NCBI RefSeq assembly: GCF_010211745.1
Contig: NZ_PDWQ01000004.1
Location: 1 to 64,000 of the forward strand
Reading direction: 5' to 3'
DNA from: Pseudoxanthomonas kalamensis DSM 18571
GTDB lineage: Bacteria > Pseudomonadota > Gammaproteobacteria > Xanthomonadales > Xanthomonadaceae
DNA: 64,000 bases
Shown here: piece after piece, positions 1 through 64,000 of the stretch
Layout of the letters: each line of letters begins with the position of its first letter
Position numbering within the stretch: position 1 is the first letter of the stretch
The notes under the pieces: generated by a model
What the model was told of the DNA's origin: nothing
The model's input: the letters and a program-made list of their open reading frames with translations, nothing else
Databases searched by the model: none
Made by a program: the position numbers and the translations under genes

Positions 1-19
1 AGATGTTTATAAGAGACAG
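1..19. other. Residual sequencing adapter (Nextera mosaic end)
   Basis: The first 19 bases read AGATGTTTATAAGAGACAG. The Nextera/Tn5 mosaic end is AGATGTGTATAAGAGACAG, so 18 of 19 positions match. The sequence sits exactly at the contig edge and inside what would be a coding region on the minus strand. It is best explained as untrimmed adapter and not genomic DNA. Confidence 0.88.
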
Positions 20-311
20 GGGTGGTTTCCACCAGTTGCGGATGCTCGCCGTCAGACGCCGTCTCCGGCACCTGCATCCGGCTGGTCGACATGCCGCCGG
101 ACAGCGGTTCGGGCAGGGCTTCCGGCAATGCAGCCTCCGGGGCGGCAACCGGCTCCACCGTGTAGAACTGCTCGTCGTGTGCCTTCCACCACACCAGCAG
201 GAACAGCAGCAGGCCGATGACGAAGGCCGCGGCGACAATCTGCAGGCTGTGGCGCGGCAGGCGGAGCACGAAGGCGTCGTCGGATTCGGAGGGTTTGGCT
301 GGGCTCATGTC
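20..311 (-). CDS. Hypothetical single-pass membrane protein, 3' end missing
   Basis: Partial gene running off the left edge; about 97 residues remain from the ATG at 311. A short polar N-terminus is followed by one hydrophobic segment (roughly residues 24-40, ending LLFLLVWWK), so the protein is probably anchored in the inner membrane with a proline/alanine/glutamate-rich tail outside the cytoplasm. It is divergent from serS, with 122 nt between the two starts. No family is recognised. A TonB- or SPOR-type envelope protein is possible but cannot be shown from this fragment. Confidence 0.6.
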
Positions 312-361
312 GGTTCCGGTGCTGTGTCCCGATTCTGGCACAGCCCGCCGGCCGCAGATGA

Positions 362-1714
<1,353 letters not shown>

Positions 1715-1732
1715 GCGGGACGCGCGTTGCGC

Positions 1733-1758
1733 AAAAAAGCGGCCCGCAGGGCGGGCCG
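1733..1758 (-). terminator. Rho-independent terminator between convergent serS and azoR
   Basis: A 7-bp GC stem, CGGCCCG (1740-1746) with CGGGCCG (1752-1758), has a 5-nt loop. On the minus strand it is followed by six T residues (A-run at 1733-1738). It fits termination of the azoR transcript 36 nt past its stop, and the hairpin may also help end serS. Confidence 0.75.
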
Positions 1759-1793
1759 ATGGAGAGATACCGCTTTGGGGAACCGTTGCCGGC

Positions 1794-2372
1794 TCAGGCC
1801 GCCTTGCGCAGCGGCGACGGGATCGCCGCCAGCGCGGCATCGATGGCCTCGAGCCGGTGCTGCGGCGAGAGGGCCAGCCCTTCGGCACGGACGAATTCCA
1901 CGTCCTCAATGCCCAGGAAGGCCAGTACCGCTTTCAGGTACGGTTCCTGGAAATCGGCCGGCGACCCGCTGTGCAGACCGCCGCGCGCGCTGGCGATGAT
2001 GACCTTCTTGCCGCCTGCCAGCCCTTGCGGGCCTTGTTCGGTGTAACGGAACGTCTTGCCGGCAACGGCCACGCGGTCGATCCAGGCCTTCAGCGTGGAC
2101 GGAATGCCGAAGTTGTACATCGGCGCGCCGATGACCACGATGTCGCTGTCGAGGAATTCCTGCAGCACCTGTTCGGCCCTGCGACTGGCGACCGAGTCGG
2201 TACCGGCCAGCGCGGCGGCGGTCAGATGGGGCAGGGGATCGGCATCGAGGTCGCGATGGGTGACCTGCAGGCCGGGCATTTCGTCGCGCCAGCGGGATAC
2301 GATGGCGTTGCCGAGCTGGCGGCTGACCGATTGTTCGCTCAGCGCGCTGCTGTCGATGTGCAATAGTTTCAT
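1794..2372 (-). CDS. azoR: FMN-dependent NADH-azoreductase
   Basis: 192-aa flavodoxin-fold NAD(P)H:quinone/azo oxidoreductase that uses FMN to reduce quinones and azo dyes by two electrons, in the cytoplasm. Family signatures are the N-terminal MKLLHIDSSAL, the flavin-binding stretch GAPMYNFGIPSTLKAWIDR and the later GGLHSGSPADFQEPYLK. The start at 2372 is chosen because AGGAG lies 7 nt upstream; an ATG further upstream has no comparable ribosome site. It is divergent from a LysR regulator 113 nt away, the usual layout for LysR-controlled reductases, so control by that regulator is likely. Confidence 0.93.
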   Translation of the reverse strand: MKLLHIDSSALSEQSVSRQLGNAIVSRWRDEMPGLQVTHRDLDADPLPHLTAAALAGTDSVASRRAEQVLQEFLDSDIVVIGAPMYNFGIPSTLKAWIDRVAVAGKTFRYTEQGPQGLAGGKKVIIASARGGLHSGSPADFQEPYLKAVLAFLGIEDVEFVRAEGLALSPQHRLEAIDAALAAIPSPLRKAA

Positions 2373-2485
2373 GTGAGGTCTCCTGTTCCGGCACCGTTGC
2401 CACTGGGGCCGCATCCTCCTCTGTTGCTTTGGTGGAATAAAGAGGATTAAATATCACTGTTTGTTCCATTTGTGGAATTTCTGTT
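2373..2485. promoter_or_regulatory. Divergent azoR / LysR promoter region with inverted repeat
   Basis: The 113-nt gap between the divergent genes is AT-richer than its surroundings. It contains a 5-bp inverted repeat, TTCCA-TTTG-TGGAA (2464-2477), directly upstream of the regulator start, and a second TGGAAT half-site near 2433. LysR-type regulators commonly bind such dyads in the shared promoter. Binding here is inferred. Confidence 0.5.
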
Positions 2486-3469
2486 ATGCAGAACGACCTC
2501 AACGACCTGTATTACTTCGCGATGGTGGTCGACCACGGCGGTTTCGCCGCCGCCGAGCGCGCGCTGGGCATTCCCAAGTCGCGGCTGAGCCGGCGCATCA
2601 GCCAGCTCGAAGCCGACCTGGGCGTGCGTCTGCTGCAGCGTTCCACCCGCCGTTTCGCGGTCACCGACGTCGGCATGAGCGTGCATCGCCATGCACAGAC
2701 CATGCTGGCCGAGGCCCAGGCCGCGCGCGAAGTGGTCGACCGGCTCAGCGCCGAGCCGCGCGGGGTGGTGCGGGTCAGCGTGCCGGTGGCGGTGGCGCAG
2801 ATGCAGTTGCCGAAGATCCTGCCGCAGTTTCTCGACAAGTACCCCAAGGTCCGGCTGCAACTGCACGTCAACAACCGCCGGGTCGACATCATCAACGAGG
2901 GCTACGACGTGGCCCTGCGGGTGCGCGCCAGGCTCGACGACGACGGCAGCCTGGTCATGCGCAGTTTCGGCCACATCCAGCAGTTGCTGGTGGCCAGTCC
3001 GAAATACCTGCGGCGCGCCGGACGGCCGCAGATTCCCGAGGATCTGACCGAACACGTCACCCTGAGCATCAGCGAGGACGAGGCCCGCCAGCGCTGGGAA
3101 CTGCATGGCCCGGACGGCGAGGTGCGGCGGATCGAACTGCAACCGCGGCTGGCCGGCTCGGATTTCCCGCTGCTCAAGGCGCTGGCCAGGGACGGGCACG
3201 GCATCACCTTGTTGCCGGAAACGGTCTGCGCCGATGCGGTGAGCAGCGGCGAACTTGAGGTGGTGCTGCCGCAGTGGTCGCTGCCGCAAGGCATCTGCCA
3301 CGCGGTATTCGCTTCGCGTCGCGGCATGCTGCCAGCGGTGCGGGTGTTCATCGACTTCCTGGCCGAACATCTGCCGCAGCAGATCGAGGCTTCGCGGCTG
3401 GACTGCGGCGGCAAGTGCGACAAGGCCGTGCCGGAGATGCCGAAGGCGGAGCTGGCGCAGGTCGGCTGA
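2486..3469 (+). CDS. LysR-family transcriptional regulator
   Basis: 327 aa. The N-terminal winged helix-turn-helix (about residues 4-63, with AERALGIPKSRLSRRISQLE as recognition region) is followed by a LysR substrate-binding domain (about 90-295). The sequence resembles the many LysR proteins that sit divergently beside quinone or azo reductases. It probably controls azoR in response to electrophiles or quinones; the effector is not known. The C-terminal ~30 residues after the effector domain are polar with two cysteines (DCGGKCDK), beyond the usual ~300 aa of the family. Confidence 0.92.
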   Translation: MQNDLNDLYYFAMVVDHGGFAAAERALGIPKSRLSRRISQLEADLGVRLLQRSTRRFAVTDVGMSVHRHAQTMLAEAQAAREVVDRLSAEPRGVVRVSVPVAVAQMQLPKILPQFLDKYPKVRLQLHVNNRRVDIINEGYDVALRVRARLDDDGSLVMRSFGHIQQLLVASPKYLRRAGRPQIPEDLTEHVTLSISEDEARQRWELHGPDGEVRRIELQPRLAGSDFPLLKALARDGHGITLLPETVCADAVSSGELEVVLPQWSLPQGICHAVFASRRGMLPAVRVFIDFLAEHLPQQIEASRLDCGGKCDKAVPEMPKAELAQVG

Positions 3470-3511
3470 AACGTCCCGGCTTCGTGCGAGAATACCGGCG
3501 CCAAGCGATCC

Positions 3512-3601
3512 GGAGAGGTGGCCGAGCGGTTTAAGGCACCGGTCTTGAAAACCGGCGAAGGGTCAAACCTTCCGTGGGTTCGAATCCCACCCTCTCCGCC
3601 A
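3512..3601 (+). tRNA. tRNA-Ser (UGA)
   Basis: 90-nt type II tRNA. The acceptor GGAGAGG pairs with CCTCTCC ahead of an encoded GCCA end. The anticodon stem-loop around CTTGAAA gives anticodon TGA. A long variable arm (CGAAGGGTCAAACCTTCCG) and the T-arm GTGGGTTCGAATCCCAC are present. Confidence 0.97.
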
Positions 3602-3753
3602 CTTGATCGTGCTCAATGATGGTCTGCTCAGGTTCGATCATCATGCAAGACATCCCCTGACACATGAGCTTGCCCTTTTCGGCCATTGCTCCACGGTCTC
3701 GACTTGGGCATGCGTATGGGCAGGGGTGCCGGAATTGCCGACTGGGTGCCAGC

Positions 3754-4227
3754 ATGCGTGCCTCGCCATCCTCGTTTTCATTGTCGCAGCGGCTCCTGCA
3801 TTGGGCCATGGTGCTGCTGATTCTGTGCAACCTGCTGTTTCCGCAAGGCATGGGCGGCACAGGGTTGGACTTGGGGTTCGTGTTGCCGGCCCGGGCCCAC
3901 ATCTGCATCGGTATCGCCGTACTGGTTCTGGCGCTGATTCGGCTGTTCCTGCGTTTGGGCAGGGGCGTTCCCTCGACACCGACCCGGGTTCCGGTGTTCT
4001 TCCGCGGGCTGGCGCGAGCCGGGCAGTGGACCTTCTATCTGCTGTTCTTCGCCACGCCGATCACCGGCCTGCTGATTCACTATCACGGCAACGCCAGCGC
4101 GCTGCTGCTGCATGGCAAAGTCATCCGACCATTGTTCTGGACGCTGATTGCCGTACATGTCGCCCTGGCTCTGGCACACCAGTACTACTGGAAAACAGGC
4201 CGGCTGGAGAAAATGGTCAGAGGTTGA
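3754..4227 (+). CDS. Cytochrome b561 (CybB family)
   Basis: 157-aa four-helix inner-membrane di-heme protein that moves electrons between the quinone pool and other carriers (in CybB, a superoxide:ubiquinone reductase). Histidines expected to ligate heme are seen in RLLHWAMV, RAHICIG, LLHGKV and VHVALALAHQYYW. The start at 3754 gives MRASPSSFSLSQRLLHW, typical of the family; an ATG at 3664 would add 30 uncharacteristic polar residues. It lies between tRNA-Ser and a response regulator with no evident operon partner. Confidence 0.88.
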   Translation: MRASPSSFSLSQRLLHWAMVLLILCNLLFPQGMGGTGLDLGFVLPARAHICIGIAVLVLALIRLFLRLGRGVPSTPTRVPVFFRGLARAGQWTFYLLFFATPITGLLIHYHGNASALLLHGKVIRPLFWTLIAVHVALALAHQYYWKTGRLEKMVRG

Positions 4228-4290
4228 AGCAGGCCTGCAGGAGTCGAGGAGGGCTGTCGATCCTGCGATCGCCTTCGCCATGGACTGCTT

Positions 4291-4308
4291 TATAGTGATG
4301 ACATGTCA
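4291..4308. promoter_or_regulatory. Putative -10 and palindrome upstream of the response regulator
   Basis: TATAGT (4291-4296) is a good -10-like hexamer. It directly abuts a perfect 10-bp palindrome, TGACATGTCA (4299-4308), about 90 nt before the response-regulator start. Operator function is a guess from position and symmetry. Confidence 0.35.
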
Positions 4309-4397
4309 CATCTGGTCGCCACTCGTCAGACTATCCCTTGTTCCGGTCGCCATCGGCGATTAGGCTCGTATTCAGGGAATGGAAAGCGGAGGTTAGG

Positions 4398-5045
4398 ATG
4401 ACGATACGCGTATTCCTGATAGACGATCACGCGCTGGTCAGGGCAGGGATGAAGATGATCCTCGCCGGCGAGACCGACATCGAAGTGGTCGGCGAAGCGG
4501 ACAGCGGCGAAGAAGCCCTGCCGCAGGTGCGCAAGCTGAAACCTGACGTAGTGCTGTGCGATCTGCACCTGCCGGGACTGAGCGGGCTGGAGATCACCGA
4601 GCGCATTGTCCGCTCCGACCTCGGTACCCGGGTCGTGATCGTGTCGGTGCTGGAGGACGGTCCGCTGCCGAAGCGGCTGCTGGAAGCCGGTGCCGCCGGC
4701 TATGTCGGCAAGGCCGGCGATGCCGGCGAATTGCTGCGCGCCATCCGCGATACTTCGCGCGGCAAGCGCTTCCTCGGCAGCAGCATCGCGCAGAACCTGG
4801 CTCTGAACACCGTCGCCGGCAACGGATCGCCGTTCGACCAGATGTCGCCGCGCGAACTGGAAGTGGCCATGCTGCTGGTGCAGGGATTGCGTCAGGAAGA
4901 AATCGCCAAGCGGCTCAGCCTGAGTGCCAAGACCGTCAACACGCACAAGACCCGACTGTTCGAGAAAGCCGGGGTGCAGGACAACATCGCCCTGGCCCGG
5001 TTGGCGACCCAGTACGGACTGGTCGACAGCGCGCATTCGCTGTAA
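4398..5045 (+). CDS. GacA/UvrY-like two-component response regulator (LuxR-type HTH)
   Basis: 215 aa. An N-terminal receiver domain carries the acidic pair LIDDH, the phospho-acceptor Asp in VVLCDLHLPG (~residue 54) and the conserved Lys in YVGKAGD. The C-terminal LuxR-type HTH (about 150-210) includes SPRELEVAMLLVQG and the recognition helix region SAKTVNTHKTRLFEK. The overall sequence resembles GacA/SirA/UvrY, which activate small RNAs that titrate CsrA. The start at 4398 follows a strong GGAGG site; the longer reading from 4338 lacks support. No histidine kinase is adjacent, as is usual for GacA. Confidence 0.9.
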   Translation: MTIRVFLIDDHALVRAGMKMILAGETDIEVVGEADSGEEALPQVRKLKPDVVLCDLHLPGLSGLEITERIVRSDLGTRVVIVSVLEDGPLPKRLLEAGAAGYVGKAGDAGELLRAIRDTSRGKRFLGSSIAQNLALNTVAGNGSPFDQMSPRELEVAMLLVQGLRQEEIAKRLSLSAKTVNTHKTRLFEKAGVQDNIALARLATQYGLVDSAHSL

Positions 5046-5049
5046 AGCA

Positions 5050-5075
5050 AAAGCCCGGCGCACGCACCGGGCTTT
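5050..5075. terminator. Bidirectional terminator between response regulator and rne
   Basis: A perfect 9-bp stem AAAGCCCGG / CCGGGCTTT lies 5 nt after the response-regulator stop; on the minus strand it is followed by TTTTGCTTT. A second 9-bp hairpin (AGCGGCCGG / CCGGCCGCT, 5095-5116) lies nearer the rne stop. Confidence 0.75.
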
Positions 5076-5138
5076 CGATCTTGCGCAGGACTGCAGCGGC
5101 CGGAAACCCGGCCGCTATACGGATCAGGCCTGTACGGA

Positions 5139-8087
5139 TCAGGCGTTGTGCCGCCCGTCCTCGCCATCGGTCGCCGCCGCGTCGTCGGCCGCCAGCGTCG
5201 TAGCTGACAGTTCGCCGGTTTCGGCGTCTTCGTCGTCTTCCGATTCGACCGGCAGCGACGCCGGGGAAGGATCGATCAGGTGACGGATCACCGAGGCCGG
5301 GGTGTCGATATCGGCGGTGAAGAACAGCGAGCCGTTGTAATCCGGCTCCGGTGATGCCACAGGAGCAGCGGCGATGATCGTCGTCTCCTCGGCAATGGCT
5401 TCGGTTTCGGCAACTGATGCCGGAACGGGCTCCGCTTCCTGCACGATCGCTTGCGCATCGACCCTCTGCTCCGGTAGCGGAGTCCCTTCGAGGGTGCCGA
5501 TTTCGTCGGAAAGCGCATTCGCGATTTCCGCGACACTGGCCGTGACTTCTGTCGGTGCAGGCGTTTCGGTCGGAACGTCGGCCTCGGTGCCCTGGGCCTC
5601 GAACAGCGAGACCTGGGGCGTCGTCGCAACAACGGTTTCAGTTTCGACGGCGACGTCCGCGACGGCAGCTGGTAATACCGGCTCCGGAACAGATTCCTCC
5701 GGTGCAACCGCAGCCGCGCGAACTTCCGGCTGCGCCGCCGCCGGGATGGCGACGTCGTCGAAGTCGAATTCCGGCTGCGCTTGACTGATGGCGATTACCG
5801 TGTCGTCGCCCGACATATCGTTGTCGGCACTGGTCTCGTTCTCGCTACCGGTCGCGGCGGCATCGCCGGTCTTGCGGCGACGGCGTCCGCCACGGCGCCC
5901 TCGGCGGCGGCGGCTGCCGCCCTCGGCATTGCCTTCTGCCGCAGCCTCAGCAGCCGGGTTGGCGGCATCGGTTGCTGTCGTCGCGACGGCTTCGACCTGC
6001 GGCAGCGCATCATCGGCGACCGCGGCCGGAACGGCAGCCGCTACGGCGACGGGATCGACCGGCGCGGTTTCGGCTTCCGCAGCGACCGGAGCCGGCTTGG
6101 GCGTCGTTTCCTTGCGCGGCGGGCGCGGCGACTTTTGCTTGGTCGGCTGCGGAGTGTCGTCCTTGTTCTTGTTCGAGGTCTTGCCGGTCGCTTGCTGCTG
6201 CGATTTGCCGGATGCGCGGCTGTCGTCGCGGCGCGATTCCTGGCGGTTCTTGCCGCCATTGCGGCCCTGGCCATTGTTGCGGCCATTGCGGCGCTGGCGG
6301 GAATCCCGCTGTGAGGTCTCGGGCGCAGCCTTGCGGGTCTGTTCGGCCAGGGTCGGTTCGGGTGCCGTGTCGGCGCTGCCGAGCAGGCGCTTGAACCAGC
6401 CGAACACACCGCCGGAGGCGGGTGCCTGCACCGGGGCGGGGGCCGCCGCCGCAACCGGGGCCGGCTCGGGCTCGCGCACCGGAGCCGGCTGCGTGTGCTT
6501 GACCGAAGTCACCGCCGGGGCCGGCGGGATGTTCAGCTGCGACTTGCTCAGTGCATGCACCGGCAGCTTGCGCGGGGTGCCACGCTGGTAGCTGGGCTTG
6601 CCGGATTCCTCGCTGAGCTCGTTCTCGCGGATGCGGGTGACTTCGTAGTGCGGGGTCTGCAACTGCTCGTCGGCGACGATGATGATCGGCGCGTCATGGC
6701 GCTGCTCGATTTCGCGCAGTGCGCCGCGCTTCTCGTTGAGCAGGTAGTTGGCGATCTCGATAGGCGCCTGCACCAGCACTTGGCCAGTGTTGTCCTTCAT
6801 CGCGTGCTCTTCGGCCACGCGGATGATCGACAGCGACAGCGATTCGACGCTGCGCATGCGGCCGTGGCCCTCGCAGCGCGGGCAGACGATCTGGCTGGAT
6901 TCGCCGAGGCTTGGACGCAGGCGCTGGCGGCTCATCTCCATCAGGCCGAACTTGGAGATGCGGCCGAGCTGCACGCGCGCGCGGTCGTACTTCAGCGCAC
7001 CCTGCAGGCGGTTCTCGACCTCGCGCTGGTGCTTGTTCGAGGCCATGTCGATGAAGTCGATCACCACCAGGCCGCCCAGATCGCGCAGGCGCAGCTGGCG
7101 GGCGACTTCGTCGGCGGCTTCCAGATTGGTGTGGAACGCGGTTTCCTCGATGTCGCCGCCCTTGGTGGCGCGCGCCGAGTTGACGTCGATCGCGGTCAGG
7201 GCCTCGGTCTGGTCGACCACGATGGCGCCGCCGGACGGCAGCCGCACTTCGCGCTCGTAGGCGGCCTCGATCTGCGATTCGATCTGGAAACGGTTGAACA
7301 GCGGAATATCGTCGGTGTAGTGCTTCAGCTTGCGCAGGTTCTGCGGCATGACCTGCTGCATGAACTCGGTCGCGGTCTGGTGCATTTCCTCGGTGTCGAC
7401 CAGGATCTCGCCGATGTCGGCGCGCAGGTAGTCGCGCAGGGCACGGACGATCAGCCGGCTTTCCTGGTAGATCAGGAACGGGGCCGGCTTGCTGAGCGCG
7501 GCTTCGGCGATCGCACGCCAGACGCTGAGCAGGTAGTCCAGGTCCCATTGCAGTTCTTCGGCGTCGCGGCCGACGCCGGCGGTGCGGATGATCACGCCCA
7601 TCTCGTCGGGGATGTTCAGCGCGTCCATCGCCCGCTTCAGTTCGGCGCGGTCTTCGCCTTCGATCCGGCGCGAAACGCCGCCGGCGCTGGGCGAGTTGGG
7701 CATCAGCACCATGTAGCGGCCGGCCAGCGAGATGAAGGTGGTCAGCGCGGCACCCTTGTTTCCGCGTTCGTCCTTGTCGACCTGGACCACCACTTCCTGG
7801 CCTTCACGCAGCAGCTCGCGCAGGTTGCCGGACTTGTGGTCGGCACCGGCCTGGAAGTAGTCGCGGGAGATTTCCTTCAGCGGCAGGAAGCCGTGGCGTT
7901 CGGCGCCGTAGTCGACGAAGGCCGCTTCCAGCGAGGGCTCGAGCCGGGTGATGCGGCCCTTGTAGATGTTGGACTTGCGTTGTTCCCTGGACGGCTGCTC
8001 GATGTCGATGTCATACAGGGTCTGTCCGTCGACGATGGCCACGCGCAGTTCTTCCGCCTGCGTGGCATTGATCAGCATACGCTTCAT
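5139..8087 (-). CDS. rne: Ribonuclease E
   Basis: 982-aa endoribonuclease, core of the RNA degradosome and of rRNA/tRNA processing. The catalytic half runs from [11 protein letters not shown]1 domain (~36-118), 5'-monophosphate sensor/RNase H region, and DNase I-like site with the metal Asp residues in [14 protein letters not shown] (~300) and VVIDFIDM (~345), then the zinc-link cysteines CPRCEG (~403). After about residue 520 the protein is low-complexity, with proline/alanine/glutamate tracts and a basic run (RRRRGRRGG), the usual RNA-binding and scaffold tail. The start at 8087 is the family start. It is divergent from rluC, as in E. coli. Confidence 0.96.
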
Positions 8088-8557
8088 TGTTGCGTTCCTC
8101 GCGCAGCTACCGCGCGGAACGCCGTGGCGTTTCGTCTCTGGAACCAACGACCCCTTGCGGGGCGGCGCCCCTTTCGCGCGCGTGCGCGGCCGGGTGGCCG
8201 GATCTCCAGCGCTTCGACAACCACGGCAAGCCGCGGGAGCGCTTCTTATTGTCAATCGTGTTGCGGGCCGTGCGGCCGGGAGGGCGCCGGTCAGGCGACC
8301 TGTCCCCGCACCGCGCGGGACATGTTCAGCTCCGGCGTCTGACACGCCGGGCGATGGCCGGGTCGGGCATCAGGCCGCTAACATGTCCACCCTGCGGGTG
8401 GTGGTTGCGCTCCGGACACCATCGCGGAAAGCCGGGCTTCTGGCCCACGGCCTGCCGGGGGCCGCCCTGGGGCGGGTCCGGACCGGACGACCGTTGCAAC
8501 TTCCTGCGAAATCAAACCCTTATCTCGCCCGGCGAGTGTAACAGAATAAATGCTCGA
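8088..8557. promoter_or_regulatory. 470-nt divergent leader region of rne and rluC
   Basis: No gene is supported here. The segment is GC-rich with many self-complementary stretches. In enterobacteria the rne 5' UTR is long and structured and RNase E cleaves it to control its own mRNA; the same layout suggests a comparable leader on the minus strand. The AT-rich segment near 8533-8555 just before rluC is the only promoter-like stretch for that gene. Exact signals cannot be fixed by eye. Confidence 0.5.
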
Positions 8558-9538
8558 ATGACCGACCCGGATTCCACCTCCCCCCGCCCGCGCCCCGGCG
8601 TCGTACGTGCCGCCGCGCGGATGGCGACCGTGCCGGCCGACCGCGCCGGACAACGGCTGGACAACTTCCTGCTCGGCCAGCTGAAGGGCGCCCCCCGCAG
8701 CCTGGTCTACAAACTGGTCCGCAGCGGCCAGGTTCGGGTCAACGGTGGCCGTGCCAAGGCCGAGCGCAAGCTGGAAGCCGGCGACGAGGTCCGCATTCCG
8801 CCGGTCAGTCTCAACACACCCGGAGATGCCTCCACACCGCCGGAAGCCTTCCTGCGCCGGATGGAGCGGGCGATCGTGTTCGAGGACGCCCGCCTGCTGG
8901 TGATCGACAAACCCTCCGGCGTGGCCAGCCACGGCGGCAGCGGGATCAGCCACGGCGCCATCGAAACGATGCGGGCGCTGCGGCCGGGGCAATCGCTGGA
9001 ACTGGTGCATCGGCTGGACCGCGACACCTCGGGCTTGCTGGTGCTGGCCAAGAAGCGTTCGGCGCTGACTGCGCTGCAGGCGTTGATGCGCGAGGAGGGC
9101 GGCGACGGCATCCGCAAGCGCTATCTGACCCTGCTGCTCGGGCGAATGCCGGACGGCACGATGAGCGTGGACGCGCCGCTGCACGTGGGCCTGCGCCAGG
9201 GCGGTGAGCGCCATGTCCAGGTCGATCCCGGCGGCAAGCCGTCGCTGAGCCATTTCCGGGTGCTGGAGCGGCGCGGGGGACATTCCTACTGCGAGGTGCG
9301 GATCGAGACCGGGCGCACCCACCAGATCCGCGTGCATGCCAGACACATCGGGCATCCGGTGGCCGGCGACGACAAGTACGGAGATGCCGAGGCCAACCGT
9401 CGCCTGCGCGAGAAGATCGGCCTGAAGCGCTTGTTCCTGCACGCCGCCTCGCTGGAGTTCGAGCTGGACGGCCAGGATTACGTGCTGAATGCGCCGCTGG
9501 CGCCGGAGCTGGCCGAGGCGCTGGACCGGCTGGGCTGA
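8558..9538 (+). CDS. rluC: 23S rRNA pseudouridine(955/2504/2580) synthase
   Basis: 326-aa RluA-family pseudouridine synthase. An N-terminal S4 RNA-binding domain (~residues 25-85, GQRLDNFLLGQLKGAPRSLV) is followed by the catalytic domain with the signature HRLDRDTSGLLVLAKK containing the catalytic Asp. The divergent position next to rne is conserved with E. coli and supports RluC over RluD. The start at 8558 gives MTDPDSTS; longer readings run into the rne leader. Confidence 0.93.
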   Translation: MTDPDSTSPRPRPGVVRAAARMATVPADRAGQRLDNFLLGQLKGAPRSLVYKLVRSGQVRVNGGRAKAERKLEAGDEVRIPPVSLNTPGDASTPPEAFLRRMERAIVFEDARLLVIDKPSGVASHGGSGISHGAIETMRALRPGQSLELVHRLDRDTSGLLVLAKKRSALTALQALMREEGGDGIRKRYLTLLLGRMPDGTMSVDAPLHVGLRQGGERHVQVDPGGKPSLSHFRVLERRGGHSYCEVRIETGRTHQIRVHARHIGHPVAGDDKYGDAEANRRLREKIGLKRLFLHAASLEFELDGQDYVLNAPLAPELAEALDRLG

Positions 9539-9548
9539 GGTGCCCGAA

Positions 9549-10025
9549 TCAGGGCATTTCCGGAATGAGGGTTTCCTCGCCGACGTAGTCCAGCCGACGT
9601 TGCTGGCGCAGCAGGACGACCCGGGCCGGCAGCTCTTCCAGTCCCGACAGGGTCAGGTCCAGTCCGGTCCAGGCCTGGCAGCAGCGCGGCGCGAACGGGT
9701 TGTCGATGCGCGCGACCAGCGGCACCACGATGCGGATCTCGTCGCCGCTGCGCCAGGCGCGCAGGTCGCGGATATCGACCTTGTCCAGTTCGTCATGGGC
9801 CAGCCAGGTGAGCACCCGCAGGGTGTGCGCATCGACGATCAGCAATTCCAGCTCACCGGCTTCGATGTCTTCGGGCAACTCGTGGGCCTGCTGCGCGCTG
9901 CCGCCGATCGCGACCGCCTGCACGTCTTCGTAATGCACGTCAGGCTGTGGTGGCGACGGAGGCGTAGGCACCGTGGTGGCCGTCGAGGCGGCGGCAAGGG
10001 ACAGGTACAGCATCCAGGCGCTCAT
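9549..10025 (-). CDS. Hypothetical exported protein
   Basis: 158 aa, family not recognised. The N-terminus (MSAWMLYLSLAAAS) looks like a short signal peptide, followed by a proline-rich linker and a soluble domain with two adjacent cysteines (RCCQAW). It is the last gene of a minus-strand set with phhB and a TonB-domain lipoprotein, 25 nt downstream of the latter. Periplasmic location is inferred from the leader only. Confidence 0.7.
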   Translation of the reverse strand: MSAWMLYLSLAAASTATTVPTPPSPPQPDVHYEDVQAVAIGGSAQQAHELPEDIEAGELELLIVDAHTLRVLTWLAHDELDKVDIRDLRAWRSGDEIRIVVPLVARIDNPFAPRCCQAWTGLDLTLSGLEELPARVVLLRQQRRLDYVGEETLIPEMP

Positions 10026-10050
10026 GCGCGGGTCCGTTCGCAGCGCGGCG

Positions 10051-10452
10051 TCAGTGTTGTTCGTCCAGCGCGAAGCAGGCATCCGGCCGCGGCTGCGGCG
10101 GATTGAAGCTGACCGGCACCCGGATGGTCTGCGCGATGGCCTGGCCGTTGCGCGTGGCCGGCTTGAACAGCCAGCCCTCGACCGCCGTGCGCGCGGCGCT
10201 GTCCAGCCGCTCGTCGCCGCTACTGCCGACCTGCTCGATCGCGGTCGGCTTGCCCTCGGTACCGACCGTCACCGACAGTGTGACCGTGCCGCCGATGTCG
10301 GCGCACGCCAGTTCCAGCGGATATTCCGGTGGCGGCGTCTGCAGCGCGGCCAGTTCGGTGGGTGCGACAGCCGGGGCGGTGGTGTCGGTCGAAGGCGTGC
10401 AGGCGGCCAGCGCCAATAGGCAGGCAAGGGTAACGACAGGCTTCAGGTTCAT
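10051..10452 (-). CDS. Lipoprotein with TonB C-terminal-like domain
   Basis: 133 aa. The start [18 protein letters not shown] gives a lipoprotein signal with lipobox LALAAC (lipidated Cys at residue 18). The remainder matches the TonB C-terminal fold pattern: [17 protein letters not shown], then VTVGTEGKP and a terminal [15 protein letters not shown]. There is no membrane anchor, periplasmic spanning region or ExbBD partner nearby, so it is probably a stand-alone TonB-like domain protein and not an energy transducer. Its ATG overlaps the phhB stop (ATGA), indicating translational coupling. Confidence 0.8.
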
Positions 10453-10799
10453 GGCGTGCTCTCCAGCAGGGCGTCGGCCCTGGCCGCGCAGATGAAGTCG
10501 TTCTCGCTCAAACCGCCGACATCGTGGGTGGAATAGCGGACCACGGCGCGGTCGTAATGCACGCCGAGATCGGGGTGGTGATCCTCGCGATGGGCCATCC
10601 AGGCCAGCGCGTTGACGAAGGCCATGGTCCGGTAGTAGTCGTTGAAACGGAAGGTCTTGAGCAGGGCATGGCCGTTTTCGGCCAGTTCCCAGTTGTCCAG
10701 CTGCGGCATCAATTCGGCGATGCGCGCCGGGGGCAGCCGGTGTTCGCTGCCCTTGCGCGACAGGCAGTGCGCTTGCGCGAGCGGGATCAGGTCGGTCAT
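10449..10799 (-). CDS. phhB: 4a-hydroxytetrahydrobiopterin dehydratase
   Basis: 116-aa pterin-4a-carbinolamine dehydratase that recycles the pterin cofactor after phenylalanine hydroxylase. The active-site motif is seen as [17 protein letters not shown], with the later [13 protein letters not shown]. The start at 10799 has GGAGGA 7 nt upstream. First gene of a minus-strand operon with the lipoprotein at 10051. No phhA lies in the window. Confidence 0.94.
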
Positions 10800-10909
10800 C
10801 TGGTCTTCCTCCATGGCTGGATTCGCGCTGGTCGGGCGCAACTGAACATTCCACGCACGTTGCCGGCGCGCGGGCCGGAAAGCCGGGGTTCCGGGGCTAG
10901 AATAGCCGC

Positions 10910-11506
10910 ATGATCCAGATATCCGAACCGGCGCAGGCGCATTTTCGCAGATTGATCGAGCGCGAGGCATCGCCCGGACTGGGCGTGCGCCTGGCCGCGG
11001 TCGAGCCGGGCACGCCGCGCGCGGATGCGCGGCTGGAATTCGCCGAGGCTTCCGAATTGCTGGGCGACGAATGGGCGGTGGATTGCGACGGTTTCGTCCT
11101 CTACGTGGCCGCCGACAGTGTGGCCTGGCTGGATGGTGCCGAAATCGACTACGTCAGCCGCGACACCGGCGGCCAGCTGACGATCAAGGCCCCGCGAATC
11201 AAGGGCGAAGCGCCGGGCGAGGCGGCTTCGCTGGTCGAGCGGGTGCGTTGGGTGGTCGAGAACGAGATCAATCCGCAGCTGGCGCAGCATCGCGGCCACG
11301 TGGCGGTGGAGCAGGTGGGCGCGGACGGCGAAGTCTGGCTACGTTTCGGCGGCGGCTGCAACGGCTGCGGCATGGCCGACGTGACGCTGAAGCAGGGCAT
11401 CGAGAAGACCCTGCTGGCGCGCGTGCCGGGGGTGACCGCGGTTCGCGACATCACCGACCACGATACCGGGCAGGCGCCGTACATCCCGCGCGGCAACGCC
11501 GCCTGA
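10910..11506 (+). CDS. nfuA: Fe-S biogenesis protein NfuA
   Basis: 198-aa iron-sulfur carrier. The N-terminal half is a degenerate A-type (IscA-like) domain that lacks the conserved cysteines. The C-terminal Nfu domain holds the cluster-binding CxxC in [15 protein letters not shown] (~residues 148-151). NfuA delivers 4Fe-4S clusters to apo-enzymes in the cytoplasm, mainly under oxidative or iron stress. Length and domain order match E. coli NfuA (191 aa). Confidence 0.95.
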
Positions 11507-11522
11507 CGCCGCCGCAACACCG

Positions 11523-13136
11523 GTGACGAAAGCCGCCGACATCATCGAAGCCCTGGCCGGCCGGCAGTCGCCGCCGCTGCTGGAGCGCCAGACCGGGCTG
11601 CCGCATGGCTGGGGACTGTGGCTACGCGCGCAGCCGGAGAAGCTGGGGCGGATCGAACACGTGCAGGCACAGGCGCTGGCCGAGGAACTGGCGGGTCGTG
11701 CGCCTCCGGCGCCGATGCGGCTGCGGATCATGGGGCGCCTGCGCACCCTGCGCAGCCTGTTCTACCAGCAATGGGATCCGCCCCCGCGCGAGGAGCGCGG
11801 CCTGCGCTGGTTCGCGGCGATCTTCAGTGGCTTGCTGCATCTGGCGTTCGCCGTGCTGCTGATCGTGCTGGCCTGGGTCCATCTGCCACCACCGCCACCG
11901 CCGCAGGCCGATTCGGGCTCCGGCAGCCGAGTGCAGGTGGAACTGGTCGATCGCACGGATGCCGCCGATGACGGCTCCCAAACTGCGGAACCGACGACGA
12001 CGCAGCGATCCGCCGCCGAATCCCCGACAGCCGCCTCGCACCCGGCCGCCGCGCCGCAAGCCGACGATGCCGAAGACCGTCCGCAACCCGCCGTGTCGGA
12101 GCAGCCTTTGCAGGTCACCGAGGCCGAACGCCCGACCACCGATTTCGTACTGACAGCGCCGGTCCGTACCGAGGTACCCGTGCCCTCGATGCGGACGACC
12201 GAAGTGCAGCTGCGCGAACGTGAAGTGACCGTGGTGGAAACCCCGCAGCCACTCGCGCGGCAGCCGCTGCCGACCGAGGTGCGCGCTCCCGATACGCAGA
12301 CGGCCTTGCCGGCGCTCCGCCAGCGCGAGGTCAACGAACCGTTGCAGGACATTCGTGTTCCCCAGACATCTGCGCAACCCGTCGATGCGACGGCGATCCG
12401 CACCACGCAACCGCAGCTGCAGGTACGCGAAGTCGACGAACCGCTGCCGCAGATCCGCGCACCACGAACCGCCGCATCAACGGTCGAAGCGCCCCAAGTG
12501 CGCGCACCGGAAATGTCGATGCGGCAGGCCGAAATTCCTGCCCCCACAGTTCCCAGCCCTGCCGCTGCCGCGACACCGTCGACTTCGACGTCTTCGGCAG
12601 CGGCAGCCACACCGTCAGCGAACAGCGCCGCGCCGGGAGCCACGATCACGCCGCGCGCCACCGATGACTGGGGCGCCGCCTCCGCGCAACCGGGCAACGG
12701 CAGCGGGCTGTTCAATGCGGATGGCAGCGTGCGCCTGCCCGACGGCGCCGGCCAGGCGGCCGAGCCGGTGCGCGGCGCGCCCGGAACCCAGCAGCACCAG
12801 GCCTACCAGGCCGACCGCGGCAGCAAGTGGCTGCAGCGGGTCGAATACCCCTACGACGCCACCATGTTCGACCAGTACTGGGTCCCGCGCGAATCCCTGC
12901 TGCAGGAATGGGTCCGCAAGAATATCCGCGAAGTCGAACTGCCGATCCCGGGAACCAACAAGCGGGTCAAGTGCGTGGTTTCGGTCCTGCAACTGGGCGG
13001 CGGCTGCGGCCTGTACGACCCGAACATCAACGCACAGCCGGCCGAGGCCCGCCCGCCGCCGGAGATTCCGGTCAAGCGCAATCCGTTGCCACCGGACGAG
13101 ACCGGCAGCGATGGCAATCCGGAGACTGGCGGATGA
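11523..13136 (+). CDS. Proline-rich repetitive transmembrane protein
   Basis: 537 aa, GTG start, 16 nt after nfuA. The cytoplasmic N-terminus (~100 residues) includes a WDPPPREERG segment, then one membrane helix (about 103-120, HLAFAVLLIVLAWVHL) followed by seven prolines. Residues ~220-345 hold degenerate repeats built on (L/V)REVxEPLxxIRxPxT. A C-terminal soluble domain has two cysteines (KRVKCVV, LGGGCGLYD). Similar proteins in Xanthomonadaceae are called transmembrane repetitive proteins; function unknown. The long extended periplasmic region recalls TonB-like spacers, but no TonB domain is recognisable. Confidence 0.8.
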   Translation: MTKAADIIEALAGRQSPPLLERQTGLPHGWGLWLRAQPEKLGRIEHVQAQALAEELAGRAPPAPMRLRIMGRLRTLRSLFYQQWDPPPREERGLRWFAAIFSGLLHLAFAVLLIVLAWVHLPPPPPPQADSGSGSRVQVELVDRTDAADDGSQTAEPTTTQRSAAESPTAASHPAAAPQADDAEDRPQPAVSEQPLQVTEAERPTTDFVLTAPVRTEVPVPSMRTTEVQLREREVTVVETPQPLARQPLPTEVRAPDTQTALPALRQREVNEPLQDIRVPQTSAQPVDATAIRTTQPQLQVREVDEPLPQIRAPRTAASTVEAPQVRAPEMSMRQAEIPAPTVPSPAAAATPSTSTSSAAAATPSANSAAPGATITPRATDDWGAASAQPGNGSGLFNADGSVRLPDGAGQAAEPVRGAPGTQQHQAYQADRGSKWLQRVEYPYDATMFDQYWVPRESLLQEWVRKNIREVELPIPGTNKRVKCVVSVLQLGGGCGLYDPNINAQPAEARPPPEIPVKRNPLPPDETGSDGNPETGG

Positions 13137-13495
13137 CTTTCCGGCGCCTCACTAGTCTGTTGGCGGGTCTGATCGGAGTGATGTTTGCCGGAATAGGCGT
13201 GCTGTTATTGGTGATTGTCGCTTCGGGCAATGTTCACCAGGGCCAGGTGGGCATGCTGATTTATGGAGTCGGATTTCTGCTTGTCGCGGCTCCGATGCTT
13301 GCAGTCCCGTTTTCAGTTCCGACCGCCAGATGGCTGGTATGGGCAGTTCTTGCTGGTTTCTCGGGTGTAGCGATCTGGCTGGCCTTCTGGCCGCAAAGTG
13401 GCGTTGTTCCTTCACCGGCGGTTAAAGCGGCTGTCGCGGCATTCGTCGGTTTGCTGCTTGTACGGATATTCCTCAGTCGGCGAGATCGCAATTGA
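13133..13495 (+). CDS. Small four-helix integral membrane protein
   Basis: 120 aa with four hydrophobic segments (around residues 7-30, 40-60, 66-86 and 96-113) and a basic C-terminus SRRDRN. Its ATG overlaps the stop of the repetitive transmembrane protein (ATGA), so the two are translationally coupled. No family is recognised. Base composition is slightly less GC-biased than its neighbours. Confidence 0.75.
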   Translation: MTFRRLTSLLAGLIGVMFAGIGVLLLVIVASGNVHQGQVGMLIYGVGFLLVAAPMLAVPFSVPTARWLVWAVLAGFSGVAIWLAFWPQSGVVPSPAVKAAVAAFVGLLLVRIFLSRRDRN

Positions 13496-13526
13496 GCGTT
13501 CGTCACAGACACATTCAACATGCCAC

Positions 13527-13555
13527 AAAAAAACACGGGGCCATCCGGCCCCGTG
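13527..13555 (-). terminator. Rho-independent terminator of the cytochrome c genes
   Basis: A perfect 9-bp stem CACGGGGCC / GGCCCCGTG with ATCC loop (13534-13555) is followed on the minus strand by seven T residues (A-run 13527-13533). It lies 24 nt past the stop of the downstream cytochrome gene. Confidence 0.88.
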
Positions 13556-13579
13556 GATGCATCCAGTCCGCAGGAACGC

Positions 13580-14035
13580 TTATTCGACGCCGTGCAGATC
13601 GCGTAATTGGGTCGTGCGCGAGCCGAAATAGGCGGCCAGGTCGGAAATGTCCTGGTCGCTCAGCGCGGCGGCCTGCGGCGACATCAGCACGTGCACGCGC
13701 TCGCCGGCACGGTATTGCTGCAGTGCATGGGCGATGTAGTCGCCGTACTGACCGCCCAGCTTGGGATAGGTGTCGTCGATCGGCGCGTTGCCTTCGGCGC
13801 CGTGGCAGTCCACGCAGCTCTGGCCGGTGGCCGCACCCTTGGCGCTGGCCAGTTGCTCGCCCTGGGCGATGCGGCCGTCCGGCAGTCCGGCGGACGAGCT
13901 GGAGCCATGCTCTCCGCTGGCATGGCCGGGATCGGCGGCGGAGACTTCGGGGTTTTCGACCTTGGAGCAGGCGGCCACGGCAAGCGCGGCGAACAGGGCG
14001 ATGGCTAGACGCGGGGCGTACACGGCGTTCGTCAT
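13580..14035 (-). CDS. Class I c-type cytochrome, lipoprotein
   Basis: 151 aa. The leader ends in a lipobox (AVAAC, Cys at residue 23), so it is probably lipid-anchored in the periplasm. A linker rich in Ser/Gly/His precedes a single heme domain with CVDCH and the distal methionine probably in VLMSPQAAALSD. It ends in the helix typical of class I cytochromes (DISDLAAYFGS). The second cytochrome lies 7 nt upstream on the same strand; the two form a small electron-carrier operon. Confidence 0.9.
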   Translation of the reverse strand: MTNAVYAPRLAIALFAALAVAACSKVENPEVSAADPGHASGEHGSSSSAGLPDGRIAQGEQLASAKGAATGQSCVDCHGAEGNAPIDDTYPKLGGQYGDYIAHALQQYRAGERVHVLMSPQAAALSDQDISDLAAYFGSRTTQLRDLHGVE

Positions 14036-14042
14036 GGAGGGC

Positions 14043-14462
14043 TTACTTCTTCAGCGAGGACAGATAGGCGGCCAGGTCGGCAATGTCCTGGTCGGAAAAG
14101 CTCTGGGCCTGGGCCTGCATGGTGGGGTGCTTGCGGTTGCCCTGCTTGTATTCGCTCAGGGCCTGGACCAGATAGGCCTCGGACTGGCCGCCGATCAGCG
14201 GCACGTGGAAATTGGGGTAGGCGTTCTTGTAGCCGGTGACGCCGTGGCAGCCCTGACAGGTATAGGACAGGGTGCGCCCGGTTTCGGCATTGCCCGCAAG
14301 CGGGCCGGCAACGGCTGGGGCTTCTGCGGCGGCCGGAGCGGGGGCTTCGACGCTCGCATCGGCGGCGGGAGGAACAGTTTCTTCCTGCGCGGCGCTGGTG
14401 GCGGCCATGGTCAGCAGGGCGGCCATGGTCAGGCCGGCGGCGATCGGCAACGGTCGCTTCAT
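14043..14462 (-). CDS. Class I c-type cytochrome, exported
   Basis: 139 aa with a Sec signal peptide (MKRPLPIAAGLTMAALLTMA) and an alanine/proline-rich linker. One heme domain carries CQGCH at about residue 77 and a terminal helix DIADLAAYLSS. Its heme domain is similar in layout to the downstream cytochrome, so the pair may come from duplication of a single-heme cytochrome resembling half of a c4. The start at 14462 is chosen because it directly precedes the signal peptide. Confidence 0.9.
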   Translation of the reverse strand: MKRPLPIAAGLTMAALLTMAATSAAQEETVPPAADASVEAPAPAAAEAPAVAGPLAGNAETGRTLSYTCQGCHGVTGYKNAYPNFHVPLIGGQSEAYLVQALSEYKQGNRKHPTMQAQAQSFSDQDIADLAAYLSSLKK

Positions 14463-14689
14463 GGAATGTTTCAGGCTCCCTTGGAAGTGCTGGCACCGCA
14501 TGAGGCCGCGGCGCTTGGCCGCCGCGAGTATAGCCTGCCATTCACAAAGGTCGCCATCGGCATGAGATGGCTGCAACCCTGAAGCCGGTCCGGGCATCCC
14601 ACTACGGTCACCATGACCTTCGGCGCATGAGCCTCACATTGACTTGGTGATATACCTATGTACAACACCTAAACAACGGCTATTACACC
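14463..14689. promoter_or_regulatory. Divergent promoter region, cytochromes / RND operon
   Basis: This 227-nt gap has no supported gene. The last 55 nt before the RND adaptor turn AT-rich and contain TTGACT (14639-14644) and TATACC (14651-14656), too close together to be one sigma-70 pair. A promoter for the efflux operon is expected here, but its boxes and any TetR- or MarR-type operator are not resolved. Confidence 0.3.
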
Positions 14690-15832
14690 ATGCGAACCAC
14701 CACCCCACCGTACGGACGCCGGATTGCACGCGCGGCCATGCTCGCCAGCGCCATGATCCTGATGCTGGGGGCCTGCAAGGTCGGTCCCGGGGGTGAGAAG
14801 GCACAAGCCAAGGCTGGCGAGGAAGCCAATGTCGATGCGGTGCCGGTGGAAGTGGCCAAGGCCGCGCACCGGACCGTGGCCGCCAGCTATTCCGGCACCT
14901 CGACGCTGGAACCGCGCGCCGAATCGCAGGTGGTGGCCAAGACCTCGGGCGTGGCCCTGGCCGTGCTGGTCGAAGAAGGGCAGGCCGTTCGTGCCGGGCA
15001 GCCGCTGGTACGACTGGACCCCGACCGCCCCCGGCTGGCGCTGGCGCAGATCACCGCGCAGATGCGCAAGCTGGAAGCCAACTACGCGCGTGCGCAGAAG
15101 CTGGTCAACCAGCAGATGATCAGCGCCAACGACGTCGACGAGATCCGCTACAACCTGGAGAACGTCCGCGCCCAGTACCGCGCGGCGCAACTGGAGCTGT
15201 CCTACACCACGGTGACCGCGCCGATTTCCGGTGTGATCGCCTCGCGCAGCATCAAGACCGGCAACTTCGTGCAGATCAACACCCCGATCTTCCGCATCGT
15301 CGACAATTCGCGGCTGGAGGCGACACTGGACGTGCCCGAGCGCGAGCTGGTGACGATGAAGGCCGGGCAGCCGGTGGAAATGGCCGTGGACGCACTGCCG
15401 GGCCGCACGTTCACCGGCGTGGTGGCGCGGGTGGCGCCGGTGGTCGACTCCGGCAGCGGCACCTTCCGCGTGGTCTGTGGCTTCGACGGCGGCGACCTGC
15501 TGCAGCCGGGCATGTTCAGCCGCATCCGCATCGACTACGACACCCGTACCGACGCGCTGGTGGTGCCGCGGGTCGCACTGCTGGACGACAGCCAGGACAG
15601 CCAGGCCGTGTACGTGGTCCGCGACGGCAAGGCGGTGCGTGTGCCGATCGAACTGGGCTACCTGGACGGCGAATGGGCCGAGGTGCGCAAGGGCCTGCAG
15701 GCCGGCGACCAGGTGGTGACCGCCGGCAAGATCGCCCTGCGCGACGGCAGCGCGGTGCAGGTGATCGGCGAGCCGGAGAAGAAGCCGGTGGCCGCCGCCA
15801 AGCCGGCCGCCGAAGACGGTAGCAAGCAATGA
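14690..15832 (+). CDS. RND efflux periplasmic adaptor (membrane fusion protein)
   Basis: 380 aa. A lipoprotein leader (LMLGACKV, Cys ~residue 26) is followed by a lipoyl/barrel-sandwich segment (EEGQAVRAGQPLVRLD), an unusually short alpha-hairpin (QITAQMRKLEANYARAQKLV) and beta-barrel and membrane-proximal domains with VTAPISGVIASRSIKTGNFV. It links an inner-membrane RND pump to an outer-membrane channel. First gene of a four-gene operon; its stop overlaps the next start (ATGA). No TolC-like channel gene is present, so the complex must use one encoded elsewhere. Confidence 0.94.
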   Translation: MRTTTPPYGRRIARAAMLASAMILMLGACKVGPGGEKAQAKAGEEANVDAVPVEVAKAAHRTVAASYSGTSTLEPRAESQVVAKTSGVALAVLVEEGQAVRAGQPLVRLDPDRPRLALAQITAQMRKLEANYARAQKLVNQQMISANDVDEIRYNLENVRAQYRAAQLELSYTTVTAPISGVIASRSIKTGNFVQINTPIFRIVDNSRLEATLDVPERELVTMKAGQPVEMAVDALPGRTFTGVVARVAPVVDSGSGTFRVVCGFDGGDLLQPGMFSRIRIDYDTRTDALVVPRVALLDDSQDSQAVYVVRDGKAVRVPIELGYLDGEWAEVRKGLQAGDQVVTAGKIALRDGSAVQVIGEPEKKPVAAAKPAAEDGSKQ

Positions 15833-18800
15833 GTCCGGCCTCCGGGGAAGAGATGCGCGGTCCCGGCGAGGACAGCACGCGCGGCGGCGGACTGGTGGAA
15901 TTCTCCACCCGGCGCCGGGTCACCGTGGCGATGTTCTGGATCACCATGGTCCTGTTCGGCGTCATCGCACTGGTCTCGCTGAAGGTCAACCTGCTGCCGG
16001 ACCTGAGCTATCCGACCCTGACCGTGCGCACCGAATACACCGGCGCGGCGCCGTCGGAGATCGAGACCCTGATCACCGAACCGGTCGAAGAATCGGTCGG
16101 CGTGGTCAAGAACCTGCGCAAACTGAAGTCGGTGTCGCGCACCGGCCAGAGCGACGTGGTGCTGGAATTCGCCTGGGGCACCGACATGGACCAGGCCAGC
16201 CTGGAAGTGCGCGACAAGATGGAAATCCTGTCGCTGCCGCTGGAAGCCGAGCAGCCGGTGCTGCTGCGCTTCAACCCCTCCACCGAGCCGATCATGCGTC
16301 TGGTGCTGTCGCCGAAGCAGGACGCCGCCTCGCCGGAGGACGAGATCCGCCAGCTGATCGAGCTGCGCCGCTACGCCGACGACGATCTGAAGAAGAAACT
16401 GGAGCCGGTGGCCGGCGTGGCCGCGGTCAAGGTCGGCGGCGGCCTGGAGGACGAGATCCAAGTCGACATCGACCAGCAGAAGCTGGCCCAGCTGAACCTC
16501 AGCATCGACACCGTGATCGACCGCCTGCAGAAGGAGAACATCAACATCTCCGGCGGCCGGCTCGAACAGGGTTCGCAGCGGTACCTGGTCCGCACCGTCA
16601 ACCAGTTCGCCGGCATCGACGAAATCCGCAACCTGCTGGTGACCACGCAGAGCGGTGGCAGCAATGCCGCGGCCAACGCCGCGGCGCAGATGGCCGCGAT
16701 CGCCGCGACCACAGGCAACGCCAGCGTGCTGGCGGCGGCGGCGTCGGTGCAGAGCGCATCCTCCTCCGGCTCCAGTACCGCCGCCGGCGGCATGCCGGTG
16801 CGGCTGAAGGACGTGGCCGAAGTCCGACAGGGCTACAAGGAGCGTGAAGCGATCATCCGCCTGGGCGGCAAGGAAGCGGTCGAACTGGCGCTGTACAAGG
16901 AAGGCGACGCCAATACCGTCGCTACCGCCGACGCCATCTCCGCGCGGCTGCAGCGCATCCGCGCGCAGTTGCCGCACGACATGGAACTGACCATCATCGA
17001 CGACCAGTCGGTGTTCATCCGCCACGCGATCAGCGACGTCAAGACCGACGCGGTGATCGGCGGCATGCTGGCCATCCTGATCATCTTCCTGTTCCTGCGC
17101 GACGGCTGGAGCACCTTCGTCATCAGCTTGTCGCTGCCGGCGTCGATCATCACCACGTTCTTCTTCATGGACCGGCTGGACCTGAGCCTGAACGTGATGT
17201 CGCTGGGCGGCTTGGCGCTGGCCACCGGCCTGGTGGTGGACGACTCGATCGTGGTGCTGGAAAGCATCGCCAAGGCGCGCGAACGCGGGCTGGGCATCCT
17301 GAAGGCGGCCATCGCCGGCACCCGCGAAGTCAGCATGGCCGTGGTCGCCTCGACCCTGACCACCATCGCCGTGTTCCTGCCGTTGGTGTTCGTCGAAGGC
17401 ATCGCCGGCCAGTTGTTCCGCGACCAGGCCCTGACCGTGGCCATTGCCATCGGCGTGTCGCTACTGGTGGCCATGACCCTGATCCCGATGCTGAGCGCAC
17501 TGAAGGCGAAGGCGCCGCTGGCGTTCCCCGAGGAACCGGCACATCCGCGCTGGCAGCCGCAGTCGCGCTTGCAGAAACCGCTGGCAGCGACCGGTCACGG
17601 CATCGGCGCGGCCATCCGCGGGGTGTTCTTCGGCATCGCCTGGAGCGTGGTGCGCGTGTGGCGTGGTCTGCAGGCCGTGGTCGGCCCGGTGATGCGCAAG
17701 GCCAGCGATCTGGCGATGGCGCCCTACGGCCGCGCCGAGGGTGGCTACCTGAAGCTGCTGCCGGCGGCCCTGCGTCGTCCATGGCTGGTACTGGGACTGG
17801 CCGCCGCCGCATTTGCCGCCAGCCTGCTGCTGGTGCCGCTGCTGGGTGCCGACCTGATCCCGCAGCTGGCGCAGGACCGCTTCGAAATGACCGCCAAACT
17901 GCCGCCGGGCACGCCGCTGCGCGAAACCGACGCCATGATCCGTGGCTTGCAGCAACAGCACGACGGCGATGAAGGCATCCAGACCCTGTACGGCGTCAGC
18001 GGTACCGGCACTCGCCTGGATGCCAGCCCGACCGACAGCGGCGAGAACGTCGGCAAGCTGACCGTGGTCATGGCCGGTGGCGGCAGCGAGAAGCTGGAAG
18101 CTACCGAAACCGACAAGCTGCGTGCCAGCATGCGCAAGTACCCGGAAGCACAGGTCGATTTCAGCCGGCCCGAGCTGTTCAGCTTCTCCGCGCCGCTGGA
18201 GATCGAGATCGACGGCCCCAGCATGGAGGGCATCGAGAAGGCCGGCCGCCGCATGGCCGAACTGCTGCGCGCCAATCCGCACTACACCGACGTCAAGTCG
18301 ACGGTGGAGCAGGGTTTCCCCGAAATCCAGATCCGCTTCGACCAGGAACGCGCTGGCGCGCTCGGCCTGACCACGCGGCAGATCGCCGACGCGGTGGTGA
18401 AGAAGGTGCGCGGCGAAGTGGCGACCCGCTACAGCTTCCGCGACCGCAAGATCGACGTGCTGGTGCGCGCGCGCGAGGACGAGCGCAACAGCGTGGAAAG
18501 CATCCGCAAGCTGATCGTCAACCCGACCAGCGCGCAGCCGGTGCTGCTGGAGTCGGTGGCCGACGTGGTCGCCACCACTGGCCCCAGCGAGATCCATCGT
18601 GCCGACCAGATCCGGGTAGCGATTGTCTCGGCCAACCTCAACGGCATCGACCTCGGCGGTGCGGTCGAGGAAGTGCAGAAGATCGTCGCCGAGAATCCGC
18701 TCGGCGCCGGCATCGGCATGCACATCGGCGGCCAAGGTGAAGAACTCGGCGAGTCGGTGCGTTCGCTGCTGTTCGCCTTCGGCCTGGCGATATTCCTGGT

Positions 18801-19329
18801 CTACCTGGTGATGGCATCGCAGTTCGAGTCGCTGCTGCACCCGTTCGTGATCCTGTTCACCATCCCGCTGGCCCTGGTCGGCGCGGTGCTGGCGCTGTTC
18901 CTGACCCGCTCGCCGGTCTCGGTGGTGGTGTTCATCGGCCTGATCCTGCTGGTCGGACTGGTAACCAAGAACGCGATCATCCTGATCGACAAGGTCAACC
19001 AGCTGCGCGAGGCGAGCATCGCCAAGCATGAGGCGCTGGTGGAAGGCGCGCGTTCGCGCCTGCGGCCGATCATCATGACCACCATGTGCACGCTGTTCGG
19101 CTTCCTGCCGCTGGCGCTGGCCTTCGGCGAGGGCGCCGAGGTGCGTTCGCCGATGGCGATCACCGTGATCGGCGGTCTGTTGGTATCCACCCTGCTGACC
19201 CTGCTGGTCATCCCGGTGGTGTACGACCTGCTGGATCGTCGCCCGGACGCGTACTACGCCGAGCGCGGCCGCCGCAACCGCGAGGCATTGGGCATGGACG
19301 GCGGGGAAGGCGAGGCACAGCCGACATGA
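15829..19329 (+). CDS. RND-family efflux permease (first of tandem pair)
   Basis: 1166 aa, longer than AcrB (1049). It has the RND layout: TM1 after an N-terminal FSTRRRVTVAMF, two large periplasmic loops and the proton-relay aspartates in TM4 as GLVVDDSIVVLESI. Two insertions explain the extra length: an Ala/Ser-rich stretch at ~278-322, and a long segment at ~560-640 between the two halves, before RPWLVLGLAAAAF. It is a proton-driven exporter in the inner membrane working with the preceding adaptor; substrates are unknown. Confidence 0.94.
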   Translation: MSPASGEEMRGPGEDSTRGGGLVEFSTRRRVTVAMFWITMVLFGVIALVSLKVNLLPDLSYPTLTVRTEYTGAAPSEIETLITEPVEESVGVVKNLRKLKSVSRTGQSDVVLEFAWGTDMDQASLEVRDKMEILSLPLEAEQPVLLRFNPSTEPIMRLVLSPKQDAASPEDEIRQLIELRRYADDDLKKKLEPVAGVAAVKVGGGLEDEIQVDIDQQKLAQLNLSIDTVIDRLQKENINISGGRLEQGSQRYLVRTVNQFAGIDEIRNLLVTTQSGGSNAAANAAAQMAAIAATTGNASVLAAAASVQSASSSGSSTAAGGMPVRLKDVAEVRQGYKEREAIIRLGGKEAVELALYKEGDANTVATADAISARLQRIRAQLPHDMELTIIDDQSVFIRHAISDVKTDAVIGGMLAILIIFLFLRDGWSTFVISLSLPASIITTFFFMDRLDLSLNVMSLGGLALATGLVVDDSIVVLESIAKARERGLGILKAAIAGTREVSMAVVASTLTTIAVFLPLVFVEGIAGQLFRDQALTVAIAIGVSLLVAMTLIPMLSALKAKAPLAFPEEPAHPRWQPQSRLQKPLAATGHGIGAAIRGVFFGIAWSVVRVWRGLQAVVGPVMRKASDLAMAPYGRAEGGYLKLLPAALRRPWLVLGLAAAAFAASLLLVPLLGADLIPQLAQDRFEMTAKLPPGTPLRETDAMIRGLQQQHDGDEGIQTLYGVSGTGTRLDASPTDSGENVGKLTVVMAGGGSEKLEATETDKLRASMRKYPEAQVDFSRPELFSFSAPLEIEIDGPSMEGIEKAGRRMAELLRANPHYTDVKSTVEQGFPEIQIRFDQERAGALGLTTRQIADAVVKKVRGEVATRYSFRDRKIDVLVRAREDERNSVESIRKLIVNPTSAQPVLLESVADVVATTGPSEIHRADQIRVAIVSANLNGIDLGGAVEEVQKIVAENPLGAGIGMHIGGQGEELGESVRSLLFAFGLAIFLVYLVMASQFESLLHPFVILFTIPLALVGAVLALFLTRSPVSVVVFIGLILLVGLVTKNAIILIDKVNQLREASIAKHEALVEGARSRLRPIIMTTMCTLFGFLPLALAFGEGAEVRSPMAITVIGGLLVSTLLTLLVIPVVYDLLDRRPDAYYAERGRRNREALGMDGGEGEAQPT

Positions 19330-22300
19330 GCATCGCCGAGTTCAGCATCCGCCGTCCGGTCACCACGATCATGATGTTCGTGTCGATGTTCGTCATCGGC
19401 CTGATCGCCGCCGTGCGCCTGCCGCTGGAAGCCTTGCCGGACATCTCGGCGCCGTTCCTGTTCGTGCAGTTGCCGTACGCGGGCTCGACTCCGGAAGAGG
19501 TCGAGCGCACGATCCTGCGGCCGGCCGAGGAAACCCTGGCGACGATGCCGGGGATCAAGCGCATGTTCGGCCAGGCCAGCGCCGACGGCGCCGGCGTGTT
19601 CATCGAATTCTCGGACTGGGATCGCGACGTCGCCATCGCCGCTTCGGAAGCGCGCGAGCGGATCGACGCGATCCGTTCCGACCTGCCGGACGACCTGCAG
19701 CGCTACTTCGTATTCAAGTGGTCCAGCAGCGACCAGCCGGTGCTGCGGGTACGGCTGGCCAGCAATATCGACCTGACCGGCGCGTACGACATGATCGACC
19801 GCGAGTTCAAGCGGCCGCTGGAACGCATTCCCGGGGTCGCCAAGGTCGAAGTCTCGGGCGCGCCGCAGAGCGAGGTGGAGATCGCCATCGCCGCCGACCG
19901 CCTGACCGCGCACGGCCTGAGCCTGAACGAGCTCAGCCAGCGCCTGCAAACAATCAACTTCTCCATTTCCGCCGGACAGATCGACGACCACGGTCAGCGC
20001 CTGCGGGTGCAGCCGGTTGGCGAGTTGAAGGATCTGCAGGAACTGCGCGACCTCGTCATCAATGCCAATGGCGTGCGCCTGGGCGATATCGCCGATGTGC
20101 GCCTGAAGCCGGTGCGGATGGAATACGGGCGCCGGCTCGATGGCCAACCGGCGGTCGGCCTGGACATCTTCAAGGAGCGCAACGCCAACCTGGTGGAAGT
20201 TTCTCGCGCGGTGCTGGCCAAGGTCGACGAGATCCGCGCGCAGCCGCGCCTGAGCGACGTGCAGACCAAGGTGATCGAGAACCAGGGCGAGGCGGTGACC
20301 TCCTCGCTGCTGGAACTGGCCGAAGCCGGCGCGATCGGTCTGCTGCTGTCGATTGCGGTGCTGTTCTTCTTCCTGCGGCACTGGCCGTCGACGGCGATGG
20401 TGACCCTGGCAATCCCGATCTGTTTCGTGATGACCCTGGGCTTCATGCATTTCGCCGGCGTCACCCTCAACATCCTGACCATGATGGGCTTGCTGCTGGC
20501 GGTCGGCATGCTGGTCGACAACGCGGTGGTGGTGGTCGAAAGCATCTACCAGGAACGCGAGCGCTTCCCCGACCAGCCGGTCCGCGCCTCGATCGTCGGT
20601 ACCCGTAGCGTGGCGATTGCGCTCAGCGCCGGCACTTTGTGCCACTGCATCGTGTTCGTTCCCAATCTGTTCGGCGAAACCAACAACATCAGCATCTTCA
20701 TGTCGCAGATCGCGATCACCATTTCGGTGTCGCTGCTGGCATCGTGGCTGGTGGCAATCAGCCTGATCCCGATGCTGTCGGCGCGGATGAAGACCCCTCC
20801 GGCGGTGAACACCACCAGCGGCCTGATTCCGGCCCTGCAGCGCCGTTATGCCGGCCTGCTGCGCTGGACACTGGATCACCGCGGCTGGAGCATCCTCGGC
20901 ATCCTGCTGGTGATCCTGGTCAGCCTGTGGCCGATGACGCACACCAAGACCGACATGTTCGGCGGCAGCAAGGCTGGCGAAACGAACATCTTCTACCAGT
21001 TCAAGGGCTCGTACTCGAAGGCACAGATCTCCGACGAAGTGCTGCGGGTCGAGCAGTACCTGGACGCCAACCGCGACAAGCTGAAGATCACCCAGGTGTA
21101 CTCGTGGTTCAGCGAGCAGGGCGGTGGCGGCACCGTGGTCAAGTTCGACACCACCAACCCGGACGAGACCCAGCGTCTGACCGAGGAACTGCGCAAGGGA
21201 TTGCCGAAGTCGGCGCGCGCCGATATTGGCATCGGCGGCAACAATGGCGGCCCCGGCGGCGGCGGGGGCGGGCAGTCCAGTGGTCCAAGTGTGCAGGTCG
21301 ACCTGGTCGGCGACTCGACCCAGACGCTGGAGGAAATCGCCAGGGAGGTCATTCCGATCCTGTCGCGGCGTCCGGAGCTGCGCGACGTGCGGCTGAACAC
21401 CGGCGACCAGAACACCGAACTCAACGTTCGCGTCGATCGCGAACGCGCCGCTGCCTTCGGCTTCAACGCGCAGGATGTGGCCCAGTTCGTCGGCCTGGCG
21501 CTGCGCGGTGCGCAACTGCGCGACTATCGCCGTGGCGACACCGAAGTGTCGGTGTGGGCCAGATTCGATGGTGCCGAATCGTACAGCGCCGAGGATCTGG
21601 CCGAATTCACCGTGCGCTCCCCGAATGGCGACAACGTTCCGCTGATGTCGCTGGTGGACGTGGCAGTGACCCCTTCGGCCTCGCAGATCAATCGTCGCAA
21701 CCGCCAGACCACGCTGAGCATCCAGGCCAACCTGGCCGAGAACGTCACCGTGCCAGACGGGCGCAAGGCAATGGAAGATGCGCTGAAGGCGATGAGCTTC
21801 CCGCCGGGCTACAACTACAGCTTCGACGGCGGCAATTTCCAGGATGATGCCGAGGCAATGCAGCAGATGCTGTTCAACCTGTTGATCGCGCTGATCATGA
21901 TCTACGTGGTGATGGCGGCGGTGTTCGAATCACTGCTGTTCCCGTCGGCGATCATGAGCGGGGTGCTGTTCTCGATCTTCGGCGTGTTCTGGCTGTTCTG
22001 GATCACCGGCACGGTGTTCGGAATCATGTCCTTCATCGGCATCCTGGTGCTGATGGGCGTGGTGGTGAACAACGGTATCGTCATGGTCGAGCACATCAAC
22101 AACCTGCGGCGACGCGGCATGTCGCGCACGGATGCGCTGGTCGAGGGCAGCCGCGAACGCCTGCGGCCGATCATGATGACGATGGGCACGGCGATCCTGG
22201 CGATGGTGCCGATCTCGCTGACCAATACCCAGCTGTTCGGCGACGGTCCGGCCTATGCGCCGATGGCGCGCGCCATCGCCGGCGGTCTGGCGTTCTCCAC

Positions 22301-22445
22301 CGCGGTCAGCCTGCTGTTCCTGCCGACCATCTACGCGATCCTGGACGACTTGAGCAACGGTGTGACGCGCATGATCGCAAGAGCGCGCGGCAAGCGCGTT
22401 GCCGAATCGTCTTCCACGGAGAATGTCGCGGCGGAGGCATCGTGA
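19326..22445 (+). CDS. RND-family efflux permease (second of tandem pair)
   Basis: 1039 aa from the ATG at 19326, which overlaps the stop of the first permease. Twelve-TM RND architecture beginning MSIAEFSIRRPVTTIMMF. In TM4 the relay motif is AVGMLVDNAVVVVESI: the first Asp is kept and the second position is Asn, unlike its partner (DD). A glycine-rich loop (GGNNGGPGGGGGG, ~638-650) interrupts the second periplasmic domain. Tandem permeases with one adaptor recall MdtBC, where two RND proteins form a mixed trimer; a heteromeric pump is inferred. Confidence 0.94.
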   Translation: MSIAEFSIRRPVTTIMMFVSMFVIGLIAAVRLPLEALPDISAPFLFVQLPYAGSTPEEVERTILRPAEETLATMPGIKRMFGQASADGAGVFIEFSDWDRDVAIAASEARERIDAIRSDLPDDLQRYFVFKWSSSDQPVLRVRLASNIDLTGAYDMIDREFKRPLERIPGVAKVEVSGAPQSEVEIAIAADRLTAHGLSLNELSQRLQTINFSISAGQIDDHGQRLRVQPVGELKDLQELRDLVINANGVRLGDIADVRLKPVRMEYGRRLDGQPAVGLDIFKERNANLVEVSRAVLAKVDEIRAQPRLSDVQTKVIENQGEAVTSSLLELAEAGAIGLLLSIAVLFFFLRHWPSTAMVTLAIPICFVMTLGFMHFAGVTLNILTMMGLLLAVGMLVDNAVVVVESIYQERERFPDQPVRASIVGTRSVAIALSAGTLCHCIVFVPNLFGETNNISIFMSQIAITISVSLLASWLVAISLIPMLSARMKTPPAVNTTSGLIPALQRRYAGLLRWTLDHRGWSILGILLVILVSLWPMTHTKTDMFGGSKAGETNIFYQFKGSYSKAQISDEVLRVEQYLDANRDKLKITQVYSWFSEQGGGGTVVKFDTTNPDETQRLTEELRKGLPKSARADIGIGGNNGGPGGGGGGQSSGPSVQVDLVGDSTQTLEEIAREVIPILSRRPELRDVRLNTGDQNTELNVRVDRERAAAFGFNAQDVAQFVGLALRGAQLRDYRRGDTEVSVWARFDGAESYSAEDLAEFTVRSPNGDNVPLMSLVDVAVTPSASQINRRNRQTTLSIQANLAENVTVPDGRKAMEDALKAMSFPPGYNYSFDGGNFQDDAEAMQQMLFNLLIALIMIYVVMAAVFESLLFPSAIMSGVLFSIFGVFWLFWITGTVFGIMSFIGILVLMGVVVNNGIVMVEHINNLRRRGMSRTDALVEGSRERLRPIMMTMGTAILAMVPISLTNTQLFGDGPAYAPMARAIAGGLAFSTAVSLLFLPTIYAILDDLSNGVTRMIARARGKRVAESSSTENVAAEAS

Positions 22446-23158
22446 AGAAAACTGCGCGTCTCGCCGGCATGCTCTATCTGGTTGTGGTCGTAACCGGCAT
22501 CTTCAGCCTAGGCTACGTACCCTCGCAGGTGAATGTCGCAAACGACTGGCCCGCGACCATCGCCAACATTGTCTCGCGGGAATCGTTGTTCCGACTGGGC
22601 ATTGCTTCCTTCATGCTCGAGCAGGCCGCATTCCTGCTGTTGCCGCTGGCCCTGTACCGGATATTTGCCGATGTCGATCGCAGGGCGGCAGTCGTCATGG
22701 TCGCATTCGCGGCGGTCGGGGTTCCGCTTGCCTTGGCCGCGTTGAGTCACCGCATCGATGCGCTTTCGCTGCTGACCGACGCCGATATCGTCAAGCTGAT
22801 GGCGCCTGCGCAATTGCAGGCCATGGTTGTGCAGTCTCTGGATGCCTACGGCAATGGCCTGGTCGCGACACGGATGTTCTGGGGCCTGTGGCTGCTGCCG
22901 CTCGGCTATCTCGTGTATCGCTCTGGACGCATGCCCAGAATCCTTGGTCTGCTGTTGGTGCTCGGCTGTTTCGGCTACCTGGTCGATGTGTTCGGGGACC
23001 TGCTCGCGCCAGGCCAGTACACGGGCTCCGCATTCGCCCAATACGTGACGCTTCCGGCCTCGATCGGCGAAATCGGCACCTGCCTATGGTTGCTTGTGGC
23101 CGGCGTGCGGGTTTCCGGCAAGCCGGATTCACATCGGACAGCCACCGCTACGCATTGA
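22442..23158 (+). CDS. DUF4386 family membrane protein
   Basis: 238 aa, GTG start overlapping the RND permease stop (GTGA). It begins MKKTARLAGMLYLVVVVTGI, the usual start of DUF4386 proteins, and has about six hydrophobic segments. The biochemical role is unknown. Translational coupling to an efflux pump is notable, although the family is often found without one. It ends the RND operon, 61 nt before the convergent recQ. Confidence 0.82.
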   Translation: MKKTARLAGMLYLVVVVTGIFSLGYVPSQVNVANDWPATIANIVSRESLFRLGIASFMLEQAAFLLLPLALYRIFADVDRRAAVVMVAFAAVGVPLALAALSHRIDALSLLTDADIVKLMAPAQLQAMVVQSLDAYGNGLVATRMFWGLWLLPLGYLVYRSGRMPRILGLLLVLGCFGYLVDVFGDLLAPGQYTGSAFAQYVTLPASIGEIGTCLWLLVAGVRVSGKPDSHRTATATH

Positions 23159-23219
23159 TTCGTATCGCTTGGCGCACCGGTGGAAGTTCCGAATGCCTGT
23201 CCTTTCCACCCACCGACGA

Positions 23220-25034
23220 TCACTCGTTGACACGCTCGCGGACCCGTGCCAGCACCCGCTCGCCGTAACGCTCCAGCTTGCCGGCGCCGATCCCGCCGAT
23301 CTCGGCCAGCGCATCCGGATCGCGGGGGCGATGCAGGGCGATTTCGTGCAGGGTGCGATCGTGGAAGATGACGTAGGCCGGCACGTTCTGCTCGCGCGCC
23401 AGTTCGGCACGCAGTTCGCGCAACGACTGGAACAGCGCCAAGCCGGCTGGATCGAGGTCGGCCATCGCCTGCAAAGCGCCGCGTGAGGCGCTGCCGCGGC
23501 TTCGTCTTGGTAAGGGATCGCGGCGCAGGAAGACCGGTTGCTCTCCGCGCAGCACCGCACGGCTGGCCGCGGTCAGGCGCAGGCCGCCGTAGCCCTCGCT
23601 GTCCACCGCCAGCAAGCCCTGCGCCACCAGTTGCCGGAACACGCTGCGCCAGGCGCGCGCATCCAGGTCGCTGCCAACGCCCCAGGTGCTGAGCAGGTGA
23701 TGGTCGAAGCGATGGATGCGCTCGCTGTCGCTGCCACGCAGGATGTCGATCAGATGCGCCGCGCCGAAGCGCTGGCCGCTGCGATAGACGCAGCTCAATG
23801 CCTTCTGCGCAACAGTACTCGCATCCCAGGTCTGCGGCGGTTCCAGGCAGTTGTCGCAATTGCCGCATGGCTGCGGATAGGTCTCGCCGAAGGCTTCCAG
23901 CAGCACCTGACGCCGGCAGCGAATGGTTTCGCAATAGCCGAGCAGCGCGTCCAGCCTGCGGTGTTCCAGCCGCTTGCGCTCCTCGCCGGCTTCGGACTGG
24001 TCGATCATCTGTCGCAACAGCACCAGATCGCCCAGTCCGTAGCACATCCAGGCCTCGGCCGGTTCGCCGTCGCGACCGGCGCGACCGGTCTCCTGGTAGT
24101 AACCCTCCAGCGACTTGGGCAGGTCGAGATGGGCAACGAAACGCACGTCCGGCTTGTCGATCCCCATGCCGAAGGCGATGGTGGCCACCACGACCACGCC
24201 ATCGCCACGCAGGAAACGGCGCTGGTTGTCCGCACGCACGCCCGCGTCCATGCCGGCATGGTAGGGCAGGGAATCGACACCATGCTCCTTTAGGAACTCG
24301 GCCGTTTCCTCCACCTTGCGCCGCGACAGGCAGTAGACGATGCCGGCTTCGCCGGGATGCTCCTGCACCAGCCGCAGCAGTTGCCGGCGCGCATCGTCCT
24401 TCTGCACGATCCGGTAGCGGATATTGGGGCGATCGAACGAGCTGACGAAGCGGCGCGCCTGCTGCAACTGCAGGCGTTCGGCGATCTCGTGCTGGGTCGG
24501 CGGATCGGCGGTCGCGGTCAATGCAATCCGCGGCACCTGCGGCCAGCGCTGGTGCAACACGGTCAGTTCGCGGTATTCGGGACGGAAGTCGTGGCCCCAC
24601 TGCGATACGCAGTGCGCCTCGTCGATGGCGAACAGGGCGACCGGGACGCGTTCCAGCATCGACAGGAAGCGCGGAGTCAGCAGCCGTTCGGGGGCGACGT
24701 ACAGCAGATCCAGTTCACCAGCCAGCAGCTGACGTTCAACGCTGGCCGCCTGTTCCGCGTCAAGGCTGGAATTGAGGCAGGCCGCGCGCACGCCGAGCTG
24801 GCGCAGGGCTTCGACCTGGTCCTGCATCAGCGCGATCAGCGGCGAGACCACGATCGCGGTGCCGTCGCGCAGCAGGGCAGGCAATTGGTAACACAGCGAC
24901 TTGCCGGCACCAGTCGGCATCAGCACCAAGGCATCGTGGCCGGCGGCGACGTGTTCGACGATGGCGGCCTGCTGGCCACGGAATTCGCCGTGGCCGAAGA
25001 CGCGGCGCAAGGTTTCGCGGGCGGGGTCAGTCAC
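23220..25034 (-). CDS. recQ: ATP-dependent DNA helicase RecQ
   Basis: 604 aa, GTG start, matching E. coli RecQ (609 aa). Superfamily 2 3'-5' helicase that unwinds recombination and stalled-fork intermediates. Motif I is [15 protein letters not shown], the DEAH box is [20 protein letters not shown], and motif VI is [13 protein letters not shown] zinc-binding RQC segment has cysteines in [12 protein letters not shown] and CGNCDNC. A C-terminal HRDC domain starts near [12 protein letters not shown]. It converges on the DUF4386 gene; the next gene upstream (TraB family) ends 31 nt before its start. Confidence 0.97.
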
Positions 25035-25065
25035 GATCCGTGCAGGGCGCGGGCGCCGATGCCGC

Positions 25066-26280
25066 TCACACCAGTTTCCCGAGCATGCGCAGGCCGCCGG
25101 TCCACACGCCGATGGCGGTGCCCATGCTGGTCAGGAAGAAGTTCAGCACCAGCCGCGCCACCCGGTTTTTCCACCAGCCCTTCCAGTGCTGCACGTCGTC
25201 GCGCAGGGCCAGGAAGTCGGCATAGGTCGGCTTGCGCAGATTGGCCTCGACGAAGGCGCTGACGGTGCCCGAGGCCAATGCCGGATGCAGCGGCGTCAGC
25301 GGCGAGGAGACGAAGGCGGCGAGGATGCTCAGCGGATGTCCGCCGGCGATGGCGCAGCCGATCGCACCGAGCACGCCGGTGGCCAGCACCCATTGCAGCA
25401 GCAGGTCGGCGCCGACATCGACGCCGCCTTTCCAGAATCCCCAGACGAAGCCACCGAGCAGGAAGGCGCCGATCACCAGTTCCATCCACGGCACTTTCGA
25501 CTTCGGCTTGACCGTTTCCAGTTCGCGCTCGACCTCGGCCGGCGCATCGGTGTCGGCGGCCAGATGCGTTTCCATCCCGGCCAGATGACCGGCGCCGACC
25601 ACCGCCAGCACCTCGCGTGGCTTCGGTTCGATCTGCGCGAGGGCACGCAATTTGGCCGCCATGTAGCGGTCGCGTTCGGCGATCAGGGCCTGGTACAGGG
25701 CAGGGCTGCCCTGGGCGAATTCGCCGAAGGCCGATTCCAGCATGTCGCCCTGCTTGAGCTTCTCGATCTCGTCGTCCTCGACATCCTCGTCGACCAGCAG
25801 GGTGGCCAGCAGGCCGGTGCTGAGCTTGGCGCGGCTCCACCAACCCAGTTCCTGCAGGGCGCGACGGAAGGTCAGACCGACCTCGCGGTCGATCAGGTGC
25901 ATCGCCAGCCCCTGTTCGCGCGCCTGCAGCACCGCGGTCTTCAGTTCGGCGCCGGGCTCGACTTCCAGTTGTTCGGCCAGCCGGCGCTGGTAGGCGGCCA
26001 GCGCCAGGTTGGCGGCGAACATCGGCGTGCGGTTCTCGCGGATGACCTTGACGATGTCCAGCCGCGCCAGCGCATCGGGATCGGTCAATGCCTGCAGCCG
26101 ACCCGCATCCAGTTCCACCGCGACGGTGTCGAATGCGTCGCTGGAGATCGCCGCCTGCACGGCTTCGACGCTGGCGCGCGACACGTGCGCGGTGCCCAAC
26201 AGGGTATAGCGCACGCCGTCGCGCTCGACGATGCGGTGCGGCTGGTCCTGCCAGCCGGTGTCGCCGGTCTCGCTCATCAT
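25066..26280 (-). CDS. TraB/PrgY-family protein
   Basis: 404 aa. The N-terminal half is a TraB-type domain with the conserved GxxH motifs seen in [17 protein letters not shown] and [18 protein letters not shown]. The C-terminal ~150 residues have three or four membrane helices ([18 protein letters not shown] onward). Bacterial relatives such as PrgY act on peptide pheromones and the fold is proposed to be metalloprotease-like; the substrate here is unknown. The ATG at 26280 overlaps the stop of the acetyltransferase gene, so a much longer upstream reading is rejected. Confidence 0.85.
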
Positions 26281-26810
26281 GTCTCCAGTTGCGGTTCGCG
26301 GTCGGCGCCAGGGCCCAAGGCGCGTTGCATGAATACGGTGTCCAGCCAGCGTTGCTGCTTCCAGGCGATGGCGACGAAGGTGCCGACGTGACGGAAGCCG
26401 AAGCGCTCGTGCAGCTTGATCGAGGCGATATTGGTCGGTTCGCCGATCACCGCGACCATCTGCCGGAAGTCGCGCGCCTCGCATGCCTCAATCAGCCGGC
26501 CCAGCAGCGCCGCACCGACGCCGCGTCCTTGCAGTCCGCTGGCGACGTAGACCGAATTTTCCACCACCCAGCGATAGGCGGCACGGCTGCGGAAGCTGCT
26601 CGCATAGGCATAGCCGGCGAATTGCCCATCCAGTTCGGCGCACAGATAGGGATAGCCGCCGGCAAGCACGTCGCGCATTCGCCGCCGCATTTCCGCCGTG
26701 TCCGGCGCCTCGTACTCGTAAGTATTGACGCGCTCGAGCACTTCTTCGGCATAGATCACGGCGATGGCCGGCACATCGGCCTCGCCCGCATCGCGTACGA
26801 CCAGCGCCAT
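26277..26810 (-). CDS. GNAT-family N-acetyltransferase (phosphinothricin acetyltransferase-like)
   Basis: 177 aa. GCN5-related fold with the acetyl-CoA binding motif A in VYVASGLQGRGVGAALLGRL and a Pat/Bar-like N-terminus (VIYAEEVLERVNTYEYEAP). Members acetylate glutamate analogues, methionine derivatives or other small amines; the substrate here is not known. Its start overlaps the aguB stop by one base and its stop overlaps the TraB start, so the three genes are translated as a unit. Confidence 0.9.
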   Translation of the reverse strand: MALVVRDAGEADVPAIAVIYAEEVLERVNTYEYEAPDTAEMRRRMRDVLAGGYPYLCAELDGQFAGYAYASSFRSRAAYRWVVENSVYVASGLQGRGVGAALLGRLIEACEARDFRQMVAVIGEPTNIASIKLHERFGFRHVGTFVAIAWKQQRWLDTVFMQRALGPGADREPQLET

Positions 26811-27694
26811 CAATCGATGTAACGCTTCAGCAGGCCGCCGTACGCGTCGATACGGCGATCGCGCAGGAACGGCCAGATCCGGCGCACGTGCTCGCTGCGG
26901 CCCAGGTCCACCTCGGCCGTCAGGATCGTCGTCGCGGTGTCCGCCTGGGCCAGGTATTCGCCCTGCGGCCCCAGCACGTGACTGTGACCCCAGAAATCGA
27001 TGCCCGAAGCGCCCAGCGGCGATGCTTCGTGGCCGACCCGGTTGCACGACAGCACCGGCAGGCCGTTGGCGACCGCATGTCCGCGGTGGCTCAGCAGCCA
27101 GGCGTCGCGCTGGCGGGTCTTTTCGTCTTCCGCATCATCCGGGTCCCAGCCGATCGCGGTGGGGTAGAGCAGCAGTTCGGCGCCGGCCAGCGCCATCAGC
27201 CGCGCCGCCTCCGGGTACCACTGGTCCCAGCACACCAGCACGCCGAGGCGGCCGACCGAAGTGTCGATCGGGGTGAAACCGAGATCGCCCGGGGTGAAGT
27301 AGAACTTCTCGTAGAAACCCGGATCGTCCGGGATGTGCATCTTGCGGTACTTGCCGGCGATGCTGCCGTCGGCCTCGAAGACCACCGCAGTGTTGTGGTA
27401 CAGGCCGGTGGCGCGGCGCTCGAACAGCGAGCTGACCAGCACCACGCCGTGCCGCTGGGCCAGCTTGCCGAGGCGATTGGTGCTGGGGCCGGGAATCGGT
27501 TCGGCGTGCTCGAATTCGTCCACCGCCTCGTGCTGGCAGAAGTAGGCGCCGTTGTGCAATTCCTGCAGCAGTACCAGCTTAACGCCGGATTTTGCGGCCT
27601 CGGCCACCCGTGCTTCGATCACGGCCAGATTGGCCTCGGCATCGCCGTGGTTGGTTTCCTGCACCAGGGCAACGGGAAGGGTCTTGGTGTTCAT
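26810..27694 (-). CDS. aguB: N-carbamoylputrescine amidase
   Basis: 294-aa nitrilase-superfamily enzyme that hydrolyses N-carbamoylputrescine to putrescine, CO2 and ammonia. The catalytic triad is visible: Glu in LVLLQELHNG, Lys in GKYRKMHIPDDP, Cys in VLVCWDQWYPEA. The pairing with aguA immediately upstream fixes the pathway arginine -> agmatine -> N-carbamoylputrescine -> putrescine. Confidence 0.95.
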   Translation of the reverse strand: MNTKTLPVALVQETNHGDAEANLAVIEARVAEAAKSGVKLVLLQELHNGAYFCQHEAVDEFEHAEPIPGPSTNRLGKLAQRHGVVLVSSLFERRATGLYHNTAVVFEADGSIAGKYRKMHIPDDPGFYEKFYFTPGDLGFTPIDTSVGRLGVLVCWDQWYPEAARLMALAGAELLLYPTAIGWDPDDAEDEKTRQRDAWLLSHRGHAVANGLPVLSCNRVGHEASPLGASGIDFWGHSHVLGPQGEYLAQADTATTILTAEVDLGRSEHVRRIWPFLRDRRIDAYGGLLKRYID

Positions 27695-27704
27695 GGATGC
27701 AATT

Positions 27705-27730
27705 GTAGGTCGGGCTCGGGCCCGACCTAC
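27705..27730. repeat. REP-like palindrome overlapping the aguA stop codon
   Basis: A perfect 11-bp inverted repeat, GTAGGTCGGGC (27705-27715) and GCCCGACCTAC (27720-27730), has a 4-nt loop TCGG. A 5' GTAG next to a GC palindrome is the hallmark of REP elements mobilised by RAYT transposases, for example the SMAG repeats of Stenotrophomonas. It fills the aguA-aguB gap and its last bases form the aguA stop. It could attenuate or stabilise the operon mRNA. Confidence 0.7.
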
Positions 27731-28758
27731 ACCAACCCTTCGGGAAGCTGCATGGTGATGCAGTGCAGACTGCCGTTCTGCCAGATCAGCGGACGGCACG
27801 GGACTGGCACGATCTCGCGGTCCGGGAAGGCAGCCGCGAGCACCGCAGCGGCGGCGGCATCGGCCGGATCGTCGTAGGCCGGCATCAACACCGCACCATT
27901 GACGATCAGGAAGTTGGCGTAGGACGCGGCCAAGCGCCGACCTTCGTCGAGGATCGGCTGCGCCCACGGCAGCGGGAACAACCGATAGGGGGCACCGTCG
28001 CGGGTGCGCAGCGCGGCCAGCTCGGCGGCCATTGCCTGCAACTCGGCATGATGGGCGTCGCTGGCATCGTCGCAGGCCTGGTAGACGATGGCGTCCTCGG
28101 CGGCGAAGCGCGCCAGGGTGTCGATATGGGCGTCGGTGTCGTCGCCTTCCAGATAGCCATGATCCAGCCACAGCACCCGGTCCTGCATCAGCCAGATGCC
28201 CAGGGCGGCGGCCAGACGCTCCCGGGTCTCGTTCGGATGGCGTTCGTGCAGGCAGCGCCAGGTGGTCAGCAGAGTGCCGGCACCGTCGGTCTCGATGGCA
28301 CCACCTTCCAAGGAAAAATCAATACTTTGAACGAAATAGTTGCGAAACAAGTTCATGCCGGACAACTCGCCGACCAGGCGGTCGTCGCGGCTGGCCTCGA
28401 ACTTGCCGCCCCAGCCGGTGAAGCGGAAGTCCAGCAGCTTGAAGTTGCCGTTGTTGCGCAGACTGATCGGCCCCGAGTCGCGCAGCCAGGTATCGTCGTA
28501 TTCGACGAACGGGACGAAGCGGACCCGGCCCATGTCGACCCGCGCCGAGCGCAGGCGCGCTTCGGCATAGGTCTGCAGATCCTCGTCGGCGACGCAGATG
28601 ACCACCGGCTGGAAGCGGCAGATCGCGGCGACCAGGGCGACATAGGTCTCCTCGACTTCACCCAGACACGGGGCCCAGTCGGTGTTCTCGTTCGGCCAGG
28701 CGATCAGGACCGCGGACTGGGGTTCCCACTCCGCGGGAAAACGGTAGGCGTCGGTCAT
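27727..28758 (-). CDS. aguA: Agmatine deiminase
   Basis: 343-aa member of the guanidino-group-modifying superfamily that converts agmatine to N-carbamoylputrescine and ammonia. Signatures: AEWEPQSAVLIAWPNENTDW at the start, TWLRDSGPI (active-site Asp), LDHGYLEGDDTDAHIDTLAR (His and Asp) and the nucleophilic Cys in NGSLHCITMQLPEG at the C-terminus. It leads the polyamine operon aguA-aguB-GNAT-traB. Confidence 0.96.
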   Translation of the reverse strand: MTDAYRFPAEWEPQSAVLIAWPNENTDWAPCLGEVEETYVALVAAICRFQPVVICVADEDLQTYAEARLRSARVDMGRVRFVPFVEYDDTWLRDSGPISLRNNGNFKLLDFRFTGWGGKFEASRDDRLVGELSGMNLFRNYFVQSIDFSLEGGAIETDGAGTLLTTWRCLHERHPNETRERLAAALGIWLMQDRVLWLDHGYLEGDDTDAHIDTLARFAAEDAIVYQACDDASDAHHAELQAMAAELAALRTRDGAPYRLFPLPWAQPILDEGRRLAASYANFLIVNGAVLMPAYDDPADAAAAAVLAAAFPDREIVPVPCRPLIWQNGSLHCITMQLPEGLV

Positions 28759-28792
28759 GGGGAGGGACTGGAACGGTACGGTACTGCCGCGA

Positions 28793-29119
28793 TCAGCGGA
28801 CCGGCGGCTTCGGGCCGATCTCGTCCGGGCCGGCCTGGTTGACCACCACGTCGATGACCCGGTTCTTTTCGAAATAGACCGTATAGCCCGGGTAGACCCA
28901 GCGATGGATCACCGGCCAATGCCGCGACTGGCCGCCGCGCGGTTCCAGCTTCTGCTGCGGAGCACCGAACCGGGCCGCGACCTGGTCGGCGCTCATGCCG
29001 CGACCGGGCACGTTGCCGGCGGGGGTCTGGACGCGATCGACCAGCAGGGTTTCGGCCTGCAGCGGAACGGCCAAGCCAAGCAACAGGACGAAGGGCAGGG
29101 CAAGGATTGGGCGACGCAT
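28793..29119 (-). CDS. Hypothetical exported protein
   Basis: 108 aa with a clear Sec signal peptide (MRRPILALPFVLLLGLAVPL, cleavage after LQA). The mature part resembles small SmpA/OmlA-type periplasmic domains (MSADQVAARFGAPQQK, then VYPGYTVYFEKNRVIDVVV), where a DVAARFGAP-like start precedes a beta sheet. It is probably periplasmic; role unknown. It lies 34 nt upstream of aguA on the same strand. Confidence 0.78.
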   Translation of the reverse strand: MRRPILALPFVLLLGLAVPLQAETLLVDRVQTPAGNVPGRGMSADQVAARFGAPQQKLEPRGGQSRHWPVIHRWVYPGYTVYFEKNRVIDVVVNQAGPDEIGPKPPVR

Positions 29120-29197
29120 CGGCTGGCTCCCCCGCGGCGCGGGACTGGACATGGACACTGTTATAGCAAATGCCGGATCGGCAGGGTGCGAAAACGG

Positions 29198-29221
29198 GAA
29201 AGCCGCCCGGAGGCGGCTTTC
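29198..29221 (-). terminator. Terminator of rpmJ
   Basis: A 10-bp stem GAAAGCCGCC / GGCGGCTTTC with CGGA loop lies 39 nt past the rpmJ stop; on the minus strand the stem ends in CTTTC and CGTTTTCG follows. Confidence 0.7.
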
Positions 29222-29259
29222 CAATCTGCAACGGCCGCGCCGGGGCGCTGGCCGGCGTC

Positions 29260-29385
29260 TCAGCGCTGGCGCGCCTTGAAACGCGGATTCGACTTGCAGA
29301 TCACGAAGACCTTGCCGCGACGGCGGACCACCTTGCAGTCGCGGTGCCGGGCCTTCGCTGACTTCAGGGAGGACAGGACTTTCAT
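29260..29385 (-). CDS. rpmJ: 50S ribosomal protein L36 (zinc-free type)
   Basis: 41 aa, highly basic, with the L36 core [20 protein letters not shown] and end [10 protein letters not shown]. Only two cysteines are present in place of the four-ligand zinc site, which marks the C-minus form related to E. coli YkgO. In Xanthomonadaceae this 41-residue form is commonly the annotated L36. It is monocistronic, with a terminator after it. Confidence 0.95.
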
Positions 29386-29508
29386 GACAAACCTCTGGAA
29401 ATTGGCTGATGGGCGAAAACAGCCCGCTATGATACAGGGGTTTTCCTTTCACGTTCAAGCCGTTGCGGCACGCGGCATAATCTCCGCCCTCGCTCGCCAG
29501 GAGTCGCC

Positions 29509-30186
29509 ATGTCCAATCCGCCGCCGGTACTGACCATCGATGGCCCTTCCGGGGCGGGCAAGGGCACTGTCAGCCGGATCGCCGCGACCCGGCTGGGCTG
29601 GCATTACCTGGATTCGGGCGCCCTGTACCGCGCGGTCGGGGTGGCCGCCAGCTGGGCCGACCTGGACCTGTCCGATCCGGCGGCGCTGGTCCGCTGCACC
29701 TTCGACACCGACATCCGCTTCCACGAGCGCGAAGGCGGCGACCTGCGGGTGCTGGTCAACGGGGTCGACGCCACCGACGAGCTGCGGCTGGAAACCACCG
29801 GGACCGTGGCTTCGGCGATCGCCGCCATCCCCGAGGTGCGCGCGGCGCTGAAGGACCGGCAGCGGGCGTTTCGCCAGTCGCCGGGCCTGGTGGCCGACGG
29901 CCGCGACATGGGCACGGTGATCTTCCCGGACGCCCCGTACAAGGTGTTTCTGACCGCCAGCGCCGACGAACGCGCGGAAAGGCGATATAAGCAGTTGAAA
30001 GACAAAGGGGTTTCCGTCACAATAGACGGTCTGCTGCGCGAGATTCTCGCCCGCGACGCCCGCGATGCCCAACGCACGGTGGCGCCGTTGCGGCCGGCCG
30101 ACGACGCCGTGCCCATCGACACTACCGGTCTGGACATCGACGAAGTGGTCGCGCGCGTGCTGGCCGTCGTCAAGCCGCAAGGCTGA
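29509..30186 (+). CDS. cmk: Cytidylate kinase
   Basis: 225 aa. Phosphorylates CMP and dCMP with ATP. The P-loop is [15 protein letters not shown]; the NMP-binding region contains the [11 protein letters not shown] signature, followed by [15 protein letters not shown] and the lid [16 protein letters not shown] precedes the ATG at 29509. The order cmk-rpsA-ihfB is conserved across proteobacteria. Confidence 0.97.
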
Positions 30187-30215
30187 AGCGTCGCCGTCCC
30201 GCCAGCAGGCAAGCC

Positions 30216-30237
30216 CCGACGGAAGCGATTCCGTCGG
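30216..30237 (+). promoter_or_regulatory. Hairpin in the cmk-rpsA intergenic leader
   Basis: A perfect 9-bp stem CCGACGGAA / TTCCGTCGG with GCGA tetraloop lies 30 nt past the cmk stop, in the 170-nt rpsA leader (30187-30356). It lacks a T-run, so it could be a weak cmk terminator or part of the structured rpsA leader used for S1 autoregulation in gammaproteobacteria. No other element is clear in this gap. Confidence 0.5.
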
Positions 30238-30356
30238 TTCATCCATCCAGCACTCACGGTCACAGGCAATCCCGCCAGACCGATCAACGGGTGGATCGGC
30301 AAGCGCAACGCATTGCGCCGCTGTCGATCTGTTTCATCAACCGAGTAATCAAGACA

Positions 30357-32036
<1,680 letters not shown>

Positions 32037-32048
32037 GCCAACCCGCCG

Positions 32049-32082
32049 GTCGTACCGGCCCGTCAAACCGGGCCGGTACGAC
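32049..32082 (+). terminator. Strong hairpin between rpsA and ihfB
   Basis: A 14-bp perfect stem, GTCGTACCGGCCCG / CGGGCCGGTACGAC, with a 6-nt loop begins 13 nt after the rpsA stop and is followed by GCTTTCC. The T-run is poor, so partial termination or 3'-end protection of rpsA mRNA with read-through into ihfB is likely. Confidence 0.65.
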
Positions 32083-32106
32083 GCTTTCCGCTGGATGCCG
32101 TAGCCG

Positions 32107-32415
32107 ATGACCAAGTCCGAACTGATCGAAATCCTGACCCGCCGACAGCCGCACCTGAAGCCGGACGATGTCGATCTGGCCGTGAAGGCGCTGTTGGAGA
32201 TGATGGGCGGGGCGCTGGCCGAGGGTCAGCGCATCGAGGTTCGCGGTTTCGGCAGTTTTTCCCTGCATTACCGCCCGCCGCGCATGGGCCGCAACCCCAA
32301 GACCGGGGACGCGGTGGCGCTGCCGGCCAAGCATGTCCCGCATTTCAAGCCGGGCAAGGAATTGCGCGAACGGGTCAGCGACGTCGTTCCGCTGGAAGAA
32401 AGCGCCCGCGACTGA
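32107..32415 (+). CDS. ihfB: Integration host factor subunit beta
   Basis: 102 aa. DNA-bending HU/IHF family protein that pairs with IhfA. The beta-arm core [20 protein letters not shown] and [22 protein letters not shown] is present; its conserved proline at the tip intercalates DNA. Follows rpsA as in most gammaproteobacteria. Confidence 0.97.
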
Positions 32416-32481
32416 TCCCGGTTCCGGCCGGGGCGCGCACTCGGCTAAGCTGACGGCCGACACCCGCCTGGAGACCCTGCA

Positions 32482-32745
32482 ATGAGCGTTCCGCGTCTGC
32501 TGGCCGCACTACTGTTCCTGCTGGTCGGCCTGCTGATCGGCATCTGGAACACCGATGCGGTCACGGTCAGCTTCCCTTTCCTCGGGGCGGTCAAGACGAC
32601 CTCGGGAGTCGCCATCATCGTGTCCCTGCTGTCCGGCGTGCTGATCGGTGGGCTGCTGGTGGTCGCCGCGGTGGTCTGGCCGATGTACGCCAAACTGCGT
32701 AAGGCGAACAAGACGCCCGTCGCGACTCCGGTCGACGGCGGCTGA
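32482..32745 (+). CDS. lapA: LapA-family (DUF1049) membrane protein
   Basis: 87 aa with two hydrophobic helices (about 5-22 and 43-68) and a basic cytoplasmic tail KLRKANK. It matches the LapA/YciS family by size, topology and NTDAVTVSFPFLG spacing. GGAG lies upstream of the ATG. It precedes lapB by 21 nt; the pair controls lipopolysaccharide synthesis in E. coli through FtsH-mediated LpxC turnover. Confidence 0.88.
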   Translation: MSVPRLLAALLFLLVGLLIGIWNTDAVTVSFPFLGAVKTTSGVAIIVSLLSGVLIGGLLVVAAVVWPMYAKLRKANKTPVATPVDGG

Positions 32746-32766
32746 CGCGAGGAGGCGACGCAGCGG

Positions 32767-33945
32767 ATGGAATTCCTCAACGAGTGGTTCTGGTTCTTCC
32801 TGTTCCTGCCGCTGGCCGCGCTGACTGGCTGGGTCGTCGGCCGCCGCGGCGGGCAACGGCATGGCGATTCGCAGGTCAGCCGGCTGTCCAGCACCTATTT
32901 CCGCGGCCTGAACTACCTGCTAAACGAACAGCCCGACAAGGCGATCGAACTGTTCCTGCACATCGCCGAGCTGGACAAGGAGACCTTCGAAACCCAGGTG
33001 GCTCTGGGACATCTGTTCCGCCGCCGCGGCGAGGTCGATCGCGCCATCCGTCTGCATCAGGGACTGATGCAGCGCTCGGACCTGAACGATGCGCAGCGGG
33101 TGCAGGCGATGCTGGCATTGGGCGAGGACTACATGCGCTCGGGCCTGCTGGACCGCGCCGAGACCGTGTTCACCGACCTGGCACAGATCGATCGCCGCGC
33201 CCCGCAGGCGCTCAGGCATCTGATCGGCATCTATCAGGCCGAGCGCGACTGGGAAAAGGCGATCGACAACGCCAGCCGCTACGAAGAGGTCACCGGCGAG
33301 CCGATGGGCAAGCTGATCGCCCAGTTCGAATGCGAACTGGCCGAGCGCTTCCGTATTGGCAACGACATCGAACAGGCTCGCGCCGCCATTTCGCGTGCGT
33401 ATCAGGCCGATGCCGGCAGCGTCAGGGCCGGCATGCTGGAAGGGCGGATCGAATCCGATGCCGGCAATGCCGAGGCCGCCGTGCGTGCGCTCGAGCGCAC
33501 GGCGCGGAACGACCCGGACTATCTGCCGGAACTGCTGCCGGAGTTGATGCTCAACTACCGCAAGGTCGGCGACCTGTCCGGCGCGCGTACCTTCCTGTCG
33601 GAGATGTGCGAGCACTACCGCGGCATCGCTCCGGTACTGGCGCTGACCCACCTGGTCGAAGATCAGGAAGGCGCACCGGCCGCCCGCGCCTATCTGGCCC
33701 GGCAGCTGAAGGACCGCCCCTCGGTCCGCGGCGAGGCGGCACTGATCGACCTGACCCTGGCCACCGAGGCCGACCCGGTGGCGACTCTGGGCGACCTGAA
33801 ACACATCACCGACCAGTTGCTGGTGCGCAATCCGAGCTATCGCTGCACCAAGTGCGGATTCGGCGCGCGCACCCACCACTGGCAATGCCCGAGTTGCAAG
33901 GAGTGGGGGACGGTCAAGCCGTTGCTCAACTACGCGGTGGTCTGA
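32767..33945 (+). CDS. lapB: Lipopolysaccharide assembly protein LapB (YciM)
   Basis: 392 aa. An N-terminal membrane anchor (FWFFLFLPLAALTGWVVG) is followed by cytoplasmic TPR repeats (from about residue 40, STYFRGLNYLLNEQPDKAIE) and a C-terminal rubredoxin-like metal site with two CxxC pairs (YRCTKCGFGA, WQCPSCKEWG). LapB acts as an adaptor that sends LpxC to FtsH and so balances LPS and phospholipid synthesis. Its stop overlaps the start of the next gene by one base. Confidence 0.95.
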   Translation: MEFLNEWFWFFLFLPLAALTGWVVGRRGGQRHGDSQVSRLSSTYFRGLNYLLNEQPDKAIELFLHIAELDKETFETQVALGHLFRRRGEVDRAIRLHQGLMQRSDLNDAQRVQAMLALGEDYMRSGLLDRAETVFTDLAQIDRRAPQALRHLIGIYQAERDWEKAIDNASRYEEVTGEPMGKLIAQFECELAERFRIGNDIEQARAAISRAYQADAGSVRAGMLEGRIESDAGNAEAAVRALERTARNDPDYLPELLPELMLNYRKVGDLSGARTFLSEMCEHYRGIAPVLALTHLVEDQEGAPAARAYLARQLKDRPSVRGEAALIDLTLATEADPVATLGDLKHITDQLLVRNPSYRCTKCGFGARTHHWQCPSCKEWGTVKPLLNYAVV

Positions 33946-34928
33946 TGGGGGCAGGGTGGACGTGGATCGCGCTGCACCTGCTCGGTGCGGCCCTGCTGAC
34001 GGCGGGCGCGTGGCGTTATGCCCTGCAACGCAAGTTGCTGGACGCGCCCGGAGAGCGCCGCAGCCACGACATCCCGACGCCGCGCGGGGGCGGCATCGCG
34101 ATCGTGCTGACGGTCCTGGCCGGTCTGTTCTGGCTGGCATCGCGAACGCCTGCGAACGCTGGACACCTGCTGACCATCGCTGCGGGACTGGCCCTGGTGT
34201 CAGGAATCGGCTGGGTCGACGATCACCGCCCGCTCTCGGTCCGCGCTCGCCTGTTCGTGCATGCCATCGCCAGCCTGATGCTGGCCTGGGTGGCCTGGTC
34301 GGAAGGGCATTCCCTGATGCTGGCAACGGCGGCGTTCCTGCTGTCGATGTACCTGATCAACATCTGGAACTTCATGGACGGGATCGACGGCCTGGCCACC
34401 AGCCAGGCCTTGATCGCGGCTTCGGCACTGGCCTGTCTGCTGCCGTTGCCCTGGCCGTGGCTGGCGGCGGGACTGGCGGCAGCCTGTGCGAGCTTCCTGC
34501 CATTCAATTTCCCGAAAGCCCGGATCTTCCTCGGCGACGTGGGCAGCGGTTCGTTGGGATACCTGCTGGCGGCACTGTTCGTCGCCGGAATGGCAATGCT
34601 GCCTTGGGCAAGCTGGCCATGGCTGCTGTTGCCGGCCAGTGCTTTCATTGTCGACGCCGGCTTCACATTGGCCTGGCGCATGCTGAATGGGCAACAATGG
34701 TGGTCCGCGCATGTCGACCATCTTTACCAGCGCTGGGCACGACGGATCGGACATCGACGTGTCACATTGGCTTATGCATTATTCAGTATGTTGGCGACGA
34801 TACTATGTCTGGCTGTGTGGAATGCAGATTTGGAAGATCGCACAGCCGGTGCCCTGACGGGGATTTGGTATGCGGGTGCCGCCGGGCTCTGGTTCTGGGG
34901 TCACCGCAAAGCAGGGCGGGCACGATGA
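33945..34928 (+). CDS. WecA/MraY-like polyprenyl-phosphate sugar-1-phosphate transferase
   Basis: 327 aa, about ten membrane helices. PNPT-superfamily motifs are in place: HDIPTPRGGGIAI, the aspartate pair GWVDDHRPLS, the catalytic WNFMDGIDGLA and FLGDVGSGSLGY. These enzymes move a HexNAc-1-phosphate from UDP-sugar to undecaprenyl phosphate, starting O-antigen or another surface glycan. Lack of mur neighbours and the adjoining CapD-like gene argue for O-antigen over peptidoglycan. Donor sugar unknown. Confidence 0.9.
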   Translation: MGAGWTWIALHLLGAALLTAGAWRYALQRKLLDAPGERRSHDIPTPRGGGIAIVLTVLAGLFWLASRTPANAGHLLTIAAGLALVSGIGWVDDHRPLSVRARLFVHAIASLMLAWVAWSEGHSLMLATAAFLLSMYLINIWNFMDGIDGLATSQALIAASALACLLPLPWPWLAAGLAAACASFLPFNFPKARIFLGDVGSGSLGYLLAALFVAGMAMLPWASWPWLLLPASAFIVDAGFTLAWRMLNGQQWWSAHVDHLYQRWARRIGHRRVTLAYALFSMLATILCLAVWNADLEDRTAGALTGIWYAGAAGLWFWGHRKAGRAR

Positions 34929-34947
34929 GCACAGGGAGCAGTTGCAG

Positions 34948-36858
34948 ATGATGTCTTCGTGGCGGGACAAGGCTACGGCTTGGCTTCCACGTTTCGCCGT
35001 GGTCGGGCACGATCTGTTCATGGTCTGGGCCTGCTGGGTCGGCCTGCACCAGATCCGCTATGCCATGCTGCCGAATCCGCCCGCGAACCCCTGGTGGTCG
35101 TGGGAAATCGCCATCGTCCTGCTGGCGCAGGGACTGGTGTTCTGGCAGGTCGGCCTGTACCGCGGCCTGTGGCGCTTCGCCAGCGTCCCGGATCTGTGGA
35201 ATATCCTCAAGGCCAGTATTCTCGGATTGCTGGCCATCGCTTTAGGATTGGCTCTGTACAACCGTCTCGGCGTCGTGCCGCGGGCGGTGTTGGTGCTGTA
35301 CCCGTTCGTGCTGGCGGGATTGCTGGGCCTGCCGAGGTTGGTCTATCGCGCCTGGAAGGACAACCAGCAAACCCTGCACAAGGATGGCGTCGCCGTACGC
35401 GTACTGATCCTGGGCGCCGGTCGTGCAGGCGAAACCCTGCTGCGCGACCTGCGTCGCAGCAGCAGCTACCAGCCGGTCGGCCTGCTCGACGATTCGGCTC
35501 GGTTGCATGGCACCAAGCTGCACGGTGTGCCGGTGTTGGGCGCTTTGGACGAAGCGCCGCGGATTGCGCGCGAAACCGCCGCCAAGTTGGTCGTCATCGC
35601 AATGCCTTCGCTGGATGCACCCGCGATGCAGAGGGTGGTCGGCATCTGCGAAAGCACCGGCCTTCCGTTCCGGACCGTGCCGCGACTGGCAGACATGCTG
35701 GAAGGACGCGCGCTGCCGGGCGAGCTGAAGGAGGTCGCAATCGAGGACCTGCTGGGTCGCAAGGCGGTTACCCCGGACTGGAAGCTGATCCGCAACTGGC
35801 TGGGCGCGCGCACCGTTCTGGTGACCGGGGCAGGTGGCTCAATCGGCTCCGAACTGTGCCGGCAATGCGCGCGCCACGGTGCCGAGCGGATCGTGCTGGT
35901 GGAAGTCAGCGAACTGGCACTGATCACCGCCGAAACCGCATTGCGGCGGGCATTCCCCGATCTGGACATCGTTTCAGTACTGGGCGACTGCGGCGACCCC
36001 GCAGTGATCGGCCATGCGCTGCGAACCTCCGAACCCGATGCGGTCTTCCATGCCGCCGCCTACAAGCAGGTTCCGCTGCTGGAGGACCAGTTACGCGCGG
36101 CGGTACGCAACAACGTGATGACAACCGAAACCGTGGCCCGCGCCTGCCGCGAGGCCGGGGTGGCCACCTTCGTGTTCATCTCCACCGACAAGGCGGTCGA
36201 TCCGGCCAATGCGCTGGGTGCAACCAAGCGGATGGCCGAGATGATCTGCCAGGGGCTGGACGATCTGCGTTCGACCCGGTTCGTCACCGTACGCTTCGGC
36301 AACGTGCTCGATTCGGCCGGCAGCGTGGTGCCACTGTTCCGCGAACAGATCCGCCAGGGCGGGCCGGTGACCGTGACCGATCCCGGCGTGACCCGCTATT
36401 TCATGACGATTCCGGAAGCCTGCCAATTGATCGTGCAGGCCGCCGCCACGGCCGCCCACGCATCCATCTACACGCTGGACATGGGCGAACCGGTGCCGAT
36501 CCGCGTGCTGGCCGAACAGATGATCCGACTCGCCGGCAAGGAGCCGGGCAAGGACATCGCCATCGTTTACACCGGCCTGCGTCCGGGCGAAAAACTGCAC
36601 GAAGCGCTGTTCCATGAAGAAGAGGACTATCGCCCGACCTCGCACTCCAAGATCCTCGAGGCGCGCGCCCGTGAAGTCCACCCGGAAGTGCTGAATCGGG
36701 CGTTGTCGATGCTGAAGAACGCGGTTGCCGATTATGACAACGAAGAGATTTCCCGTATCCTGAAGGCCACTATTCCGGAATTCAGTCCGATCGAGTCCAC
36801 GGATACGGTGACTACCATCGTGCCGTTCCCGGCTCGTGAAGCCAGAACGACACGATGA
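34948..36858 (+). CDS. Polysaccharide biosynthesis nucleotide-sugar dehydratase/epimerase (CapD/WbpM-like)
   Basis: 636 aa. Four N-terminal membrane helices (about 15-130) precede a first Rossmann segment (VLILGAGRAGETLLRD) and the catalytic SDR domain with NAD-binding VTGAGGSIGSELCRQ (~residue 292). The active-site region is VFISTDKAVDPANALGATK. Relatives are UDP-GlcNAc 4,6-dehydratases that make 6-deoxy sugars for O-antigen. The start is set at 34948 (GGGAG upstream, MMSSWRDKATAW). Its stop overlaps the galU ATG, so supply of nucleotide sugars is co-expressed. Confidence 0.9.
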   Translation: MMSSWRDKATAWLPRFAVVGHDLFMVWACWVGLHQIRYAMLPNPPANPWWSWEIAIVLLAQGLVFWQVGLYRGLWRFASVPDLWNILKASILGLLAIALGLALYNRLGVVPRAVLVLYPFVLAGLLGLPRLVYRAWKDNQQTLHKDGVAVRVLILGAGRAGETLLRDLRRSSSYQPVGLLDDSARLHGTKLHGVPVLGALDEAPRIARETAAKLVVIAMPSLDAPAMQRVVGICESTGLPFRTVPRLADMLEGRALPGELKEVAIEDLLGRKAVTPDWKLIRNWLGARTVLVTGAGGSIGSELCRQCARHGAERIVLVEVSELALITAETALRRAFPDLDIVSVLGDCGDPAVIGHALRTSEPDAVFHAAAYKQVPLLEDQLRAAVRNNVMTTETVARACREAGVATFVFISTDKAVDPANALGATKRMAEMICQGLDDLRSTRFVTVRFGNVLDSAGSVVPLFREQIRQGGPVTVTDPGVTRYFMTIPEACQLIVQAAATAAHASIYTLDMGEPVPIRVLAEQMIRLAGKEPGKDIAIVYTGLRPGEKLHEALFHEEEDYRPTSHSKILEARAREVHPEVLNRALSMLKNAVADYDNEEISRILKATIPEFSPIESTDTVTTIVPFPAREARTTR

Positions 36859-37772
36859 CACAAGCTTCCGGCGCCCATCGGCGCATCCGCAAGGCCGTAT
36901 TCCCCGTCGCGGGGCTCGGTACCCGCTTTCTCCCCGCCACCAAGACCGTTCCCAAGGAGATGCTGCCGATCATCGACCGGCCGCTGATCCAGTACGCCGT
37001 CGACGAGGCAGTCGAAGCCGGCTGCGACACCCTGATCTTCATCACCAACCGCTACAAGCATGCGGTGGCGGATTATTTCGACAAAGCCTACGAACTCGAG
37101 CAGAAGCTGGAGAAGGCCGGCAAGCAACAGCAGCTGGAAATGGTGCGCAACGTGCTGCCGGACGGCGTGCGCGCGGTGTTCGTGACCCAGGCCGAGGCGC
37201 TGGGTCTGGGCCATGCCGTGCTGTGCGCCAAGCCCATCATCGGTGACGAGCCGTTCGCCGTGCTGCTGCCGGACGATCTGATCTGGAACCGTGGTGACGG
37301 CGCGCTGCGGCAGATGGCCGATGCGGCGGAAGCCTCGGGCGCCAGCATGATTGCCGTGCAGGACGTGCCGCGCGAACAGACCGGCAGCTACGGCATCGTG
37401 GCAACCGATGCGTTCGAAGGTCGCTCCGGACGCATCCGCGCCATGGTCGAGAAGCCGAAGCCGGAAGTTGCCCCCAGCAATCTGGCCGTGGTCGGTCGCT
37501 ACGTTCTGGATCCGCGGATCTTCGACCTGCTGGAATCGACCTCGCCCGGCGCCGGCGGCGAAATCCAGCTGACCGACGCCATCGCCCGGCTGCTGGACGA
37601 AAAGCCCGTGCATGCCTTCCGCTTCCAGGGCACCCGTTTCGATTGCGGCACCCATATCGGTCTGATCGAAGCGACCATCCGCTATGCGCTGGACCACGAG
37701 AAGCTCAGCGATGCGGCGGCGCAGCTGATGCAGAGCGCGTTGAAGGAGCTGGGCGTGCTGGAACTGGACTAG
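36855..37772 (+). CDS. galU: UTP--glucose-1-phosphate uridylyltransferase
   Basis: 305 aa. Makes UDP-glucose from UTP and glucose-1-phosphate. N-terminal signature KAVFPVAGLGTRFLPATK, uridine-binding ITNRYKHAVADYFD, and FAVLLPDDLIWN. The ATG overlaps the stop of the dehydratase gene. It provides UDP-glucose for LPS core and other surface glycans, consistent with its neighbours. Confidence 0.97.
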   Translation: MTQASGAHRRIRKAVFPVAGLGTRFLPATKTVPKEMLPIIDRPLIQYAVDEAVEAGCDTLIFITNRYKHAVADYFDKAYELEQKLEKAGKQQQLEMVRNVLPDGVRAVFVTQAEALGLGHAVLCAKPIIGDEPFAVLLPDDLIWNRGDGALRQMADAAEASGASMIAVQDVPREQTGSYGIVATDAFEGRSGRIRAMVEKPKPEVAPSNLAVVGRYVLDPRIFDLLESTSPGAGGEIQLTDAIARLLDEKPVHAFRFQGTRFDCGTHIGLIEATIRYALDHEKLSDAAAQLMQSALKELGVLELD

Positions 37773-37817
37773 GGCCGTGTCGGCGCCTGTTCAGCTTTCA
37801 GTGGACACACTCTGGGC

Positions 37818-38465
37818 ATGACGCCACGGCCCACTTTTCAGAGCTTCCTGTCGATCCTCCTGTTATGCGCTTCGGGGCTGATGGCCACCGATGCCCAAGC
37901 GGGAGGGCGCGAGCGCCTTCATGCCTTCACGGACGGACTGAACGGACTGCAGGGAGACTTCAGTCAGCAGGTCTCGGATCGGGGTGGCCGGCTGAAGGAG
38001 TCTTCGACCGGGCACGTCGCCTTCTCGGTGCCGCGGCATTTCCGCTGGGAATACGTGAAGCCCTATGAGCAACTGATCGTGGCCGATGGCGACAAGGTCT
38101 GGATCTACGAGCCGGACCTGCTGCAGGTCAGCGTGCGCAATCAGGGACAGGAAGAACAGAACAGCCCGCTGGCCGTGCTGCTGGATCCTTCGGCGCTGGA
38201 TCGCCAGTTCGAGGTGGTGGAGCGCGATGCCGGCGAAAACGGCCTGGACTGGCTGCTGCTGACGCCCAAGGACCCGGGTGGGGCGAATTTCCAGTCCGCG
38301 CGCCTGGGATTCGACGCGACCGGGTTGGCGCGGATGGTGCTGGTCGATGCGGTGGGGCAGGAGACCCGCATCGCGTTCACCGACTGGAAGCGCAATCCGC
38401 GTTTCGCGGCCGACGCCTTCCGATTCGTCCCGCCCGATGGCGTCGACGTGGTCGGCGATCCCTGA
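37818..38465 (+). CDS. lolA: Outer-membrane lipoprotein carrier protein LolA
   Basis: 215 aa with a signal peptide (LSILLLCASGLMATDAQA). The periplasmic chaperone accepts lipoproteins from LolCDE and hands them to LolB. Characteristic stretches: GLQGDFSQQV, HFRWEYVKPYEQLIVADGDKVWIYEPDLLQV and FTDWKRNPRFAADAFRF. It precedes rarA by 49 nt, an order kept from E. coli. Confidence 0.95.
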   Translation: MTPRPTFQSFLSILLLCASGLMATDAQAGGRERLHAFTDGLNGLQGDFSQQVSDRGGRLKESSTGHVAFSVPRHFRWEYVKPYEQLIVADGDKVWIYEPDLLQVSVRNQGQEEQNSPLAVLLDPSALDRQFEVVERDAGENGLDWLLLTPKDPGGANFQSARLGFDATGLARMVLVDAVGQETRIAFTDWKRNPRFAADAFRFVPPDGVDVVGDP

Positions 38466-38514
38466 CGCAGCACTGCGTCTCATCGTCTGCGCCCCGGCAC
38501 GCTAGAATGCGCGG

Positions 38515-39882
38515 GTGGCCAAAGCCCGCAAATCGATCTTCGAAGCCCCCGATCTGCTGAGCGTGGATCGTACCGCCATGCGCCCGCTGGCCGAGCGCAT
38601 GCGGCCGCGCACGCTGGACGAAATGGTAGGCCAGCAGCGTCTGCTGGCGCCTGACAGCGCGCTGCGCCGCGCCGTCGAGTCCGGCCATGTGCATTCGATG
38701 GTGTTGTGGGGACCGCCCGGTTGCGGCAAGACCACGCTGGCGCTGCTGTTGGCACGCTATGCCGATGCCGAGTTCCATGCCATTTCCGCCGTGTTGTCCG
38801 GCCTGCCGGAAGTGCGCCAGGTATTGGCCGAGGCCGCGCACCGTTTTGCCGAAGGTCGGCATACGGTCCTGTTCGTGGACGAAGTACACCGCTTTAACAA
38901 GGCGCAGCAGGATGCCTTCCTGCCGCACATCGAGCGCGGCACGATCCTGTTCGTCGGCGCCACCACCGAGAACCCGTCCTTCGAACTGAACTCCGCGCTG
39001 CTGTCGCGTTGCCGCGTGCACGTGATGGAGGCCGTCTCGGCGGAAGACATCCTGCACGCGTTGAAGCATGCACTGGACGATACCGATCGCGGGCTGGCCG
39101 GGCAGGGCCTGAAGGTTTCCGACACCGCTCTGCGGGAAATCTCCACTGCTGCCGATGGTGACGTTCGCCGCGCCCTAACCCTGCTGGAAATCGCCGCCGA
39201 ACTGGCGCAGGGGGAGGGCGGCGAGATCAGCGAAACAACCCTGGCTCAGGTGCTGGCCGACCGCACCCGCCGTTTCGACAAGGGCGGCGAACAGTTCTAC
39301 GATCAGATCTCGGCCCTGCACAAGTCGGTACGCAGCTCGCATCCCGATGCGGCTCTGTACTGGCTGACCCGCATGCTGGACGGCGGTTGCGACCCGATCT
39401 ATCTGGCGCGCCGGATGACCCGGATGGCGGTGGAAGACGTGGGGCTGGCCGATCCGCGCGCGCTGCAGATGGCCATCGACGCCTGGGAGACCTACGATCG
39501 GCTTGGCAGCCCGGAAGGCGAACTGGCGCTCGCGCAACTGGTCATCTACCTGGCCAGCACGGCCAAGTCCAACGCCGGTTATCTGGCCTTCGGCGCCGCC
39601 AAGCGCGACGTGCGCGAATTCGGCACCCAGGAGGTTCCGATGCACCTGCGCAATGCACCCACCAAGCTGATGAAGGAACTCGGCTACGGCACCGGCTATC
39701 AGTACGATCACGATATCGCCGGCGGCGTGGCGCTGGATCAGACCGCATTCCCGGACACGATGGGCGAACGCATTTACTATCAACCGGTCGAGCGTGGCAT
39801 GGAAATCAAGTTGAAGGAAAAGCTGAGCGGATTGCGCACCGCGCGCGCCGAGGCCATGCGCAAGGCGCGACGAGACAGATGA
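38515..39882 (+). CDS. rarA: Replication-associated recombination protein A (MgsA/RarA)
   Basis: 455-aa AAA+ ATPase acting at stalled replication forks, GTG start. Walker A is WGPPGCGKTTLALLLA, Walker B is LFVDEVHRFNKAQQDAFLP, sensor 1 is LFVGATTENPSFELN. The C-terminal tetramerisation domain includes SVRSSHPDAALYWLTRML. Its stop overlaps the crcB start. Confidence 0.97.
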   Translation: MAKARKSIFEAPDLLSVDRTAMRPLAERMRPRTLDEMVGQQRLLAPDSALRRAVESGHVHSMVLWGPPGCGKTTLALLLARYADAEFHAISAVLSGLPEVRQVLAEAAHRFAEGRHTVLFVDEVHRFNKAQQDAFLPHIERGTILFVGATTENPSFELNSALLSRCRVHVMEAVSAEDILHALKHALDDTDRGLAGQGLKVSDTALREISTAADGDVRRALTLLEIAAELAQGEGGEISETTLAQVLADRTRRFDKGGEQFYDQISALHKSVRSSHPDAALYWLTRMLDGGCDPIYLARRMTRMAVEDVGLADPRALQMAIDAWETYDRLGSPEGELALAQLVIYLASTAKSNAGYLAFGAAKRDVREFGTQEVPMHLRNAPTKLMKELGYGTGYQYDHDIAGGVALDQTAFPDTMGERIYYQPVERGMEIKLKEKLSGLRTARAEAMRKARRDR

Positions 39883-40301
39883 GCGCCTTGCCCGGTCTGT
39901 GGTGGCAGCAACTGGCGCTGGTCATGTCCGGCGGTGCCTTGGGTGCTGCCGGGCGCTTCCTGCTGGGCGGCTATCTGCTCAGACATTTGGGCACCGGCTT
40001 TCCGTGGGGAACCTTGGCTGCCAATCTTCTGGGCTCGTTCATAGCCGGCTTCCTGGTGATCTGGCTGGAAGACAAGGGCCCCAGCGCACTGTACTGGCGT
40101 GCCTTCCTGATCGTCGGCGTGCTGGGCGCGCTGACCACGTTTTCGGCGCTGATGATCGAATCCCTGCTGTACGCCAAGAGCGACCGCAGCGGCGTATTGC
40201 TCGGTTACCTGGTCGTCAGCCTGACAGGCGGTCTGATCTTGGTCTGGCTGGGCAGCCGTTTGGCCCTGTGGCTGAACCTAGGACTCGGGGCATGTCGGTG
40301 A
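39879..40301 (+). CDS. crcB: Fluoride ion exporter CrcB/Fluc
   Basis: 140 aa with four membrane helices. Fluc family signatures: SGGALGAAGRFLLGG, GTLAANLLGSFIAGF (channel Asn and Phe) and GVLGALTTFSAL (central sodium site and Phe box). It works as an antiparallel dimer to lower cytoplasmic fluoride. It is coupled to rarA by an ATGA overlap. No fluoride riboswitch is seen, as expected for a gene inside an operon. Confidence 0.95.
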   Translation: MSALPGLWWQQLALVMSGGALGAAGRFLLGGYLLRHLGTGFPWGTLAANLLGSFIAGFLVIWLEDKGPSALYWRAFLIVGVLGALTTFSALMIESLLYAKSDRSGVLLGYLVVSLTGGLILVWLGSRLALWLNLGLGACR

Positions 40302-40552
40302 CTCCTTAACCATGTTATCGTCACCAGAGGATTCCTAAGTTATTGATACGTAGAGGAATTGTTCTGGCGTCTCATGCCGGCACCACTGAGCGCGTGTCGG
40401 TTTGCGCCATGGTTATGGGCATAATTTGCAACTAGGTCAGCTTCTGATCTCGACATGACTCAGTCCAGTGCACCTGCTGATGTTCGAGAACTTCCGAAGC
40501 CGGAACCCATCTCAACAACACCGCACACGACACCTGAAAACTGAGGTGAACC
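40302..40552. other. Intergenic segment at the host/accessory boundary
   Basis: This 251-nt stretch between crcB and the next gene holds no coding region I can support. It is less GC-rich than upstream DNA and contains possible promoter hexamers such as CATAAT near 40419. This is where serS might be expected from the E. coli gene order; no trace of serS is visible. Confidence 0.4.
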
Positions 40553-41104
40553 ATGGATTGGACGGCATTGGGCGCGCTGGGGACATGGGCTGCGGTTGTC
40601 GCCGCACTCGCTATTGCCTTGAAAGACACGCTTCTGCGATGGAAGGAACGTTCAGCACGGCATATTTTGACGGCCGCCAATATTTTCCCTGAGGTTGCTC
40701 AAACCAAGAATGCCTTTGAAACTCTTATCAACGAAACTGCGCCTGAAGCGTTGCCAGAACCATCGGCCCAAGAACTTCGAGATGCCTGCGATCGCTTCCT
40801 GTCTGTAGCTGAGAATCTTGGACTACAACACCTCGCCGGGCACGCAGACCAAGTTGATGCATTGCCAGAACATATCCTGATTCCCTTGGTCAAGGCCATA
40901 ACTGTTACCAGGATGCTAGTACACAACGGTTCGATTGCTCAGAAGATTGACTGGGCAGAAACCGATGACGGACTCCGTTACGCTTTGCACGAATGGCGAG
41001 AACAAAGCCAAAGCGTTGTTGGTTCACTGAAGTGGGTTGAGCAAGGAATAGAACGATTCATGCGGACACGCCGATGGAGCAATCCAGAAGACTTCGGTTG
41101 GTAG
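40553..41104 (+). CDS. Hypothetical membrane-anchored protein
   Basis: 183 aa, not recognised. One N-terminal hydrophobic helix (ALGTWAAVVAALAIALKDTL, about residues 6-25) is followed by a helical soluble domain without cysteines. GAGGTG sits just before the ATG at 40553. Codon use is clearly less GC-biased than rarA or crcB (many A/T third positions), which suggests horizontal acquisition. A 49-codon gene follows 13 nt later. The two lie outside the transposon, which starts at 41590. Confidence 0.7.
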   Translation: MDWTALGALGTWAAVVAALAIALKDTLLRWKERSARHILTAANIFPEVAQTKNAFETLINETAPEALPEPSAQELRDACDRFLSVAENLGLQHLAGHADQVDALPEHILIPLVKAITVTRMLVHNGSIAQKIDWAETDDGLRYALHEWREQSQSVVGSLKWVEQGIERFMRTRRWSNPEDFGW

Positions 41105-41117
41105 GAAACACTCTTCA

Positions 41118-41267
41118 ATGAATGACATTGCAGACGACTACGACTATTGCACGCTTCGACTGAAACTGGATGTCGGACAAAGATATGGCGAGCCCTCAGA
41201 ACTCGTGGAATCTCATCGTGCGCTTCGAGACGCATCGGCTTCTAACTACCTGATTCTTATGTTGTGA
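41118..41267 (+). CDS. Hypothetical small protein
   Basis: 49 aa starting MNDIADDYDYCTLRLKLDVG and ending YLILMLL-like hydrophobic residues. AGGAA lies about 10 nt upstream of the ATG. It is immediately downstream of the unknown 183-aa gene with the same low-GC codon use, so co-transcription is likely. Acidic N-terminus, one cysteine, no recognised motif. It may also be the truncated 5' end of a longer gene. Confidence 0.45.
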   Translation: MNDIADDYDYCTLRLKLDVGQRYGEPSELVESHRALRDASASNYLILML

Positions 41268-41584
41268 TTTGTTGGATCATGTCGTCGTATCGGCACATGT
41301 CACGGTTAGGGATCAGACGGCACAGTTATAGGAACGCCGACAGCAATGTGGCCAACCACCGCCACAACAACCCACCATTTGCGCTTACATAATCGCGTTT
41401 TAGCAGCACCAACGGAAAATCCACCCTTCATTTTGAGTAGATGAACCGATTTAGGGTCAGTAGGTTACAAACATAAATCTAATGCATTACTTTAGGTCTT
41501 ACATAATATACATTATGCGAAATATACAGCGGATTGCCTGGTGCGTATGGCGCTGGCTGGCATGGCAGCTGCACTGCAGGCTTG
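41268..41584. promoter_or_regulatory. AT-rich non-coding segment left of the transposon, with dyad
   Basis: No gene is supported here. The stretch is markedly AT-rich around 41390-41520. It contains a 6-bp inverted repeat CATAAT-ATAC-ATTATG (41502-41517) and -10-like TATACAT within it. In the reconstructed site before transposon insertion this dyad would lie about 110 nt upstream of the copA start, so it is a candidate for the original copAB promoter/operator. That is inference from position. Confidence 0.4.
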
Positions 41585-41589
41585 CCTGG
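41585..41589. repeat. Target-site duplication, left copy (CCTGG)
   Basis: CCTGG directly precedes the left terminal repeat and is repeated exactly after the right terminal repeat at 49211-49215. A 5-bp duplication is the rule for Tn7, Tn5053 and Mu-type DDE transposases. Confidence 0.85.
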
Positions 41590-41613
41590 TGTTGATTGCA
41601 GAGAATTTGGGGG
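41590..41613 (+). repeat. Left terminal inverted repeat
   Basis: Starts TGTTGATTGCAGAGAATTTG. Within the first ~120 nt the pentamer GCAGA recurs at 41598, 41621 and 41703, each followed by an A/T-rich tract. These are candidate TnsB binding sites, as Tn7-type ends carry several copies of a ~20-bp transposase site. Confidence 0.82.
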
Positions 41614-41813
41614 CAACGAGGCAGAAATACTGCATTTCGAAGTAAAGAAATCTGACGTGCCGGGTGCCCATTCAGAGTTGTTTGAGCCTCGGCTCGCATG
41701 CAGCAGAACTTTTTATTTGCAGGTTTGCAGTGTGCGTCTGGGCTGAGCTGTCTTTTTGTGCTCAAGTGGCGCTGGAAACTCTTAGGTCTCAGCACCGTCG
41801 GCTTGGGTACGCT

Positions 41814-41984
41814 TCAGATGCCTGTGCCTGGCAACAGGGAGCTCGTCGGAACGAACCCATCTTCCCACTGGCGGCCCCATTCCTTGATCGCCGCCCACTG
41901 CTCGGGCGTGAAATCAAGGATGTCGTCATCGATGGCTGGCGGCACAACGTCTTGGGATGGGCAGATTTCAGTTTTCTTGGTCAT
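41814..41984 (-). CDS. Possible small protein in the transposon left arm
   Basis: 56 codons from the ATG at 41984: MTKKTEICPSQDVVPPAI at the start, then an acidic DDDILDF, and EQWAAIKEWGRQWEDG. The composition is protein-like (amphipathic Trp-rich helix) but the ribosome site is weak. Just upstream on the same strand are remnants of another acidic reading frame (for example EEELLALMPELPEGEND) overlapping by ATGA. The arrangement recalls small antitoxin-like gene pairs; no family is recognised. Confidence 0.35.
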   Translation of the reverse strand: MTKKTEICPSQDVVPPAIDDDILDFTPEQWAAIKEWGRQWEDGFVPTSSLLPGTGI

Positions 41985-42117
41985 GATCTTCGTCTATTCC
42001 GGGGTCTGAGGAGTCGTCGTCGATCATTCTCACCTTCGGGCAGTTCGGGCATCAGAGCCAGCAATTCTTCCTCTGACTTCGTCTGTATAGATCACCACCT
42101 ACCCTTCGGTACGAACT

Positions 42118-43061
42118 TTAGCGCGCTTTTCTGCCGCTGGTGATACCCCGTCGCTTACTCACTGGCTTTCGCTGCTTCAACGGGATCTCGCTTCGCCGAA
42201 TCGCCGCTTCCAAGGCCGCGGGTAGATCCTGGAACTTTGCCAGTTGCTTTTCGATCGCATCGGCACGAGCGCGCTCGATGCCGGCGACCCGGCTCGCCTC
42301 GGCGGCCGTTGCTTTGGCCAATTCTGCGGCCTGCCGCAGCGATTTCTCGATGGCAGCATGCTCCTTGGTCATGGTAGCCAACCGAGATTGCAGTTCCTTG
42401 GCCTCCTGACGAGCGCGATCGATCTCAGTATGAGCGCGATCCTCGACAGCTCGCACATGTTGAGCAAGTCCTTCGCGTTCGGAGCGGGCGGCGTGCTGCA
42501 ACTCCTGTATGCGCACGTCGAGGGATTGCCGTGCGGTATCTGCTTCTACAACCCCGGCGAGCGCAGCATCACGTTGCCGGATAATTTCCTCAACTCGCCC
42601 CTCGAACTGGCTGACCAGCCGTTGCAGCTCAGCGGCCTGGGTTGTGGCAAGTCGTTCGGCCTGGGCAGCGGCGTCCACCTTTTGACGCAGTGCCGCAGCT
42701 TCGGCAGCGAAGCCCTCCTGTTCCTGTCGGAGCGCTCCCTGTTCCGCCTGCAAGGCGGCGCGGTCGGCGGCAAGTGCTTCCGAGGCAGCGGTATGGGTAT
42801 GCTCGAGCGCCAACGCCCACCACTCCCCTGCCAGAGCGGCAACCGCCTCTGGCGCGTCTGGAACTGCCAAGTGGGTTCGCTGACCCTGCAGCCGATCACC
42901 GAGCCCCCGCCACCAGGTCTCCAGCCAGCGCGTGACTGTGTTCGGTGAACCGGTGCCCAAATGCGCGCGAATGCGCTCGACGGTCGGGTCGGCCGCTCGC
43001 CGATAGCGACGATCTCATCGGCCGCGGTATGGACGTCGGATTCGGTAATCCCTCGGGCCAT
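42118..43061 (-). pseudogene. KfrA-like DNA-binding coiled-coil protein, frameshifted
   Basis: The start ATG at 43061 has a strong AGGAGG site and encodes ESDVHTAADEIVAIGERPT, the beginning of the KfrA N-terminal DNA-binding domain. The matching continuation (VERIRAHLGTGSPNTVTRW) lies in another frame and runs to 42118 through a long coiled coil rich in Ala/Gln/Glu/Arg. The frames are separated by a tandem duplication of GTCGG (42983-42992, plus strand). With one copy the gene would encode 312 aa without interruption. KfrA proteins are plasmid-borne DNA-binding, filament-forming regulators; a role in the transposon is unknown. Confidence 0.85.
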
Positions 43062-43545
43062 GAAAGTGCCTCCTACGCGAGTGCCCTACTCTGTTGATTA
43101 TGTACTCACGATAAGTGATGAGCATCGGAGTCATGCGAATCAGACCCAACTTCGCCAACAGGACGCCATGAATCTCCACTACCCTTTCCATCGGGAGTTC
43201 GACGGGGCCGGTAAGGTCCCATAAGAGAGATTCATACAGTGCTTTGGCTTCGTATATGCGGGGGTCTTCATGAACCACATCCTTAAGCCATTTCGAATTG
43301 ATCCCCTTGAGTGCTCCCGGGTCGTGGCCGTCATGAAAATACCTTTCGAAGGTCCTGCGCCTTCCTCGCTGCTCTGACGCTTGGGCATCTGTCGGCGTCC
43401 CCTCATCAATCTTTTTCAACCAGAAGTCATCCACCTTCTGCCAGGAATCAGCACCGGGGGTCAGGTAATACACCAGCCAGGCCCACAGCCGGTTCCGCGT
43501 GCGTAAGGAAACATCCGTCGGCTTAGGTCCGGGGGTTTTCTTCAC
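43015..43545 (-). CDS. Hypothetical transposon protein
   Basis: 176 aa from a GTG at 43545 with GGAG 8 nt upstream. Basic N-terminus KKTPGPKPTDVSLRTRNRLW, a central KRG/RRR-rich region, and a basic C-terminus (RRRHFHGPRDYRIRRPYRGR). No catalytic motif is visible. Its last 47 nt overlap the start of the KfrA-like gene, so the two form an operon divergent from the tns side. A DNA-associated role is suggested only by charge and partner. Confidence 0.65.
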   Translation of the reverse strand: MKKTPGPKPTDVSLRTRNRLWAWLVYYLTPGADSWQKVDDFWLKKIDEGTPTDAQASEQRGRRRTFERYFHDGHDPGALKGINSKWLKDVVHEDPRIYEAKALYESLLWDLTGPVELPMERVVEIHGVLLAKLGLIRMTPMLITYREYIINRVGHSRRRHFHGPRDYRIRRPYRGR

Positions 43546-43663
43546 CGTATCGTCTCCGTTGGATGGCAATTGCCCGGCAAATGGCATGCCACAAATGCTT
43601 CGGGGAGTATGCAACCTTCTGGTGCCACTACCGGCCATTAAGGGGCGCTAGGCGCCACCAACC
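43546..43663. promoter_or_regulatory. Divergent promoter region inside the transposon
   Basis: This 118-nt gap separates the two divergent transposon operons. It contains an inverted repeat GGCGC-TAG-GCGCC (43644-43656) ending 7 nt before the small DNA-binding-protein start. It is a plausible operator for that protein or for KfrA-like binding; unproven. Confidence 0.4.
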
Positions 43664-43960
43664 ATGGAAAGCCACCCGCACCCACCCCATCCGAACGACG
43701 TGGTCAAGGCCCTCGTGGACGTCTACGGTGAAGTCGTAGGTGGGAAGGCTCTGCACCGTTGCCTAGGATTTCGTAGCACCAGATCATTTCAGCGTGCACT
43801 GCAGGCTGGGAATCTGCCGGTGCAGACCTTTTTGCTTCCTGGACGGCGGGGACGGTTCGCTCGGACGCGGGACATTGCGCTGTGGGTCAAACAGCTCGGC
43901 CAGAAGCCTGAATTGGCGGACGTCATGCTCATCACAGACCATACCCGCACCAACCAATAA
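43664..43960 (+). CDS. Small winged-helix-like DNA-binding protein
   Basis: 98 aa. The pattern LGFRSTRSFQRALQAGNLPV followed by PGRRGRFARTRDIALWVKQL is that of small excisionase/PrtN-like helix-turn-helix proteins: a short recognition helix, LPV, then an arginine-rich wing and an aliphatic helix. The ribosome site is weak. It precedes the tns genes by about 200 nt on the same strand. Likely a regulator of transposition or an accessory end-binding protein; inferred from fold pattern and position. Confidence 0.65.
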   Translation: MESHPHPPHPNDVVKALVDVYGEVVGGKALHRCLGFRSTRSFQRALQAGNLPVQTFLLPGRRGRFARTRDIALWVKQLGQKPELADVMLITDHTRTNQ

Positions 43961-44023
43961 GGAGGGACAATTAGCTCAATCGGAAGACGTCGCGACGTGT
44001 CATCGACGTTACCCACAACGCGA

Positions 44024-44045
44024 AAAGCCCCTGCGAAGAGGGGCC
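44024..44045. terminator. Hairpin between the small regulator and the tns operon
   Basis: A 6-bp stem GCCCCT (44027-44032) / AGGGGC (44039-44044) with a 6-nt loop. On the minus strand it is followed by TTTT; on the plus strand it is followed by only CTTA. It may insulate the tns operon from antisense or upstream transcription. The rest of the 205-nt gap (43961-44165) holds no supported gene. Confidence 0.4.
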
Positions 44046-44165
44046 TTAAGCGGATCTTAGTTTGGCGGCTAAGCCCGTTTAGGGGACCACGATTCGCTGG
44101 GCATGTCAAGGCTCTGCACTCATTCAGGTGCGAGGTCACGGGCGTCATTTGTCTGGAGAAAATCA

Positions 44166-44897
44166 GTGGTCCAACCAATCAATACCGTGGGCGAAGGCCG
44201 GGCAGCAAATCCTCTCGCCGACAACGCCGTGCCGTTCCAGCCCCGTCCGCTGACGCTAGCGGAGGAAAAGCGGCTCGATCTGTACTATTACCATTCCCCA
44301 AAAAACGGCGAGCGGCTTGTCAGCGTAGTGGAGCCTTGCCGGCTTGCGATCGCACTCGATCTCGAATTTGATGTCGACGTCACGAGCTACGTAGAGCGCC
44401 CTCGTGCCCTACTGGTTGACGAACGTGAAGTTGAACTCTGTTTCTGGATTAGACGTCGCAGCGCAGCTGAAACTTTCGTGGTTTTTCGACGTCAAGCAAA
44501 ACCAAGCGTCCCGGCACTCCGGGCAGAAGAAAAGCTCTGTTCCAAGCTCCTTGATGCCGCGAACGCCGCTGGGCTTTCGCTCACTATCCGGAAACCCGCC
44601 TCCATACTCGCTTCCCGGATTGCCAATGCAACCCGTCTAGAGCTTCTGCCGTACGTGCAAGCCGCAGCAAGATTAGAAGGTATCGACGTCTTCTTGAGCG
44701 CGATCCTCGCACACATGGGTTCCAATCCGAAGAGTTCGTTTCAGACCATTGAGCGTTCCCTGTGCGGCCCATTTGATTGGCGCGATGTTCGCAGTGCCAC
44801 CTGCTCACTCATCCATCGGGGTGTCCTGGGTATCGATTTCAGCGAGAAACTCAAGACTTCATCGGCGGTGTACTTGAAAGATGACCGCCATGCATGA
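44166..44897 (+). CDS. TnsA-like transposition protein, probably catalytically inactive
   Basis: 243 aa from a GTG with GGAG 7 nt upstream (an ATG at 44103 is possible). Position before tnsB and a partial pattern suggest TnsA: SVVEPCRLAIALDLEFDVDV then SYVERPRALLV resembles the E...(D/E)xDVxxYxEQP region of TnsA nucleases. Where TnsA has its catalytic PDF and VEVK motifs, this protein reads LCFW (91-94) and FVVFRR (104-109), so the metal-binding Asp and the Lys appear lost. The C-terminal half could be the TnsC-contacting domain. Homology is inferred from context and pattern. Confidence 0.6.
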   Translation: MVQPINTVGEGRAANPLADNAVPFQPRPLTLAEEKRLDLYYYHSPKNGERLVSVVEPCRLAIALDLEFDVDVTSYVERPRALLVDEREVELCFWIRRRSAAETFVVFRRQAKPSVPALRAEEKLCSKLLDAANAAGLSLTIRKPASILASRIANATRLELLPYVQAAARLEGIDVFLSAILAHMGSNPKSSFQTIERSLCGPFDWRDVRSATCSLIHRGVLGIDFSEKLKTSSAVYLKDDRHA

Positions 44898-46779
44898 TCT
44901 GACCTTCAAGGATCTATCGTCGTGGGACCAAATAAATCCCGTCGGGCTTTCGCCAAAAGAGCAAAAGGCGTTCCAATCGCGGCGGAAAGCGGTCACGGCA
45001 GTTACGAAGGGCCACACGATCGCGGCAGCGGCAAAGCGGCATGGCGTCAACGCCAGGACCCTGGCTTCCACAATCCAGAAGGCGACCTCCAAAGCTCCCG
45101 ACGGCAGGCCATGGGGATGGCGAGCTTGCCTGCCCCATCGCGTCAGACTGGCTCGCGCCACCGCGCCCGAGGAATTCCCACTAGTCGCCGGTCCTGGCGC
45201 GTTTTCCGCCTTTTTGCGGAAATCCACGGAGTTCCAGGAACGCCTTGTCAATTATTCGGGCCCGGTCCCGGGAAGAAACGCTCCCAGCACCAAATTCGAA
45301 GCATTCTTCAAGACGCTGTGCGCATGGATCCGAGAAGCGGTCCCCAAGGACCGTTACCCGGCCAACGACAAGACGTATGCACGCCGAAGCGTCATCGAGT
45401 TCATCAAGAAGCAGCGCAAGGGACACCCCTTCATTGATGACGACTTCCAGGTCGAAGATGCTGTGATCGCAAGCCAACTCGGCGAAGTCTTCGCGCTGCA
45501 GCTTGGGGACTGGGTTCAATACGACGGTCACAGCATGGATTGCGAATTCCATGTTGAAGGCGAAGACGCTGACGGAAACCCCTATCTCCAGCAGGTCACC
45601 AAGACTTGGCTGCTGGTCGGCTACATGGCGTTGTTACGTTTGTGCTCGAGTTGGATGCTCTCGTTCACGAAAAACTACAACGGGACCGACTTCAACCAGG
45701 TCTGTGCGAATAGCCTGCGGCAATGGACGCCTCGCGAAATCTTGGCGCCATCAATGACCTATGTCCCGGGAAGCGGCATTGGCACTGCCGAGGCGATCGG
45801 CTTCGTCACGTCGGGCGCGATCACCAGTATTGACAATGCCATGGCTCACAAGCTGGACGTGAATCGACAGCGGATGGCGGGAGAACTCCTCGGCGTAATC
45901 CATTTTGGCAGAAGTGGCGTTCCAGAGACGCGCGGGCATCTGGAAGCATGGAACAAGCGGATTGAGGAAGCGGTCGTCCGTGAACTCCCCGGGGGTTACC
46001 GCCCGGCAGGTGAAAACAGCGATACGCCAACCAGGACCAACTCGCACGCGCCAGAGAAATACCCAGTAGTGATCGAAGCACTCGAAGACCTCATGGACGT
46101 CACGATCAGTGCGTCGAATGTCACTGGCCTCGATGCTTTCCAATCACGGTCACCCACGCAGGTACTGCAGTCTTTTGTGGCTTCTGGCGGATGGATATTC
46201 GCAACGCGCGACCATGAAAGCAGAGCAAATGCCCTTTCGAAGCTGTCGTGCTCTGTGGTTTTTTCCGGATCAAAGCAGAAAAAGCGACAGCCATATGTGC
46301 GCTACCGGTACGCACGATACCGTTCGGTATCGTTGAAGAACCGCTGGGATCTCATTGGCGAAAGATTCGCCGCGCAGGTCGACATCCATGATGGCCGATT
46401 CCTTCGCCTATACAACGAAAAAGGCGAGCTCTTCGTCGTGTTGCGTGCAGCGCGTCCATGGGGACGATCTGCCCATAGCCTTGCGCTGCGTAAGTTGATC
46501 TACCGCTTGGCACGACAAGGACGCTTCGAGATCCGGGGCGTTAAAGACGCTATGCCGGTGTTCCGGGAGTACCTGCGCAAACAATTCCATGCAAGCCGGG
46601 AGGCAGCCACGATGGCGATCCAGTTCCGGCAGGACCTCAATGCCACCACCGCGTTGGGCACTACTGATTCGCGGCCAGCGTCAGCGCCTCCCCCGGGCAA
46701 ACCCGCGCCCTCCAGTGTTGATGTCTATGTGCCCCTCACTGGTCGGGTCACCTTGGGCAAGAAGGGAGATGCACGATGA
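44881..46779 (+). CDS. DDE transposase, TnsB/TniA family
   Basis: 632 aa. An N-terminal helix-turn-helix (TIAAAAKRHGVNARTLASTI, ~46-65) leads to an RNase H-like integrase core: first Asp in WVQYDGHSMD (D215, with D220 close by), second in AITSIDNAMAHK (D318), and Glu in ETRGHLEAW (E355), giving a DD36E spacing. The C-terminal third is basic and ends in a proline/alanine-rich tail, where TnsB proteins contact TnsC. It overlaps the tnsA-like gene by 17 nt and tnsC by ATGA. It should bind the terminal repeats and join 3' ends to target DNA. Confidence 0.88.
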   Translation: MTAMHDLTFKDLSSWDQINPVGLSPKEQKAFQSRRKAVTAVTKGHTIAAAAKRHGVNARTLASTIQKATSKAPDGRPWGWRACLPHRVRLARATAPEEFPLVAGPGAFSAFLRKSTEFQERLVNYSGPVPGRNAPSTKFEAFFKTLCAWIREAVPKDRYPANDKTYARRSVIEFIKKQRKGHPFIDDDFQVEDAVIASQLGEVFALQLGDWVQYDGHSMDCEFHVEGEDADGNPYLQQVTKTWLLVGYMALLRLCSSWMLSFTKNYNGTDFNQVCANSLRQWTPREILAPSMTYVPGSGIGTAEAIGFVTSGAITSIDNAMAHKLDVNRQRMAGELLGVIHFGRSGVPETRGHLEAWNKRIEEAVVRELPGGYRPAGENSDTPTRTNSHAPEKYPVVIEALEDLMDVTISASNVTGLDAFQSRSPTQVLQSFVASGGWIFATRDHESRANALSKLSCSVVFSGSKQKKRQPYVRYRYARYRSVSLKNRWDLIGERFAAQVDIHDGRFLRLYNEKGELFVVLRAARPWGRSAHSLALRKLIYRLARQGRFEIRGVKDAMPVFREYLRKQFHASREAATMAIQFRQDLNATTALGTTDSRPASAPPPGKPAPSSVDVYVPLTGRVTLGKKGDAR

Positions 46780-47729
46780 CTGTCTTCTACTGGCATGGAA
46801 AGCCCATCGTACCGTCACTCTCGATGGAGGACTCACTCACGAAGCTCGCGTCTGCCATAGAGGCGGAATACAAGGGGGCGGGCCTGCACTCCTTGACTCG
46901 ATTCGGAAAGAGCACGCTCGCGGAGTACATCTATGCGTACCACGATTGGATAGACATCCCCTATGTGGCAAAGCGGGCTGATGTTCGATCCATCGGAAGT
47001 GGTGAAAGCGCGATGTTCGACTGGTTTCTCACACAAATCGGAGTCCAGCCAGTTGCACGCCAGCTTCCCGACCAGAAACTCAACAGGATCGTCAACACCG
47101 TCACCATGCAGTTGCAATCCGCGAGCGCGCGCCTCTATTTGCTCATTGTGGATGATGCCAATCTCATAGAGCCTGACGCCTTCCAGCACTTCATCACCAT
47201 CGACAATGCACTTGAAAAATCGGGAATTTCTCTCTTCGTCGTATTCTTGTTCCAGGACAATCACACCACTAGCAAGCGCGAACAGATCAATAAATTGGTT
47301 GTCTCCCCTCAGATTCGGAGTCGCTTCCTGACGCGTTACCACCGAATTTTTGGGATACGCGGACCAGATGACATTTTCGTCTTCATCCAGCGCTTTGAAG
47401 ATGAAGTGGAGATGGCGCTTGAGGCTGGGATCACGCTACCCAGGAGCATGGCGCCAGCGCTCTACGACTCGAATTGGCGCATGCGCAACGCGAGCGGCAT
47501 GATTTGGGAACAGGGCTGCATTCATCGCGCTGCCGCAGGTCACTCAGACATCGACGAGTGGCCGATGAAGGCATTCAGTCTGATCGTGTACTACCTGTCG
47601 ACACGTGTGATCTGCGAGCCCGGTTTCACTGGCTTCACGACGGAACATATAGATCAGGCCATACGGTTCTCCGACCTCGCCGCATTTGACGGCGAATCCG
47701 GTGCGGTGGAGTTCAGCGATGATCCCTAG
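46776..47729 (+). CDS. AAA+ transposition regulator, TnsC/TniB family
   Basis: 317 aa. The P-loop is TRFGKSTLAEYIY (~41-53), slightly degenerate at its first glycine position. Walker B is LYLLIVDDANLIE (~120-132), followed by an arginine-rich sensor region (SPQIRSRFLTRYHR). TnsC proteins polymerise on target DNA with ATP and link the target selector to the transposase. GGGAG lies 7 nt before the ATG. Confidence 0.88.
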   Translation: MTVFYWHGKPIVPSLSMEDSLTKLASAIEAEYKGAGLHSLTRFGKSTLAEYIYAYHDWIDIPYVAKRADVRSIGSGESAMFDWFLTQIGVQPVARQLPDQKLNRIVNTVTMQLQSASARLYLLIVDDANLIEPDAFQHFITIDNALEKSGISLFVVFLFQDNHTTSKREQINKLVVSPQIRSRFLTRYHRIFGIRGPDDIFVFIQRFEDEVEMALEAGITLPRSMAPALYDSNWRMRNASGMIWEQGCIHRAAAGHSDIDEWPMKAFSLIVYYLSTRVICEPGFTGFTTEHIDQAIRFSDLAAFDGESGAVEFSDDP

Positions 47730-49026
47730 TGATGGAACTCTTCTGACGATCGCTCATCGCGACTTCGCAGAGCTTCATGGCATATCGCCGCTTGGGCTCG
47801 TGGTTCAAGGACTGAGGATCAACTGCCTGCTTCCCGTGGATGCCTTTTGCACCATGGGCGTTCGGCTGACCTATGGTGAAGACTGGAGCCAACGGCTGTG
47901 TCTTTCCAAACGCCTGAAGGCCGCACTCTTGACCATGCTCCCCGCGGCGTCCGTGCTCGCCCCGATGTGGGAGCCTGAACACTGGCAAGCCTTTGGGGAC
48001 GGGCACAGGCACTGGCGGCCGATGTTGACGGCCTGCCCGGAATGCCTGAAGAGTGGATACCACTCAATGCTGTTCCAGATTCCATGGGTAGATCGCTGTC
48101 CATGGCACCGCGTTTCATTGACGACGCAGTGCACCACTTGTTCCAAGCCCTTGTGGCAAAGCATTGCACGCGACACCCCTCCCCTCCTGTGTGAGTGTGG
48201 GCATGACCCGGTCAGTGCCGAGGCGATGCTTCATGAGCCGGGCGAGCTCATTGAGCGTCGACGAACATCCTTGACGCGCTACATGGTTTGGGCGCTTGCA
48301 AGCAGGGCCAGAAGGGACGTGTTCGGACTCCGAGATGATCCCAGGGCTTGGGACGTTCTGGGCACGAGGCTTCTCGGCACCCGTCTGGCTTGGCACGAGT
48401 CAGGAACGCCAAACCGCAAAGTTCTCGCGAGGACCTCAACCGTTCATCACCCTGCCCCGCTTCCCAGTGGCGAGTGCCACGAGGACCTGGCGCGAATCGC
48501 ATCGGAAACCAGCCAGGCGAAAGACTTCTTTCTGGAACTCCCTGTCTCAGTCGAGAAGTCTATGAGGCGTGTATCTGCTTCGATCGCCTCAAAGTTCCCG
48601 CCTGACACCTTCACTGAACGAGAACGCGTCTTCTTGGGGATCACCACTGGTTCGGCTACCCCTGCCGAACGGCAGCCCCGTCCATCCGTCATTCTCTTGG
48701 CCGCATATCGGGTCAAAGACAGGTTGTTCTTCGACGGACGGATACTGTCCAAATCCGTGCAGGCGGTGCTTCAGGAAATATGTCTGGCCTTGGCCGAACA
48801 GCCCGGGGACCAAAGCCGCATCGGCGGATATCTTCGTGCTTACGAGCGCATCCTGTCTCGCGGGTATGCCGGCGCGGCTTACCACGCGCTATCCAAGCTC
48901 GCATCCCCGAGCAGTCCAAGCACGGCCGCGTTCTGGAGACCGGTTGTTATGGTCCGGCGGCGAAAACAGACAAGTAGGCTGACCATCCTGTGGTTACGAG
49001 ACCGGCCGCCAACGACGGACACATGA
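47719..49026 (+). CDS. tniQ: TniQ/TnsD-family target-selection protein
   Basis: 435 aa. The TniQ domain includes the zinc-finger pattern ACPECLKSGYH (C106, C109), CPWHRVSL (C127, H130), CTTCSKPLW (C138, C141) and a further LLCECG. An HTH-rich C-terminal half follows. The start at 47719 is chosen for GGAG 7 nt upstream; it overlaps tnsC by 11 nt. In Tn7-type elements TniQ/TnsD recognises the insertion site. With no CRISPR components around, this one probably binds DNA directly. At 435 aa it is between short TniQ and full TnsD. Confidence 0.88.
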   Translation: MIPSDGTLLTIAHRDFAELHGISPLGLVVQGLRINCLLPVDAFCTMGVRLTYGEDWSQRLCLSKRLKAALLTMLPAASVLAPMWEPEHWQAFGDGHRHWRPMLTACPECLKSGYHSMLFQIPWVDRCPWHRVSLTTQCTTCSKPLWQSIARDTPPLLCECGHDPVSAEAMLHEPGELIERRRTSLTRYMVWALASRARRDVFGLRDDPRAWDVLGTRLLGTRLAWHESGTPNRKVLARTSTVHHPAPLPSGECHEDLARIASETSQAKDFFLELPVSVEKSMRRVSASIASKFPPDTFTERERVFLGITTGSATPAERQPRPSVILLAAYRVKDRLFFDGRILSKSVQAVLQEICLALAEQPGDQSRIGGYLRAYERILSRGYAGAAYHALSKLASPSSPSTAAFWRPVVMVRRRKQTSRLTILWLRDRPPTTDT

Positions 49027-49085
49027 AAGCCACTGGGCACGGAACGCCATTATCCTTAACAATGTGGCTCCCAGCGGGCACAAAA

Positions 49086-49121
49086 GTCTGCGGCTGCTCC
49101 CCATTCCGCAGATTTGTCTGC
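49086..49121 (+). terminator. Hairpin after tniQ; also repeated GCAGA motifs of the right end
   Basis: A 7-bp stem TCTGCGG (49087-49093) / CCGCAGA (49106-49112) is followed by TTTG, so it can act as a weak terminator for the tns operon. The same region carries GCAGA motifs (inverted at 49087 and 49117) like those in the left arm, so transposase binding is an alternative reading. Confidence 0.45.
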
Positions 49122-49186
49122 AGCAGACCCGGTAGGCTAGCGCATGCTCCGTAGAAAAATCATTAGCAAAAACAATTCGTTACAAC

Positions 49187-49210
49187 TCACCGAATTCTCT
49201 ACCGTAAACA
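49187..49210 (-). repeat. Right terminal inverted repeat
   Basis: Read inward on the minus strand it begins TGTTTACGGTAGAGAATTCG and matches the left end at 17 of 23 positions, with the AGAGAATT block identical. Confidence 0.82.
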
Positions 49211-49215
49211 CCTGG
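49211..49215. repeat. Target-site duplication, right copy (CCTGG)
   Basis: Exact repeat of 41585-41589, 41 nt before the copA start codon. Confidence 0.85.
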
Positions 49216-49256
49216 CGATCAGAGTCCGACGCCAGACTGCAGACCGTTCCGGTCGA

Positions 49257-51053
49257 ATGACTTTTCCACCTGGCATCACCCGCAGGCGTTTCGTCACCGG
49301 TATCGGCCTCAGTTTGCTGGCAGCGCGGCTGCATGCCGCATCAAGCTCCGCAACCGCTGTTGCGAACGGCGTGCCCGAACTGTCCGGAACCCATTTCGAA
49401 CTCGGCATCGCCGCACTGCCGGTGACGCTGGGCAATGGTCCCGCCGCCGCGATCGCCGTCAACGGCTCATTGCCGGCGCCGACCTTGCGCTGGCGCGAAG
49501 GCGACACCGTGCATTTGCGGGTGCGCAATCACATCGAACGCGACACCTCGCTGCACTGGCACGGCATCCTGCTGCCGGCGGTGATGGACGGCGTGCCGGG
49601 ACTGAGCTTCCACGGCATCGCGCCCGGCGGTTTCTACGACTACCGTTTCCCGCTGCGCCAATCCGGCACCTACTGGTACCACGCCCACTCCAGCATGCAG
49701 GAAGCCCAGGGCGTATACGGCGCCATCGTGGTCGAACCGCGCGATGGCGAGCGGCATGCCGCCGACCGCGACTACGTGCTGTTGCTGTCCGACTGGAGCG
49801 ACGAGGATCCGCACGCCATCCTGCGCAAGCTCAAGATCCAGGCCGACTACTACAACCGGCAGAAACCGACCGTGGCCGACCTGTTCCGCGATGCCGGTCG
49901 CGACGGTTGGAAGGCGACACTGGCTGACCGCGCGGCCTGGGGCCGGATGCGGATGAACCCCAGCGACCTGGCCGACGTCAGCGGCCTGACCTACACCTAT
50001 CTGGTCAACGGCGTCCCGCCAGACGGCAACTGGACCGGCCTGTTCCGGCGCGGCGAGCGTATCCGCCTGCGCTTCATCAACGGCTCGGCGATGAGCTATT
50101 TCGACGTGCGCATTCCGGGGCTGAAGATGACGGTAATCGCCGCCGATGGGCAACCGGTGCATCCGGTCAGCATCGACGAATTCCGCATCGGCGTGGCCGA
50201 AATCCTGGATGTGCTGGTCGTCCCGGAAGAAGACCAGCCCTATACCGTGTTCGCCCAGGCGATGGATCGCAGCGGCTACGCGCGGGCGACGCTGTCGCCA
50301 CGCCCCGGCTTGCAGGCTCCGGTGCCGGAACCGGATGCGCGCGTGCTGCTGAGCATGGCCGACATGGGGCATGGCGGGCACGACATGGCGGGCATGCAGG
50401 ACCACGCTTCGATGGACCATGCGGCAATGGACCATGCTTCGATGGGGCACGCTTCCATGGATCACGGATCGATGGACCATGCCGACATGGATCACGCAGC
50501 GACGCCCTCCTCCGCGGCATCCGGCAACGGCATGATTTCGCATCCGGTCAGCGAAGCCGGCAATCCTGCCGTGGACATGCAGACGATGAGCCCTAGCCGG
50601 CGCCTGGACGATCCCGGCGTCGGCCTGCGCGACAACGGCCGCCGCGTGCTGACCTATGCCGACCTGCGCAGCGAGTTTCCCGACCCCGACCCGCGCGAGC
50701 CGGGCCGCACGCTGGAACTGCACCTGACCGGCAACATGGAGCGTTATGTCTGGGGCTTCGACGGCATCCCCTTTTCGCGCGCCGATCCGATCTGGCTGAA
50801 TTACGGCGAGCGCGTCCGCATCGTGCTGGTCAACGACACCATGATGGAGCACCCCATCCATCTGCACGGCATGTGGAGCGATCTGGAAAGCGCCGACGGC
50901 CAGTTCCAGTTGCGCAAGCACACGGTCAGCGTACCGCCCGGCAGCATCCGCAGCTTCCGCGTCAGTGCCGACGCGCTGGGGCGCTGGGCCTTCCACTGCC
51001 ACATGCTGCTACACATGGAGCTCGGCATGTTTCGCGAGGTGCGGGTCGAATGA
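49257..51053 (+). CDS. copA: Copper resistance multicopper oxidase CopA
   Basis: 598 aa with a Tat signal (ITRRRFVTGIGLSLLAARLHA). Periplasmic multicopper oxidase that oxidises Cu(I). Copper-ligand motifs: LHWHGILLP, TYWYHAHSSMQ, MEHPIHLHGMW and AFHCHMLLHMELGMF. Residues ~367-418 form a methionine/histidine-rich tract of MDHA-type repeats, expected to bind additional copper. The ribosome site at 49257 is poor. The reading frame stays open upstream into the transposon end, so the native start or leader may have been altered by the insertion. The copB ATG overlaps its stop. Confidence 0.95.
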   Translation: MTFPPGITRRRFVTGIGLSLLAARLHAASSSATAVANGVPELSGTHFELGIAALPVTLGNGPAAAIAVNGSLPAPTLRWREGDTVHLRVRNHIERDTSLHWHGILLPAVMDGVPGLSFHGIAPGGFYDYRFPLRQSGTYWYHAHSSMQEAQGVYGAIVVEPRDGERHAADRDYVLLLSDWSDEDPHAILRKLKIQADYYNRQKPTVADLFRDAGRDGWKATLADRAAWGRMRMNPSDLADVSGLTYTYLVNGVPPDGNWTGLFRRGERIRLRFINGSAMSYFDVRIPGLKMTVIAADGQPVHPVSIDEFRIGVAEILDVLVVPEEDQPYTVFAQAMDRSGYARATLSPRPGLQAPVPEPDARVLLSMADMGHGGHDMAGMQDHASMDHAAMDHASMGHASMDHGSMDHADMDHAATPSSAASGNGMISHPVSEAGNPAVDMQTMSPSRRLDDPGVGLRDNGRRVLTYADLRSEFPDPDPREPGRTLELHLTGNMERYVWGFDGIPFSRADPIWLNYGERVRIVLVNDTMMEHPIHLHGMWSDLESADGQFQLRKHTVSVPPGSIRSFRVSADALGRWAFHCHMLLHMELGMFREVRVE

Positions 51054-51895
51054 CGCGCATGCTCGCCCCCGCCCTGCTCTGCTGGATGGCTTCGGCGGCC
51101 GCGCAGCCGCAGGATCACGCCAGCCATCATGGCCATGGCACCGAGCCGAGCGCAGCGGCCGAATCCGCCCCGGAATCGCTGCGCCCGCAATCGGTCACCG
51201 CACCCACGCCTGAACAGCTTGCCGCCGCTTTCCCCGATCTCGGCGGCATGGACATGCGCGAGCATATGCAGGAAGACCCGCTGATCGGCGTGCTGCGGAT
51301 CGACGAACTGGAAACCGGCCAGGCCCACGGACTGGACTGGAACCTGCGCGCCAGCCTCGGCCACGACCTCGACAAACTCCTGCTGCGCAGCGAAGGCAGC
51401 CAGCCGCAGCATGGCGATCGCCACGGCGATGTTGAATTACTTTGGAGCCATGCCACCGGCCCGTGGTGGGACCATGTCGTCGGCCTGCGCAGCGATTTCG
51501 GCGAAGGCCCCTCACGGCAATGGCTGGCGGTCGGGGTCAGCGGCCTGGCGCCGTACTGGTTCGAGGTCGAAGCCACCGCCTACGTCGGTGAATCGGGACG
51601 ACTTGCGGCGCGGCTCGAGGCCGAATACGAGTTGCTGCTGAGCAACCGCCTGATCCTGCAGCCGAAACTGGAAGCCAACCTGTACGGCAAGGACGACCCG
51701 GCCAACCGCATCGGGCACGGATTGAGCGATGCCGAACTGTCGCTTCGCCTTCGCTACGAGTTCAGCCCGCGGTTTGCGCCCTACGCCGGCTACGCCTGGG
51801 AACGCCGTTTCGGCCGCAGTGCCGATTTCGCCGAAGCCGAGGACGGAACGGCCAGCGAACATGGCTGGGTTGCCGGAATCCGCTTCTGGTTCTGA
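51050..51895 (+). CDS. copB: Copper resistance outer-membrane protein CopB
   Basis: 281 aa. A short signal peptide (MLAPALLCWMASAAAQ) is followed by a His-rich segment (DHASHHGHG) and a beta-barrel domain with alternating aromatic strands ending in the C-terminal phenylalanine (GIRFWF) required for outer-membrane insertion. It pairs with CopA in copper sequestration or exclusion. Translationally coupled to copA. Neither copRS nor a copL-like leader gene is found beside it. Confidence 0.94.
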   Translation: MTRMLAPALLCWMASAAAQPQDHASHHGHGTEPSAAAESAPESLRPQSVTAPTPEQLAAAFPDLGGMDMREHMQEDPLIGVLRIDELETGQAHGLDWNLRASLGHDLDKLLLRSEGSQPQHGDRHGDVELLWSHATGPWWDHVVGLRSDFGEGPSRQWLAVGVSGLAPYWFEVEATAYVGESGRLAARLEAEYELLLSNRLILQPKLEANLYGKDDPANRIGHGLSDAELSLRLRYEFSPRFAPYAGYAWERRFGRSADFAEAEDGTASEHGWVAGIRFWF

Positions 51896-51971
51896 AACCG
51901 GCGCGCAACCGGTGCGCGCAGCTTGCAAGGGCCGCCCGGCACCGATAGAATGCGCGACCTTTCCCGCACGT

Positions 51972-52047
51972 GGGGCCATAGCTCAGCTGGGAGAGCGCCT
52001 GCATGGCATGCAGGAGGTCGGCGGTTCGATCCCGCCTGGCTCCACCA
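51972..52047 (+). tRNA. tRNA-Ala (GGC)
   Basis: 76 nt. Acceptor GGGGCCA pairs with TGGCTCC before an encoded ACCA end. The anticodon loop ATGGCAT gives GGC. D-arm AGCTCAGCTGGGAGAGC and T-arm GGCGGTTCGATCCCGCC are canonical. Confidence 0.97.
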
Positions 52048-52100
52048 AATCCGGACTCCTAGGCTGGTCCGGGCCGAAGCGCGAAATCCGCTGTATCCGC

Positions 52101-52176
52101 GTCCCCATCGTCTAGAGGCCTAGGACACCACCCTTTCACGGTGGCGACCGGGGTTCGAATCCCCGTGGGGACGCCA
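52101..52176 (+). tRNA. tRNA-Glu (UUC)
   Basis: 76 nt. Acceptor GTCCCCA with TGGGGAC and GCCA end; anticodon loop CTTTCAC gives TTC; T-arm CCGGGGTTCGAATCCCCG. It lies 53 nt after tRNA-Ala and is probably co-transcribed. Confidence 0.97.
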
Positions 52177-52190
52177 CTTTTCCGTTGTCT

Positions 52191-52222
52191 GCAGGGCCGC
52201 CGAAAGGCGGCCCTGCGCTTTT
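52191..52222 (+). terminator. Terminator of the tRNA-Ala/tRNA-Glu unit
   Basis: An 11-bp perfect stem GCAGGGCCGCC / GGCGGCCCTGC with GAAA tetraloop is followed by GCTTTT, 15 nt after tRNA-Glu. Confidence 0.92.
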
Positions 52223-52410
52223 GTGCCTTCGTAGGAATTTTCCTACGCGAATTCACGCGGCATACCGATACCGCCCGAATCGGCGAACACGCATTCTGTC
52301 CCTGCGGCAACGGACTTGCAGCATGCCAGCGCCCCGGGCCAGGGACGGGAGTTCCCCGGGGCATTGGCGCATCTCGAACCATGAGACAGGCAATGCCCAG
52401 GATTGACCCC

Positions 52411-52674
52411 ATGCCGACTTGCCGCGTTCGCTACACGTTCACCACGACGTCGTCCCGCCAGCATGCCGATCCGCCGGGTTTCTGCACCGGCCTGGCCGAG
52501 GAAATCCGGGAGCCGGACGACGCCGGGCAGCCGGGCAGGCTGGTCTCGCGCTACTGGCTGCGCGCCATCGCCGAAGATGGACAGGACATCGCCGAACGCC
52601 TCAACAGCGGCTACTTCCGGATATCGAGCCTCGACCTGATCGGAACCCTGGCCTGGGATACGGTCGAGCCATGA
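52411..52674 (+). CDS. Hypothetical small protein
   Basis: 87 aa from an ATG with AGGA 8 nt upstream (in-frame ATGs at 52381 and 52393 are alternatives). The sequence reads like a compact alpha/beta domain (RVRYTFTTTSSRQ, SRYWLRAIAEDGQDIAERL, SGYFRISSLDLIG). No family is recognised. It is convergent with the DUF1249 gene. Confidence 0.55.
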   Translation: MPTCRVRYTFTTTSSRQHADPPGFCTGLAEEIREPDDAGQPGRLVSRYWLRAIAEDGQDIAERLNSGYFRISSLDLIGTLAWDTVEP

Positions 52675-52732
52675 TCGACGCGCCGGGTTGAGTCGCTCCG
52701 CACAGCGGTGAGCAGTGTCACGGGCACACGAA

Positions 52733-53224
52733 TCAGTAGGCTTCGGCCGTCGCCGCCTGCTCCTGCAACGGATGCAGGGTCGCCACGCCATGTCCCTGTT
52801 CGGCCAGATATTCCAGCCACTTGCCGAGGAAGGTGTTCATCCGCATCCGGTGGCCGATCACCTCGTCCGGCGGCGGGTACAGGCCGATCACGTCCTGCCA
52901 GCGACGGCCGACATAGCAGTGCGTCGCCTCGGCCTGACCGGCGTCGCGGTACAGGCGGATGAAGGCGGACGGATCGGGTTCACCGGTGACAGGGTCGTGC
53001 AACCCGTAGGTCAGCCGCAGTTCCACCGTGTAGCGATGGGTCTCGATCACGTCCAGATACACATCCAGGCCGTCGCCGGTCGAAGACACGTAGCGGCCCG
53101 TCGCAAGCCTGCCCGGCGCGAACAGCCGGTTGAGCCGGGCGCAGTTCTCCGCGTACAGCGCCATCAGCCAGCCGAACCGGCTCAGCCTGGGAATGCGCGC
53201 AACGCTGGAAGCGGTGTGGGCCAT
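52733..53224 (-). CDS. DUF1249 family protein (YqiB-like)
   Basis: 163 aa. It matches the DUF1249/YqiB family by length and pattern: an N-terminal LMALYAENCARLNRLF, then DVYLDVIETHRYTVELRLTY, a segment for ATHCYVGR and a C-terminal LGKWLEYLAEQGH. The role of the family is unknown. No partner gene is adjacent. Confidence 0.85.
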   Translation of the reverse strand: MAHTASSVARIPRLSRFGWLMALYAENCARLNRLFAPGRLATGRYVSSTGDGLDVYLDVIETHRYTVELRLTYGLHDPVTGEPDPSAFIRLYRDAGQAEATHCYVGRRWQDVIGLYPPPDEVIGHRMRMNTFLGKWLEYLAEQGHGVATLHPLQEQAATAEAY

Positions 53225-53339
53225 GGCTCGATCCTACACGCGAAATCCGCCTTGCGGCAGCATTGACGCACGCGCTTCGATTGCCTACCTTGGATGATCT
53301 CGGCAGGGTCGATCGACCCTTCGCCCGCCCGCTCCCCTC

Positions 53340-54161
53340 TCAATACATCTCGCGCTGCAGGCCGAGCGTGGTCATCACCTTGCTGGCGATTTCCTCGATC
53401 GAGGTATGCGTCGTGCTCAGGGTCGGAATGCGCTCGGCCTTGAACATCGCTTCGGCCACGGCGACTTCGCGCCGGCAGGTGTCGAGCTGCGCGTAGCGGG
53501 AATTCGGACGCCGCTCCTGGCGGATCTGGTGCAGCCGTTCCGGATCGATGGTCAGGCCGAACAGCTTGCGCCGGTATGGCCGCAGGCGCGGCGGCAGACG
53601 GTCGGTTTCCAGGTCCTCGTCGGTCAGCGGGTAGTTAGCCGCGCGGATGCCGTAATGCAGCGCCAGGTACACGCAGGTCGGCGTCTTGCCGGCGCGCGAC
53701 ACCGCGACCAGGATCAGGTCGGCCTCGTCGTAATTGACCGCGATGCCGTCGTCGTGGCTCAGGGCGAAGTTCATCGCGTTGATACGACGATGGTAGGTAT
53801 CGAAATTGACCATGCCGTGGGCCTGGCCGACCCGCGAATGCCGCGGTGCCCCCAATTCGTTCTCCATCGGCCCGATGAACGGGGCGAACACGTCCAGGGT
53901 CAGTGCACCGCTGTCGGCGACGGTGGCGGCGATGACCGGGTCGACGATGGAGTGGAACACGATCGGCCGGGCCTGGTGCTGCTCGCCGGCCTCGCGGATG
54001 CGGCGGACCGCCTCTTCGGCCGCGGCGGGGCTGTCCACGAAGGCGATACGGCCGGTAACGAAGCTGAATCCCGTGAACTGGGTAAGCATGCTGTGGCCGA
54101 TGGTTTCAACGGTGATACCGGTGCCATCGGAGACGTAGAACACCGGACGGATGCTGGACAT
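53340..54161 (-). CDS. ppsR: PEP synthetase regulatory protein (kinase/pyrophosphorylase)
   Basis: 273 aa. Bifunctional enzyme that inactivates PEP synthase by ADP-dependent threonine phosphorylation and reactivates it by Pi-dependent dephosphorylation. Typical features are [20 protein letters not shown] at the N-terminus and the P-loop [16 protein letters not shown] (~155). Divergent from ppsA with a 144-nt shared promoter region, the conserved arrangement. Confidence 0.95.
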
Positions 54162-54305
54162 GCGGAAACTACCTCGGGATCAACACGAAAAAGCCGGGCA
54201 AGACAAGCTTGTCTGCAATTGGTATGCGCTGCATCATAGCGCCCTTCCCCACGGACGCGGCCCCGATCGCCGGCTTTGCGGCGCTGAAGGCCTTTGGAGC
54301 TTGGC

Positions 54306-56675
<2,370 letters not shown>

Positions 56676-56720
56676 TCGAATTTGTTCATGCCGCAATTGC
56701 TAGACTGATTTCCGGCATCG

Positions 56721-56751
56721 GAAGCCCCGCTCCTCGCGGGGCTTCCTGTTT
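56721..56751 (+). terminator. Terminator of ppsA
   Basis: A 10-bp perfect stem GAAGCCCCGC / GCGGGGCTTC with TCCTC loop, then CCTGTTT, 46 nt past the ppsA stop. Confidence 0.85.
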
Positions 56752-56786
56752 CCGGAGACTGGAATCCCTCACCTATGGAGGATCGA

Positions 56787-57722
56787 ATGGCTGACTGGTG
56801 GCATCTTGCACAGGAAAAGGGCTGGATCGATCTGGCGCTGTCGATAGGCCTGCGCATCTTGCTGGCGCTGCTGGTCCTGTATGTCGGCAACCGCCTCGCC
56901 CGCTGGGTGGTCGGACTGGCGCTGAAGGCGATGGCCCGCGCCGAAATGGAGGAGGCTTCCCGGCAATTCATCAGCCGCACGATTTATGTCGCCCTGCTGG
57001 TGGTGCTGATCCTGGGTATCCTGCAAGTGGCTTTCGGCGTGCAGGCGAACTCGCTGATCGCGGTGCTGGGCGCTGCCGGCCTCGCCGTCGGCCTGGCGAT
57101 GAAGGATTCGCTTTCGAACGTCGCTTCCGGCCTGATGCTGGTTTCCCTGAAGCCGTTCCGGGTCGGCGACATCGTCACCATCGCCGGCGAAACCGGCAAG
57201 GTCGAGACGGTCAGCATGTTCCAGACCCGGTTGCGCGGCGCCGACAACCAGACCATCGTTCTGCCCAACAGCCTGATCACCGCCGATTCGATCATCAACC
57301 TGACGCCGGATTCCCGTCGCCGGATCGAATTGGTCGTCGGCATCAGCTACGACGCCAGCATCGAAGTGGCGCGTGCGGAAGCGCTGAAAATCATGCAGTC
57401 CGACCCGCGCGTGCTGGCCGATCCGGCCGCCGACGTGCTGGTCTACGAACTGGCCGACAACAGCGTCAACCTCGGCATCCGCTGCCACGTCGGCAACGAC
57501 GATTATTTCGTCACCAAGTGCGAGCTGACCGAGCGGATCAAGCTGGCCTTCGACGCCGCCGGTATCGGTATCCCGTTCCCGCAGCGCGACGTGCACATGT
57601 ACCACCATCGCGCACCCACAACCGCAACCGCAACCGCAACCGGGAGTGTGGCGGAGACGACGGCGAACGAAGGCATCTCGCTGGATTCCAGCCAGCACCA
57701 ACCGTCGACCGACCCGGAATAG
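56787..57722 (+). CDS. Small-conductance mechanosensitive channel (MscS family)
   Basis: 311 aa. Three membrane helices; TM3 contains the pore pattern VLGAAGLAVGLAMKDSLSNVASG, followed by the beta domain (FRVGDIVTIAG) and the cytoplasmic alpha/beta vestibule. It opens under membrane tension to release solutes. The start at 56787 follows GGAGG by 5 nt; a nearby ATG at 56775 overlaps that site. The C-terminal ~40 residues past the family core are low complexity and encoded partly by a CAACCG repeat. Confidence 0.92.
   Translation: MADWWHLAQEKGWIDLALSIGLRILLALLVLYVGNRLARWVVGLALKAMARAEMEEASRQFISRTIYVALLVVLILGILQVAFGVQANSLIAVLGAAGLAVGLAMKDSLSNVASGLMLVSLKPFRVGDIVTIAGETGKVETVSMFQTRLRGADNQTIVLPNSLITADSIINLTPDSRRRIELVVGISYDASIEVARAEALKIMQSDPRVLADPAADVLVYELADNSVNLGIRCHVGNDDYFVTKCELTERIKLAFDAAGIGIPFPQRDVHMYHHRAPTTATATATGSVAETTANEGISLDSSQHQPSTDPE
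57619..57642 (+). repeat. Hexanucleotide microsatellite (CAACCG)x4
   Basis: Four perfect tandem CAACCG units in the 3' part of the mscS-like gene encode alternating Thr-Ala. Changes in copy number would keep the frame and only alter the tail length. Confidence 0.9.
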
Positions 57723-57731
57723 CCGGCGGCC

Positions 57732-58301
57732 TCAGCTCCCGGCCAGTTCGCCCATGAAACGGCGATAGTGGCGAAGCTCGTCGATCGAGTCGTGCACGTC
57801 GCTCAGCGCGGTATGCGCGGACTGCTTGCTGACACCTTCCAGCACCTTCGGCGCCCAACGCCGGGCCAGTTCCTTCAGCGTGCTGACGTCGAGATTGCGG
57901 TAATGGAAGTACTTCTCCAGCCGCGGCATCAAGCGGTGCAGGAAGCGCCGGTCCTGGCAGATCGAATTGCCGCACATCGGCGAAGCGTTGGCCGGCAACC
58001 ATTCGGCCAGGAAGGCCACGGTCCGCGCCTCGGCCTCGGCCATTCCGACCTGGCTGTCCAGCACTCGCTGCCACAGCCCCGAGCGCTGGTGCTGGTTCTG
58101 GTTCCAGCTATCCATCGCCTCCAGCACCGCCAGCGGATGGGCGATGGCGAATTCCGGACCTTCGGCCAGCACGTTCAACTGCGAATCGGTGACCACAGTG
58201 GCGATCTCGATGATCGAGTCCGCCGTGGTATCCAGGCCGGTCATCTCCAGATCGATCCAGATCAGCCGGCCGCCGCCGTTCGCCGTCCCGATTTGTGCCA
58301 T
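57732..58301 (-). CDS. orn: Oligoribonuclease
   Basis: 189 aa. DEDD-family 3'-5' exonuclease that degrades 2-5 nt RNAs, including pGpG from cyclic-di-GMP turnover. Exo I motif is [12 protein letters not shown], Exo III is [14 protein letters not shown] with the catalytic His and Asp. Converges on the MscS gene. Confidence 0.97.
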
Positions 58302-58378
58302 ACGCTCGCGCCCGGTGGTCGAAAACGAGCATCATAGCGCAGCCGCCTTCCCCACCCATCGCCTGCCAGGCACCGCCC

Positions 58379-58858
58379 ATGCCGACCAATGCCGCCCTCT
58401 CGCACTACGCCATCCTGACCGCCATGCTGGCGCCGGCGTTCTTCCTGACCGCCACCGCGGCGCTGCTGACTTCGGCCAATGCCCGGCTGGCGCGGATCAT
58501 CGACCGCGCACGCAGCCTGCTGAAGGAGCTGGCCGGCGACGTCGATGCCGAGCAGCGCGCCCTGCTGGAACAGCGGATCGCCATCCAGCGCCGGCGCACG
58601 CTGTTCATCCTGCGCGCCAGCCAGATGCTGTACGTGGCCATCACCTGCTTCGTCGGCACCAGCCTGGTGGTCGCCGGCGATTCGCTGTTCGACCACCGTT
58701 TCGGCCCGCTGCCGACCATCCTGGCGGTGCTCGGCGTGCTGTCGATGCTGACCGCCAGTCTGCTGCTCGCACGTGAGGCCTCGCTGGCGGTGCGCGCGGT
58801 CAATGACGAGATGGACGATGCCCACCGCTATGCCCGGCGCCGGCGGGGCGCCGACTGA
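58379..58858 (+). CDS. DUF2721 family membrane protein
   Basis: 159 aa with three hydrophobic segments (around 10-30, 80-100 and 110-130), and RRRTLFILRASQMLYVAI in the middle, as in DUF2721 proteins. N-terminal half carries ANARLARIIDRARSL, a conserved cytoplasmic stretch of the family. Function unknown. The ATG at 58379 is the first that excludes the shared upstream region with orn. Confidence 0.85.
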   Translation: MPTNAALSHYAILTAMLAPAFFLTATAALLTSANARLARIIDRARSLLKELAGDVDAEQRALLEQRIAIQRRRTLFILRASQMLYVAITCFVGTSLVVAGDSLFDHRFGPLPTILAVLGVLSMLTASLLLAREASLAVRAVNDEMDDAHRYARRRRGAD

Positions 58859-58861
58859 CCA

Positions 58862-59332
58862 TTACAGCGGAGACTTGCCGCGCTTGCGGCGGAAATAGTT
58901 GCTGAGCATGGTTCCGGCCTGCTCGGCCAGCAGCCCGCCTTCGACCCGGATGCGATGGTTGTGGCGCGGATCGGCCAGCAGGTCGAACACACTGCCGGCA
59001 GCACCGGTCTTGGGGTCGCTGGCGGCATATACCAGGCGCTCGATCCGCGCATGGATCATGGCCATGGCGCACATCGCGCAGGGCTCCAGGGTCACGTACA
59101 GCGTGCAACCGGGCAGACGATGGTTGCCGACGGCCCGGCCCGCCTCGCGCAAGGCGACGATCTCGGCATGCGCGCTGGGATCGTGCAGGCGGATGTTGCG
59201 GTTCCAGCCCTCGCCCAGCGGTTCACCGTCCGGGCCGACCAGGACGGCACCGACCGGGATCTCGTCGTCTTCACTCTCTGCACGCACGGCCAGCGCCAGC
59301 GCGTGCTGCATCCAGCGGATATCCTCGCTCAT
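58862..59332 (-). CDS. tadA: tRNA-specific adenosine deaminase
   Basis: 156 aa. Converts A34 to inosine in tRNA-Arg(ACG). Zinc-dependent deaminase motifs: HAEIVALREA (His and proton-shuttle Glu) and LEPCAMCAMAMIHARI (two Cys ligands). Ends three nt before the convergent DUF2721 stop. The start at 59332 gives MSEDIRWMQHAL. Confidence 0.96.
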   Translation of the reverse strand: MSEDIRWMQHALALAVRAESEDDEIPVGAVLVGPDGEPLGEGWNRNIRLHDPSAHAEIVALREAGRAVGNHRLPGCTLYVTLEPCAMCAMAMIHARIERLVYAASDPKTGAAGSVFDLLADPRHNHRIRVEGGLLAEQAGTMLSNYFRRKRGKSPL

Positions 59333-59363
59333 GCTGCCAGTATAGGGCGTGCCTCGAAGGCGA

Positions 59364-60173
59364 TTATTGCGCGGTCCAGCCTCCATCGACCGGGATCGCA
59401 GCGCCAGTCACGTTGTGCGCGATCGGCTGCGCCAGCCACAGCGCCAGCGAGCCGATCTCTTCCGGCCGGGACATGCGTCGGCTGGGCTGCTTTTCGGCCA
59501 GCAGCGAAGCGATCGCGGCATCGCGATCACCCGCATGCTGCGCGGCACGTTCCCGGATCTGCGGTTCGATGATGGCCGTTTCGGTCCAGCCCGGGCAGAT
59601 GCAGTTGACGGTGACGCCACCGGCATCGCGCGATCCGGCATCGGCGTATTCGAGTGCCGCGACGCGCGATAGCCCCACCAGGCCGAATTTGGAAGACACG
59701 TACGGCGCCTTGCTGACCGAAGCGACGATGCCGTGTACCGAGGCGATGTTGATGACCCGGCCATAACCGCGGGCCGCCATGCCGGGAAGTGCTCGCTGCA
59801 TGATGTGGAAAGGCGCGGACAGATTGACCGCCAGGATGTCGTTCCAGGTGCCGGCATCGATTTCGGCGAAGCGCAAGGTGCGTTGCATGCCTGCGTTGTT
59901 GATCACGATGTCGGCCCCGCCCCAGCCTTCCACCGCGTCCATCATCGCTTCGATGGCGGCCGCGTCGCGCAGGTCGGAGACGAACGCCCTGGCGTCCTCC
60001 GCACCCGCTGCACGCATGTCGGTCACGGCTTGCGCGGCCTGCGCATCATCGGCCGGACCATGCACGGCTACACGCGCGCCCGCGCCGGCCAATGCCAGCG
60101 CAATGGCATGGCCGATGCCCTGCACCGAGCCGGTGACCAATGCAGTCCTGCCGCTCAGGGTCGCTGCTTGCAT
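59364..60173 (-). CDS. 3-hydroxybutyrate dehydrogenase-like short-chain dehydrogenase
   Basis: 269 aa. Classical SDR: NAD-binding TGSVQGIGHAIA, INNAGMQ, the Ser in INIASVHGIVASV and catalytic YVSSKFG. The residues INNAGMQ, SVHG and ICPGWTETAIIEPQIRERA match D-3-hydroxybutyrate dehydrogenases more than other SDRs. It would oxidise D-3-hydroxybutyrate to acetoacetate. Last gene of the four-gene operon from 63744. Substrate not proven. Confidence 0.82.
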   Translation of the reverse strand: MQAATLSGRTALVTGSVQGIGHAIALALAGAGARVAVHGPADDAQAAQAVTDMRAAGAEDARAFVSDLRDAAAIEAMMDAVEGWGGADIVINNAGMQRTLRFAEIDAGTWNDILAVNLSAPFHIMQRALPGMAARGYGRVINIASVHGIVASVSKAPYVSSKFGLVGLSRVAALEYADAGSRDAGGVTVNCICPGWTETAIIEPQIRERAAQHAGDRDAAIASLLAEKQPSRRMSRPEEIGSLALWLAQPIAHNVTGAAIPVDGGWTAQ

Positions 60174-60188
60174 GGGGTTTACCTCCTC

Positions 60189-61721
60189 TCAATCCTGCAC
60201 TGTCATCAATAGCCTGCGCAGTTCCGTCTTCAGCACCTTGCCGTAATGGTTCTTCGGAAGCTCATCGACGAATACGTAGCGTTTGGGCCGCTTGAACCGG
60301 GCGATGTGCTCAAGACAATGCCGGTCCAGTTCGGCGGCATCGCGCGCCGTCGGCCCGGCTTCGACAAAAGCCACCACATCTTCGCCCCACTCCACGCTCG
60401 GTGCGCCGATCACCGATACCGCGCGCACCTGCGGATGCAGCAGCAGGGCCTCTTCGACCTCGCGCGGATAAATGTTGCTGCCACCGGAGATGATCACGTC
60501 CTTGGAGCGATCCATCAGGGTCAGGAAACCATCCTCGTCCAGCGCGCCGACATCGCCGGTGGCCAGCCAGCCATTACGCAACGCCGAGGCGGTGGCAGCA
60601 GGATTGTTCCAGTAGCCGGCCATCACAGGAATGCCGCGGACCATGATTTCGCCCTTTTCGCCGGCCGCGACCGGTTGCCCATCCGTGTCGGCGATGCGGA
60701 CTTCCACGCAGGATTGCGCAGTACCGACGGATGCGGCACGAGCGGACCAGCGCGGATGGTCGCGAGCGGCCAGGATGTCACGCGACAGCGCGGTGATCGC
60801 CATCGGGCACTCTCCCTGACCGTAGATCTGCACGAACCGGGGGCCCATGGTCGCCAATGCCTCCTCGATGTCGGCCAGGTACATTGGTCCGCCTCCGTAG
60901 ACGATGGTGCGAATGCCTTCGCCATGCCCGCCAAGGGCTCGCGCTTCCGCGGTCAGGTGGGCAACCATCGTGGGTGCGGCGAACATGTGCACGTCACCGA
61001 GCCGCGGAGCCAGTTCGAGGACCTCCCGTGCATCGAAGCCACCAGAGGGTGGCACCACATGACGGGCACCGCGCAGCACATGCATGAAGTTGTAGATGCC
61101 CGCGCCATGCGACATCGGCGCGGCATACAGGGCTGCATCGGTATGCTTGACCTCGTCCACATCGGCCAGATAGCTCAGAGTCATGGCCTGCAGATTGCCG
61201 TGCGAGATCATCACCCCTTTCGGCTTGCCGGTAGTGCCCGAGGTGTAGAACAGCCAGGCCAGGTCGTCGTGGGCGCGTTCCTGCAATGGTAGCGGGACGT
61301 CGCCTTCGTCCCCGATGCCGGCAATCTCCTCGGCCAACAGTATCCGCGGCGCGATCTCCGCTTCCGCGCAGGCATCACGCAGCGTCTGTGCATGGGCGGC
61401 ATCCGTAAAGACGACGCGAGCGCCGCAATCGGCGAGGATCCAGGCCGTTTCGCGCGCGTGCAACTTGAAATTCACCGGCACCACGGCACCGCCGGCATGC
61501 CAGGTGCCATACAGGATCGGCAGGTATTGCGGGCAATTTGGCAGAAACAGCGCCACCCGCTCGCCAGCCGTTATGCCGCAATGGCGTTGCAGCGCCGTCC
61601 CCAGGGCGACGGCCTGCGCCTGAAAACCGGCATAGTCTAACAGAACCCGTTCTCCCAGCATCAGCGCTGGTGCATCCGGCCAGTGCCGAGCCGCGCGTTG
61701 CAGCCACAGGGCAAGGTTCAT
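60189..61721 (-). CDS. AMP-dependent acyl-CoA synthetase
   Basis: 510 aa, ANL superfamily. ATP-binding P-loop-like FYTSGTTGKPKGVMISHG, A5 motif QIYGQGECPM, A7 GWLATGDVGALDEDGFL and the C-terminal Lys in LPKNHYGKVLKTEL. It activates a carboxylic acid to acyl-CoA; A5 with QGECPM is unusual for fatty-acid enzymes, so the substrate is uncertain. The ATG overlaps the thiolase stop. In context it could activate acetoacetate or a hydroxyacid. Confidence 0.88.
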   Translation of the reverse strand: MNLALWLQRAARHWPDAPALMLGERVLLDYAGFQAQAVALGTALQRHCGITAGERVALFLPNCPQYLPILYGTWHAGGAVVPVNFKLHARETAWILADCGARVVFTDAAHAQTLRDACAEAEIAPRILLAEEIAGIGDEGDVPLPLQERAHDDLAWLFYTSGTTGKPKGVMISHGNLQAMTLSYLADVDEVKHTDAALYAAPMSHGAGIYNFMHVLRGARHVVPPSGGFDAREVLELAPRLGDVHMFAAPTMVAHLTAEARALGGHGEGIRTIVYGGGPMYLADIEEALATMGPRFVQIYGQGECPMAITALSRDILAARDHPRWSARAASVGTAQSCVEVRIADTDGQPVAAGEKGEIMVRGIPVMAGYWNNPAATASALRNGWLATGDVGALDEDGFLTLMDRSKDVIISGGSNIYPREVEEALLLHPQVRAVSVIGAPSVEWGEDVVAFVEAGPTARDAAELDRHCLEHIARFKRPKRYVFVDELPKNHYGKVLKTELRRLLMTVQD

Positions 61722-62878
61722 GGCAATGCTTCCAGAATGGAGACATAACTGGCGACCGCGCCGCCCCCCATGTTGAAGCACAGGCCCAGATCGGCGTGCG
61801 GCAGTTGCATGTCCCCGGCCTCGCCCAGCAACTGGCGCGATGCGATGACGTGCATCGACACGCCGGTGGCGCCAACCGGATGACCCTTGGCCTTCAGCCC
61901 GCCGGACAGATTGATCGGCAGCCGGCCATCGCGGGCGGTGTCTCCATTGATGACGGCTCGCCGTCCCTCTCCCGGTGCGGCCATCCCCATTGCCTCGACA
62001 CTGAGCAGTTCGGCGATGGTGAAGCAGTCGTGCACTTCGGCGAAGGAAATGTCGTCCACGCACAGTCCAGACTGCGCATAGGCCGCTGCGAAGGCACGGC
62101 GCGGCCCTTCGAAGACCGCCAGATCCTTGGCCGACAGTGGCAACAGGTCGTTGATCTGGGCGGCGGCGCGAAATCCGACGGCACGACTATGCTCGCCGGC
62201 CAGGTCGGCACGAGTCAGGACAACGGCCGCGGCGCCGTCGGACACCAGCGAGCAGTCGGTCTTCTTCAAGGGCTCCGCAATCATCGGATTGCGTTCCGAA
62301 GACCTCAGGCAGAAGTCCAGGTCCAAGGGTCGGCGAAGCTGTGCCAGCGGATTGCGCATCGCCGCCAGGTGGTTCTTGACCGCGATATGGGCCATCGCCT
62401 CGACGGGGTCGCCATATCGGGCTGCATAAGCCTGAGCGTAACGAGCGAATATCTGCGGAAAACTGAACCCGGCCTCCTCACGCTGGTAGGCGGCCGAGCC
62501 CAGTGCGCGAGTGACCGCCTCGCCGGGAATGCCGGACATCTTTTCGGCGCCGACCACCAATGCACGTCGCACGCGGCCGGCGGCGATGGCGTCCATCGCC
62601 GCATACAGGGCCGCAGCGCCGGATGCGCAGGCATTCTCGCAGCGGGTCGCAGGCTTGAAGCGCAGCGCCGGATCGGCCGCCAGTGTCAGCGAGGCGCAGA
62701 ACCCGTCGGCTACCAGTCCGGCACCGTAGTGACCCAGCCAGACCGCGTCGATGTCCGATGCCTGCAGGCCGGCGTCCATGATCGCTTCACGGGCGGCGGA
62801 AACGATCAGGTCTTCCAGCGAAAGTTCGTCGAAACGGCCGAACGGGGTGTGCCCCCAACCCACCATCACCGCATTCAT
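61718..62878 (-). CDS. Thiolase (SCP2/SCPx-like)
   Basis: 386 aa. Thiolase fold with nucleophilic Cys in ATRCENACASGAAALYAA, the VHDCFTIAELLSVE segment and GGLKAKGHPVGATGVSMH. The N-terminus MVGWGHTPFGRFD and the HDCF motif place it with SCP2-type thiolases, which often act on branched or unusual acyl chains and commonly have a DUF35 partner; none is present here. Overlaps both neighbours by ATGA. Confidence 0.88.
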   Translation of the reverse strand: MNAVMVGWGHTPFGRFDELSLEDLIVSAAREAIMDAGLQASDIDAVWLGHYGAGLVADGFCASLTLAADPALRFKPATRCENACASGAAALYAAMDAIAAGRVRRALVVGAEKMSGIPGEAVTRALGSAAYQREEAGFSFPQIFARYAQAYAARYGDPVEAMAHIAVKNHLAAMRNPLAQLRRPLDLDFCLRSSERNPMIAEPLKKTDCSLVSDGAAAVVLTRADLAGEHSRAVGFRAAAQINDLLPLSAKDLAVFEGPRRAFAAAYAQSGLCVDDISFAEVHDCFTIAELLSVEAMGMAAPGEGRRAVINGDTARDGRLPINLSGGLKAKGHPVGATGVSMHVIASRQLLGEAGDMQLPHADLGLCFNMGGGAVASYVSILEALP

Positions 62879-63744
62879 GCGCTTTCCTCCCGCTCCAGCA
62901 GGAATCGCTCGATGGCCTCGTAGGCGACGGGTTCGTCCAGCATCGGCGCATGCCCCCTGCCCGGCACGGTGACTGTCAGCAGGCCGGGGTGGCGCTCGAC
63001 CATGCGGGCTAGCGTCGGCACCGACAGGATGTCGGAAGTTTCTCCGCGGATTGCCAATGCGGGGAGAGGCCGCAGCGCGTCCCATAGCGGCCACAGATCC
63101 GGAGCAGGGGCAGCATCGGCGTCGGCGAAGGCATTGGCGATGGCCGGGTCGTAGGCAGACACCGGCCTGCCCTGCTCGTCTTCGAGAAAGAGCCTGCGCG
63201 TGAATGCCTGCCAGTCTCCGTCATCGTAATCCGGAAATACCACGGCATTGGCCTGACGCGCCTGCGCCACGGCTTCCTCCCAGGTTCGTGGCGAGGGTTG
63301 CGTGCCGATATGGGCGCGAATGCGTTGCAGGCCAGCGGGGTCCACTTCGGGCCCGACGTCGTTGAGGATCAAGCCGGCCACGCTTTGCGGCGCGGTCGCG
63401 CCCATCACCATCGCCATCACCCCGCCCATTGATGTCCCCAGCATCACCGCCCGGGACAAGCCCAGCCGGGCCATCAGGACAGCCATGTCCTGTACATATG
63501 TTGCCGGGGTATATCGGGCTGGCTCGGGATCATGATCGGAACGGCCGCGGCCACGCTGGTCCGGACACACGACCCTGTATCTCTCGGCCAGTCGCGGCGC
63601 CAACCGGTCGAAATCGGCACTGTTGCGGCTGAATCCGTGCATGCACAGTACCGCCAGCCGGGCATCGGCCGGACCGTAATCACGCGCATACAGGGTCAGC
63701 CCGCCGGATGCGGCCGGATAACGGAGTTCCCGATACGAGGTCAT
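62875..63744 (-). CDS. Alpha/beta hydrolase
   Basis: 289 aa. Oxyanion HG in LCMHGFSRNS, nucleophile elbow GTSMGGVMAM (Ser ~103), acid in RGETSDILSV and His in VPGRGHAPML. First gene of the operon; its stop overlaps the thiolase ATG. No signal peptide, so it is cytoplasmic. An ester or oligo-hydroxyacid substrate fits the downstream genes but is inferred. Confidence 0.88.
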   Translation of the reverse strand: MTSYRELRYPAASGGLTLYARDYGPADARLAVLCMHGFSRNSADFDRLAPRLAERYRVVCPDQRGRGRSDHDPEPARYTPATYVQDMAVLMARLGLSRAVMLGTSMGGVMAMVMGATAPQSVAGLILNDVGPEVDPAGLQRIRAHIGTQPSPRTWEEAVAQARQANAVVFPDYDDGDWQAFTRRLFLEDEQGRPVSAYDPAIANAFADADAAPAPDLWPLWDALRPLPALAIRGETSDILSVPTLARMVERHPGLLTVTVPGRGHAPMLDEPVAYEAIERFLLEREESA

Positions 63745-63866
63745 GCGCCCTCTCTGGATTGCACCGCCAGGCTGGCGACAGCCAGATCATAGGCAAGCAC
63801 CCTGCGCATCGGAGGTGCCCTTTCGTACAAGGGCCTGGGTGAAAACGAGCAGCGCTCAGTGGCGAT

Positions 63867-64000
63867 TCATTCCCACTCGATCGTAGCCGGCGGCTTGCCG
63901 CTGATGTCGTAGACCACGCGGGAGACGCCGCGAATTTCGTTGATGATGCGGTTGCTGACGGTGCCGAGGAAGTCGTAGGGCAAGTGTGCCCAGTGTGCGG
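63867..64000 (-). CDS. guaA: GMP synthase (glutamine-hydrolysing), C-terminal end
   Basis: Only the last 44 codons are in the window; the gene continues past the right edge. The residues [20 protein letters not shown] and [16 protein letters not shown] with stop are the conserved GuaA dimerisation-domain end. The enzyme amidates XMP to GMP. Confidence 0.95.

Follow-up and report, generated by a model that had tools for sequence, protein, structure and literature searches.

Tn7-like transposons are defined, as a working rule, by TnsB and TnsC together with TnsA and/or TniQ (PMC11406308). In the pertinent passages of the published surveys, TnsA is either present, which goes with cut-and-paste transposition, or absent, which goes with replicative transposition (PMC8649781, PMC11406308, PMC10293859). 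Elements without TnsA are described there as forming cointegrates (PMC11406308), and branches that lack tnsA have typically acquired a resolvase, or may depend on recA (PMC8649781). Catalytic mutants of TnsA, according to the same account, lose cut-and-paste and keep replicative transposition (PMC8649781). To judge from their methods passages, Faure et al. (2023) searched with Pfam models at gathering cut-offs (PMC10293859), and Benler et al. (2021) with largely the same models plus those for CRISPR-associated transposons (PMC8649781).

The window analysed here, a stretch of 64,000 nucleotides from Pseudoxanthomonas kalamensis DSM 18571 (contig NZ_PDWQ01000004.1), contains a 7,621-bp element (41590-49210) with TGTT ends and CCTGG outside both of them (Table 1). 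Its best overall explanation, which we regard as probable, is a divergent Tn7-like transposon whose TnsA does not cut and which transposes replicatively via a cointegrate; as part of this explanation, it would be an apparently complete and nearly cargo-free member of its lineage. The genes are ordered from the left end as kfrA-like and U (short), both on the minus strand, then S on the plus strand, tnsA, tnsB, tnsC and tniQ. The start of tnsA is probably the GTG at 44166 (243 aa), and that of tniQ probably the ATG at 47719 (435 aa).

Table 1. Features of the element and its immediate surroundings (positions in the window).
Feature	Position	Strand	Evidence
Left target site duplication (TSD), CCTGG	41585..41589		exact 5-bp duplication
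Left end (LE)	41590..41613	+	17/24 identical to RE; GYAGA motifs in both ends
kfrA-like gene, DNA-binding protein, probably cargo	42118..42960	-	PF11740 KfrA_N, 4.7e-11
U gene, short member of a family without a name	43015..43638	-	iterative profile; 9/25 distinct loci
S gene, accessory, 98 aa, likely small DNA-binding regulator	43664..43960	+	alignment; 17/25 distinct loci
Candidate small-RNA unit	44018..44109	-	TTGACA 44104-44109; hairpin near 44023-44047; weak -10, weak T-run
tnsA homologue	44166..44897	+	ORF opens at 44103; catalytic Glu/Asp/Lys columns hold Arg/Cys/Arg
tnsB, DDE transposase	44881..46779	+	D215, D318, E355 invariant in 22/22
tnsC, AAA+ ATPase	46776..47729	+	AAA_22 23.5 bits (cut-off 27); G44, K45 invariant in 22/22
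tniQ/tnsD-like zinc-finger gene, 435 aa	47719..49026	+	nine Cys/His positions invariant in 20/20; PADLOC TniQ_IF 1.7e-5; Pfam TniQ 15.3 bits (cut-off 27)
Right end (RE)	49150..49210	-	register agreement with ends of 13 relatives
Right TSD, CCTGG	49211..49215		exact 5-bp duplication
copA, copper-resistance multicopper oxidase, outside the element	49257..51053	+	TIGR01480, 6.7e-267

TnsB and TnsC are accompanied here by homologues of TnsA and TniQ, recognized by profile or alignment below the Pfam cut-offs, and the 5-bp duplication and matching ends of Tn7-like elements are present as well. The nuclease residues of TnsA needed for cut-and-paste are missing, but the working definition does not demand them. 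The element shares with Tn7 and Tn7-like TnsABC-TniQ/TnsD transposons the gene order, a DDE-type TnsB, an AAA+ TnsC, a zinc-finger TniQ, the 5-bp duplication and several motif repeats per end; it differs from them in core proteins that score below gathering cut-offs, in the lost nuclease residues, in the additional S and U genes and minus-strand unit, and in that neither TnsE nor a fixed attachment site was seen. It is distinct from Tn7 proper, which has TnsE and inserts at the glmS attachment site: Pfam and NCBIfam scans gave no TnsE match here, and the gene on the right flank is copA. CRISPR-associated transposons carry a cas effector and a CRISPR array, whereas no cas gene was matched among the element proteins (Pfam, NCBIfam, PADLOC) and Rfam likewise gave no match. 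The preliminary description had given the order tnsA-tnsB-tnsC-tniQ and the host family correctly, and its statement that cas genes, a resolvase and clear cargo are absent holds, beyond kfrA, in the scans that were run.

KfrA_N was the only Pfam model to pass its cut-off among the element proteins; 0/4 core proteins reached a gathering score, TnsB produced a weak HTH match only, and nothing was found for TnsA, U or S. NCBIfam named none of the four core proteins, and searches of TnsB against the PDB by sequence and profile returned nothing relevant. A Pfam search of the host genome for PF09299 gave no match, the controls being equally silent. Relatives are recognized unevenly by the same library: AAA_22 matches 16/22 TnsCs and TniQ 8/20 of its counterparts, TnsA_N is found in 1/21, and among the TnsBs Mu-transpos_C in 1/22 and rve_3 in 2/22. 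Faure et al. (2023), by their methods passage, applied Pfam gathering scores, which none of the four core proteins attains; some members of the lineage may therefore have escaped notice. We found neither the lineage nor its S/small-RNA module described in the accessible passages of the open-licence literature on Tn7-like and IS21 elements. AlphaFold models were poor (pLDDT 55 for TnsA, 38.7 for TnsB).

The boundaries were examined on both sides. LE reads TGTTGATTGCAGAGAATT from its first base, 41590, and RE, as reverse complement, TGTTTACGGTAGAGAATT, with 49210 as its last base. The first scan yielded only two TGT/ACA pairs that carry an exact 5-bp repeat, scoring 17 and 11 of 24, and LE is the top match to the fixed RE within the 12.1 kb upstream. 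A TSD-exact match of 17/24 occurred in 0/300 dinucleotide shuffles of this upstream sequence (RE fixed; largest value 13). With the TSD demand removed, 17/24 was attained as the maximum over 40 shuffles; the evidence for the boundary is therefore carried by repeat and TSD jointly. The right end is further supported by alignment with 13 relatives (L034, L036, L037, L038, L040, L041, L042, L043, L045, L047, L051, L075, L076), in which an end falls into register 166-385 bp downstream of tniQ (1285 bp in L076, with an IS in between); L049 was excluded from these, its apparent end being devoid of the inner motif. The tips of the relatives' right ends are TGTTCA, TGTCTGC or TGATTGAC, and around position 29-30 all 13 except L043 share an inner YAAS motif. 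In three of the four close pairs (L038 with L040/L041, L042/L043, L075/L076) similarity is lost at the predicted RE base, within about 2 bases; in the L040/L041 pair it extends about 23 bases beyond that base. The TGTT-type ends and perfect CCTGG duplication proposed earlier are thus confirmed, with end identity scored as 17/24, and the suggested search for the same ends in other genomes recovered the right one. No left end was found for the relatives in 0.1-72 kb of upstream sequence, and alignment disclosed no empty site, only copA itself matching in three same-genus genomes. This is the single element of the lineage in which both ends are established.

Eighteen TnsAs of the lineage aligned over 216 columns (hhalign 97.5%, E 6.5e-12) with seven reference TnsAs, namely six PF08722 matches and a Klebsiella grimontii plasmid relative. 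The Glu, Asp and Lys columns, each kept in 7/7 references, we take, in line with the reference alignment, to be the Tn7 nuclease triad. By this alignment, the TnsA homologue of the element is one with all predicted nuclease residues replaced. Among 28 distinct Lysobacteraceae homologues Glu is kept in 0/28, Lys in 0/28 and Asp in 6/28; these comprise 23 distinct ones and five more (L011, L024, L026, L027, L029), with genomes G260 and G167 (L006, L008) represented by L038 and L040. Outside the lineage, Glu, Asp and Lys are retained in L081 (L130) and L083; Asp and Lys are retained in L080 (L131) and L085, where the Glu region is cut off, and in L082, where the Glu column is unsure; in L033, the Robbsia plasmid copy, Glu and Lys are missing. 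In a TnsB tree (n=30), the 23 included elements with a dead TnsA form one clade (100/99). Since L026, L027 and L029 were not in the tree, the loss of the residues may predate the clade.

Because the cutting residues of TnsA are lost, the element probably copies itself rather than cutting itself out, and we infer replicative, cointegrate-forming transposition with TnsA as a non-cutting subunit. TniQ and TnsC would mark the target, and TnsB would cut the 3' strands and join them with a 5-bp stagger. As TnsA would no longer cut the 5' strands, the joined intermediate would be replicated into a cointegrate, for which we propose resolution by host recombination, because no resolvase is carried. TnsA itself would persist as a subunit that is structural or that contacts TnsC. 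An intact DDE triad and a tnsA nevertheless retained beside tnsB at nearly all loci speak for this mechanism; against it stands the lack of a resolvase, which tnsA-less branches usually gain. The predicted cointegrate route is shared with Tn5053/Tn402 (TniABQR) and with type V-K CRISPR-associated transposons, which are TnsA-less and replicative, but the present element has kept a TnsA homologue and has neither a resolvase, by Pfam and NCBIfam scans of its genes, nor cas genes, whereas Tn5053/Tn402 elements lack tnsA and possess a resolvase. A clade that keeps TnsA with its nuclease erased would part the structural role of the protein from catalysis and thereby make that role testable.

We consider it unlikely that cut-and-paste persists, either with other residues of the TnsA fold or with a host or element nuclease cutting the 5' strands. 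The missing resolvase would fit such a route, as would the retention of tnsA (it adjoins tnsB at 28/30 loci of the family-genome TnsB survey, the other two loci being fragments; L025 and L028 have no TnsA). In addition, a QxK motif lies four residues downstream of the expected place in the subgroup that this element forms with L034, L075 and L076, and might act in place of the lost residues. This motif, however, is not present outside the subgroup, and the scans of the element genes revealed no nuclease family. Still less credible is the view that a Tn7-like element survives here as an immobile relic. The short U, the weak small-RNA unit and the single TnsB copy found in the host genome could be cited for it, but the core reading frames remain open, the TSD and the ends are exact and the overlapping gene order is kept. 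Relatives of TnsB occur in 42/297 family genomes, including the element's own, and by profile in 10/369 class genomes, two of which are the element's own genome and another from the same family; 51 plasmid records and 0 phage records contain them. The closest named relatives, at 58-59% TnsB identity, are Lysobacter spongiae and Thermomonas sp. S9, and a contig of Pseudoxanthomonas dokdonensis from the host genus (L077) is the same as the same-genus genome G191.

Upstream of tnsA, S is a conserved accessory gene, this element being counted among the loci that have it. A plasmid homologue shows a weak match to the PrtN pyocin activator (E 0.026). S matches 26 plasmid records, of which 11 were looked into: nine have istA-istB next to it (IS21; in one of them, L134, istA is annotated in pieces), one has TniA-TniB-TniQ (Erythrobacteraceae), and one has TnsB/TnsC-like genes (Burkholderia pyrrocinia; profile 6.6e-37, 1.1e-20). 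The IS21 and TniABQ elements, such as those on Rms149 and pWH01K, resemble the present one in having S and a minus-strand unit before the transposase operon, and most have a divergent unknown gene beside S; unlike it, they lack TnsA, and IS21 also lacks TniQ. S is tied to IS21 by its position before istA-istB, and may lie inside or outside the IS21 ends. The U profile matched 1/3 tested IS21-side U genes. The preliminary description had suggested that a KfrA-like protein, a 176-aa protein and the 98-aa protein might define a distinct lineage. The kfrA-like gene does not fit that role, because its sole other match (L047) lies beyond the right end there; the 176-aa protein does belong to a family without a name, but measures 207 aa from the first start codon in a family of mostly about 340-450 aa. 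The same description had missed that the active site of TnsA is erased, that the 98-aa gene is widely conserved and that there is a minus-strand unit.

The gap between S and tnsA holds, on the minus strand, a promoter-terminator unit that is a candidate small RNA. After an exploratory look, a strict test was fixed (at least 4 matches to TTGACA, a spacer of 16-18, NANNNT, and a G+C-rich hairpin with a T-run), which 13/22 Tn7-like loci passed on the minus strand and 2/22 on the plus strand, compared with 0.30 loci per round on average (max 1) in 60 rounds of shuffling. L035 and L077 (duplicates of L075 and L036), L041 (contig edge) and L032 and L033 (outside the lineage) were left out of this count; the loci that did not pass include this element, L034, L075 and L076. 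In the plasmid S loci the same test was passed by 8/11 on the minus and 0/11 on the plus strand; the other three look alike by eye and were excluded from the count. Hairpin I was not more stable than shuffles in the 13 Tn7-like loci (Fisher 0.37; 0.22 with an earlier segment choice); it was in eight other loci (0.0003), and both sets together gave 0.004. CTCC occurs in a hairpin loop of 7/24 RNAs, a count reached by 0/500 loop shuffles with related loci counted apart, and suits anti-Shine-Dalgarno regulation. Rfam gave no match at gathering score in eight loci, and for the element of the window none even with E values as high as 5. A tRNA-like look near 43961-44000 was dropped, there being no tRNA, no convincing second genomic copy and no Rfam match.

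A regulatory role at the transposase operon is probable for S and U, and likewise for the candidate short minus-strand RNA that most of the lineage has. As the S/small-RNA module is shared with IS21 and TniABQ operons, AAA+-dependent transposons may have a layer of control in common. A bolder reading, to which we give a low probability, is that S and a short structured RNA, often with U, form a portable cassette joined to three AAA+-dependent DDE transposon types and steering or licensing transposition through RNA, with TnsA turned into a non-cutting regulatory subunit in this Tn7-like lineage. That the small RNA guides target choice is least plausible, even though the arrangement of S, gap and transposase with its minus-strand unit precedes three transposase types, because its longest matches to the 250-bp right flanks of seven elements (including L049, whose right end is doubtful) are 6-8 bases, not above shuffles, and the CTCC loops favour regulation instead.

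Target choice had earlier been called probably self-targeting, which is not supported because insertion sites vary. The TniQ/TnsD-like complement is one protein of 435 aa; in the targeting passages of Faure et al., a protein of >400 aa in dual loci suggests direct target selection, while targeting by a single TniQ/TnsD of intermediate size is classed as uncertain (PMC10293859). No fixed attachment site was seen among the right flanks: RE lies 46 bp before the copA ATG here, and next to the 3' ends of glk-like, arsR-like and recJ-like genes (named by reading the proteins) in L034, L036 and L043. At least one hot spot is shared, since L041, L042 and L076, from different branches, are inserted 92, 93 and 72 bp before the same HD-GYP-type gene, which in L076 is a shortened copy.

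The same HD-GYP-type gene follows the elements of three relatives from different branches, L041, L042 and L076, at distances of 92, 93 and 72 bp, respectively, in their right flanks; the site upstream of this gene is an insertion hot spot. L076 has a broken tniQ and, between this gene and the right end, a separate ORF that resembles a transposase. In L045, another relative, the region between tniQ and the right end contains a motif of roughly 30 bp that is repeated in tandem about five times; the copies have diverged and are likely TnsB sites.

The TnsA catalytic residues are intact in the Klebsiella plasmid relative L032 and absent from both tnsA-like stretches in tandem at L040 (genome G167). 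Immediately upstream in L032 lie the genes of a CBASS-like defence set, possibly cargo. Directly downstream of the S-gene homologue, nine of the ten plasmid loci L132–L140 and L142 carry istA-istB and one carries TniA-TniB-TniQ, and in seven of the ten the S-to-transposase gap holds a minus-strand promoter-terminator unit by the strict test.

Left of the window element, an orphan gene without a Pfam match is perhaps an older insertion.

Coordinates of features in the window and in related loci
Locus	Position	Strand	Feature
L076	12743-15385		broken tniQ; 320-aa transposase-like ORF
L040	6422-6973	-	tnsA-like stretch
L040	5728-6348	-	tnsA-like stretch
L032	4680-9168		nucleotidyltransferase, ThiF-like, Mov34-like and SAVED genes
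Window	40553-41104		orphan 183-aa gene
Window	50400-50500		Met-Asp-His-rich repeat run inside flanking copA
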